Shown here piece by piece: positions 1 through 44,064 of a stretch of DNA of 44,064 nt. The DNA is from an uncultured Flavobacteriales bacterium. GTDB taxonomy: Bacteria > Bacteroidota > Bacteroidia > Flavobacteriales_G > Salibacteraceae. Under the pieces are notes generated by a model. It was not told the DNA's origin. It saw only the letters and a program-made list of their open reading frames with translations, and did not search any database. The position numbers and the translations under genes were made by a program. Positions within the stretch are counted from its first letter, which is position 1. Every line of letters begins with the position of its first letter. Location of the stretch: positions 1 through 44,064 of the forward strand of contig CAJVZZ010000021.1 of the NCBI GenBank assembly GCA_913020435.1, written 5' to 3'.

Positions 1-2925
1 TTGACTGCTATCGACCGTGTTCCAAAAATAGGTATCGTCTTTATTTATCGAACTCCCTGAAAGGGTGAGCGGCGAGCCCGGGCAGTATTTACCATTTAGG
101 GATAAGCTAACCGTTGCAACGGGAGTGTTTAGGTATTTCACCTGCACCGCTCCATTGTCTATTCCACAGGCGTTGGTTATCGTTACGGCGTAACTTCCTT
201 CTTGATTTATCTGCATTTTCGAGTCGGTTTGACCATTACCCCACAGGTAAGTTGATTGGGGCTGTGTCAACTCCACATTCCAGCTTGTGTTGTTGCACAA
301 AATGGTATCGGTTGGTAGCTCAAATTTTGGTGGCAGCAGTTCAGCTACTTTAAACTTTACACTGTCCGACCCGCAGCGGTTTACTGCCCCTACTCCATAA
401 GTTTTGAAATCTTTTATCCAAACTGCTGCTACGGTATCGCCTGTACTCCAACGTATTTGGGCTGAATCTACATTGACGCTTAGCCTAATCGAGTCGCCTT
501 TGCAAATGCTGGTGTCCTTTAGCTGCAAATTAGGAGCGTCTAGCTGGTAAACCTTTATGCTGTGTGTTTGCGTGCCGCATTGGTCGGTTACTTCTACAGT
601 GTAGGTTCCGCTTGCATTTACCACCAAGCTAGAATCTCTACTGCCATTGTGTGGCCAAAACCAACTCAGGTTGGTTTGCTTATTATCCTTTGCTCCCGCG
701 TTTAGTGTTAAGGGTAAGTGTGAGCAGGTGGCGGTATCCTTACCTAAGTTTATATTGGCTGGGTGGAGCGTGTCTACCTTAATGGTATCCGATTGTGTAC
801 CGCAGCGATTACTCACTTCTACCCAATAGATACCGGGTTGGGTAACTAAGTTCGTATTGGAGGACCAACCGTTAAACCATGTATAGGCAGCACCAGGATA
901 GTTGAGTATAAACACCAATCGGTCGCCAGCACACATAGCTGTGTCTTTTCCTAAATCTGGATATAAGGTATCTTGAATTATTATATTAATTTTAGCTGAG
1001 TCTACTCCGCATTTATTGGTTACGGTGACTTTATAATCACCCGTTTTTGAGACTGTTAACGTGGAATCTCTCGATTGATCTTGCCACAGGTATGTTGAGC
1101 TTTTCCATGCTGCATTTAGCAGTATTGTATCTGAACAGAAAACGGTGTCTCGGCCTAAATTGACTTCTGGTACAATAGCTGAGTCTACCTCCAAACTATC
1201 GTACCATTCTCCACATTGATTGTAACTGGTGTACCAATATTTTCCCGCTTTATTTATCAAAAATGTGTCAATAAAGGTAGTGTCGCCCCAGAAAAAATGT
1301 TTGGCTGTCTTTGTATTCCAAACTTTTAAGGTATCGCCTACGCACAAATTGACAAGGGTATCGCTCAATATTGGAATTTGAATGGTGTCTACGGTAATGA
1401 TCTCAACTACCGTATCTCGAGTTCCTCGATAATGGGTGGTATAAGCTTTAACGGAGTAGGTACCCGATTGCTGAAAGGAATGTTTTACGGTATCGAGTGG
1501 ATTGGCGGTTTGTAATGCTGAACCGTCTCCAAAATCCCAAATTACGCTAGCTACGCTGCTCGTATCTAATAAAGCAAATTTAGTGGTATCGGAGGTACAC
1601 CGCTGTTCTGAAAAAATCTTTGAAAACTTGAAATAACCGCTAAAAAAAGCGGGGAAATATTCGAAAAAATGTGTGGTATCGTGGGGTAAGACAAAAACGG
1701 AATCGGTAAAATTGCTACCTGTACCAAATATATTGGGTTGATTTATACGGCCAATAGATTTTTCTCCAGTTTTCCAATAAATTTTACCGTCTAAACCTAA
1801 TTGAATATCGGAGGAGGCAATGGATCCAGTAATGACCTTACCGTTATATTTCCAAATTCGTGAAGAGTCTGGACTTTTATATTGGAATTTTTTCGATTCT
1901 ATGCTGTCTTTGTTATAAACCGAGATATCCAATTGTGTTAAATGATGTGTCCATAATGAACTTTGGGTCTGTGGAGAATCAACATCAAAAACAGAATATA
2001 ACTTCTTACCATCTGGTGAAAAACAAATATTACCATATTCTATGCTAAGACTATTTTGTGTATATCTCCTGTACCTAGAGTCAATTTTAATATCGGAGAA
2101 ACATTTCCCTGTTTTAGTATTAAACTTAGAAAGCAACATATGTACTTGATGTTGGTACCTAAAATTAATAACACCAAAGTAAACTTTATCAACTGAAACA
2201 GCAAATATATCTCCTTGAGGTGAGAACTTTAGTTCTCCTTCGGCAGAACGAATATTGTTTTTTAAGTTAGATATTATAGGACTTTGCATACCCGTTGATT
2301 TTACTAAAAAAGCCGCGTATTGATTGGTATAATCTGGATAAACGGAAAACTTTCCCGTTTTTTGAAAGAGTACCCAAACGTCTTTACCATTTGAATGATA
2401 TGTAGCATCTACTTTAAATGAGTTTGACTGAAACAGAACTGCATTTTTTATAGTAACAGCTCCTAAGCCTCCATTGAGTGACATATCTACAACACTATAG
2501 TATACGTTACGTGTTTTATTAAAACCTGGATAATTATTGCCATCAATTGAATCTTGATAGAAGATAAAATAATCTGCATTATTCCCTGGTTTTTTAACTG
2601 CAAAAGATGAGTTTAAAGCTAAGTATGTCACTCTACTTTGTCCATTTTTTATACCGTTTCCATTGGACATCATTTGATTGTTCGCATCACGAATAAACCC
2701 ATTATTTAAAGTGAATAAAAAATTTCCATTTTTATCACTTATGCAAGCCGATGAAGCATTCTTAAGGTCAGTTTGCGGAACTTTGATTTGTAATTTTGGA
2801 GCGACTTTTCCTTTCTTGAAATCGATGGATAAGGAATCTCCAAAATACCACCAGTTGGTTTCGTATTGCGCCTTAACTGTATGGCAAACAAAAACTAGAG
2901 ATATTAGAAAGAATCGATTTATCAT
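1..2925 (-). CDS. Giant secreted PKD/Ig-repeat surface protein, probable T9SS type B substrate (C-terminus outside window)
   Basis: The frame is open for exactly 975 codons from ATG at 2925 to the left edge, so the C-terminus is missing. Residues 1-20 form a signal peptide ending KAQ. Residues 25-29 (WWYFG) match the start of a common Bacteroidota family with an N-terminal beta-propeller-like region, here about residues 30-450. A PKD domain follows with WDFGDG at 463-468. After it come six Ig-like repeats of about 65-80 residues, each with a TY/Y.V...N.CG.D/Q signature near residues 571, 640, 705, 786, 852 and 920, and the beginning of a seventh. The architecture predicts a secreted surface protein whose sorting domain would lie beyond base 1; that part is inference. 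A TACCTTTG box (minus strand, 2933-2940) sits 7 bp upstream of the start. Its repeat half is visibly GC-richer than its N-terminal half. Confidence 0.85.
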   Translation of the reverse strand, partial: MINRFFLISLVFVCHTVKAQYETNWWYFGDSLSIDFKKGKVAPKLQIKVPQTDLKNASSACISDKNGNFLFTLNNGFIRDANNQMMSNGNGIKNGQSRVTYLALNSSFAVKKPGNNADYFIFYQDSIDGNNYPGFNKTRNVYYSVVDMSLNGGLGAVTIKNAVLFQSNSFKVDATYHSNGKDVWVLFQKTGKFSVYPDYTNQYAAFLVKSTGMQSPIISNLKNNIRSAEGELKFSPQGDIFAVSVDKVYFGVINFRYQHQVHMLLSKFNTKTGKCFSDIKIDSRYRRYTQNSLSIEYGNICFSPDGKKLYSVFDVDSPQTQSSLWTHHLTQLDISVYNKDSIESKKFQYKSPDSSRIWKYNGKVITGSIASSDIQLGLDGKIYWKTGEKSIGRINQPNIFGTGSNFTDSVFVLPHDTTHFFEYFPAFFSGYFKFSKIFSEQRCTSDTTKFALLDTSSVASVIWDFGDGSALQTANPLDTVKHSFQQSGTYSVKAYTTHYRGTRDTVVEIITVDTIQIPILSDTLVNLCVGDTLKVWNTKTAKHFFWGDTTFIDTFLINKAGKYWYTSYNQCGEWYDSLEVDSAIVPEVNLGRDTVFCSDTILLNAAWKSSTYLWQDQSRDSTLTVSKTGDYKVTVTNKCGVDSAKINIIIQDTLYPDLGKDTAMCAGDRLVFILNYPGAAYTWFNGWSSNTNLVTQPGIYWVEVSNRCGTQSDTIKVDTLHPANINLGKDTATCSHLPLTLNAGAKDNKQTNLSWFWPHNGSRDSSLVVNASGTYTVEVTDQCGTQTHSIKVYQLDAPNLQLKDTSICKGDSIRLSVNVDSAQIRWSTGDTVAAVWIKDFKTYGVGAVNRCGSDSVKFKVAELLPPKFELPTDTILCNNTSWNVELTQPQSTYLWGNGQTDSKMQINQEGSYAVTITNACGIDNGAVQVKYLNTPVATVSLSLNGKYCPGSPLTLSGSSINKDDTYFWNTVDSSQ

Positions 2926-2932
2926 TGTATTC

Positions 2933-2940
2933 CAAAGGTA
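2933..2940 (-). promoter_or_regulatory. Bacteroidota -7 box (TACCTTTG) for the giant surface protein
   Basis: On the minus strand the sequence reads TACCTTTG, a full match to TAnnTTTG. The predicted transcript starts about 4 nt after it, giving a leader of only about four bases before ATG 2925. No TTG is found at the usual -33 distance; that place is taken by the 20-bp palindrome at 2948-2967. Confidence 0.5.
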
Positions 2941-2947
2941 GCAAATA

Positions 2948-2967
2948 ACCCTTTAAATTTAAAGGGT
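2948..2967. repeat. Perfect 20-bp palindrome, operator or terminator
   Basis: ACCCTTTAAATTTAAAGGGT is a perfect inverted repeat with no loop. It lies 19 bp after the stop of the 193-aa secreted protein and about 19-38 bp upstream of the predicted transcription start of the giant surface protein, where the -33 element should be. It has no T-tract on the minus strand, so an operator fits at least as well as a terminator. Confidence 0.55.
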
Positions 2968-2986
2968 CATTTTACTCCTTATCTTG

Positions 2987-3568
2987 TTAGTACCTAACTA
3001 TCTGTACATGTGATGTCGTAGTGACCCCAGGGTACACAGCACACTTATCGCATGATGATGTATTGTGATCTAATTGAAATAGATATAGACCTGAATTTGG
3101 GCAAGTTGCACATGCACTATGATTTACAATTCGCGGAGTACATCCAGAAACCCCAGTTAATTCTGGTATTTCTAACCAAATTGGAGGTATTGGGGTAGTG
3201 CAACTTACACCTCCAGTAGACACATCTGTAATTCGAACTCGTGCTATAACAGTTCCTGGTGGCATGGGAACTGAACCAAATGGAGGACTAGAATAGCAAA
3301 ACGGATTTTGGCAGGGATCTGTGCAAAAACCCAACGGTCCTCTTAAAAAAGTAACAGTTGTCCAGTACCTTAATGTAGAGACGTCAACACGATCTGCAAA
3401 TGTCCCTGTGCATCCTGTAGGTGGAGGTAAGACAGCCAAATCAGCAATAAAAATGTCAATTTCCCAATCTCTATCTGATGAATTATCTACACTGTAATTT
3501 TGGGCATTTACTGCGGTAACACCCAGTGTTACAAAAGCTGCCAGTAAAATAAATTTGAAATGTTTCAT
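2987..3568 (-). CDS. Cysteine-rich secreted protein of unknown function, 193 aa
   Basis: I do not recognise the family. Residues 1-23 are a clear signal peptide (MKHFKFILLAAFVTLGVTAVNAQ), so the product is exported. The mature part begins with NYSVDNSSDRDWEIDI and has ten cysteines, several in close pairs (CTDPCQ, CATC, CDKC), suggesting disulfides in an extracellular protein. It is rich in Pro, Thr and Ser and has no recognisable T9SS C-terminal domain. It is co-directional with the giant surface protein 61 bp downstream. It is divergent from the LuxR-type regulator, with the 32-bp repeat array between them, so control through that array is likely but unproven. Its own promoter is predicted at 3603-3632. 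Confidence 0.7.
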   Translation of the reverse strand: MKHFKFILLAAFVTLGVTAVNAQNYSVDNSSDRDWEIDIFIADLAVLPPPTGCTGTFADRVDVSTLRYWTTVTFLRGPLGFCTDPCQNPFCYSSPPFGSVPMPPGTVIARVRITDVSTGGVSCTTPIPPIWLEIPELTGVSGCTPRIVNHSACATCPNSGLYLFQLDHNTSSCDKCAVYPGVTTTSHVQIVRY

Positions 3569-3602
3569 GTTTGTTAATATTATTATTTAAAAAAATGATT
3601 TG

Positions 3603-3632
3603 ATAATTTAATTTGGGAACTTGTCACGTCAA
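3603..3632 (-). promoter_or_regulatory. Predicted promoter of the cysteine-rich secreted protein
   Basis: On the minus strand TTG (3632-3630) is followed after 19 bp by TAAATTAT (3610-3603), a partial match to TAnnTTTG at the right spacing. The predicted start of transcription is near 3599, about 30 nt upstream of ATG 3568. Confidence 0.4.
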
Positions 3633-3687
3633 AAAAGTGTCATCCTATGTATTTGCGAAAGTGTTAATGCATAAATCATGTTGGTAA

Positions 3688-3709
3688 AACTCAATTTAAA
3701 AATTGAGTT
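3688..3709. repeat. 10-bp perfect inverted repeat next to the 32-bp array
   Basis: AACTCAATTT (3688-3697) and AAATTGAGTT (3700-3709) are perfect inverted repeats with a 2-bp spacer, ending 5 bp before the first array box. A looser pair, ATGTTGGTA at 3678-3686 and TACCAACAT at 3739-3747, brackets this element and the first box. Probably part of the same regulatory region. Confidence 0.5.
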
Positions 3710-3714
3710 GGGAG

Positions 3715-3874
3715 TGGTACTATAGTACCATTCTTTTATACCAACATGGTACTATCGGACACCTCTTGAGGCAAGCAGTGGTACTATAGGACACCTTTTT
3801 AGTTAGCACATGGTACTATAGGGTAACTTTTGTTGGCTTAGGTGGTACTATAGTACCATTTTTTAAATTACTTA
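3715..3874. repeat. Five-unit tandem array with exact 32-bp period (TGGTACTATAG boxes)
   Basis: Boxes start at 3715, 3747, 3779, 3811 and 3843, each exactly 32 bp apart, close to three turns of DNA. Every unit begins TGGTACTAT; the remaining ~20 bp vary. The first and last boxes are identical perfect 16-bp palindromes, TGGTACTATAGTACCA. Units 2 and 3 share the alternative right half GGACACCT. Unit 4 reads TGGTACTATAGGGTAAC. The array lies between two divergent predicted promoters, ending about 44 bp before the TTG of the regulator promoter and starting about 83 bp from that of the secreted protein. It has the form of a cooperative operator for a dimeric or oligomeric DNA-binding protein. The shared part is too short and the spacers too regular for CRISPR. 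Confidence 0.85.
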
Positions 3875-3917
3875 ATTGATTTACAGCTACTTACCTCCCC
3901 CATTACTTCAAACACCT

Positions 3918-3947
3918 TTGTTTACTGGGGTTTTTGCTGTATTTTTA
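3918..3947 (+). promoter_or_regulatory. Predicted promoter of the LuxR-type regulator
   Basis: TTG (3918-3920), 19 bp, then TATTTTTA (3940-3947) is a near-perfect Bacteroidota promoter (consensus TTG-N19-TAnnTTTG, one mismatch). Transcription should begin near 3951, only about six bases before ATG 3957. This argues for the 3957 start. Confidence 0.55.
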
Positions 3948-3956
3948 GACTCAATT

Positions 3957-4607
3957 ATGAAACAATATAGAACTGGCCTAGCTTGCACAGACATTGGTCG
4001 TGCAACTCAACTTGCAAAACGCCTAAAATCGTATGAATCAATAGATTTTTCATTCGATTGTAGAGATAATTAAAACCTATTCAAACTGCTAAAAGATTAC
4101 GAAGTGGATGTATTGGTGCTTGATTTTAAAAATGCTTTAAAATTGAAATCCGAATTAAATAGGGTTTCCGATATTCAACCCAACATTATTATAATCTGCA
4201 ATGCAAAAGAACATGAATTACTTATTCCTGCATGCTACCTCATGTTTTCGGTAGTCGATATAAAAGACATTGACCTACACCTTGAACTTGTTATAGAATC
4301 AACTGCTATGGGGGCACATGTTTTTAGTGCTAGTTTACGAAACTTGTTTCATGTTTCTCGCATGTATTTAGCACCTCCAAGTTCATTTGGCATAACATTC
4401 AACCACATAATAACGCTCAACAGTTATCTTGAAGGTGGAGACATCATACAAATTGCAGAAAGAGCAAATAAATCTCACTCTACCGTAAAAAAACATTTAA
4501 AACTTATAAGACAAAAACTTAACCTTGAAACTAACAACGAAATCATTGATTTTCTCCGAAAACACCATTGGTGTGATTTTAAAACAGGAAAATTGATTTG
4601 GTTTTAG
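3957..4607 (+). pseudogene. Receiver-like/LuxR-HTH transcriptional regulator interrupted by one in-frame TAA
   Basis: Read through, the frame encodes about 216 residues with the layout of a NarL/FixJ response regulator. It starts MKQYRTGLACTDIGRA and after 38 codons meets TAA at 4071-4073. It then continues in the same frame with NLFKLLKDYEVDVLVLDFKN, whose LVLDFK matches the phospho-acceptor strand of receiver domains. The usual acidic pair at strand 1 and the Thr/Ser at strand 4 (IIIICNA) are not evident, so the receiver looks degenerate. The C-terminus has a LuxR-type HTH (IAERANKSHSTVKKHLKLIR). One base change would restore the frame. It may be a recent pseudogene, a sequencing error, or a gene whose C-terminal part is made separately. 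It faces the 32-bp array, its likely operator. The convergent GT2 gene ends 12 bp away. Confidence 0.75.
4104..4607 (+). CDS. C-terminal part of the LuxR-HTH regulator, possible separate product from GTG 4104
   Basis: Downstream of the in-frame TAA the frame is open for 167 codons from GTG 4104. This piece keeps the putative phospho-acceptor strand, the rest of the receiver-like fold and the whole LuxR-type helix-turn-helix near its C-terminus. It could be made by re-initiation, since the stop lies only 30 bp upstream, but there is no clear ribosome-binding site or promoter in between. It is listed separately because it would be the DNA-binding product if the TAA is real. Confidence 0.45.
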   Translation: MDVLVLDFKNALKLKSELNRVSDIQPNIIIICNAKEHELLIPACYLMFSVVDIKDIDLHLELVIESTAMGAHVFSASLRNLFHVSRMYLAPPSSFGITFNHIITLNSYLEGGDIIQIAERANKSHSTVKKHLKLIRQKLNLETNNEIIDFLRKHHWCDFKTGKLIWF

Positions 4608-4619
4608 AAAGAGTGCTTA

Positions 4620-5570
4620 CTAAATCTCTTCGCGAATCTTGTACTCATTCCGTTCGGGATTATTTCTTGAAACCAATTCTCCTATAAACCCCGCTAAAAA
4701 TAGTTGAGTTCCTAAAATCATAGCTACCATAGAAATATAAAACCAAGGATTATCAGCAACCAATCGCGCAGGAACTCCCTGACTTAAAAAGTATAGTTTT
4801 TCTGCTCCGATATATCCAGAAGCAAGAAACCCAAACATAAACATGAGCATTCCGATAAAGCCAAAAAGGTGCATGGGTTTGCGACCGAATTTTGTAACGA
4901 AGGTGATACTCAATAAATCCAATGGACCATTGATAAAACGTTCTAAACCAAACTTGGTAGTACCGTATTTACGAGATTGATGGTTAACCACTTTTTCGCC
5001 AATAACAGCATAACCTGCTCGTTTAGCTAAAATGGGAATGTATCGGTGCATTTCGCCATACACTTCAACTGCTTTTACCACTTCATTTTTGTAGGCCTTT
5101 AAACCACAATTAAAATCGTGCAAATAAATACCCGTCATTTTTCGAGTTGCCCAATTGTACAGTTTAGTTGGGATGGTCTTAGAAAGCGGATCGAAACGTT
5201 TCTTTTTCCAACCACTTACTAAATCAAAACCATCAACGGTAATCATTTTGAATAAATCGGGTAATTCCTCTGGACTATCTTGTAAGTCAGCATCCATAGT
5301 AACCACTACATCGCCGATTGCTTTTTCAAACCCACGGTTTAACGCAGCACTTTTTCCATAATTTCGATTAAATCGAATGCCTTTAAGGTTCGTATTCTTT
5401 AAAGCTAAGTCCTGATAAACTTTCCAGGTCATATCCGAACTGCCATCGTCAATCAAGATTACTTCGTAAGTAAGTTTATGTTCCACGAGTACTTTATCTA
5501 TCCAAGAACAAAGTTCTGGAAGTGATTCTTCTTCGTTAAACGCGGGTATTACAAGTGAAAGATTTAGCAT
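4620..5570 (-). CDS. GT2 glycosyltransferase with two C-terminal membrane helices (polyprenyl-phosphate sugar transferase type)
   Basis: The 316-residue protein belongs to the dolichol/polyprenyl-phosphate glycosyltransferase branch of GT2. It probably moves a sugar from a nucleotide donor to undecaprenyl phosphate on the cytoplasmic face. The N-terminus MLNLSLVIPAFNEEESLPEL, the VILIDDGSSD strand (residues 37-46) and the metal-binding DAD at 93-95 followed by LQDSPEELP are typical. The conserved RKYGTTKFG follows near residue 200. Two hydrophobic helices lie near residues 234-256 and 277-300, as in DPM/GtrB-like enzymes. Its start abuts the stop of the upstream DUF4199 gene (5571), so the two form an operon, a pairing I know from other Bacteroidota. 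The acceptor and sugar cannot be told from the sequence. Confidence 0.9.
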   Translation of the reverse strand: MLNLSLVIPAFNEEESLPELCSWIDKVLVEHKLTYEVILIDDGSSDMTWKVYQDLALKNTNLKGIRFNRNYGKSAALNRGFEKAIGDVVVTMDADLQDSPEELPDLFKMITVDGFDLVSGWKKKRFDPLSKTIPTKLYNWATRKMTGIYLHDFNCGLKAYKNEVVKAVEVYGEMHRYIPILAKRAGYAVIGEKVVNHQSRKYGTTKFGLERFINGPLDLLSITFVTKFGRKPMHLFGFIGMLMFMFGFLASGYIGAEKLYFLSQGVPARLVADNPWFYISMVAMILGTQLFLAGFIGELVSRNNPERNEYKIREEI

Positions 5571-6101
5571 TTATACTTCTTCAGAAAATGGATTTGGGTT
5601 TTCGTTTTTAATAAAAGCAGAAACTATTGCAGAAATAATTAATCCCAATAATAAAAAAACAAATAAAGCTATTATGGTCATACCGATTGGAGTCATTATC
5701 GATTCTGCCATTTCCAATTCGGTTATTGCCTGTTCCGCACTTCTCCCATTTGAGATTGCACTTTCGTAGGCCTTTTCTTTAGCCTTATCAATAGCACCAG
5801 GGTCAATAAAAGACAAGAAAATCCAATTGTAAAATGCAGAAATTACTCCTCCAAAAAAGGTGAGTAAAATTCCTAATCTAAACGATGTTGTAAATGAAAT
5901 GAAACCAGCCCCAACTTCCATCTTATATTTATTCATAAAAATGTACAGCGCTCCAACGGTAACGACTAAATTAATGAAAAACACCGCTATATTGTCGTTT
6001 TCTAATCCTACAATGTAGAATATCAAGGACATGGCAATTATTACGATACCGTAGATGGTTCCGTAATTCATAATTACATTCATATTCATTTTCGAACTCA
6101 T
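5571..6101 (-). CDS. DUF4199 family membrane protein
   Basis: The 176-residue protein has four predicted membrane helices, near residues 12-33, 37-55, 73-94 and 137-162. Between the third and fourth lies a charged, helical loop (KAKEKAYESAISNGRSAEQAI). This layout and the N-terminal NYGTIYGIVIIAMSLIFYIVG match DUF4199, a Bacteroidota inner-membrane family of unknown function usually found next to GT2 glycosyltransferases. Here the GT2 gene follows with no gap. A TACATTTG box at 6127-6134 on the minus strand supports the start at 6101. An alternative frame over its N-terminus is a shadow. Confidence 0.85.
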   Translation of the reverse strand: MSSKMNMNVIMNYGTIYGIVIIAMSLIFYIVGLENDNIAVFFINLVVTVGALYIFMNKYKMEVGAGFISFTTSFRLGILLTFFGGVISAFYNWIFLSFIDPGAIDKAKEKAYESAISNGRSAEQAITELEMAESIMTPIGMTIIALFVFLLLGLIISAIVSAFIKNENPNPFSEEV

Positions 6102-6126
6102 TGTCTATATTTTTTTGAAGCGCATA

Positions 6127-6134
6127 CAAATGTA
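6127..6134 (-). promoter_or_regulatory. -7 box (TACATTTG) for the DUF4199-GT2 operon
   Basis: On the minus strand TACATTTG matches TAnnTTTG. Transcription would start near 6123, about 22 nt before ATG 6101. The -33 position carries ATG rather than TTG at 19-bp spacing. Confidence 0.5.
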
Positions 6135-6570
6135 GAATAAAAGCTTTGGTGAGCATTTAATCCTCTGTTCTGGAATTAAAAAAGGGTTAACAGGATAGCT
6201 ATCTCGATTTTTATTTCTTGAGATCCCCAACCCTTTATTGAGTTTACAGAACATTTTAAACTGAAAGCTCTAGTTTCTCCCTCAAGCTACTGAGCTAATT
6301 CTTTTCTTTTCCTTAATAATTTAGTTGCACGTCACACCCACCTTTACTGGGAATCTATTAGTTCTGGTATAACTCTTCACTGAAAGCGATCTGTTTTTCA
6401 AATAAGTACTCATCTAAACTACCTCTAAAGATTCCGTCTGCGCGAGAATGACGCGTATGGCCTCCGCTGAATTTTCACATCCTAGTTAGTGTTAAATCTA
6501 AGATTGATAAAGCAACTAAATCTGGAATTGCCTATTAAAAAGAAGATAACTCCAACAATCAGAACATAAA

Positions 6571-6605
6571 AAAGCCCTTTTCCATAACATGAAAAAGGGC
6601 TTTTA
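6571..6605 (-). terminator. Terminator downstream of the bTHX gene
   Basis: AAAAGCCCTTTTC (6571-6583) pairs with GAAAAAGGGCTTTT (6592-6605) around an 8-base loop, with A/T runs on both sides. It lies 19 bp beyond the bTHX stop codon and is symmetrical enough to work in both directions. Confidence 0.75.
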
Positions 6606-6624
6606 ATCAATTTATTCTAACAAA

Positions 6625-6894
6625 TTAATCTTCTTTTTTAGCAGCGGCTTTTTTAGCAGCAGGCTTTTTAGCTGGTGCTTTTTTAGCAACCGGCTTCTTC
6701 ACCTCAGCTTCAACTTCTACTGGATTTTCAGCAGCTTTTTTAGCGGCAGCTTTTGCCTTTTTAGCAGCAGCTTCTTTCTTGGTTATGTTCTTTCTTTCTA
6801 ATTCGGTGGTTATATCCCTTCTTCTTTTACGAGTATTGCCATAAGATCCAATGGTTCTTTTTCCTTTACCCGATTTTTTATCTCCTTTACCCAT
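6625..6894 (-). CDS. bTHX-type 30S ribosomal protein with a long Lys/Ala-rich tail
   Basis: The first 25 residues (MGKGDKKSGKGKRTIGSYG, then TRKRRR) match the short basic bTHX proteins of the small ribosomal subunit, which normally are little longer than this. Here the protein is 89 residues: residues 30-50 look helical, and residues 40-89 are dominated by KKAAAKK and KKPAAKK units like a histone H1 tail, closing with KKED. The tail could bind RNA or DNA nonspecifically. The gene stands alone between HU and the gene-free region, with a terminator after it and a TACCTTTG promoter box upstream (6988-6995). Assignment to bTHX rests on the N-terminal motif; a histone-like DNA-binding role is the alternative. 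Confidence 0.7.
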   Translation of the reverse strand: MGKGDKKSGKGKRTIGSYGNTRKRRRDITTELERKNITKKEAAAKKAKAAAKKAAENPVEVEAEVKKPVAKKAPAKKPAAKKAAAKKED

Positions 6895-6987
6895 GATTTA
6901 TTTCTTTTTTTTTGAGACCAACCAAACTGTCATTGCTAGTTTAATGCTCAAAATGAAGTACTGTGAAACTGTAAAATTTACAAGCTA

Positions 6988-6995
6988 CAAAGGTA
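6988..6995 (-). promoter_or_regulatory. -7 box (TACCTTTG) upstream of bTHX
   Basis: Minus-strand TACCTTTG with a TTG 22 bp further upstream (7018-7020). This implies a leader of nearly 90 nt, unusually long compared with the other promoters seen in this window. Confidence 0.35.
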
Positions 6996-7117
6996 GAGAA
7001 ACTAATCTGCTTTTCACCAAAGCATCACATTTCAACTGTTGTTTTATTAACTCGATAGTTTACTCAATATTCTTAACCTTAAAATAGGAGCAATTAATTC
7101 AAATAATTTCCCATAAA

Positions 7118-7148
7118 AAAACCCACACTAGCATGCTAGTATGGGTTT
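7118..7148 (-). terminator. Terminator downstream of the HU gene
   Basis: A 14-bp palindrome ACTAGCATGCTAGT (7127-7140) is extended by ACCCA/TGGGT and flanking A/T runs to form a strong hairpin of about 31 nt. On the minus strand it is followed by a T-tract. It begins about 20 bp beyond the HU stop codon. Confidence 0.8.
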
Positions 7149-7168
7149 CTTATAAAAAAGACCTTAGC

Positions 7169-7441
7169 CTAGTTTACAGAACCAGATAGTTCAGCACCAG
7201 CTTTGAATTTTATAACGTTTTTAGCCGCTATTTGAATTTCTTTTCCAGTTTGTGGGTTACGACCCGTACGAGCAGAACGATTAGATACAGAGAAAGATCC
7301 AAAACCTACTAAAGCTACTCTTCCACCACTCTTCAAAGTTGTAGTAGTTGCTCCAATAAATCCATCAAGTGCTCTTTTTGCATCAGCTTTAGAAATTCCA
7401 GCGCTATCAGCCATTGCTTCGATTAATTCAGACTTGTTCAT
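7169..7441 (-). CDS. hup: HU family nucleoid DNA-binding protein
   Basis: The 90-residue protein is full length for HU/IHF. It opens with [25 protein letters not shown], the helical dimerisation region, followed by the beta-saddle [25 protein letters not shown], which includes the GFGSF turn and the RxGRNPxTG arm that inserts into the DNA minor groove. It ends with IKFKAG, as HU does. It binds DNA nonspecifically as a dimer and compacts the nucleoid. It is a single-gene unit with its own promoter (7484-7512) and terminator. Confidence 0.95.
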
Positions 7442-7760
7442 CTTAATAATGTGTTTGTAGTTAATAATTAATTAATTCGTCACCAAAAATATACGAAATA
7501 CTATACGGCCAAAGGGATAGCGGGCAAAACACCCGATTTTGTTAATAAGTACGGGCTTTTGTTAATAAACATCACTGATTTACGCTCAAAATAAGGCCAA
7601 GCAAGGCCTTCATTGCTCCAAATAAGACGGTTTTATTGTTAATTATTATGCTCCAACGCTACCTTTAGATGAAAAAAACTCCTAAGAGTAGGTATAAGAT
7701 GATTTCTTCGATTCCTATTAAAAAAGTGAATTGATTAAATTCGCACAAATTTTTGAAACT
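7442..7760. other. 319-bp divergent region between HU and the S46 peptidase
   Basis: Contains the HU promoter and, upstream of it, two direct copies of TTTTGTTAATAA at 7537-7548 and 7557-7568 (20 bp apart) with a weaker third AT-rich copy near 7630. TAAATTCG at 7736-7743 is a one-mismatch -7 box that would serve the S46 gene. No further gene is seen. Confidence 0.45.
7484..7512 (-). promoter_or_regulatory. Promoter of the HU gene
   Basis: On the minus strand TTG (7512-7510), 18 bp, then TATTTTTG (7491-7484) is a full match to the Bacteroidota promoter consensus. Transcription should start near 7480, about 40 nt upstream of ATG 7441. Confidence 0.65.
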
Positions 7761-9917
7761 ATGAAACGATTTAGCTTAATACTATTTTCTCTAGTCTTTA
7801 CCCTATCATCATTTGCCAAAGAAGGAATGTGGATTCCATCGCTTATCAAAAACTTAGTGGAGTCGGATATGCAAAGCATGGGTATGAAACTTTCGGCTGA
7901 AGACCTATACAGTTTTAATAAATCAAGTTTAAAGGATGCTATCGTTCATTTTAATGGTGGTTGTACTGCTGAAATGATAAGCGATAAAGGATTGCTGCTT
8001 ACCAATCACCATTGTGGTTACTCTCTAATACAATCGCACAGTTCCTTAGAGAACGATTACCTCACCAATGGTTTCTGGGCCAAGACCAAGGAACAAGAGC
8101 TAAAGAACCCTAATCTTTTTGCGCGATTCATTGTTAGAATTGATGACGTAACCGAATCAGTGCTTAAAGGAGTTACTGATGCAATGCCTGAAGCAAAGAG
8201 GCAAGCAATTGTAGATTCAAACATTAAGGTGATTGGAAAAGCTGCTATTGAAGGTTCGCATTATAATTATATCATCCGCCCATTTTATTATGGCAATCAA
8301 TATTACATGTTTATTACCGAAACATTTAATGACGTGCGTTTAGTAGGTGCTCCTCCTTCGTCTATCGGGAAATTTGGTTTTGATACAGATAATTGGGTTT
8401 GGCCAAGACATACAGGAGATTTCTCAATGTTTAGAATTTATGCTGACAAAGACAACCAACCCGCTGAAATTTCAAATGATAATGTGCCTTACCGTCCAAA
8501 ATATGCTCTTCCTATTAATTTGAATGGAACTCAGCCCGGCGATTTCACAATGATTTATGGATTTCCCGGTCGTACTAGCGAATACCTTACTTCTTATGCG
8601 GTTGACTATACCATTAATAAACAAAACCCAAATCGCATTAAGATGCGCGACATTTCATTAGACATTATGGGCCACGCAATGGCAGGCAGTGACAAAATAA
8701 GAATTCAATACGCTGCAAAACAATCTAGAGTTTCGAATGCTTGGAAAAAGTGGATTGGTCAAAATAAAGGACTCATTGCTAATGACGCTATCAACTCAAA
8801 GTTAGCACTAGAAAAACGATTTGTAGCCAATGCCGATAATAGCATTACTAGTTACGGATTGAAATACACTAAAATTTTAGACAAATACAAAGCGTTGTAT
8901 TCTGAACTAGAACCTTTTGCTTTCTCTTGGGATATGTTTATTGAAATCTATTACTACGGGCCTGAGATTATTCGCTTTCCAATGAATATGGAGAAGCTCA
9001 ATCCTGAGAAACTAAAAGACGGCGACTTAGAAAAAATGAAGGAGACGCTAAGAATTTCAGCCGAACGTTATTTTAAAAATTACGATCTGGAAACAGACAA
9101 AAAACTATTGAGTGCCATGCTCAAACAATACTTCTCTGTATTGGATGAAAATATGAGAGCGGACGTTTATGTCACAATTCAAAATGATTTTGGAGGAAAC
9201 TATGAAGATTATGCTGCATCAGTTTTCAAAAAATCAAACTTTACTACTCTAGAAAAAGTGAATGCGTTTTTGGATAACTACAAGGGCACTAAATCTTTTA
9301 AAAAGATTCAAAAAGACCCTGCTTATCAACTGACTATGAGTTTATATAATAATTATCAATCAAAAGTGCGTCCTGACTTAGTGCGTTTAAACAATGATTT
9401 GAACTTATTGAACCGTACTTATATGGAGGGATTACAAAATCTATTGCCAAAGGATAAAAAATATTATCCTGACGCGAATAGTACTTTACGTATTTCTTAT
9501 GGAATAGTTGATGGTTATAAACCTAAAGATGGAGTTGTTTATTCTCCTTTTACTACTACTGAAGGAATTATGGCTAAAAGAGATACGACTAAAGAATTCA
9601 CAGTACCAGAGCGATTAGCAACATTGATTACCGATAAGGATTACGGACAATATGCTGATAAGGACGGTACAATGCATGTATGTTTCATTGCTTCAAATCA
9701 TACAACTGGAGGTAATTCTGGCAGTCCAGCACTAAATGGAAATGGTGAACTTATTGGATTAAACTTTGATCGAACTTGGGAAAGTACCATGAGTGATATT
9801 ATGTTTGATCCTACTATTTGCAGAAACATCATGGTAGACATTCGTTACGTTCTATTCATTGTAGATAAATATGCTAATGCAGGTCATTTGGTAGAAGAAA
9901 TGAATCTGGTAAAATAG
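7761..9917 (+). CDS. S46 family dipeptidyl-peptidase, DPP11 type (Asp/Glu specific)
   Basis: The 718-residue protein is full length for the periplasmic S46 serine exopeptidases, which remove dipeptides from peptide N-termini. A signal peptide (MKRFSLILFSLVFTLSSFA) precedes the characteristic KEGMWIP. The catalytic His lies in TNHHCGY (residues 81-87) and the nucleophile is Ser653 in TGGNSGSP. Eighteen residues after that serine is an Arg in GLNFDRTWES. In the characterised enzymes an Arg here marks DPP11 (P1 Asp/Glu), while DPP7 has Gly (FDGNWE); so I infer acidic P1 specificity. I chose ATG 7761 because it begins a proper signal peptide and because a TTG start at 7731 would lie before the likely -7 box. 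It is a monocistronic gene, serving amino-acid uptake from peptides. Confidence 0.92.
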   Translation: MKRFSLILFSLVFTLSSFAKEGMWIPSLIKNLVESDMQSMGMKLSAEDLYSFNKSSLKDAIVHFNGGCTAEMISDKGLLLTNHHCGYSLIQSHSSLENDYLTNGFWAKTKEQELKNPNLFARFIVRIDDVTESVLKGVTDAMPEAKRQAIVDSNIKVIGKAAIEGSHYNYIIRPFYYGNQYYMFITETFNDVRLVGAPPSSIGKFGFDTDNWVWPRHTGDFSMFRIYADKDNQPAEISNDNVPYRPKYALPINLNGTQPGDFTMIYGFPGRTSEYLTSYAVDYTINKQNPNRIKMRDISLDIMGHAMAGSDKIRIQYAAKQSRVSNAWKKWIGQNKGLIANDAINSKLALEKRFVANADNSITSYGLKYTKILDKYKALYSELEPFAFSWDMFIEIYYYGPEIIRFPMNMEKLNPEKLKDGDLEKMKETLRISAERYFKNYDLETDKKLLSAMLKQYFSVLDENMRADVYVTIQNDFGGNYEDYAASVFKKSNFTTLEKVNAFLDNYKGTKSFKKIQKDPAYQLTMSLYNNYQSKVRPDLVRLNNDLNLLNRTYMEGLQNLLPKDKKYYPDANSTLRISYGIVDGYKPKDGVVYSPFTTTEGIMAKRDTTKEFTVPERLATLITDKDYGQYADKDGTMHVCFIASNHTTGGNSGSPALNGNGELIGLNFDRTWESTMSDIMFDPTICRNIMVDIRYVLFIVDKYANAGHLVEEMNLVK

Positions 9918-10143
9918 TTGGAAAAACTTTTTTTTATTTGGTACTGATTATCATCTGTTTGAACAAGTAAAAACTACTTATTCGTTCGAAAAATGAAAAA
10001 TCAATTGTAAAAATACACCCAGTTCCTTGCGATAGGTCTATCGCCAGTACCTATTACATTAGTATAGCATCTAAGCGTCGATACTCCAACGGATATTAAC
10101 GCAAACGACTCAATCAGCAATTATTTTCTAGTCCGATTTGATG
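9918..10143. other. 226-bp convergent intergenic stretch
   Basis: It lies between the ends of the S46 peptidase and the E1 dehydrogenase genes. I see no gene, repeat or clear hairpin terminator in it; a T-run follows the peptidase stop closely. Confidence 0.4.
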
Positions 10144-12120
10144 CTAATAGTCTAGTAACGACTGGATTTTTTCTTTCAACTTACTTTTAGCTAAAAAACC
10201 ATCTTCCAGCACAGGTGCAAATGGTACAGGAGTATCCAAACTGCCTAACCTTGCTACTGGTGCATCCAACAATTCAAAACAACGTTCCGCTATTTGGGCA
10301 GCTATCTCCGCTCCTATTCCACCGGTTTGGCAATCTTCGTGAAACACCAATACTCTACCAGTCTTGGATACTGACTTTTCAATAGTTTCCCAATCTAATG
10401 GACTTAATGTTCTAAGGTTAATAATCTCTATTGCTTCATTTTCAAAATCTGAAGCGATATCTATAGCCCAATGAACGCCCATTCCATAAGTAATTACACT
10501 TATTTTTTGACCTTCCTTTTGAACCTTAGCCTTGCCAATTTCAAGATTGTAGTAATCGGGAGAAACATCTTCTCTAATGCTCCTGTATAAGGCTTTATGC
10601 TCAAAAAACAATACTGGGTTTGGATCTTCAAACGAAGCAAGTAATAAACCTTTCGCCTCTTCTGGATAAGCAGGATAAACGATTTTAAGACCTGGAGTAT
10701 GAAAAAACCACGCTTCATTACTTTGCGAATGGAACGGTCCCGCAGCAACTCCTGCACCTGTAGGCATTCGAACTACAACATCAGCATTTTGTCCCCAACG
10801 CCAATGAATCTTGGCCAAATTATTAATAATCTGATTGAAACCACAAGTCACAAAATCCGCGAATTGCATTTCAACCATGGCCTTTTTACCCGATATAGAA
10901 AGCCCAAGAGCAGCACCAACAATGGCAGATTCGCAAAGTGGTGTATTCCGAACTCGGTCTTTTCCAAATTCTTCAACAAATCCGTCTGTCGCCTTAAATA
11001 CACCACCATATTCAGCAATATCTTGCCCCATTAGAATTAGGTTTTCGTGCTTTTGCATCGCCAACTTCAGACCATTGTGTATGGAGTCAATTAATCGCAT
11101 TTCAGTTTTAGCTTCTGAACATGGAATCGGAATATGGACATGTTCCGCAAATAAATCTTTTACCTCGTTCTCTTCATCAAATGAAATAGGGGGTAAAGCA
11201 TCTGCAGCTTCAACTGCTTTTTTAACCTGTAAAGTGAAATTTAACTTATGTTGCTCTTTGTACCCAGCGTCAATTATTCCTTTCTCAATTAGCCAATTTT
11301 CGTAATTCACCAATGGGTCTTCTTTCTCCCATTCGGCAACTACTCCTTCAGGATAATACTTGGTACCACTAGCCTCTTCATGGCCACGAATTCTGAATGT
11401 TTTACATTCGATAAGTATAGGTTGTGGGTTTTTTCTGATCTTATCCGCCGCTGTTTTTACAGTGTGGTATACTTCTAAAATATTATTTCCGTCGCAAGAC
11501 ACAGCTTCCATACCGTAAGCCGGACCTTTAGTCACAAAGCTTTCAAAATTGAATTGTTCTTTACTTGGAGTACTTAGTCCCCAATGGTTGCTTTCAATTA
11601 AAAAAATAACAGGTAAACCCCAAACTGCAGCTACGTTTAATGCTTCGTGAAAATCACCTTCACTAGCTCCACCATCTCCTGAGATTACTAAAGTTGCTTT
11701 TGGAACTCCGTCAATTTTGTTCGACAGACCAATTCCATCTGCAATTCCTAGTTGGGGTCCTAAATGAGAAATCATTCCCACTAAGTTATGCTCCATAGTT
11801 CCAAAGTGGAAAGAACGATCTCTTCCTTTCGTAAAACCTTCTTCTTTTCCTTGAAATTGTGCGAATAATCTTTTTAAAGGAACTTTTCGAGCTGTAAAAA
11901 TTCCAAGATTTCGGTGCATTGGAAGAATAATTTCATCTTCATTCATTGCCAAAGTAGCACCTACCGAAATAGCTTCCTGCCCCCAACCACTGAACCACTT
12001 CGAGATTTTTCCTTGACGCAATAAAAGCATCATTTTTTCTTCAATAGTCCTAGGTAACAAAAGCGCGTTGTAAAATGACTTTAACTGGTCATTAGTGAGC
12101 TTTTTGGGATCAAAATTCAT
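10144..12120 (-). CDS. Fused alpha/beta E1 component of an alpha-ketoacid dehydrogenase (branched-chain type)
   Basis: One 658-residue chain carries both E1 subunits. The alpha-like half (about residues 1-330) has the thiamine diphosphate motif GDGGASEGDFHEALNVA near residue 146, ending with the SNHWG region. The beta-like half begins near residue 341 (MRLIDSIHNGLKLAM) and contains the pyrimidine-binding region with the catalytic-type Glu in TPLCESAIVG. The enzyme decarboxylates 2-oxo acids and passes the acyl group to E2 lipoate. The fused form in Bacteroidota is usually annotated as 2-oxoisovalerate dehydrogenase; pyruvate or acetoin as substrate cannot be excluded, because no E2 or E3 gene lies beside it. 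A TACATTTG box (12137-12144) lies just upstream. Confidence 0.9.
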   Translation of the reverse strand: MNFDPKKLTNDQLKSFYNALLLPRTIEEKMMLLLRQGKISKWFSGWGQEAISVGATLAMNEDEIILPMHRNLGIFTARKVPLKRLFAQFQGKEEGFTKGRDRSFHFGTMEHNLVGMISHLGPQLGIADGIGLSNKIDGVPKATLVISGDGGASEGDFHEALNVAAVWGLPVIFLIESNHWGLSTPSKEQFNFESFVTKGPAYGMEAVSCDGNNILEVYHTVKTAADKIRKNPQPILIECKTFRIRGHEEASGTKYYPEGVVAEWEKEDPLVNYENWLIEKGIIDAGYKEQHKLNFTLQVKKAVEAADALPPISFDEENEVKDLFAEHVHIPIPCSEAKTEMRLIDSIHNGLKLAMQKHENLILMGQDIAEYGGVFKATDGFVEEFGKDRVRNTPLCESAIVGAALGLSISGKKAMVEMQFADFVTCGFNQIINNLAKIHWRWGQNADVVVRMPTGAGVAAGPFHSQSNEAWFFHTPGLKIVYPAYPEEAKGLLLASFEDPNPVLFFEHKALYRSIREDVSPDYYNLEIGKAKVQKEGQKISVITYGMGVHWAIDIASDFENEAIEIINLRTLSPLDWETIEKSVSKTGRVLVFHEDCQTGGIGAEIAAQIAERCFELLDAPVARLGSLDTPVPFAPVLEDGFLAKSKLKEKIQSLLDY

Positions 12121-12136
12121 GTATTCGTCTTTGCTT

Positions 12137-12144
12137 CAAATGTA
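12137..12144 (-). promoter_or_regulatory. -7 box (TACATTTG) for the E1 dehydrogenase gene
   Basis: Minus-strand TACATTTG matches TAnnTTTG. It predicts transcription from near 12133 and a leader of about 12 nt before ATG 12120. Confidence 0.5.
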
Positions 12145-12242
12145 ACCTTTCGGCTTTTTAACACATCTGCTAGCTCCTATTTTTTTTAACCAATTTAGTG
12201 AAGACAATTTCAGACTAAATAACGCTAGGAAAGTCATTGTGC

Positions 12243-12250
12243 TAATTTTG
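12243..12250 (+). promoter_or_regulatory. -7 box (TAATTTTG) deciding the start of the sulfatase-fold transferase
   Basis: TAATTTTG matches TAnnTTTG. Transcription would start at about 12254, so a GTG start at 12239 would fall upstream of the message, while ATG 12257 would be almost leaderless. Confidence 0.5.
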
Positions 12251-12256
12251 TCAAAC

Positions 12257-14137
12257 ATGTTTTCAATTGACATACGAGTAATCCAATACTTTATCCGCGT
12301 ATTCCTATTGTTTGGGCTATACAGCTTGCTCCGTCTGTTGTTCCTTCTATTCAACTGGGATCTCTTTGATGATGTTCGACTTTGGGATTTTATTGCAGGC
12401 ATGCGATACGATGGTGTATCAATTGTCTTGTGGTTTATTCCGTTTCATGTTTTAAGCCTCTTAGGAATTTGGTGGAATAATACTATTCTGCAAAAAACAA
12501 CTGAATTCTTTCTTCTTTTAGGCATTGTCCTATCTATTTTATTGACTACAATTGATTTTAGGTATTATGAATTTACTCTAAAACGTACGACCAGCGATGT
12601 ACTTATGTTTTTTGGAGAAGGAGGCGATATTTGGGCATTACTCCCTCAATTCCTAATGGACTTTTGGTATCTGTTTTTTCTAGCAGCACTTTTAATTTAT
12701 GGTTGTATCCAGTTTTTCAGGACTACTTACACTATGAATTCTAAAAACTTCAATACTGGGAAGTGGCCGCTAAACGTATTCTTCTCAATGGTTATAGTAG
12801 GCGGTTTCGTTCTTTTAGGTCGCGGAGGTATTCAGCTCGTTCCTCTTAAAACGATAGATGCAGCGAAGCATACAAAACCGCAGAATGTACCAATTGTATT
12901 AAACACACCTTTTACATTAATCAAAACCTTTGGTAAGTCAAGTATGGCTCCAGTTGCGTATTTTTCAAAAGAAGAACTTTCTAGCATTTTTAATCCAGTA
13001 CATGAGCCTATAATTCAAGACGCTAGTTCTTTCAAAAAACTGAATGTTGTCGTTATTGTTTTGGAAAGCTTTTCCAACGAATTTGTTCGTTCGGATAGAA
13101 AAGAATACCTAACACCCTACTTCAATAGTTTAAAAAAACAGTCTTTAAGTTTTGAAAATTGTTTTGCAAATGGAAAAAAATCGATAGAAGGAATTCCAAG
13201 TATTTTTTCTGGAATTCCAACATTGAGCGATCATCCGTTAATTACTGGACTATATGGAGGTAATAAGCTAAATAGTTTAGCTACCTATCTTAAAAGAGAA
13301 GGATATGCAACCAGTTTTTTTCACGGTGGAAGAAATGGAACTATGAATTTCGATTCCTATACAAACGCAACCGATTTTGATAATTACTATGGTCTAGATG
13401 AATACCCGAACCAAGAAGACTTTGATGGTACATGGGGCGTATATGACGAGGAATTCTTTTCCTTTTTTAATGAAGAATTAAAAGGATTTACACCGCCTTT
13501 TTTCAGTGGTATTTTTTCCTTGTCTTCTCACCATCCATATACTATTCCCGAAAGACATCAATCGAGATTTAACAAAGGGAAACGACCCATGGAAAATGCT
13601 ATCGCCTATGCTGATTATGCTCTAAGGACATTTTTTGAAAAAGCAAAAACCACAACTTGGTACAAAAACACCTTATTTGTAATTACTGCAGACCATACGC
13701 CCAATACAAAAGATAAGGAATACTCACTAAATGTTGGACAATATAGCGTTCCGCTGTTGTTCTATATGCCTGGTGATACTCAACTAATAGGCTCAAACAC
13801 TAACTTTACTCAACAAACCGATATACTTCCAACCGTTCTTAAATACCTCAACTATAAGTCTCCTTACTTCGGATTTGGAGCATCTCGATTTTCTGATGAA
13901 AAAAGCGGATTTAGCGTTCAGTATATGAATGGTGTATATCAGTTTATATCTGAAGGTTATGTCCTTCAATTTAGCTCAGAAAAGACGATTGGACTTTACA
14001 ATATAAAAAATGATAAGGCTTTTAAAAACGACTTAACTGCACTAGAACCTGAAATAACAGCGCGATTAGAACGCAAATTAAAAGCGGTAATTCAGCAATA
14101 CAATAATCGAGTAATCAATAATCAACTAACTGAATGA
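12257..14137 (+). CDS. MdoB/LTA-synthase-like membrane sulfatase-fold transferase
   Basis: The protein (626 residues from ATG 12257) has about five membrane helices in its first ~200 residues, then an extracytoplasmic alkaline-phosphatase-superfamily domain. That domain starts at LNVVVIVLESFSNEF, with the metal-binding Glu. It has a Ser nucleophile candidate in ANGKKSIEGIPSIF, where LtaS has Thr, and carries FFHGG and ITADHTP as further metal-site motifs. Relatives transfer phosphoglycerol or phosphoethanolamine from phospholipids to an envelope glycan or lipid. Bacteroidota do not make Gram-positive lipoteichoic acid, so the acceptor is unknown. The lipid kinase that overlaps by 4 bp fits recycling of the diacylglycerol such a reaction leaves behind. 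Confidence 0.85.
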   Translation: MFSIDIRVIQYFIRVFLLFGLYSLLRLLFLLFNWDLFDDVRLWDFIAGMRYDGVSIVLWFIPFHVLSLLGIWWNNTILQKTTEFFLLLGIVLSILLTTIDFRYYEFTLKRTTSDVLMFFGEGGDIWALLPQFLMDFWYLFFLAALLIYGCIQFFRTTYTMNSKNFNTGKWPLNVFFSMVIVGGFVLLGRGGIQLVPLKTIDAAKHTKPQNVPIVLNTPFTLIKTFGKSSMAPVAYFSKEELSSIFNPVHEPIIQDASSFKKLNVVVIVLESFSNEFVRSDRKEYLTPYFNSLKKQSLSFENCFANGKKSIEGIPSIFSGIPTLSDHPLITGLYGGNKLNSLATYLKREGYATSFFHGGRNGTMNFDSYTNATDFDNYYGLDEYPNQEDFDGTWGVYDEEFFSFFNEELKGFTPPFFSGIFSLSSHHPYTIPERHQSRFNKGKRPMENAIAYADYALRTFFEKAKTTTWYKNTLFVITADHTPNTKDKEYSLNVGQYSVPLLFYMPGDTQLIGSNTNFTQQTDILPTVLKYLNYKSPYFGFGASRFSDEKSGFSVQYMNGVYQFISEGYVLQFSSEKTIGLYNIKNDKAFKNDLTALEPEITARLERKLKAVIQQYNNRVINNQLTE

Positions 14138-15024
14138 AATATGCTTTTATCATAAATCCTATATCAGGATCGATAGACAAAAAAGCATTGATTTCGCAAA
14201 TTGAAGCTGAATTGCAGCGGCGCAAACTTGATTATCAATTCTATTACTCAGAATACAAGGGACATTCAATTGAGCTGACTAAACAAATAATGAACGCAAC
14301 CACGACTGCACTTATAGCGGTAGGCGGCGATGGAACTGTGAATGAAATTGGAAGTCAGTTGATTGGAAGTGATACCCCTCTGGGTCTAATTCCTTTAGGT
14401 TCAGGAAATGGTTTGGCTAGACATCTAAAAATCCCTTTACAACCTATAAAAGCACTGGAAGTAATTCTGGAAGGAACTACCACTAAAATCGATGCCGGGA
14501 AACTCAATAAAAAGGTCTTTTTTGTCACTTGTGGACTTGGTTTTGAAGCTGAAGTCGCTCACAATTTTAATCGACGAAATTCACGCGGTATAATTGGATA
14601 TTTGAAGGAAACAATCAAACTTTATCCGTCCTATTCATCCGAACATTACAAATTGAAGTATGACGGAATTATTAAAAATCGGAAAGCATTTAGTGTGACA
14701 ATCGCAAATGCATCGGAATACGGTAATAATGCCATTATAGCAAAAGATGCTTCTGTGCAGGATGGACTTTTGGACGTATGCGTAATTAAAAGTTATCCGA
14801 AATTATTTGGCCCTCAACTTGGGTTAAATTTATTTCTAAATAACTTGCACAATTCTAGTTATTACCGAGGAAAACAAGTGAAATCTTTAGTGATTGAAGT
14901 TAAAAATGTGAGCGATCAAATAAATGCACAAGTCGATGGCGAAGCCATTAAAATTAGTCTGCCTGCAAAAGTTGATTGCCTGCCTGCTGCACTTACTATT
15001 TTAGTACCTAAAAATCCGAAGTAA
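14134..15024 (+). CDS. Diacylglycerol/lipid kinase of the YegS family
   Basis: The 296-residue protein has the DAGK catalytic signature GGDGTVNE at residues 64-71 and GSGNGLARH at 89-97, and the full two-domain length of YegS/DgkB proteins. It is expected to phosphorylate diacylglycerol or a related lipid on the cytoplasmic side of the membrane. Its ATG overlaps the stop of the upstream sulfatase-fold transferase by 4 bp, so translation is probably coupled. I infer that it recycles the diacylglycerol left by that enzyme, as DgkB does in lipoteichoic-acid-making bacteria. The true substrate is not visible in the sequence. Confidence 0.88.
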   Translation: MKYAFIINPISGSIDKKALISQIEAELQRRKLDYQFYYSEYKGHSIELTKQIMNATTTALIAVGGDGTVNEIGSQLIGSDTPLGLIPLGSGNGLARHLKIPLQPIKALEVILEGTTTKIDAGKLNKKVFFVTCGLGFEAEVAHNFNRRNSRGIIGYLKETIKLYPSYSSEHYKLKYDGIIKNRKAFSVTIANASEYGNNAIIAKDASVQDGLLDVCVIKSYPKLFGPQLGLNLFLNNLHNSSYYRGKQVKSLVIEVKNVSDQINAQVDGEAIKISLPAKVDCLPAALTILVPKNPK

Positions 15025-15025
15025 C

Positions 15026-15376
15026 ATGGGGAAAAACAAAAAAAGCAAAGAACGAGTTAACGTTGTTTATTCGACTAATAGCGATTTTAGTTATGAATCG
15101 GATGAGGATATGGAACAAGACACTTTACCGGCAAACCAGCAGATCTTGCGTGTTTATATCGAGAAAAAAGGCAGAGGCGGAAAAACTGCAAGTGTCTTAA
15201 AGGGATTCGTGGGGACTGACGAGGATAGAAACGACCTATCTAAGTTGATAAAGGCGAGTTGCGGTGTTGGTGGATCAGTAAAAGAAGGTGAAATTATTAT
15301 TCAAGGCGACCAACGCGATAAAATAGTGAAACTGCTTGCAGCTAAAAATTACGGCATAAAAAAAGCCGGAGGTTAA
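15026..15376 (+). CDS. SUI1/YciH-type translation initiation factor
   Basis: The 116-residue protein has a charged N-terminal ~40 residues followed by a SUI1 (eIF1-like) domain: LRVYIEKKGRGGKTASVLKG, then CGVGGSVKEGEIIIQGDQRD and KNYGIKKAGG. These are the hallmark segments of bacterial YciH, which binds the 30S subunit and affects the fidelity of start-site selection. It is one base after the lipid kinase stop, so it is the third gene of the transferase-kinase unit, although no functional link is obvious. A hairpin overlapping its stop codon probably ends the transcript. Confidence 0.88.
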   Translation: MGKNKKSKERVNVVYSTNSDFSYESDEDMEQDTLPANQQILRVYIEKKGRGGKTASVLKGFVGTDEDRNDLSKLIKASCGVGGSVKEGEIIIQGDQRDKIVKLLAAKNYGIKKAGG

Positions 15377-15386
15377 TCCAGCTTTT
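15358..15386 (+). terminator. Hairpin overlapping the SUI1 stop codon
   Basis: AAAAGCCGGA pairs with TCCAGCTTTT (one mismatch) around GGTTAA, and is followed within about 12 nt by a run of eight T. It overlaps the last codons of the SUI1 gene and lies just before the convergent lipoprotein gene. Confidence 0.55.
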
Positions 15387-15404
15387 AAACTAATAATTTT
15401 TTTT

Positions 15405-15611
15405 CTAAGCATTAGTGCATTTATACCCATCAGCTTCTTTAGATTCTAATTCTTGAGGACTTGCTGTACAAAAATCTGCTTCCTGATATTCAGTAGTTGT
15501 GCCACTAGAAGTAGTAATCTCTACGGGTGCCTCACAAGTATAACATTTTGAGCAAGAGCCCATTCCTAATCCGAAAATTAAAACGGTAGCTAGTAAAACT
15601 GATTTTTTCAT
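15405..15611 (-). CDS. Small cysteine-rich lipoprotein, 68 aa
   Basis: I chose ATG 15611 because it starts a typical lipoprotein signal (MKKSVLLATVLIFGLGMGSC). The longer frame to 15803 overlaps bshA in another frame and has no signal sequence. After the lipid-bearing Cys20 come four more cysteines (KCYTC, FCTA, KCTN), resembling the small KCYTC lipoproteins seen in Bacteroidota. The lipobox (MGSC) is weak. It follows bshA by 76 bp on the same strand. The function is unknown; the cysteines suggest disulfides or metal binding. Confidence 0.65.
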   Translation of the reverse strand: MKKSVLLATVLIFGLGMGSCSKCYTCEAPVEITTSSGTTTEYQEADFCTASPQELESKEADGYKCTNA

Positions 15612-15687
15612 AACTGTAAATTTACTATTTCTAACCAATGACCGTACCAACGGCACAACCAAATCAATCCTAGTGATTGCGGTAAAA

Positions 15688-16812
15688 CTACTTAGCAAGC
15701 ACCTTAGCATATAGTTCCTCATATTGAGGTAGAATATTTTTGATATCAAATTTATTTGCTTGCTTAAATGCTCCTGCTCTAAAGCGAGCGAGACTTTCTT
15801 CATTTTTTAAAATGTCCAAAGCATTTTTTGCCATACCCTCTGTGTCACCAACATTACTCATAAAACCAGAAACTCCTTGTTCCATTACCTCAGGCAACCC
15901 TCCTGCGTTTGTGGTAATAACGGGCACTCTACTAATCATTGCCTCCAAAGCGGCAAGCCCAAAACTCTCTGTTTGAGAAGGCAAAATAAACAAATCTGCA
16001 ATGTCTATCACCTCTTCTACATCCTTGACCTTACCCAGAAAAATAGTGTCTTTACAGGTACCTAATTCACGAGATACTTTTTCAGCAGAAAATCGATCAG
16101 GACCATCACCAACAAAAATCATTTTAGCCGGGATTTTTTCTTGAATCAATGCAAAGGTCTTTACCACATCATAAACTCTCTTAACAGGCCGGAAGTTACT
16201 CATATGCATAATAATCCGTTCACCGTTCGGAGCATAACTTTTCTTTAATTGAGCGTTATCTCTCTTTTGATGTCTTTCTGGGCAAATAAAATTTGGTATC
16301 ACTTGTATTTCAGGCTTCACATCAAAATACCGTAAAGTATCGCCTTTTAAGTTTTCTGAAACTGCAGTGACTGCATCACTATTATTTATTGAAAATGTGA
16401 TTACCGGTTCAAAAGAAGGATCCTTACCAACTAAAGTAATATCCGTACCATGCAGAGTAGTAATAAAAGGAATATTGATTCCCTGTTGTTTCAAAATTTG
16501 CTGGGCCATATATGCCGCAGAAGCATGGGGTATGGCATAATGAACATGCAATAAGTCCAATTTCTCGTGCTTTACAACATCAACTAATTTACTGGTAAGT
16601 ACCAATTCGTATGGTGTGTATTGAAACAGTGGATACTGGGATACCATAACTTCATGGTAAAACATATTTGTTCCTAACTCGCTCAATCTAACCGGCTGAT
16701 CGTAGGTAATAAAGTGAATTTTATGGCCTTTCGCGGCCAAAGCCTTACCTAATTCTGTGGCTACAACACCGCTTCCACCAATGGTGGGATAACAAACAAT
16801 TCCTATACGCAT
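15688..16812 (-). CDS. bshA: BshA, N-acetyl-alpha-D-glucosaminyl L-malate synthase (bacillithiol synthesis)
   Basis: The 374-residue GT4 enzyme transfers GlcNAc from UDP-GlcNAc to L-malate, the first step of bacillithiol synthesis in the cytoplasm. The N-terminus MRIGIVCYPTIGGSGVVATE is characteristic of BshA rather than of other GT4 enzymes. Supporting motifs are THLHGTDI-type LHGTDITLVG, the VTAVSENL strand, and the EX7E motif in ESFGLAALEAM near the C-terminus. It is full length. bshB and bshC are not in the window, as is usual for scattered Bacteroidota bsh genes. The downstream lipoprotein gene may be co-transcribed, but the 76-bp gap leaves this open. Confidence 0.93.
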   Translation of the reverse strand: MRIGIVCYPTIGGSGVVATELGKALAAKGHKIHFITYDQPVRLSELGTNMFYHEVMVSQYPLFQYTPYELVLTSKLVDVVKHEKLDLLHVHYAIPHASAAYMAQQILKQQGINIPFITTLHGTDITLVGKDPSFEPVITFSINNSDAVTAVSENLKGDTLRYFDVKPEIQVIPNFICPERHQKRDNAQLKKSYAPNGERIIMHMSNFRPVKRVYDVVKTFALIQEKIPAKMIFVGDGPDRFSAEKVSRELGTCKDTIFLGKVKDVEEVIDIADLFILPSQTESFGLAALEAMISRVPVITTNAGGLPEVMEQGVSGFMSNVGDTEGMAKNALDILKNEESLARFRAGAFKQANKFDIKNILPQYEELYAKVLAK

Positions 16813-16876
16813 AAGGAGACGAAATTACACCTTCTATAATGTTAGGATAGCAGAACAACTGACAATTTAGAAGGTT

Positions 16877-19800
16877 TTAACCCTCTGGCTGTGCTTTACT
16901 ATTTGCAACGGCATCGTAAATCACTTCTTGTATCCTCGTTCTTATATCCATATTCAGCAACTTGGTATTGGAGGCATCTGGATATACTCGATTAGAAAGG
17001 AAAATATAAACGATTTCTTCATCTGGATCAGCCCAAGCCATTGTACCTGTAAACCCAGTATGTCCGAAACTCTCGAGAGAAACACAATTACAAGTGGGAC
17101 CTCCTCCTCCATTTCTTACCGGCTTATCAAAACCTGCTCCTCTGCGATTATCTTCTTCGCAAAACTGACATCTCACAAACTCTTTTACTGTTTCTTCAGA
17201 GATATAGCGTCTGCCTCCATACTCACCAAAGTTCATGAAACATTGCATGATTTTAGCTAGATCGTTGGCGTTAGAGAACAATCCAGCATGACCTGCAACT
17301 CCACCCATCATAGCAGCACCGGGATCATGCACATCTCCATGTACCAACTGTCTTCTAAAGGTATTATCATTTTCGGTCGGTACTATAATTTCCTTTGGAT
17401 GAAAGTTCATGGGCTTATAAGTAGCTGTAGCTAACCCCATAGGCTTGTAAAAATTTTCAGCAACGTATTTATCTTGTGAAAGGTTTGATTGTTTCTCAAT
17501 AATTTCAGTCAAAAAATAATACCCTAAATCACTGTACTTGTATTTTTTCGATTCACTAAGAGGAGTGCTTAATAATTCACTTAAGATTCGATTTGGATAA
17601 TCCTTGTGCATGTACAAACTTTCGGCAACTCGGAAAGGATAAGTCTCCGATTGAACCAATGAATAGTAACTGTATTTAGGATAACCGTTAACCAATGTAT
17701 TCTTGTAGAAAGGAATCCAAGGAGTCAGACCAGCTTTGTGACTTAACATATCTCTAAGCACTATTTCACCGTAAGGTTGTGCAGCTGAATCCACCAAGTC
17801 AGGCAAATAATCGCACAGATACTTATCCAAATCAAACTTCTTGTCATCATACAATTTCATCACACTAAGTGTAGTTGAGGCTATTTTTGTGATGCTCGCT
17901 AAATCATAAATCGAAGCGTCTGAAACTGGTTTTTTATTGTCATAGGTGTAATAGCCAAAGTTTTTTTTGTAGATCACTTTCCCAGATTTTGCAACCAGTA
18001 CTTGACAGCCTGGATAAGCACCATCCAAAATACCTTCTAATGCAATAGAATCTATGTGAGCTAAATCTAAACTCGTAATGTTTACTTCTTCCGGTTGAGT
18101 GTATTTAAATGTACCCAAAGATTCGGTTGAAAATCCCGTCCCAGCAGGGTAAGTATTCGAAACTGTTACCGGAAGTTTACCGTTTACTTCAATGGCACCA
18201 AACAAAGCTTGAGCGGCATATTCTTGTTGAAATTCGCCATCGTGGTATACCACCAAAATACTTTCAATTTCATCTAATTTTTCCAAATGCTTTAAACCAT
18301 AAGGATTTCCAAAATAAACGAGAGTGACTTTTCCTTTTGCTTCAAGCAGTTTTACAGCATTTGCCATCTCCTTAGTAATTCCAAAATTTCGACCTGGATA
18401 TTGTCTAAGTCCATGTAGACTTATTATAATATGATTAAAGCCTTCTAAGCTATTATTTAATGCAATTATTTCGTCAAATGTGGGGGTGCTGGAAATTCCG
18501 AAATGTTTAGCTGGAGCATATAAATCAATTGTTTTTTGAAACGTGTTTTTCTCTTCTAAACTGGCCATTTCTCCAATAGAAATTGTAGCTAACTTAATAC
18601 TGTCCAATTGCTGATATGGCAATAAATTATTACGATTCTGAATCAACGTCAAACTTTTCTCAACTACTTTCCGATTGCTCAACTGCATGGCTTTTGAGTT
18701 CAAATCTTCATAAAGATTTTCCATTGCTACTGCTTCGTTTTTATTCAACTGCAGCCAATATTTTGCTTTCAAAATTTTAGCACATCGCTTCGAAATTTCT
18801 TCTTCTGATATTTCCCCACTTACAATTGCCGCTTTAATTTTAGAAATTGCTTTAGGAACATCTTCAGAAAATAACAGGACGTCGTTTCCTGCGAGCAATG
18901 CTCGTACATCTACTTCTCCAGGCTCAAAATAGCTGCTTACGCCCTTCATATTAAGTGCATCGGTGAATATCAAGCCTTTAAATTGCAGATCGTTTTTCAA
19001 TAAATCGGTAACCACTTTTGAAGAAAGTGTAGTGGCAAGGTTTGGCGTTTTGTCGAGTGCAGGAACAAAAAGATGAGCAACCATAATACTGCCCAATCCT
19101 GCATCAATTAATTCGCGAAAAGGATACATTTCAAGTTCCTCTAACCTTTCTAAATCATGGCTGATAACAGGTAATGATTTATGCGAATCTGCATCGGTAT
19201 CACCATGACCTGGAAAATGCTTACCGCAGGCTAGAACCAAATTATCTTGCATTCCTTTCATATAAGCTATTCCTTTTTCTGCAACCAACACTTTATTTTC
19301 GCCAAAAGACCGGCTGTTTATTACAGGATTTTTAGGATTGTTATTGACATCGATTACTGGAGCAAAATTCACATGCACACCTAATCTTCGACATTGCACT
19401 GCCAAAGCAGCTCCCATTTCATAGATAGCCTCGTTATTTTTTATTGCGCCCAAAGCCATTTGTCTTGGATAACCAATTGTACTATCCAATCGCATATCCA
19501 AGCCCCATTCTGCATCCATCGCTATCATCAACGGAACTTTTGCCTTGTTCTGATAGTGGTTTGTCAATCTTGCTTGTCGAACAGGGCCGCCTTGAAAGAA
19601 TATTAAACCACCTATACCGTGTTTAGATACTAACTTTCGAATCGCGTTTTTATGACTTTCTCCTTTATTCGAATAAGCAGCTACCATGAATAGCTGTCCG
19701 ATTTTCTCATTTAAACTCAAGGATTTCAATTGTCTATTTACCCAAATATTTGAAGAGTCCAATAAAAATGGTGGAGTCTTGAAGGTTTTAAGATAAGGTT

Positions 19801-19894
19801 GAGCTGCATCACTCGCAGCAATCTCACTAAACTGTGCAATTAAACTAGTGCTGAAAAATGAAAAAACGATAAGAAAAACTGTTGTAAAACGCAT
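16877..19894 (-). CDS. Secreted fusion of a NagZ-like GH3 glycosidase and a serine beta-lactamase-family hydrolase
   Basis: The 1005-residue protein has a signal peptide (MRFTTVFLIVFSFFSTSLIAQ) and two enzymes in one chain. The GH3 part (about residues 50-600) has KHFPGHGDTDADSHKSLP near 224-241, the Asp-His pair of NagZ-type N-acetylglucosaminidases, and the nucleophile Asp in FTDALNMKG near 312. A beta-lactamase/PBP4-like domain follows from about residue 615, with SITK (SxxK nucleophile) near 667 and a YSD second motif near 785. Together they suggest an envelope protein that trims peptidoglycan sugars and peptides or esters. The fusion is known in Bacteroidota; its true substrates are inference. 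It is separated from bshA by 64 bp. Confidence 0.88.
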   Translation of the reverse strand: MRFTTVFLIVFSFFSTSLIAQFSEIAASDAAQPYLKTFKTPPFLLDSSNIWVNRQLKSLSLNEKIGQLFMVAAYSNKGESHKNAIRKLVSKHGIGGLIFFQGGPVRQARLTNHYQNKAKVPLMIAMDAEWGLDMRLDSTIGYPRQMALGAIKNNEAIYEMGAALAVQCRRLGVHVNFAPVIDVNNNPKNPVINSRSFGENKVLVAEKGIAYMKGMQDNLVLACGKHFPGHGDTDADSHKSLPVISHDLERLEELEMYPFRELIDAGLGSIMVAHLFVPALDKTPNLATTLSSKVVTDLLKNDLQFKGLIFTDALNMKGVSSYFEPGEVDVRALLAGNDVLLFSEDVPKAISKIKAAIVSGEISEEEISKRCAKILKAKYWLQLNKNEAVAMENLYEDLNSKAMQLSNRKVVEKSLTLIQNRNNLLPYQQLDSIKLATISIGEMASLEEKNTFQKTIDLYAPAKHFGISSTPTFDEIIALNNSLEGFNHIIISLHGLRQYPGRNFGITKEMANAVKLLEAKGKVTLVYFGNPYGLKHLEKLDEIESILVVYHDGEFQQEYAAQALFGAIEVNGKLPVTVSNTYPAGTGFSTESLGTFKYTQPEEVNITSLDLAHIDSIALEGILDGAYPGCQVLVAKSGKVIYKKNFGYYTYDNKKPVSDASIYDLASITKIASTTLSVMKLYDDKKFDLDKYLCDYLPDLVDSAAQPYGEIVLRDMLSHKAGLTPWIPFYKNTLVNGYPKYSYYSLVQSETYPFRVAESLYMHKDYPNRILSELLSTPLSESKKYKYSDLGYYFLTEIIEKQSNLSQDKYVAENFYKPMGLATATYKPMNFHPKEIIVPTENDNTFRRQLVHGDVHDPGAAMMGGVAGHAGLFSNANDLAKIMQCFMNFGEYGGRRYISEETVKEFVRCQFCEEDNRRGAGFDKPVRNGGGGPTCNCVSLESFGHTGFTGTMAWADPDEEIVYIFLSNRVYPDASNTKLLNMDIRTRIQEVIYDAVANSKAQPEG

Positions 19895-20063
19895 ATTTTA
19901 AAGGAAATTGACTTTGCTCTAAAGGTAACACTTGCCTTAACTAAGATTGGACAACACCTTGCGGCTTTTCAACACCAGATATTGGATTACGTATTCCCGT
20001 TTTCTTACCAATTTTTAGGCAAATTGAACACTGCTAATCGTAAGTCAACCTAAGCAAAGTGTA

Positions 20064-20071
20064 TATCTTTG
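20064..20071 (+). promoter_or_regulatory. -7 box (TATCTTTG) of the mutL-rhomboid operon
   Basis: TATCTTTG matches TAnnTTTG, with transcription expected near 20075. It supports ATG 20084 over an earlier in-frame start at 20069, which overlaps the box. No TTG is found at normal -33 spacing. Confidence 0.5.
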
Positions 20072-20083
20072 AGGTTGTATTTT

Positions 20084-20374
20084 ATGAAAAACAGACTTCC
20101 TACATTTATAAAACTTCCTCGGTACAAAAGGTTTAATTACAAACCCGTTTTTTATGATGCCGAAAAAGAAGATATAGAACAACGCGTTGCTCGCATCGAA
20201 AAAGAAGTTGCAGCTGAAAAGCGCGGTGAATTGAATAGTGCCTTGCTTAGACAAAGACTGAGATCAGATTGGGAAAGAGGCAGTCGTCAGGGAATTATTC
20301 AAAAATCAAACATCAGAGTGGCATTAATCGCAGTATTCCTTTTCGCTGTAATTTACCTTTATCTTAATAGTTAA
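20084..20374 (+). CDS. Small single-pass membrane protein with a charged cytoplasmic helix
   Basis: The protein is 96 residues from ATG 20084. It begins MKNRLPTFIKLPRYKRFNYKP, continues as a strongly charged helical region (DAEKEDIEQRVARIEKEVAA), and ends with one membrane helix (VALIAVFLFAVIYLYL), leaving two residues behind it. The topology is probably N-in with most of the protein in the cytoplasm. It resembles small proteins often found in front of mutL in Bacteroidota, but I cannot name a family. Its stop codon overlaps the ATG of mutL (TAATG), so the two are translationally coupled. Confidence 0.75.
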   Translation: MKNRLPTFIKLPRYKRFNYKPVFYDAEKEDIEQRVARIEKEVAAEKRGELNSALLRQRLRSDWERGSRQGIIQKSNIRVALIAVFLFAVIYLYLNS

Positions 20375-22245
20375 TGGAAAACATTATCAACTTATTACCC
20401 GATAATGTGGCAAACCAAATTGCCGCTGGTGAAGTCGTTCAACGACCTGCTTCAGTAGTAAAAGAATTACTAGAAAATAGTATAGATGCAGGTGCAACCG
20501 AAGTCAAACTAATTGTCGAAGATGCCGGAAAAAGCATGATTCAAGTAATTGATAATGGAAAAGGAATGTCTCCTACCGATATTCGAATGTGCTTGGAACG
20601 TCATGCAACATCTAAAATCAAAAATGCAGAAGACCTCTTTTACATTACCACAATGGGTTTTAGAGGAGAAGCTCTTGCAAGTATCGTAGCGATTTCTGAA
20701 GCTGAAATAAAATCAAAACGAAGTGAGGACGAATTGGCGAACTTGATTAAAGTAGTTGCAAGTAAAGTTACCAAACAAGAGCCTTGTACTTCGCCAAACG
20801 GTACGTCGATTTCCATAAAAAACCTATTCTTTAATATTCCGGCTAGAAGAAAGTTTTTAAAGAAAAATTCTGTGGAAGGTCGACATATTATAGATCAATT
20901 TGAGCGAATAGCTTTGGTCCACCCCGATGTGAAGTTTCAACTTTACCAAGATGGTGAAGAACTTTTTCATTTGGAACATGGAACATTCAGACAGCGATTA
21001 GTAGCCGTATTTGGAAAAAATTTCAACGACAGATTGGTTCCTGTTCAAGAGACAACAAACATTGTTTCAATAAAAGGATTTATTTGCAAGCCCGAGTTTG
21101 CAAGAAAAACTCGAGGTGAACAATACTTCTTCGCTAATAATCGATTTATTAAAAATCATTATCTGCATCATGCAGTTCAACAAGCATTTGAAGATCTTAT
21201 TCCGAAAGGACATCACCCCTCCTATTTTTTAAAATTGGACCTAGACCCAGGTTCAATGGATATAAATATCCACCCAACCAAAACTGAAATAAAATTTGAG
21301 GACGAAAAATCAGTTTATGCCATCATTCGCTCTTCAGTAAAAAAAGCGCTTGGGGAACATAATATTACGCCGTCGCTAGATTTTAATCGAGAAACCTCTT
21401 TTGACCAACTCGAAAAAAACAAAAAATTAGGTCTTCCAGGTATTTCAGTAGACCCAGAATACAATCCTTTTAGTGAGCGCAAAAATTCGAGTGGAATAAC
21501 TCGAAAAATGGATTATAGTGCAGTAAACCCTGCCTACTCAACACCTGTAGACCATTGGGAAAACCTTATTCAAAATACAGATTCCGAACTTCAGCCATCG
21601 ATGGATTTTGAAACTATGGAAAATGAATTTGAACAAAATGCCAGCTTGGTAAGTTCAAGTGAAACCGACTCAAGTTCTGCTACTCAAGACAAAATCATTC
21701 AACTACACAATCGATTTATTATCATTCAAATAAAATCGGGAATGATGATTGTTGATCAACAAAGGGCGCACGAACGTGTTCTTTTTGAACGTTATTTAGG
21801 GCAATTGGCCCAAGGCAATGGAAAAGCACAGCAACTCATTTTTCCTGAGAATATTGATTTAAACCCTAATGACGCAGATTTGTTAAATGAGTTAATACCT
21901 CAACTGAGATGCATGGGTTTTGACATAGATGAATTTGGGAAAAACGCGTTTATTGTTCGGGGAATGCCTACCGAAATAAAAAGCACGAATGCCTTAGATG
22001 TGATTGATGGCATAATTAGCAATTACAAACTGAACGATACCGAACTTAAATTAGATGGGCGAGTAAACCTTGCATACAGCTTAGCACAAAAAAGCGCCGT
22101 AAAATCAGGTCGAAAATTAGATAAACCTGAAATGCAAATGTTGATTGATGAGTTATTTGCATGTGAAAACCCCAATTACAATCCAGCTGGAAAAAGAATT
22201 ATTCAAAATCAAAGTTTAGAACAACTTTTAAAATCTTTCGAATAA
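20374..22245 (+). CDS. mutL: DNA mismatch repair protein MutL
   Basis: The 623-residue protein has the GHKL ATPase motifs of MutL: ELLENSIDAGATEV (residues about 33-46), DNGKGM, RHATSKI and GFRGEALASI. A linker of low conservation (about 340-440) leads to the C-terminal dimerisation domain with DQQRAHERVLFE. Compared with the endonuclease-type motif DQHA(X)2E(X)4E, the His and the following Ala are replaced. The usual CPHGRP segment reads NPAGKR, and the ACR-type motif lacks its cysteine. The nicking activity is therefore doubtful. Mismatch repair would need MutS, which is not in the window. It overlaps its neighbours on both sides by single bases. Confidence 0.95.
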   Translation: MENIINLLPDNVANQIAAGEVVQRPASVVKELLENSIDAGATEVKLIVEDAGKSMIQVIDNGKGMSPTDIRMCLERHATSKIKNAEDLFYITTMGFRGEALASIVAISEAEIKSKRSEDELANLIKVVASKVTKQEPCTSPNGTSISIKNLFFNIPARRKFLKKNSVEGRHIIDQFERIALVHPDVKFQLYQDGEELFHLEHGTFRQRLVAVFGKNFNDRLVPVQETTNIVSIKGFICKPEFARKTRGEQYFFANNRFIKNHYLHHAVQQAFEDLIPKGHHPSYFLKLDLDPGSMDINIHPTKTEIKFEDEKSVYAIIRSSVKKALGEHNITPSLDFNRETSFDQLEKNKKLGLPGISVDPEYNPFSERKNSSGITRKMDYSAVNPAYSTPVDHWENLIQNTDSELQPSMDFETMENEFEQNASLVSSSETDSSSATQDKIIQLHNRFIIIQIKSGMMIVDQQRAHERVLFERYLGQLAQGNGKAQQLIFPENIDLNPNDADLLNELIPQLRCMGFDIDEFGKNAFIVRGMPTEIKSTNALDVIDGIISNYKLNDTELKLDGRVNLAYSLAQKSAVKSGRKLDKPEMQMLIDELFACENPNYNPAGKRIIQNQSLEQLLKSFE

Positions 22246-22997
22246 TGCAAGGAATGGGTTCTCAAGGATTTTCAATGTTACCTCCAGTAGTAAAAAACTT
22301 ACTCATTATCAATGGGTTATTGTTTTTAGCAACGGTTACTTTCAATCTGTCTTTAGACATTGACCTAACTAATATTTTAGGGCTTCACTATTTTGAATCC
22401 CCTCTATTTGAACCTTACCAGTTGGTTACCTATATGTTTATGCATGGCGGTCTCTCTCACCTATTCTTCAACATGTTTGCCGTTTGGATGTTCGGTAGCC
22501 AGATTGAAAATGCATGGGGACCAAAACGATTTTTGATTTACTACCTAATTACTGGTATTGGAGCTTCATTATTGCACTATGGCATCGTGTATTTCGAAAT
22601 AATGAATCTTGAGAGTATGATGACTCCATCAGCAATTGAATATGTAATAAAAGGGGGCGCCGATCTTATTGTTTCAGGAAGAAATTATGTCGACCCTAAT
22701 ATGGGTGAATTAAATGCTCTTTATAACACAGGCCTAGTTGGTGCTTCTGGAAGTTTATTTGGTGTTCTGTTAGCTTTTGGAATGTTGTTTCCAAATACCT
22801 CTTTATACATGATGTTTATTCCTGTTCCAATCAAAGCCAAATATTTTGTAGCTGGTTATGGAGCATTAGAATTAATAAATGGAATTCAACAACGACCAGG
22901 GGATAATGTGGCGCACTTTGCACATTTGGGCGGAATGTTGTTTGGGTATTTGCTTATTAAATATTGGCAGAAAAACGAAAAAACTAAGCACTTATAG
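22245..22997 (+). CDS. Rhomboid family intramembrane serine protease (first copy)
   Basis: The 250-residue protein has six membrane segments. The rhomboid signature HGGLSHLFFNMFAVWMFG is followed by the nucleophile Ser168 in GASGSLFG and the catalytic His in the HFAHLGG segment. A loop of roughly 60 residues between helices 3 and 4 (around NLESMMTPSAIEYVIKGG) is larger than in GlpG-type enzymes but common in Bacteroidota. It cleaves membrane-anchored substrates within or beside the bilayer; the substrates are unknown. Its ATG overlaps the mutL stop, and the second rhomboid starts two bases after its own stop. Confidence 0.93.
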   Translation: MQGMGSQGFSMLPPVVKNLLIINGLLFLATVTFNLSLDIDLTNILGLHYFESPLFEPYQLVTYMFMHGGLSHLFFNMFAVWMFGSQIENAWGPKRFLIYYLITGIGASLLHYGIVYFEIMNLESMMTPSAIEYVIKGGADLIVSGRNYVDPNMGELNALYNTGLVGASGSLFGVLLAFGMLFPNTSLYMMFIPVPIKAKYFVAGYGALELINGIQQRPGDNVAHFAHLGGMLFGYLLIKYWQKNEKTKHL

Positions 22998-22999
22998 AA

Positions 23000-23890
23000 A
23001 TGGCAAATTTCATTCTTGACGACTTTAAAAGAATTTTTACTGGAGACAATCCTCTCTCTAAAATCATCGTAGCTAACGTAATTATTTTTCTGATTACCGA
23101 ACTTTTTGGGCGGTTTATTCCAATAGTGAATTGGTTTGCTATACCTGGTGATGCAACTTATTTCTTATTACACATTTGGTCGGCAGTCACTTACATGTTT
23201 TTGCATGCCAATTTTATGCATATTCTTTTCAATATGCTCTGGTTGTATTGGATAGGTAAAATTTTATTAGAATACCTTGGTCCTCGGCGGTTTGTAGCTA
23301 TCTATTTCTTGGGTGGAATTGCAGGCGGCTTATTGTACTCCATAAGTTTCAACCTATTAGCAGCCGTTGGTTCATTCCCAATGGGAGGTCTACTTTTAGG
23401 AGCTTCTGCAGCTGTAATGGCGATAGTTGCTGCTTCAGCTACACTTTTACCCGATCACAGGATTAACCTTTTTCTACTCGGACCTGTTCCATTAAAGTAT
23501 CTTGCAATAGGGGCCCTAATTCTGACATCAGTGTTGGATTTCTCTGTAAACATGGGTGGTAAACTGGCCCATATTGGCGGTGCAGCTCTAGGTTTTTTCT
23601 TTGTGAGAAATCTGCAAAATGGAAAAGATTGGTCGGTCCCTTTTTATAGCTTCTTGTTCGCAGTGCGCAATCCTTTTATTAAAAAGAAAATGCGTGTAGT
23701 TTCTAACAAAAAATCGAACACTGGACAAAGACAAGAAACAGCAACTCCAAATCCTAGCGCTTCACATTTGAGCGACGCAGAACATCAACAAAAAATCGAT
23801 GGTATACTCGATAAAATTGGAAAATCAGGATACGATTCTCTTACCGAAACGGAAAAAGAGTTTTTATTTAAAGCAAGTGGAAGAAAGTAA
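23000..23890 (+). CDS. Rhomboid family protease (second copy) with a DUF6576-like tail
   Basis: This 296-residue protein has the HANFMHILFNMLWLYWIG signature and the nucleophile Ser136 in GASAAV. Its last helix carries the His in LAHIGG, so it looks active. After the membrane domain comes a basic linker and a C-terminal helical segment, roughly residues 253-296 (LSDAEHQQKIDGILDKIG, then a Ser/Thr-rich turn and EKEFLFKASG). This segment matches the short DUF6576 tail found on Bacteroidota rhomboids. It is only moderately similar to the upstream rhomboid, so the pair is an old duplication rather than a recent copy. It closes the operon that includes mutL. Confidence 0.92.
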   Translation: MANFILDDFKRIFTGDNPLSKIIVANVIIFLITELFGRFIPIVNWFAIPGDATYFLLHIWSAVTYMFLHANFMHILFNMLWLYWIGKILLEYLGPRRFVAIYFLGGIAGGLLYSISFNLLAAVGSFPMGGLLLGASAAVMAIVAASATLLPDHRINLFLLGPVPLKYLAIGALILTSVLDFSVNMGGKLAHIGGAALGFFFVRNLQNGKDWSVPFYSFLFAVRNPFIKKKMRVVSNKKSNTGQRQETATPNPSASHLSDAEHQQKIDGILDKIGKSGYDSLTETEKEFLFKASGRK

Positions 23891-24152
23891 GTTTCGCAAA
23901 ATTTATTGATTTTCTGATAAATCAAATACTCCTAAGAAACTACAACTACTCAGAATTATTGGACTCAATAACAGTCTCAATTGAATGATTAGCATAGAGT
24001 TTATGTATAACTATCGCAGCTATTTCTTTCAAAAGCGCTTCGATTACGCATATGAAATGACTGTGATTTTAAGGTTTAAAATGTTTAAAAACGATGTGCT
24101 ACTACCAGTTAATATTACTGCCAATTATTCATCTTTGATATAATAATCAGTC
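23891..24152. other. 262-bp intergenic stretch
   Basis: No supported gene is seen. It contains an open frame of 52 codons (23985-24143) without recognisable features, and ends with the promoter region of the EEP-family gene, where I find no clean TAnnTTTG box. Confidence 0.35.
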
Positions 24153-25247
24153 ATGCGAAAAACAGCACTATCTATAGTTGACAAGACGATTTATGTCTTT
24201 AACGTTCTGGCAGCACTTGCTTTGCTCGTTTCGTATGCAGCACCATATGTTAATCCCGCAGATTATTGGTACATCTCAATTTTTGGATTAGCGTATCCTA
24301 TACTCCTTATCGCTAATGCCATTTTTATTCTCTACTGGATCATTAGATTAAAAAAGCATTTATTTCTTAGTACAGTGGCAATAGCACTAGGCTATTTTCA
24401 TTTTGCTAAATTTTACCAATCTCATGAAGTCAATGAATATCCTCCAGTAAATAGTATTCGCGTATTATCTCACAACCTAAGAGCACTCGGACTAAATGGT
24501 CCTGAATTCCAAACTGAAGATAGCAGGAAGGTCTTTGAATTTTTAGATGAAGGAATTTATGATGTGTATTGCTTTCAAGAATTTTTCAATACAAACCGGG
24601 AAGGTTTTACACCTTACGATTCTCTAAAAAGAATTACACATGCCAATTACAGACACGTAGAAATACTTGTTGAATTTCGAGGAAATTCCTTTGGAATTGC
24701 AACATTATCTCAATACCCAATAGTAAAAAAAGGGATTGTAGACTTTGAACGTGAGGGAACTAATATGTGTATTTATACCGATATTGATTTTAACGGAACT
24801 ATTGTTCGTGTCTATAACATGCATTTGCAAAGTTTAGGACTGGGCCAAAGAGATATGAACGTTTTTCAATACAATGGAGAGTCGCAGAAAGAAAAAATAG
24901 ATGATGCAAAATCTGTTTTAGACAAACTAAAATCTGCTTACTCGAAAAGACAAGAACAGGCAGAAAAAATAAGGCAGCATATTTCCGAATGTCAATATCC
25001 GGTAATTGTTTGTGGTGATTTTAATGATACCCCACTTTCGTATACTTATCAGCAAATTAAAGGCGAACTAAATGATGCTTTCGAAGAATCAGGTACTGGC
25101 CTAGGACATACATATAACGGCGCCTTTCCAATGTTACGTATCGATTATATGATGTATAGCAATACCATTAAGAACCACCATTTTGAAGTGGTTAAAAAGG
25201 ATCTATCGGATCATTATCCTTTGGTTGGCTACTTTACTTTTGATTAG
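24153..25247 (+). CDS. Membrane-anchored endonuclease/exonuclease/phosphatase (EEP) family protein
   Basis: The 364-residue protein has three membrane helices in the first ~95 residues, followed by an EEP-fold domain. The motifs are RVLSHNLRALG, the metal-binding Glu in VYCFQEFFN, YNMHLQSLG with the catalytic-type His, CGDFNDTPLS, and the closing SDHYPLVGYF. The family includes phosphodiesterases that act on nucleic acids, sphingomyelin or inositol phosphates, and the substrate of this Bacteroidota branch is not known. The helices and an exported catalytic domain make a role on lipids or periplasmic nucleic acid more likely than DNA repair. It stands alone, with the nested inverted repeat behind it. 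Confidence 0.85.
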   Translation: MRKTALSIVDKTIYVFNVLAALALLVSYAAPYVNPADYWYISIFGLAYPILLIANAIFILYWIIRLKKHLFLSTVAIALGYFHFAKFYQSHEVNEYPPVNSIRVLSHNLRALGLNGPEFQTEDSRKVFEFLDEGIYDVYCFQEFFNTNREGFTPYDSLKRITHANYRHVEILVEFRGNSFGIATLSQYPIVKKGIVDFEREGTNMCIYTDIDFNGTIVRVYNMHLQSLGLGQRDMNVFQYNGESQKEKIDDAKSVLDKLKSAYSKRQEQAEKIRQHISECQYPVIVCGDFNDTPLSYTYQQIKGELNDAFEESGTGLGHTYNGAFPMLRIDYMMYSNTIKNHHFEVVKKDLSDHYPLVGYFTFD

Positions 25248-25260
25248 AGGTTATCGTAAG

Positions 25261-25451
25261 TTTTAACCGTTGTGCATTTAGGCTGTGGTTATTGACCAAA
25301 ATGTCAGTTCGAGTGATTTTTTTCATAAAAAAATCGTATCGAGAACTTTTTTAAGGTTCAAATTCTTATCCTCGATACAAATTTCTCTCATTTCAATCGA
25401 AAAATTCACTCGAACTGACAGAATTTTATCGAAATGCACAAAAGGTTTAAA
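25261..25451. repeat. About 190-bp nested inverted repeat (REP/MITE-like palindromic element)
   Basis: Three pairs of inverted arms nest inside each other. Outer: 25261-25279 (ending TGTGCATTT) with 25432-25451 (AAATGCACA onward). Middle: TGTCAGTTCGAGTGA at 25302-25316 with TTCACTCGAACTGACA at 25405-25420. Inner: GTATCGAG at 25336-25343 with CTCGATAC at 25371-25378. The whole could fold into one long imperfect hairpin. The words TCAGTTCGAGTGA and TATCGAG resemble intergenic palindromes I know from flavobacterial genomes. It may also act as the terminator of the EEP gene. It ends about 80 bp before the end of the convergent nucleotidase gene. Confidence 0.75.
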
Positions 25452-25534
25452 TATTGAATAGAAGCACTTCAACCCAAACTTCATTAATTGTCATACTGAA
25501 TCCAATAGCTATCGAATTAGTTCAACATCTCGAC

Positions 25535-27010
25535 CTAAATAGTAGTTGAATTTACTAAATACTCAATCAGTACTTTCCGTATATCATTTTCTCCCTCGTC
25601 TAAATCTTTAGGTGCTTTCCATTCAAAATCTTTCATAAAGCCCAAATTCTTTTCGAGACCAGCAGACACGTAACTAGTTGTTACCAAAAAATACATGCCA
25701 AATTCCGAAATGCCTTTAGGTATTTGCAGTACTTGGAGGTAGCCTCCAGAACCTTCATTTAACTTTCCAGCTTCATATATTTTCATTAAATCTGCTCCAC
25801 TCACATAAGCTCCCTTTATTACACCTCCAAACGGTAAGGCTTTTAAAATATCTCCTTCAGTAACTGGGTTCAACATCAAATCATCATATCGAATTGACCC
25901 GGAATTCAAAACAACAATATCAGCAGTATCAAACGTTGACGCCATCGCTTCACAAACTAGTTTACCAAAATCGGTCTGCTGACTGCGGATAGATTCTTCT
26001 CTTACGTCTAATGGACGTTCGATTTCCATTAGCACATTTAACATTTGATATCCTTGTTCTAAGGTTTTCTTAATAGTAAATTGTTTCCACTTTTCAATGA
26101 TGCTTTCTACTTCTATGTTTTTCTTGATTTCATTGTTAATATCAACCAATACGGATTTACTAAGAAACTCCTTTGAGTTATCATTCCAAGAGACATAATG
26201 AACCCAAGCTGTTCTAGCATTTGCATCTGCTTTTGTCAAATATCGCTCACTTCCTAGAGTATCGCAAAAATTGTAATGATCATGCCCTCCCATTATCAAG
26301 TTTATTTCCTGAAATTTTTCACCCAATTCATTATCCTCACTCCGGTTTAAATGCGTTAACAGAAAAACGCCATCTGCTTTTTCCTTCAGCTCAATCATAT
26401 TCGATTGAATGGTACTATTTACATTTTTATAGTGCACATAATCTTTTTTATTATAGGGTAAAATCACTGATAATAATGATAAGGTTCTAAGCCCTGATTT
26501 GGTACTAATTTCAAAATTCTTGTATCCTTTGACCTCTTTTTCATTTTGACGAAAAGCCCGTATTTCTGATGAATCTTTAAAAAATAGATTGGCCGATATC
26601 ATATCAAAATTCATTTCATTTAATCGTTTTTTCAAAGTTGGATAGTTCAAATCAATTTCATGATTTCCAAAGGCTACTGCATCAAAACTCATAGCATTCA
26701 TAACATCCACCATGTGCTTTCCTTTTACTTTTTCTCCGCTTTCATCTTTCAAGTTTCCAATTAACGATGGATTCAAAAAATCACCCGCATGAACAAGTAA
26801 AACTTGTGGGTACACTTTTTTAAGACTATCCACAAGTCCCTGAACTCTGGCTAGGTTTCCTCTCTTGCCTTGATTTACACCATCGATTTCATAGATGTCA
26901 TTGACTTGAACAATTACAACATCGGCTTGTGGATATTCTAGAACAGGTTCTTGACAACTAAAAAGAAGAAATAAAGCTGCGAGATAAAGGATTGTACTTA
27001 GACGATTCAT
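25535..27010 (-). CDS. 5'-nucleotidase/metallophosphatase family lipoprotein
   Basis: The protein (491 residues from ATG 27010) starts with a lipoprotein signal, MNRLSTILYLAALFLLFSC. The calcineurin-like phosphatase domain contains VNDIYEI, HAGDFLNPSL, the GNHEIDLNYPTL metal-binding loop and GGHDHYNF. A C-terminal 5'-nucleotidase domain follows, with VLNSGSIRYDD and ILKALPFGGV. Relatives hydrolyse nucleotides or related phosphates in the periplasm to recover nucleosides and phosphate. The first motif has DIY where UshA has DVH, as in a known subgroup. I rejected the longer frame to 27058 because it lacks a signal sequence and overlaps the promoter box at 27035-27042. It is divergent from fdhD. 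Confidence 0.88.
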   Translation of the reverse strand: MNRLSTILYLAALFLLFSCQEPVLEYPQADVVIVQVNDIYEIDGVNQGKRGNLARVQGLVDSLKKVYPQVLLVHAGDFLNPSLIGNLKDESGEKVKGKHMVDVMNAMSFDAVAFGNHEIDLNYPTLKKRLNEMNFDMISANLFFKDSSEIRAFRQNEKEVKGYKNFEISTKSGLRTLSLLSVILPYNKKDYVHYKNVNSTIQSNMIELKEKADGVFLLTHLNRSEDNELGEKFQEINLIMGGHDHYNFCDTLGSERYLTKADANARTAWVHYVSWNDNSKEFLSKSVLVDINNEIKKNIEVESIIEKWKQFTIKKTLEQGYQMLNVLMEIERPLDVREESIRSQQTDFGKLVCEAMASTFDTADIVVLNSGSIRYDDLMLNPVTEGDILKALPFGGVIKGAYVSGADLMKIYEAGKLNEGSGGYLQVLQIPKGISEFGMYFLVTTSYVSAGLEKNLGFMKDFEWKAPKDLDEGENDIRKVLIEYLVNSTTI

Positions 27011-27034
27011 ATTAAAAAAAGAGTCAAATTTGAA

Positions 27035-27042
27035 CAAAAGTA
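27035..27042 (-). promoter_or_regulatory. -7 box (TACTTTTG) for the 5'-nucleotidase lipoprotein
   Basis: Minus-strand TACTTTTG is a full match to TAnnTTTG. Transcription would begin near 27031, about 20 nt before ATG 27010, which supports that start. Confidence 0.5.
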
Positions 27043-27059
27043 AATCGTATTCCTTCAAT

Positions 27060-27902
27060 ATGAATAAAAGTAGTGTAAAACCTCACGAAGTAAATAAGTG
27101 GATCGATCAAAAATCTACCCCAACTCCTGATGTGTTGGCCGTGGAAGAACCCTTAGAAATTCGCTTAAACTATATCCAAAATTCTGCACGGATTGAACGG
27201 CCGCTATCAGTTACCATGAGGACTCCAGGTCATGACATGGAGCTTACACTTGGCTTTTTATATTCAGAAGGAATCATAAATCAGTATTCAGATATAAAGT
27301 CAATTCGCCACTGTGAAACCGTTGAAAAAGAAGAAGAAAAAGAAAATGTTGTAAAGGTGGTTATTGAAGATACTATCGAAATAGATCAAGATACCTTTCA
27401 ACGAAATTTTTATACTACTTCAAGTTGCGGAGTTTGTGGAAAATCGAGCATAGAAGCTATAGAGATTCAGTGTCCTGTCAATAGTTCAACCCTCTTAATT
27501 GATGCCCAACTAATTACTGAATTGCCTCAAAAATTGCGAAAAGCTCAAACTGTTTTTCAATTTACAGGAGGTTTGCATGCCTCTGCGCTATTTGATAGTG
27601 AAGGAAATATTAAAATATTACGTGAGGACGTTGGCAGACATAATGCCTTAGATAAAGTTGTTGGAGCTCGTTTGTTTAACGAAAGTCTTCCGCTTGAAAA
27701 TGAAATTTTATTGCTGAGTGGAAGAACGAGTTTTGAATTAGTTCAAAAAGCAGCAAGAGCTGGCATAAGTATAATTTGTGCAGTTGGAGCACCCTCTTCT
27801 TTAGCAGTAGAATTAGCTGAAAAACAAGGGATTACATTAATTGGATTTTTAAAACCTACATCGTTTAATGTATATTCACACCCCAAAAGAATAAGAGACT
27901 AA
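27060..27902 (+). CDS. fdhD: FdhD, formate dehydrogenase accessory sulfurtransferase
   Basis: The protein (280 residues from ATG 27060) belongs to the FdhD family, which passes sulfur from IscS to the molybdenum cofactor of formate dehydrogenases. The key TTSSCGVCGKSS segment has the two catalytic-type cysteines at residues 123 and 126. RPLSVTMRTPGHDMELTLGFLYSEGII and LREDVGRHNALDKVVGA are further family hallmarks. A TTG 30 bp upstream could add ten residues but is less likely. No formate dehydrogenase or molybdenum-cofactor gene lies in the window. Its stop codon overlaps the truncated FN3 remnant by frame, and the divergent nucleotidase starts 49 bp away. Confidence 0.93.
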   Translation: MNKSSVKPHEVNKWIDQKSTPTPDVLAVEEPLEIRLNYIQNSARIERPLSVTMRTPGHDMELTLGFLYSEGIINQYSDIKSIRHCETVEKEEEKENVVKVVIEDTIEIDQDTFQRNFYTTSSCGVCGKSSIEAIEIQCPVNSSTLLIDAQLITELPQKLRKAQTVFQFTGGLHASALFDSEGNIKILREDVGRHNALDKVVGARLFNESLPLENEILLLSGRTSFELVQKAARAGISIICAVGAPSSLAVELAEKQGITLIGFLKPTSFNVYSHPKRIRD

Positions 27903-28108
27903 ACATTAGAAATTTATTTTTCATTATCATTTCATTCCTTTTAGCAGGAAGTGGTCTAGCACAAAAAAAAAGTAAAAGAGCAGTAATTAAAATGAGTGCT
28001 TCAATTAACGAATCTCCTACCTCTATTTCCCTTTCATGGAATAAAATGGCTACAACTTCTAATTATAGAATTTATAAAAGTCGAAATTTATTTAGAGTCC
28101 TTTGTTAA
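27869..28108 (+). pseudogene. Truncated remnant of a secreted fibronectin-III protein gene
   Basis: Directly behind fdhD an open frame without an ATG encodes a signal-peptide-like stretch (NLFFIIISFLLAGSGLAQ) from about 27905. It continues with a basic KKKSKRAVIK linker and the first strands of an FN3-like domain (PTSISLSWNKMATTSNYRIY) before ending at TAA 28106-28108. Its N-terminal layout resembles the T9SS type B protein at 38-40 kb. The missing start codon and the abrupt end show a broken gene whose body has been deleted. The original ATG may have overlapped the end of fdhD. The promoter of the next gene lies right after it. Confidence 0.65.
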
Positions 28109-28115
28109 TGAATGA

Positions 28116-28144
28116 TTGACCAAGGTAAATTGAGTCTAACTTTG
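28116..28144 (+). promoter_or_regulatory. Promoter of the DUF3817 gene
   Basis: TTG (28116-28118), 18 bp, then TAACTTTG (28137-28144) is a full match to the Bacteroidota promoter. Transcription should start near 28148, about 11 nt before ATG 28159. Confidence 0.65.
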
Positions 28145-28158
28145 ACAAAATTCAATTT

Positions 28159-28431
28159 ATGAATACATTTAAGTGGATTGGTCGAATAGAAGGCTTTTCG
28201 TTTTTGTTTCTTTTATTGGTTGCTATGCCTTTAAAATACATTTGGGAAGAACCATTAATGGTTAAATATGCTGGATGGGCACATGGCGTCTTTTTTATGG
28301 GTTACCTAGGCGCAGCGCTTTATGTGTTCTTTGCATATAAGTGGAAATTTACGAAACTACTTCTTGCTGCTATAGCAAGCTTTATTCCTCTAGGACCTTG
28401 GTTATTCGAAAAAAAACTGATAGGAAAGTAA
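28159..28431 (+). CDS. DUF3817 family small membrane protein
   Basis: The 90-residue protein matches DUF3817 (YdzA-like). It has the starting segment WIGRIEGFSFLFLLLVAMPLKY, the WAHGVFFMGYLGA centre and the FIPLGPWLFEKKL end. Three hydrophobic helices are predicted. Members are integral membrane proteins of unknown function. The gene has its own well-formed promoter and ends only 6 bp before the convergent nitroreductase gene. Confidence 0.88.
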   Translation: MNTFKWIGRIEGFSFLFLLLVAMPLKYIWEEPLMVKYAGWAHGVFFMGYLGAALYVFFAYKWKFTKLLLAAIASFIPLGPWLFEKKLIGK

Positions 28432-28437
28432 TGCGTC

Positions 28438-29028
28438 TTAGTCTATCCGCCAATCGGTAAAGTACTCCATTGGTTTTCTTGGAGTTTTCCTTGGCCATTC
28501 TCCGGCGGGATAACCTAAAAATAATTGCCCAATAATTTGATCATCTTCATTTAAACCGACGTGACTTTTCATTTCATCTGAAAATGTCATTCCACCAGTT
28601 CCCCAGTAAAGCGCTAGGCCAGATGCAGTAGCCATTAAAGCAATATTCTGAACTGCAGCTGAAGTTGCTGCAATTTCCTCAACAAAAGGAACCTTAGCAT
28701 TAGGATCTCTTTTTACACCAACAACTATGATTGCAGATGCAACAGATGCGCGACTAAAAATTTTATCGTATTTCATTTGGCTGAAATCTTCAGCTGTTTT
28801 ACTATCCTTATATAAATCAGCATGAAATTTCCCGAAATCCGTTAAACCTTGCCCCATAAAAATGGTAAAACGCCAAGGTTGAGTAAGCCTATGAGTCGGA
28901 GCCCATTTAGCTGCATTAATCAATTTCTCCACCTGCTCTCTTTGCACTTTCCGTTCGGAAAATTGTTCTGGAAAAATAGTTCGTCGGTTTTCAATTATTT
29001 CGTTTAGCTCGCTGAGACTGTACTTCAT
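28438..29028 (-). CDS. Nitroreductase family FMN-dependent oxidoreductase
   Basis: The 196-residue protein has the short nitroreductase fold. EIIENRRTIFPEQFSERKV gives the first FMN-binding Arg pair region, followed by AAKWAPTHRLTQPWRF, an AAVQNIALMATASGLALYWGTGG helix that packs on FMN, and GQLFLGYPAGEWP near the end. Such enzymes reduce nitro compounds, quinones or flavins with NAD(P)H in the cytoplasm as dimers. The physiological substrate is not evident. It is the last gene of the guaB run, three bases after the AI-2E-type permease. Confidence 0.88.
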   Translation of the reverse strand: MKYSLSELNEIIENRRTIFPEQFSERKVQREQVEKLINAAKWAPTHRLTQPWRFTIFMGQGLTDFGKFHADLYKDSKTAEDFSQMKYDKIFSRASVASAIIVVGVKRDPNAKVPFVEEIAATSAAVQNIALMATASGLALYWGTGGMTFSDEMKSHVGLNEDDQIIGQLFLGYPAGEWPRKTPRKPMEYFTDWRID

Positions 29029-29031
29029 ATT

Positions 29032-30138
29032 CTATATATTATCGGTAAGATCTTGAACAATTTTAAATTGAGAAAGAAACTCTTTCGCAATAATTCTTAT
29101 TACGGTATATAGCGGAATTGCTAAAATCATAGAAGTAATTCCTCCTAAAGTTCCTGCAATAGATATCACTAAAAAAATTTCAAGGGGATGCGCATGCACA
29201 CTATTAGAAAAAATATAAGGTTGAAAAATAACATTATCTAATAATTGAACCACTAAAAATACTACTGCTACAGTTCCGGCCAAGGGCAATAGCTCATTAA
29301 TTGGAATAGTATCTAAACCTGTAGTAATGGCAATTAATATTCCTACAAAAGCACCAATAAATGGACCGACATAAGGAATGATATTAATGATAGCAGCAAA
29401 AATTGCAATCAGAAAAGCGCTTTTAACTCCGAATAATGCCAACGAAGTAAAAAGAAGTATGAATATGATGCTGATTTGAAGCAGTACGCCTAAAAAATAG
29501 CGTGATAAAAGTGTCTTGCTTTTAGCTAAAACTGCAGAAGATTCACTTTTATAGTTACTCGGGATAAGAGCGAATAAAATATTTACAAACATCCCTTTTT
29601 CCTTTATGAAGAAAAAAGAAATAAAGGAAATAGAAAAAAAGGCTACAAATAAATTCCCTAGACCATTGATAATAGAGGAAAATACCAATGCTAAATCTGA
29701 AATATTCAGCATCTCTTTTATCCTTCCTTTAAGCACATCAACGCTTTGCGCACCATCACCTGCTAACACCCCGAAATAACGCAACTGTGCATCAAAACTG
29801 GAAATAGGTCCTTGTATCTTCTGCCAAATCTTATCGTAATCTAAGTTTGAAAGCACAGAGACCTGATCCGAAAAAATAGGAATTACAATACTCATAATTC
29901 CGATAATTATTCCCCAAATTAATACCAGCGATAGAATAGCAGATAAACCGCGAGGAATACTGATTTTTTTATACTTGACCTTATCACAATAGTCAACCAA
30001 AGGATTTGCTATAATAGAAATAATTCCAGAAATTAACACATAAACAATAAGCGTTTGTAAATTCCAAATTAAATATACCAGGATAGCAAAAAGGAGTATC
30101 AGTGATATTGTTTTTAACCAGTTACGTTGTTTAATCAT
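29032..30138 (-). CDS. AI-2E family (PF01594) membrane transporter
   Basis: The 368-residue protein has about eight membrane helices in the arrangement of the AI-2E/UPF0118 family: two N-terminal helices, a soluble segment (around DQVSVLSNLDYDKIWQKI) and a helical core. The core contains the conserved IINIIPYVGPFIGAFVG. Members export autoinducer-2, act as Na+/H+ antiporters, or have unknown roles, so the substrate is open. It overlaps the start of the esterase-like gene upstream by 8 bp and is followed by the nitroreductase. Confidence 0.88.
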   Translation of the reverse strand: MIKQRNWLKTISLILLFAILVYLIWNLQTLIVYVLISGIISIIANPLVDYCDKVKYKKISIPRGLSAILSLVLIWGIIIGIMSIVIPIFSDQVSVLSNLDYDKIWQKIQGPISSFDAQLRYFGVLAGDGAQSVDVLKGRIKEMLNISDLALVFSSIINGLGNLFVAFFSISFISFFFIKEKGMFVNILFALIPSNYKSESSAVLAKSKTLLSRYFLGVLLQISIIFILLFTSLALFGVKSAFLIAIFAAIINIIPYVGPFIGAFVGILIAITTGLDTIPINELLPLAGTVAVVFLVVQLLDNVIFQPYIFSNSVHAHPLEIFLVISIAGTLGGITSMILAIPLYTVIRIIAKEFLSQFKIVQDLTDNI

Positions 30139-30772
30139 TTGACAATTTCTTTAATAATTCGGAAATTATTATATGCTTTCCTTCAAATGTAACCAATTGA
30201 TAATCAATATCTGCGTTCAAAAACAAACTCTCATTCATCAAAATTTTTGAGTCTCTGAAAAACTCATCTTTATCCCCAAACACATAAGATATTGAGGTTG
30301 AGTTTAGTTTATCCCTATGATCGTTATAGTTTAAATCGTTTGCTAGAGATCCTGCCCAAAGAATTAGTCTTTTAGCGAGAAATTTTGATTGCACATACCA
30401 TCTACAAGCAGTAGCAATGCCTTGTGAGAAAGCCAATACATTGAGTTCTCGTAATGAGCTAAACTCTTTATAAATTGAATTGGTAAGCTCTTCCAAGTAA
30501 GTCGCATTATCGTTAATATCCAATTGCCTGTCGTCAGATGTCATCCAAGTAGCTCCAACTCGACCGTTGTAACCTTTTAAATAATATCTATTAAGCGCCT
30601 CGGGAATTACGATTAAGGTATCTTCATCAATCAATCCTTCAACCTTTTTCGAAAAATATTTTCCTTGCTGTCCATAACCATGAATGGCAACCCAAAGTTT
30701 TGTTGGATTTATCGTATTACCTAGAAGGTAATACCTAGTCGTTCGTGGCGTTGTAAAAAAGCGCTTTTCCAA
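30131..30772 (-). CDS. Alpha/beta-hydrolase of the phospholipase/carboxylesterase type
   Basis: The protein has the esterase layout: oxyanion-hole segment LWVAIHGYGQQG, a conserved EALNRYY region, the nucleophile Ser in AFSQGIAT (where the family has GFSQG), an Asp in VFGDKDEF and the final His in FEGKHII. I place the start at TTG 30772, one base after the stop of elbB. A GTG at 30829 would add 19 residues but overlap elbB by 56 bp. No signal peptide is seen, so it is a cytoplasmic esterase of unknown substrate. It overlaps the following permease gene by 8 bp. Confidence 0.8.
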   Translation of the reverse strand: MEKRFFTTPRTTRYYLLGNTINPTKLWVAIHGYGQQGKYFSKKVEGLIDEDTLIVIPEALNRYYLKGYNGRVGATWMTSDDRQLDINDNATYLEELTNSIYKEFSSLRELNVLAFSQGIATACRWYVQSKFLAKRLILWAGSLANDLNYNDHRDKLNSTSISYVFGDKDEFFRDSKILMNESLFLNADIDYQLVTFEGKHIIISELLKKLSND

Positions 30773-30773
30773 G

Positions 30774-31454
30774 CTATAACATAGATTTAAGCTGTGCAAC
30801 AGCTTTAGTAATGCCCTCGTTAATATCACCTATGGAAGCTTCCATCATGTAACAAGGTGTCGAAATAATCTTATGCTTTGAATCAACAGTTACTTCTTTA
30901 ACAGTCACTTTTTCAACAGCTGCTCCAAGAGATTCCATTCCTGAACCAATTGCATCAATTTCGTAAGGTGTTGCTTCTTTGTGTGTTCCAACAGTTAGCT
31001 TGGCGGAAACCGAACTTCCTTCTAACGATTTTGCGATTACAACTGGCGACATACACATTGCTAGAATTGGCTTTTTCAATTGAACTGCCTCTAGAATTAA
31101 TGTTTCAATTTCTTTCAAGACCGTTCCTTGAGGTCCATCAAACGCCCAAGTTGAGAAATTCTTTGCTGCTCCGAAACCTCCAGGAATTACCAAAGCACCA
31201 AAATCTTTCATTGATACTTTCCCTAAATCTTTAATAGCTCCGCGAGCAATTCTAGCCGACTCAATCAAAATGTTTCGAGATTCGTCCATCTCTTCACCAT
31301 TGATATGATTAATCACATGGTATTGGTTCACATTAGGAGCAGCGCATTGATACTCTATACCTTGCAGATCGAGTTGCAATAGAGTAAGGACTGTTTCATG
31401 AATTTCAGAGCCATCGTATACTCCATTACCAGAAAGTGCTACCAAAGCATTCAT
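30774..31454 (-). CDS. elbB: ElbB, isoprenoid biosynthesis-associated glyoxalase (DJ-1/PfpI superfamily)
   Basis: The 226-residue protein matches ElbB over its full length: MNALVALSGNGVYDGSEIHE, the glutamine-amidotransferase-like ALVIPGGFGAAKN segment, and the reactive Cys in LAMCMSPVVIAK. ElbB has been reported to have glyoxalase activity and to affect isoprenoid production in E. coli; its in vivo role is unclear. It lies within the guaB run, 9 bp after moxR and one base before the esterase gene. Confidence 0.9.
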   Translation of the reverse strand: MNALVALSGNGVYDGSEIHETVLTLLQLDLQGIEYQCAAPNVNQYHVINHINGEEMDESRNILIESARIARGAIKDLGKVSMKDFGALVIPGGFGAAKNFSTWAFDGPQGTVLKEIETLILEAVQLKKPILAMCMSPVVIAKSLEGSSVSAKLTVGTHKEATPYEIDAIGSGMESLGAAVEKVTVKEVTVDSKHKIISTPCYMMEASIGDINEGITKAVAQLKSML

Positions 31455-31463
31455 AAATCGAAT

Positions 31464-32429
31464 TTATAGAATTTCTGAAATGATTTTTTCTACAGTATAA
31501 CCATCTGCCTCAGCACGGTAATTTCTTACAATCCTGTGACGCAATACAGATGCCGCTATTGCCTGAACGTCTTCAATATCGGGAGAAAATTTTCCGTTTA
31601 TCAGAGCGTGGCACTTAGCACCAACTACTAAAAATTGTGATGCCCTTGGTCCCGCTCCCCAGTTCAAGTATTTTGACACAACTTCTGGAGCATTTTCATT
31701 TGGACGTGTTTTTCCGGCTAATCGAACTGCATATTCCAGCACGTTATCAGCAATTGGAATCTTACGAACTAAATTTTGATACTTAATAATTTCTTCAGAA
31801 CTCAACACCTTATTTGCCTGACTAGAAACGTTTGCAGTAGTAGCTTTAACCACCGCTAGTTCTTCTTCAAACGAAGGGTAATCAACCCAAACATTAAACA
31901 TAAAACGATCTAATTGAGCCTCAGGTAAAGGATAAGTACCTTCTTGTTCAATTGGATTTTGTGTAGCCAAAACAAAAAATGGAGCTTCCAGTTTGTAATG
32001 ATGTCCATTTGCAGTCACTGATTTCTCTTGCATTGCTTCCAAAAGAGCCGCCTGAGTTTTTGGTGGAGTTCGGTTTATCTCATCAGCAAGAATAATATTT
32101 GAAAATATTGGACCTTTGATAAACTTGAAATTTCGATTTTCATCCAATATCTCCGAACCAATAATATCTGAAGGCATTAGATCAGGGGTAAACTGAATTC
32201 TACTAAAATCAAGCCCTAGCGCTTCCGAAATTGTATTTACAAGCAATGTTTTTGCTAATCCTGGTACACCGACTAAAAGGCAATGCCCTTTAGAAAAAAT
32301 AGAAATAAGGACGAATTTGATGACTTCATCCTGACCTATTATAACTTTTGCTATTTCCTTTTGAAGCGTTTTATATTTGACCCCAAATTCTTCGACTGCC
32401 TTAACATCTTCACTCGTTACTTCGCTCAT
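31464..32429 (-). CDS. MoxR family AAA+ ATPase
   Basis: The 321-residue protein has the AAA+ motifs of MoxR: Walker [10 protein letters not shown] near residue 54, Walker [22 protein letters not shown], and sensor 1 in [22 protein letters not shown]. The C-terminal lid domain is intact. MoxR ATPases act as chaperones for metal insertion or for assembling von Willebrand-domain proteins. Unusually for this family, no DUF58 or VWA/Bat partner gene lies next to it here. Instead it sits one base after a SurA-like gene, which suggests a link to envelope protein folding. Confidence 0.93.
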
Positions 32430-32430
32430 T

Positions 32431-33801
32431 TTATTTCTCTGCTTTTACTGTGGTAGAAATCCAATTGTACTTGAATTTACAGGTGTTATAACTTTCATCG
32501 ACTTTCAAATAAAATCGATTTACATGACTTGTAATCCACTTATTCATCTCTTCAGATTGTTTCTTGCTCAAAGCTAAAGTTTGAATGAACTGGTAGTCTT
32601 GTTTGAGGTTTGCTGTATGGGCATCTGTAACATCCTTTAACATAACAATTCGATATACTCTAGAGCCATCACGCATTTGAGCCAATTCTGGACCGGCTAT
32701 GTCCCCTACTTTCAATTTATCAATCATAAGATAAAGTGAAGGATCTATTTGAGAAACTTGCTCCATTTCAAATTTTGCTGATCCCGTTAATGGGTTTACA
32801 ATAATTCCACCGCTGTACCTTGTCTCCTTATCTTGTGAGAACTTTATTGCAGCAAGTTCAAAAGTTAATGTATCTATAGTTTTTATGCTGATTTTCATTG
32901 AATCTAGGAAAGATTTCGCTGCAAATAAATCTCCAGAAACTACTTTTGGAGTGATTAGAATGTGACTAACATTAACCTTTTGACCACTTCTTTCATTCAT
33001 TTTTATGAGGTGAAAACCAAACTCGGTTTCGACCACACCAGAAACCTCTTCTTTTTCTAAATTAAATGCTACAGCCGCAAATTCTGGCACTAACTCAGAC
33101 CTACTCATAAGTCCTAGCTGTCCATTCTCTCTTGCACTTCCAGGATCTTCAGAATACAAATATGCCAGCGTTCCGAAATCTTCACCTTCTACTATTCGTT
33201 TTCTAAATTCAAGTAATTTATTTCTTGCTTTATCACGTTCACCTTCGTTAACAGGTGGCTTTCGAACCAATTGCTTTAATTCAATTTGAGCACTAATATC
33301 CGGTAAACTATCCTTAGGAATCTCATTATAAAATGTCTTTACCTCTCCAGGTGAGACAGAAGCATTGCCCGAAATTTGCTCTTGCATGCGCTGAGTCATT
33401 AGCTGCTCTTCGATAGGATCGTGAAACTCTAATCGAATTTCCTCAACAGATTTTTCATAAAATTCTTCTAACTTTTCTTTACTTCCGAATTGAGAAATAA
33501 AATAGCGTAACCTTCTATCTATCTCGCTATTAATCTGATCTTCTCCCACATACAAGCTATCCTCTTCTGCTTGTCCAAGAAGCAGTTTAGAAAATAGAAG
33601 CTCTTCGAAAAGAACACAACGTGTATTCTCGTCTACCGGTTTTCCTGATTTTAGAAAACTGGCGTATTGTTCTTCGATTTCACTTTTGAGAATCATGTTT
33701 TCACCAATTACAGCAACAACACCATCAATCAATTTGCCATCTTCCTGAGCAAAACCAGAGAAACCCACTAAAAATAATACGTACGGAATTAAATTTTTCA
33801 T
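32431..33801 (-). CDS. SurA-like periplasmic peptidyl-prolyl isomerase
   Basis: The 456-residue protein has a signal peptide ([19 protein letters not shown]), an N-terminal SurA helical chaperone region (about 25-165, starting [20 protein letters not shown]), and a parvulin domain at about 172-276. That domain has [20 protein letters not shown] and [13 protein letters not shown] second, poorly conserved parvulin-like region follows to about residue 390. This is the arrangement of SurA, which guides outer-membrane proteins through the periplasm. It overlaps the upstream parvulin-like lipoprotein gene by 4 bp and precedes moxR. Confidence 0.9.
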
Positions 33802-34691
33802 TTTATCAGAATCTGAACTTCGTTATTATTCATAGCTTCAGAGAGAATTCCACTTCGCATGTTTTTGAGCAAATTCATTCTTCTTTCGTTAATAATAGCG
33901 TTAATTATTTTTTTACGTTCTATTTGCAGAGGAGAAAGCGTATTTATTAGTCTATAGTCGTAAATGAACAAAAAATATCTGAACGGTGGACTATAAATTT
34001 CTTTGTATTTAGTATTGATAAGAAAAGCCTTTGGATTGATTACATCTAATGGAATTACATTCAAAAGGTTAGACAATTGAATCCACTTATCCTCCACCAA
34101 AAATGTTGTGGTATATTGAATACAATATTCCTCTAGGTCCAGCAATTCTTCTAGATCGGAAGAAGTAATCCACTTTTCAATTTTTTTAAGTTTAGGTGCA
34201 TTTTCATCAATTTTTAAAAACCTAGCCTTAACCACATAATCCTTTAACTGGAAGTTTTCTGGTCGCTCATTATAAAAGGTTTCTACTTCAAGTTTAGAAA
34301 CAACAGTATCCAGTTTTTGTCGAATGTACTTTTGTTCGTATTCGTAAGTAATCAATGAAGCTCGAAACTTCTCTATTTCTTTTTGAAAATCCTTTTGATC
34401 TTCATTCAAATTCAATTCAGCCCGATTAAGAAGGGCTTGATCTTCAACCCATTTAAAAACCAAGTCTTTCAAAAACAAACTGTGCTCTAAAGAATCTAAC
34501 CCAGTAGGTATTCCTCCTGAAATATCTTTCAGGTACAAGCTTTTATCACCAGCAATAGCCAACAGATCTTTTTCCGGTTGCGCATTCTCGGAAAAGTAAG
34601 TACAACTCATATTGAAGAGCAGCACTGATAGCAATAAAATATTTGTGGGGCTTCTCAAATTTTTATTGAAGCACCTCTCTAAAGACTTCAA
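33798..34691 (-). CDS. SurA/PpiC-related lipoprotein without a recognisable isomerase domain
   Basis: The 297-residue protein has a lipoprotein-like signal ending LLFNMSC. Its N-terminal helical region looks like the chaperone part of SurA/PpiC (FLKDLVFKWVEDQALLNRAE, then YEQKYIRQKLDTVVSKLEVE). The central region that should be the parvulin domain lacks the GGDLG and FGYHI-type motifs seen in both neighbours. It is probably a folding chaperone that lost, or never had, isomerase activity. It overlaps the 661-aa isomerase gene by 29 bp and surA by 4 bp, so all three are co-expressed. A start further in would shorten the signal, so I kept ATG 34691. Confidence 0.75.
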   Translation of the reverse strand: MKSLERCFNKNLRSPTNILLLSVLLFNMSCTYFSENAQPEKDLLAIAGDKSLYLKDISGGIPTGLDSLEHSLFLKDLVFKWVEDQALLNRAELNLNEDQKDFQKEIEKFRASLITYEYEQKYIRQKLDTVVSKLEVETFYNERPENFQLKDYVVKARFLKIDENAPKLKKIEKWITSSDLEELLDLEEYCIQYTTTFLVEDKWIQLSNLLNVIPLDVINPKAFLINTKYKEIYSPPFRYFLFIYDYRLINTLSPLQIERKKIINAIINERRMNLLKNMRSGILSEAMNNNEVQILIK

Positions 34692-36648
34692 CCTTGTATT
34701 TATCCTTTAAGCTTTGTAGCCATTCTATTTCTAGGTAATCTTGATAAGCTGAAATGTATAATCCTTTTGCTTCATCTAGTTGCTTAGGTTGAGTTGGTAA
34801 AAAACTCCTTAAGTAAGAGAATCTATACTTTTCATTATCCGACTGTATTTTGGTAAAGCCAGTTGCGCTCCAATCCAATCGATCCACATAATCGTGTGTG
34901 TCTTTCTCAAATTTCTCATCTTCAATTTTAAGATTCAATTGACTGTCAGCATTAATATATGACAATAGTGAATCTTCGTTATAGGTCATTGATTTCATCA
35001 TCTTCTTTGCCATTTTGTAGGTCTTTTTTGCCAACTTTTTATCTCCACAATTAAAAACTACTGCATCCAATCTGTCTGGCCAAACGTGCTGCGTTTTATT
35101 AGCTTCATAATAAGTCTTGAGACCAGTAGTATCTTTTACTGCCTTAGACCATACTTTTTGATCCATTAAATCAAACAATAAAATACCATCGTGGTATTCT
35201 TTCATTAACGCTCCAAATTTCGGATACTTTTTCTCCAGTCTTTTATCCTCAAATGAGGTTAGTATTTGTTTTACATATCCATCAAATAGTTGATCGATAA
35301 TTATCATTGGATCCGTTTTAGGAATGCGCTGAAATTTTCGATTTTGCTCTATATAGACAGCAAAATCTGCTTGGGTTACTGTTTTCTTTTCAGCCATGTA
35401 CTTTGAGTCTTCCAACGTAAATATTAGTTTACGCATTCCTTTTGCCTTATCTCTAGCTTTCCATTTTCGTTCGTAATAATCAGAATCAATGATTTTAGAC
35501 ATCGCTAATAAATTCTTCTGATTCAGCTGAAAGTTATATTCCTTCTTCACTTTGGCATAAAAAGAAGACTTACTCTTACTTCCTCTTCCGTCCCTTGTAA
35601 CTTTTTTCTTTAGCTCATCTTTTATTGCAGCAAATTCAGGTACTTTTCTTACTTCCAGCCTTTTGACGATGTGCCACCCAAATCGACTTCGAATTGGTTT
35701 AGAAAACTCACCATCTTTTTCAAGTCCAAATGCAGCATTTTCAAAAGCCGGAACCATTCTTCCTGTTCCAAACCAAGGCAATTCACCACCATCACGCGCA
35801 GACCCTTTGTCATCGCTAAATTCTTTAGCTAAATTCTCAAAATTCTCGCCATCGTTTAGGTTTTGATACAACTCGTTTATTTTCTTTTCAGCCAAGTCAA
35901 CCTCATCTAAATCCTCACTATTTTCTACCTTAACCATTATATGAGCAGCATGAATTTCTCCCCTAGCTGATCTTTTGTCCTTGACATATATAATGTGGTA
36001 ACCGAATCGTGTTCGAATTGGATCTGAAACCGATCCTGGAGCAGTATTAAAAGCAGCTGACTCAAAAGGATAAACCATTTGAAATGCACTGAAATAACCC
36101 AAATCGCCGCCATTTGTTGCTGCAGAAGGATCTTCAGAAGCTGTTTTGGCTATTTTTTCAAAATCCATTAATGGATCCTTAATTTTCAGAAATAGATTTT
36201 TTATTTTCTTTAGCGCAGCCATGGTGTCTTTTGGACTCGCATTTTCATCAACTTGAACAAGAATATGAAAGGCATTAACATCAAATTTACTTCTATCATA
36301 AGCTTCCTTGATAAGGTCGTCTGTTACTTGTTGATCGGTTAAATAAGGTTCAGCTAATTGTTTTCTGTAACCGGCTAATTCATTTATAAACTTTCGATTG
36401 GTATCCATTCCCACGGCTTCAGCTTCAGCAACTTTTAGTTTAAAGTTGATGTATAAATCCAAATATTCACTTTTGCTTTTTGGATCAATTGCCTGGGCAT
36501 TTGAATTGTTTTTATTATACACTGCTTCGAACTCTGATAGGAAAACTTCTTGACCTTCGACCTTTAGTAAAATAGGGTCTTTTGAATCTTGTGCAAAAAC
36601 AACAATTCCAAAACAAAGAATTGATAACAAACTAATGAACTGCTTCAT
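34663..36648 (-). CDS. Periplasmic PpiC/PpiD-type peptidyl-prolyl isomerase with two parvulin domains
   Basis: The 661-residue protein has a signal peptide (MKQFISLLSILCFGIVVFAQ), an N-terminal helical region, and two consecutive parvulin domains. The first is at about 118-223 (FHILVQVDENASP, GGDLGYFSAFQMVYPFE, RFGYHIIYVKD) and the second at about 226-330 (AAHIMVKVE, GGELPWFGTGRMVPAFE, RFGWHIVKRLE). The remaining ~330 residues are helical and charged, presumably for binding client proteins. It would help outer-membrane or secreted proteins fold in the periplasm. It lies 27 bp behind guaB. Confidence 0.9.
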   Translation of the reverse strand: MKQFISLLSILCFGIVVFAQDSKDPILLKVEGQEVFLSEFEAVYNKNNSNAQAIDPKSKSEYLDLYINFKLKVAEAEAVGMDTNRKFINELAGYRKQLAEPYLTDQQVTDDLIKEAYDRSKFDVNAFHILVQVDENASPKDTMAALKKIKNLFLKIKDPLMDFEKIAKTASEDPSAATNGGDLGYFSAFQMVYPFESAAFNTAPGSVSDPIRTRFGYHIIYVKDKRSARGEIHAAHIMVKVENSEDLDEVDLAEKKINELYQNLNDGENFENLAKEFSDDKGSARDGGELPWFGTGRMVPAFENAAFGLEKDGEFSKPIRSRFGWHIVKRLEVRKVPEFAAIKDELKKKVTRDGRGSKSKSSFYAKVKKEYNFQLNQKNLLAMSKIIDSDYYERKWKARDKAKGMRKLIFTLEDSKYMAEKKTVTQADFAVYIEQNRKFQRIPKTDPMIIIDQLFDGYVKQILTSFEDKRLEKKYPKFGALMKEYHDGILLFDLMDQKVWSKAVKDTTGLKTYYEANKTQHVWPDRLDAVVFNCGDKKLAKKTYKMAKKMMKSMTYNEDSLLSYINADSQLNLKIEDEKFEKDTHDYVDRLDWSATGFTKIQSDNEKYRFSYLRSFLPTQPKQLDEAKGLYISAYQDYLEIEWLQSLKDKYKVEVFREVLQ

Positions 36649-36675
36649 AATAACTGTATAGATTTAATTGACTTA

Positions 36676-38160
<1,485 letters not shown>

Positions 38161-38171
38161 TTAAAATTCCA

Positions 38172-38179
38172 CAAAAGTA
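38172..38179 (-). promoter_or_regulatory. -7 box (TACTTTTG) of the guaB operon
   Basis: Minus-strand TACTTTTG matches TAnnTTTG, with transcription expected near 38168 and a leader of about 29 nt before ATG 38139. No TTG is seen at normal spacing. Confidence 0.5.
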
Positions 38180-38245
38180 TATATAATGGTGTTTGAGCAG
38201 TTGTTAAAGCAATTTAATAAAGTAAGTATTGTATTAACGAGTAAG

Positions 38246-40339
38246 CTATCGAACTAAAGTAAAACTACCCTTCCTATGAATTTCCGATTCTAGGTAGGTC
38301 AGTACTTTGAATTTGTAAATGTATGAACCTATCCTCGATGGCTCAGAATTATGCGTTCCATCCCAACCTTTGTTAGGATCATCAGTTTCAAACATAACTT
38401 TCCCCCATTCATCAAATATCTGAAGTAGGTATCCTGCTCCTGATTCGCCATAAATTATTTCTGGTTTCCAAACCTCATTTACCCCATCACTATTAGGCGA
38501 AAATGCATTTGGAATATGAATCTCAGGTTCGAATAAAAAACACTCCATATTGGAATAACTACTGTCTTGTTTTGGGTAGAGTTCACTTTCTTGCTGAATT
38601 AACTCGATTCTATAGCAAAATTCATTACCATAAATAGCATCACTTTCAAAAGGATGATCTAGTTTATTTAGAGATCGAGTAGATGCAAAATGATTTGCTT
38701 GCAATTGTTTATTCATTCCGTAGTACGCATAATAAGCAGGTCGGACTTGTTCAATAGAATCACTAATTATGACTAAGTTCCATTTTAATTCAGTCTCAAA
38801 ATCATACTTATCTCCTTTGGCCTCTAAGAATATGGTGCTGATGGTATTACTTTTTACAATCGGCTTGTTACACTCATCAATTACAATCGCATAATAAAAT
38901 GCTTTTAAATGATTTTGCAATGGAATGGTATCCTCAATTGTTAAGAACGAATCTACCCGGCTATCTGGAATAAACCTTCTTATTTTTTGGTACGGCCCCT
39001 CTTCGCTGTGCGCACGATATACTGCTATATGATCAAACACAGCATTTCTATCCACCAACAGATTTATTGCTACTGCAGTGTTTTCTTTGATAGTGGCCGA
39101 TCTCAATCTTATGTGCTGAGTTTTATCAACAAGATTGAATTTGGTTCCCATTAAATTAGAATTCGATATATATCCTCCTGTTTTACTATATGCCGAAATG
39201 TAAAAGGAATAGGTATTAATTGCGGAAATATTTGGAATTACATAAGAATTAACGGAACCACTAACTGATCCATTTAACACAAAAGGTCCATTATTAACAC
39301 TCATATAAATTTCGTACATCTCTAGTCCATTATCCCAACCTTCATAAGGAGTCCAATTTAACGATACCTCCGCTTCACAAGGGTCAAAAGTTCTCGTTAA
39401 GTGCATTGTACAATGGGTACTTATTGCACCTTGAGTTTTGTTGCAAGAATCAATTGGAGCAATTCTATAACACTGGTCAGCTAAAAAAGCAGGTCGACTG
39501 GCGTTTAAGTCATTGTACGAGAAAGTTGAGCCATTAATAGTATCTATTATTATTGCGGATCCATTAGCGTCTACATAAAAAATAATATAGTCAGTCGTCT
39601 CAGGCTCCGGATGTTTGTCCCAAAATAACTCGGTATAGCCGAATTCTTTGTTAACCGATATTGACGTGAATGTCATAGGCGCAGGACCAGCATTCTTAAC
39701 CAGAGGCGCACTTACAATAGCTGATACACTTTCGCATCCGCTATTATCCTGCAACCTGACTTTATAAAACACTTCATCATCGCATCGAGCGACATTATCA
39801 TTAAACAACTCATTCCCTAAATTTGGTGTGGCAATTCCATTAGCCCAATTGGGAGGAGTACCAGAAAATCTTCTATCCACACTATAGCTCAATCCGGAAC
39901 TTGGAAGCGCAGGCATTTTTATTGGATTCCAAACGAGTTGTCCAGAGATATTTTGATTGACGGTCAGAATAGGAAGTATGGGTAATAACGTATCTGAAGT
40001 TACTGTTCTTTTAATAGCACCATCATTATACACTGCTACTAAATAATATCTATGGAATGTTGAAGGAAGTCCAAAATTTGCGTTGGTGTGCGTAAATGAA
40101 TTTTGAAGTCTATTATTCAAGTTTGCCGCGTTTATGAATGGGCCTATTCCTATCGACTGATAAACTTCATAGTTGGTAAACTCTCCCAATGGGTCATTAG
40201 AAACAACCCAATCCAATTTAATTTGGGATCCATCAACTGAAATGCATCTAAGTGCTGGAGCTGATACTTGCGCAGAAATAGTGTTGTAATCTAACGTCAA
40301 AAACGCGACAATAATGAATATTAGATATTTCACCTTCAT
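38246..40339 (-). CDS. FN3-repeat surface protein with T9SS type B (gliding-motility-associated) C-terminal domain
   Basis: The 697-residue protein has a signal peptide (MKVKYLIFIIVAFLTL, cleavage near ISAQ), then several fibronectin-III-like domains, visible as repeated LDW, LFWDKHP, LNWTPYEGW and similar strands. The last ~90 residues form the type B sorting domain: IPNAFSPNSDGVNEVWKP, IFDEWGKVMFET, WDGTHN and the end KGSFTLVR. Such proteins cross the outer membrane through the T9SS and stay on the surface or are released. No T9SS machinery gene is in the window. It is divergent from the DUF6089 gene. Confidence 0.92.
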   Translation of the reverse strand: MKVKYLIFIIVAFLTLDYNTISAQVSAPALRCISVDGSQIKLDWVVSNDPLGEFTNYEVYQSIGIGPFINAANLNNRLQNSFTHTNANFGLPSTFHRYYLVAVYNDGAIKRTVTSDTLLPILPILTVNQNISGQLVWNPIKMPALPSSGLSYSVDRRFSGTPPNWANGIATPNLGNELFNDNVARCDDEVFYKVRLQDNSGCESVSAIVSAPLVKNAGPAPMTFTSISVNKEFGYTELFWDKHPEPETTDYIIFYVDANGSAIIIDTINGSTFSYNDLNASRPAFLADQCYRIAPIDSCNKTQGAISTHCTMHLTRTFDPCEAEVSLNWTPYEGWDNGLEMYEIYMSVNNGPFVLNGSVSGSVNSYVIPNISAINTYSFYISAYSKTGGYISNSNLMGTKFNLVDKTQHIRLRSATIKENTAVAINLLVDRNAVFDHIAVYRAHSEEGPYQKIRRFIPDSRVDSFLTIEDTIPLQNHLKAFYYAIVIDECNKPIVKSNTISTIFLEAKGDKYDFETELKWNLVIISDSIEQVRPAYYAYYGMNKQLQANHFASTRSLNKLDHPFESDAIYGNEFCYRIELIQQESELYPKQDSSYSNMECFLFEPEIHIPNAFSPNSDGVNEVWKPEIIYGESGAGYLLQIFDEWGKVMFETDDPNKGWDGTHNSEPSRIGSYIYKFKVLTYLESEIHRKGSFTLVR

Positions 40340-40466
40340 GAAACGCGAAATTAATGATTTATTATTTCAATAATTCATTCAATAAAGACCTTTATATCAC
40401 GTACTTCAAGATTACACCAACTAATGTTCACTATGCTCTATTTTTAGATTTATCACTTTAATTTAT

Positions 40467-40474
40467 TATTTTTG
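40467..40474 (+). promoter_or_regulatory. -7 box (TATTTTTG) deciding the start of the DUF6089 gene
   Basis: TATTTTTG matches TAnnTTTG and ends one base before an in-frame ATG at 40476. Transcription would start near 40478, so that ATG cannot be the start; in-frame ATGs at 40488 and 40497 remain possible. Confidence 0.5.
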
Positions 40475-40496
40475 CATGAATAATGGCATGCCCCCA

Positions 40497-41429
40497 ATGA
40501 AACTAAAAACATTAACTCTTAGTCTAGTATTACCAGCGATGGTATTATCCGGCCTACAGACATCAGCTCAAATGAGTAAGAGTAAAGATTTTGGTGCTAA
40601 AATAGGGGCCGCATTATATCTTGGAGATGTAGGCTCCAGTGGATCTTTAGGTGTAGATTTGAACCAAATGCGTTATCATGTGGGCGGTTCCTTTAGGAAT
40701 TTCTTTTCTCCAAATTTAGCGATTCAAGCAAGCTTAACATACGGACAAATTACGGGTTCTGATAAAAATTCAGAAAGTAATGAAAATTACTCAAGAAATT
40801 TAAGTTTTAAAAATGATATTATAGAATTGAGTGCTAGAGGTGAATGGCATTTCTTAGTAATTCGAGATGTTGGAAGGTCCTACACTTACCGTTCAGATTT
40901 CAATATGTATGCTTTCGCAGGAATAGGAGCATTCTATAACAACCCGAAAGGGTTATTAAATGGAAACTGGGTTGCCCTTCAACCGCTGCAAACGGAAGGT
41001 GTAAGTTACAGTAAGATCCAACCTGTAGTTCCATTAGGTATAGGGTTTCACTTCAAATTCAACAAACACCACCTTATCGGTTGGGAATTTGGACTTAGGA
41101 AAACATTTACCGATTATATTGATGATGTGAGTACACGTTACGTCCATCACACTGAATTTACTGACCCAACAGCGCTAGCATTACAAGATAGAAGCGTCGA
41201 ATTAGAAGGTTCTGGAGATCCGAAATTTATAGGAAGCCAAAATTATAGCTATGGGACGGATCCTGCAGGAACAGCGCCTAGAGGTAACTCAGACAATAAA
41301 GATTGGTATGCATTTACAGGTGTTACTTACAGCTACGCTATTAGAGGTAAAAAGCGTTCATTTTCAAAACGCAAGTATCACTTCTCAAGAAGAAAGTTTA
41401 AGAGAAAAAGATCTAGAGCTAAGTTCTAA
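40497..41429 (+). CDS. DUF6089 family outer-membrane beta-barrel protein
   Basis: From ATG 40497 the 310-residue protein starts with a good signal peptide (MKLKTLTLSLVLPAMVLSGLQTSAQ). Alternating hydrophobic strands follow, such as DFGAKIGAALYLGDVG, YHVGGSFRNFFSPNLAIQAS and MYAFAGIGAFYNNP. HLIGWEFGLRKTFTDYIDDVS is the most recognisable DUF6089 segment. It is a probable eight-stranded outer-membrane barrel of unknown function, found widely in Bacteroidota. The last ~27 residues are very rich in Arg, Lys and Ser (SKRKYHFSRRKFKRKRSR), odd for a barrel end. The promoter box at 40467-40474 rules out ATG 40476. Confidence 0.85.
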   Translation: MKLKTLTLSLVLPAMVLSGLQTSAQMSKSKDFGAKIGAALYLGDVGSSGSLGVDLNQMRYHVGGSFRNFFSPNLAIQASLTYGQITGSDKNSESNENYSRNLSFKNDIIELSARGEWHFLVIRDVGRSYTYRSDFNMYAFAGIGAFYNNPKGLLNGNWVALQPLQTEGVSYSKIQPVVPLGIGFHFKFNKHHLIGWEFGLRKTFTDYIDDVSTRYVHHTEFTDPTALALQDRSVELEGSGDPKFIGSQNYSYGTDPAGTAPRGNSDNKDWYAFTGVTYSYAIRGKKRSFSKRKYHFSRRKFKRKRSRAKF

Positions 41430-41462
41430 AGATTAATTGTCAAAAACCAAATTTAAGTTCTA

Positions 41463-42209
41463 CTATTTTAAAAATTGCATAACCTTGGATGCTGGTTTTA
41501 CAAAAAGTGTGTACCACTTTGGAGTTAAGTTATTAATTTTCCAAGCTCTTCTATCTTCCCTATTTGCTTGTAACCTATTTTTCAAACTACTATTACTGAC
41601 ACCACCAACCCTCATTTTTATTAAAGTTTGAGGCAAGTAAACCGCGCTCAGTCCATTATTAAATAAAAATCGCAACATCAATTCATAATCCGCTGATATT
41701 TTAAAAGACGTATTGAACAAGCCGTATTTCAAATACAGTTCTTTCTTCACAAAAAACGTAGGATGAGGAGGCATCCAACCCCTTAAAAACTTCTTTCGCT
41801 CAAAACTTCCTGAAATCCATTTCCGAACTACAACATTCAAGTTTTGCTCAGTTACGTATTCAAGATCGCCGTATAAAGTATCGGTTTTTGCAGTTTGCAA
41901 AAGCTCTGCTACATTAGAAATTACGGTCTTCGAAGCATAAACATCATCGGCATTTAATATACCTATGAAATCTCCTTTACAAGCAGTCACTCCTTTGTTC
42001 ATCCCGAAATAAATTCCCCCATCAGGTTCGGAAACGTAGTAACTTATTTTATCTGAATATTTTTCAATTATCGCTTGGGTTCCATCACTAGAACCACCGT
42101 CAATTATGACATACTCGATATTCTTATACGATTGATTCAGTACCGATTGTATGGTATCTTCTATAGTTGCCGCGGCATTATAGCTCACTGTAATTATAGA
42201 GATTTTCAC
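41463..42209 (-). CDS. GT2 glycosyltransferase of a polysaccharide cluster
   Basis: The 248-residue protein is a soluble family 2 glycosyltransferase: MKISIITVSYNAAATIEDTI, VIIDGGSSDGT, the SEPDGGIYFGMNKG segment, and the metal-binding NADD near residue 88. The C-terminus (PHPTFFVKKELYLKYGLF, ISADYELMLRF) is typical of WcaA/WbbD-like enzymes. It would transfer one sugar during assembly of an exopolysaccharide or O-antigen unit; the sugar cannot be read from the sequence. It overlaps the acetyltransferase gene upstream by 4 bp and is the last gene of the leftward unit that enters from the right edge. Confidence 0.9.
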   Translation of the reverse strand: MKISIITVSYNAAATIEDTIQSVLNQSYKNIEYVIIDGGSSDGTQAIIEKYSDKISYYVSEPDGGIYFGMNKGVTACKGDFIGILNADDVYASKTVISNVAELLQTAKTDTLYGDLEYVTEQNLNVVVRKWISGSFERKKFLRGWMPPHPTFFVKKELYLKYGLFNTSFKISADYELMLRFLFNNGLSAVYLPQTLIKMRVGGVSNSSLKNRLQANREDRRAWKINNLTPKWYTLFVKPASKVMQFLK

Positions 42210-42760
42210 GACTTTATAATTCGTTCTTTAACCGAAACTGCAGGATTTCCTCTATAAATCGTGTAGGGCTCCAAATTTGACGATGCAACGGATCCAACGG
42301 CCAACAAGGAATGAGACTGACACCTAACACCTTGCGTTACAACAGAATTTGCACCAATCCAAACTCCATCTTCTAAAGTAATTGGCTTCAAAATTAAGTC
42401 AAATGAAGCACGTTTATAATTGTGATTTCCACTGAGCAGCAGAGCACCTTGGGACACACAACAATTCTTTCCTATAGTAACCTGATCCAAATTATCTATC
42501 CATACTCCCTCTCCTATCCAAGTATTATCACCAATGCTTAAAAACCAAGGATACTTTATATTAACAGCGGGTTTGAGAACCACCTGCTTTCCGATTTTAG
42601 CACCAAATGCTCTTAATAAAAACACCTTAGGTCCTATGAAAATAAAGTAAGGATTTTTAATAATTATCAAGTTAATAAGATACCAAGCAAGCTTTTTAAA
42701 AGAGCCCCCTGGTTTATACCAACTGTTATCAAAAGAACTTAAATCTGTTTTTATCATCAA
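42206..42760 (-). CDS. WcaF-type colanic-acid-like acetyltransferase
   Basis: The 184-residue protein is a left-handed beta-helix acyltransferase of the WcaF family. DLSSFDNSWYKPGGS is the N-terminal WcaF signature, followed by a hydrophobic segment, hexapeptide repeats (IGDNTWIGEGVWIDNL, IGKNCCVSQGALLLSGNHNY, with the catalytic His) and VWIGANSVVTQGV. It closes with YTIYRGNPAVSVKERI. It would O-acetylate a sugar of the polysaccharide made by the neighbouring glycosyltransferases. It lies 13 bp behind the GT4 gene and overlaps the GT2 gene. Confidence 0.9.
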   Translation of the reverse strand: MMIKTDLSSFDNSWYKPGGSFKKLAWYLINLIIIKNPYFIFIGPKVFLLRAFGAKIGKQVVLKPAVNIKYPWFLSIGDNTWIGEGVWIDNLDQVTIGKNCCVSQGALLLSGNHNYKRASFDLILKPITLEDGVWIGANSVVTQGVRCQSHSLLAVGSVASSNLEPYTIYRGNPAVSVKERIIKS

Positions 42761-42773
42761 TACAAAGGTAGTT

Positions 42774-43901
42774 TCAACTAAACATTCTTAAATACTCTTT
42801 ACTCAAATCTTTTTGACGAGTAACTTCGAGAGCTAAATTTTGCGCTCCTATGCGAAATTCCTTTACCTCAATATCGGATTTTTTAGCGAATTGCTCAATC
42901 CAATTGACCCAATCTTGAGGATTCTTTAGAGAAATTACTTTGCCAGCGTTAACAGAAGATACTTGATTCCAAGAAGTGCGATCAGAGATAAGAACAGGCA
43001 AACAGGAGGCTAAGGCCTCCAGAATTGAATGTCCGAAGTTTTCTCCCAGAGTAGGTAGAATAAATAGATCGTATTTATCGAATCGTTCAGCAATTTTAGA
43101 ATTATCAATTGAACCTAAAAAATTTACATTTAAAGCTTTGGAAGTTACAAGTTCAGAGCATTCAGAATAATAACGCTCATCTTCAATTGGTCCAATAATA
43201 TCAAGTTGTGAATGACAGCGCAATTTTGAGAATACATCTATTAAAAACAACAGATTTTTAACAGGACTTATTCTTGCCACTGTCACAAGCTTAATAATGT
43301 TGTTTGATGGCTTTCGCTCAATACTATTTTGAATCTTAACTAAACTCAAATTTCTTAACGTTTCAATTTTAGCATTTGGAAATATGCTTAATATTTCATC
43401 CTTCTCAAGTTGTGTTGATGCATGCCAAGTAATGAAATCGTATACCCTAAATAATTTTGCTGCTATTAAAAACAAGCTTTTTTTAAATGGTTTCACACCC
43501 AAGGCTCCTTCCGCTAACATGCCTCTAGGAGCAAGAACCACAGATTTTCTTCTAACCTTATCCAATTGCCAAAGCACCTGTATTGCAAAATTGAATGAGA
43601 AAAAACTATTCAGGTAAATTTTTGAATAATCCAACTTTAACTCATTGGAAATTTCACCTTTAATTTTTGCAGGAGACAAATATTTTATCCTAAAACCCTC
43701 CTTTTCTAACCAAGAATCAGTAATGACATCTTTATAGGGTGCTACATCTCCTATGTCTCTATCGGAAGTTAATACTGAAATTTCAAAATAGGGTTTAAGT
43801 ATTTCTACTATTGCGACAACACTTCTTACTGGTCCACCAGCCTTAACAGCAGGTAAATACCAATCGCTAAGTATGAGCAGTTTATTTTTAGTCGATTTCA
43901 T
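42774..43901 (-). CDS. GT4 glycosyltransferase of a polysaccharide cluster
   Basis: The 375-residue protein has the two-domain GT-B layout. The N-terminus LLILSDWYLPAVKAGGPVRS contains the glycine-rich donor/acceptor loop, with VLAPRGMLAEGALG in the middle. The C-terminal domain starts near IKLVTVARISPVKNLLFLID and carries the EX7E motif in GENFGHSILEAL. It uses a nucleotide sugar to extend a lipid-linked glycan on the cytoplasmic side. Its start overlaps the end of the upstream gene by 14 bp. Confidence 0.9.
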   Translation of the reverse strand: MKSTKNKLLILSDWYLPAVKAGGPVRSVVAIVEILKPYFEISVLTSDRDIGDVAPYKDVITDSWLEKEGFRIKYLSPAKIKGEISNELKLDYSKIYLNSFFSFNFAIQVLWQLDKVRRKSVVLAPRGMLAEGALGVKPFKKSLFLIAAKLFRVYDFITWHASTQLEKDEILSIFPNAKIETLRNLSLVKIQNSIERKPSNNIIKLVTVARISPVKNLLFLIDVFSKLRCHSQLDIIGPIEDERYYSECSELVTSKALNVNFLGSIDNSKIAERFDKYDLFILPTLGENFGHSILEALASCLPVLISDRTSWNQVSSVNAGKVISLKNPQDWVNWIEQFAKKSDIEVKEFRIGAQNLALEVTRQKDLSKEYLRMFS

Positions 43902-44064
43902 TTTCTTTCATCCAGTAACCTAAGGTAACCAAAGGCCATACTCTGCTCCAATTAATACCATTTTGTCTGTTTTCAAAACTCGATTTAAGCTCAAATAAAG
44001 CCGCTGCATTAAAGTAATTTGTAGCACTCAAATAATTGAAACTACTTTCCAATAATGGCTTTAA
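43888..44064 (-). CDS. C-terminus of a probable asparagine synthase (glutamine-hydrolysing), cut by the window edge
   Basis: Only the last 58 residues and the stop codon are present. The ending FENRQNGINWSRVWPLVTLGYW has the pattern of AsnB C-termini (a helix with a W-x-x-x-W/L pair close to the stop), and asnB-like genes are common in polysaccharide clusters of Bacteroidota. The call rests on this short match and on context, so it is tentative. The frame overlaps the start of the GT4 gene by 14 bp, showing that the operon continues to the right. Confidence 0.5.
   Translation of the reverse strand, partial: LKPLLESSFNYLSATNYFNAAALFELKSSFENRQNGINWSRVWPLVTLGYWMKENEID

Follow-up and report, generated by a model that had tools for sequence, protein, structure and literature searches.

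The 44,064-nucleotide stretch analysed here (the window) contains, between a LuxR/NarL-type HTH gene and a divergent secreted/PKD surface-protein gene pair, an array of five equally spaced boxes. We consider it probable, at roughly two chances in three, that this array is a private multi-copy operator of the adjacent atypical NarL-type regulator, controlling both that regulator's gene and those for the surface proteins. All four members of the regulator subfamily, namely the window protein and three paralogs in the Flavobacteriales MAG HKST-UBA67 (loci L032, L033 and L034), share one layout: the regulator gene and a secreted-protein gene diverge, and a box array lies in the gap. The array is built from known elements, in a combination for which a search of the literature returned no description.

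The box array and its surroundings

The five boxes span some 145 bp between two divergent candidate promoters. Read directly, they start at 3715, 3747, 3779, 3811 and 3843, and all four steps are 32 bp, so that the absence of spacing drift reported in the initial annotation is confirmed, as are its identical and perfectly palindromic end boxes. The 11-mer quoted there, TGGTACTATAG, is exact in four of the five boxes, box 2 having TGGTACTATCG, which departs at position 10; the invariant part common to all five is the 9-mer TGGTACTAT.

3715 to 3730, no strand assigned: box 1, perfect 16-bp palindrome TGGTACTATAGTACCA
3747 to 3762, plus strand: box 2, TGGTACTATCGGACAC (TGGTACTAT-CGGACAC), left half retained, alternative right half
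3779 to 3794, plus strand: box 3, TGGTACTATAGGACAC (TGGTACTAT-AGGACAC), left half retained, alternative right half
3811 to 3826, plus strand: box 4, TGGTACTATAGGGTAA (TGGTACTAT-AGGGTAA)
3843 to 3858, no strand assigned: box 5, the same perfect palindrome TGGTACTATAGTACCA as box 1

An inverted repeat unrelated to the boxes, ACTCAATTTAAAAATTGAGT (3689 to 3708, no strand assigned), lies directly left of box 1.

Mean pairwise identity between the 32-bp units is 1.00 in columns 1-9, 0.57 in columns 10-16, 0.70 in the T-rich patch of columns 17-22, and 0.21, about chance level, in the distal spacer (columns 23-32). Given the low spacer identity beside invariant box columns, the boxes have been kept and the spacers have diverged. 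Palindromes with at most three mismatches number 3 in the window against 0.07 expected, and the array appears to be a real, functional-looking operator array. TRF detects it with a period of 32/64. A functionless minisatellite, in which the likeness of the boxes is residual similarity after tandem duplication, would account for the exact 32-bp unit and for the GGACACCT common to boxes 2 and 3 beyond the core. Such an origin is highly improbable in view of the contrast between box and distal spacer identity, the differently spelled boxes found at similar spacing beside the paralogs, and the inverted copies in the L032 and L033 arrays.

The genome-wide search, suggested earlier as a test for a dispersed repeat, found the box confined to the array: in the 2.95-Mb genome the exact palindrome occurs only at 3715 and 3843, and the next-best palindromes are three 2-mismatch sites, all within open reading frames. 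The box at 32-bp spacing was absent from 198 other genomes, and phages searched with the array DNA gave no match. A CRISPR array, for which near-identical direct repeats of ~23 bp or more and a cas locus were the criterion, was rejected, because only 9 bp are invariant across all five units and the outer boxes are palindromic; the neighbouring proteins that were profiled include no cas product. A triple repeat at L012 was inspected and judged unrelated.

The genes and candidate promoters flanking the array are as follows.

1 to 2925, minus strand: second divergent gene, encoding a large PKD-domain protein and running off the contig end
2987 to 3568, minus strand: divergent gene, its product of 193 aa apparently carrying a signal peptide (by eye)
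3603 to 3633, minus strand: weak promoter candidate for the divergent gene, TTTG N19 TAAATTAT
3917 to 3947, plus strand: near-consensus candidate promoter of the regulator, -33 TTTG (3917), N19, -7 TATTTTTA (3940-3947)
3957 to 4607, plus strand: LuxR/NarL-type HTH regulator gene, beginning MKQYRTGL and ending HWCDFKTGKLIWF

The Bacteroidota -7 consensus is TAnnTTTG (PMC9723704). The 193-aa protein had no match in Pfam or NCBIfam, and the N-terminal half of the window PKD protein is similar (E 5e-11) to a protein encoded in the divergent gene cluster at the L033 regulator. Other genes near the array encode a glycosyltransferase and a DUF4199 protein. The regulator's candidate promoter sits between the array and the regulator gene, downstream of the array, and this is one of the points that make an action of the repeats in RNA, as hairpins of a leader transcript, hardly plausible. 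The outer boxes and the L034 boxes could form short stems, and both array strands fold better than shuffles, but palindromes pair by construction, the right half is missing from the inner boxes, and an Rfam search gave only a chance-level snoRNA match, with no family at threshold.

The regulator subfamily and its arrays

The subfamily is marked by a GerE HTH together with a C-terminal [HY]WC motif, both common to the window protein and its three relatives; no other LuxR-type ORF that was checked has the WC motif. PF00196 (GerE) scores above the Pfam cutoff of 23.5 bits in the relatives (L008, 30.6; L014, 47.4; L016, 40.0) and just under it in the window protein (21.6, E 1.7e-4), whose gene is interrupted by a single in-frame stop, TAA at 4071-4073. 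Protein and profile searches covered >1,100 genomes (several of the searches on subsets, some at strict thresholds), taking in the family and samples of the class and phylum, and were combined with a scan of GTDB r220 contigs. Outside the window genome they placed the subfamily in a single genome, HKST-UBA67, a fragmented MAG. Weaker matches were rejected as members, their alignment being mainly to the HTH, and the viral contigs and plasmids searched yielded no such regulator.

Among the best PDB matches to the regulator are NarL DNA-binding-domain structures, and an AF2 model is confident in the HTH and unreliable in the N-terminal half (pLDDT mostly <50). A receiver domain was sought in the three intact members, with no match at E<=1. 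Because a few full-length response regulators (4hye, 4zmr) align along most of the profile, the N-terminal part is possibly a degenerate receiver. The regulator is best explained as an atypical NarL/FixJ-type protein, to judge from these matches, with a LuxR/GerE HTH, an N-terminal part unrecognised as a receiver, and [HY]WC.

The three HKST-UBA67 arrays differ from one another in spelling. At L034, three perfect ATTACCC-N4-GGGTAAT dyads follow one another in steps of 34 and 34 bp, and ATTACCCnnnnGGGTAAT occurs exactly nowhere else in that genome. At L032, where the divergent gene is cut off by the contig end, AATAGTACTTTAG is present three times, with dyads 33 and 34 bp apart and the middle box inverted yet in dyad register, an arrangement that is hard to reach by tandem duplication; AATAGTACTTTAGKA is likewise restricted to this array. 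The L033 array consists of direct copies of CTAAAAG-kATAGTTTT 65 (2x32.5) and 33 bp apart with one inverted copy between them, and is irregular, its inverted copy falling into register for just one of the possible dyad centres. Genes near the HKST-UBA67 regulators encode, among other products, PKD proteins and a C-terminal sorting domain of the T9SS type. The leaders of the divergent genes are alike at L032:440-560 and L033:3400-3510 (AAGCCAGTT...CATGGTATTTT...GAAAGGTTnGGAGGTTTT), while the boxes differ.

These loci bear directly on two proposals of the initial annotation. Its preference for selection for regular protein binding over recent duplication gains from three arrays standing beside regulators, one of them with an inverted, in-register box. 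Its candidate binder, the neighbouring LuxR-HTH protein, appears likely now that three related regulators each adjoin a box array of their own. The phased-dyad detector scored three of the four regions, including that of the window, above 300/300 dinucleotide shuffles, the L033 region being equalled by 1/300. Since the control locus L039 (~8 kb) reached 24, as L032 did, a long sequence cannot be judged by this score alone.

A different binder, such as a global regulator, a nucleoid-associated protein or a recombinase, with the LuxR gene adjacent by chance, would fit an interrupted window regulator beside an intact array, and the inverted copies between divergent genes at L032 and L033 do resemble recombinase sites. 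We nevertheless regard it as improbable: box spelling varies with the neighbouring regulator paralog, the three of the four box types searched genome-wide (window, L034 and L032) are each confined to their own array, unlike the sites of a global regulator, L039 was the only control to score within the arrays' range, and none of the neighbouring genes inspected was recognisable as a recombinase gene.

The inference that all boxes face the same side of the helix holds approximately in the window, at 32 bp, and fails as a rule for the family, the relatives using 33-34 bp. With a helical pitch of 10.5 bp per turn, spacings of 33-34 bp are not strictly in phase. Because of these relatives, a constant centre-to-centre distance fits better than exact same-face phasing, and it is the distance between boxes, not their exact facing, that seems to be the conserved feature.

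A candidate private operator among known systems

In autoregulated divergent operators beside surface-protein genes, a single intergenic control region serves both regulator and target, as it would here; the difference lies in five equally spaced dyads and in box spellings that vary from paralog to paralog within a constant layout. The heptamer of E. coli NarL is TACYYMT, which the window half-site TGGTACT misfits. Both regulators have a LuxR/GerE HTH and several sites per promoter, and the window box, read directly as TGGTACT-AT-AGTACCA, has the inverted 7-2-7 geometry at which NarL binds as a dimer (PMC4549865). The system here departs from NarL in the other spacing of the L034 dyad (ATTACCC-N4-GGGTAAT), in a regulator with no recognisable receiver, and in an array that is equally spaced and private to one locus rather than part of a regulon.

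Streptomyces BldM offers a second comparison. It is also an atypical response regulator, whose homodimers use a 16-bp palindrome, whereas BldM-WhiI uses a 16-bp site with one half changed (PMC4125116). BldM is a global developmental regulator and is not known to use equally spaced arrays. The parallel is of interest for the inner boxes. These had been described as keeping only the left half, with GGACAC twice, and the retained left half and the two GGACAC copies stand; a simple loss of the other half does not, for AGGAC recurs in the L032 array, where two boxes carry AGGAC and one carries AGTA. Box 3 includes TACTATAGGAC, a match to TACTTTAGGAC of the L032 array, and the core TACT[A/T]TAGGAC is common to both arrays. 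AGGAC, which both genomes have as the alternative half, could be either a weaker half-site or one that a heterodimer partner recognises.

A mixed-dimer operator would exploit the latter, the outer palindromes binding the regulator homodimer and the inner AGGAC boxes a heterodimer with a second LuxR-type protein. The BldM and BldM-WhiI sites are a precedent (PMC4125116), boxes 2 and 3 both combine one retained half with GGACAC, and the L032 array repeats the mixture in another genome. This arrangement seems unlikely, since L034 holds perfect palindromes only, no partner gene (no WhiI-like protein) was identified here, and degenerate homodimer sites would give the same appearance.

Our proposed mechanism for a private operator of the adjacent regulator follows; in it, binding and its cooperativity are inferred, and so are the sign of control and the signal. 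The regulator would bind each 16-bp dyad as a dimer, and five dimers about three helical turns apart would make cooperative contacts between neighbours. Lying between two divergent promoters, this row of dimers would control the regulator gene and the divergent secreted/PKD genes, with cooperative occupancy giving a steep response. Because the paralogs keep the layout with different box spelling, each regulator-operator pair may be insulated from the others. Points against the private-operator reading are the TAA and sub-cutoff GerE score of the window regulator, a family found in two genomes, its absence from three congeners, the relatives' spacings of 33-34 bp, off helical phase, and the irregular L033 array. 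If the reading is true, a single family would supply four natural regulator-operator pairs with a common geometry and different box spellings, providing a direct route to how LuxR-type HTH proteins shift DNA specificity yet keep cooperative spacing, and a handle on how bacteria prevent cross-talk among paralogous surface-protein switches.

Fate of the module in the genus and G tracts upstream of the regulators

Conservation of the boxes beside orthologous genes, the remaining expectation of the initial annotation, was not borne out: all three congeners (G001, G002 and G003) are without the regulator and the array. In two of them, remnants of the 3' end of the regulator, read from local alignments of ~30-45 bases, persist beside the same glycosyltransferase gene, as stubs of the last codons (TGKLICF-stop at L144:2430-2620 in G001; KIGKLIWF-stop at L145:2430-2700 in G002). 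In G002 the remnant leads into the PKD gene's 5' portion, in G001 the PKD gene survives only as its 3' portion, and G003 has a different gene at the corresponding place. G001 and G002 thus appear to represent two different deletions of the module. Because of these remnants, a regulator that was ancestral and deleted in the genus is more likely than one newly inserted. Added to the TAA that interrupts the window copy, they suggest ongoing decay of the module in the genus. As the window regulator carries a stop codon within an apparently decaying module, the window array may be orphaned already.

A run of nine G (AAATnG9TA, the first n being C or G) lies just upstream of all three HKST-UBA67 regulators.

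L032, 726-734: G9 tract
L033, about 3667-3675: G9 tract
L034, about 3702-3710: G9 tract

Runs of at least nine G turned up at only ~8 places in the 3.8-Mb HKST-UBA67 genome, and the tract is a possible phase-variable element of these regulators. It is conceivable, though we hold it rather doubtful, that duplicated modules, each with its own operator spelling at near-constant spacing, provide orthogonal switches for different surface proteins, with the HKST-UBA67 copies perhaps phase-variable via G9. In the window, the counterpart of the tract is limited to GGGGGAGG at 3894-3901, oriented the other way. The same motif, as AAATG9-10TA, was seen between two apparent divergent XRE-type HTH genes (by eye) at L097 (about 2022) and L110 (about 1958), as G9 in HKST-UBA67 and G10 in congener G002. 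This G run directly precedes a TAnnTTTG -7 box and therefore lies within the promoter spacer.
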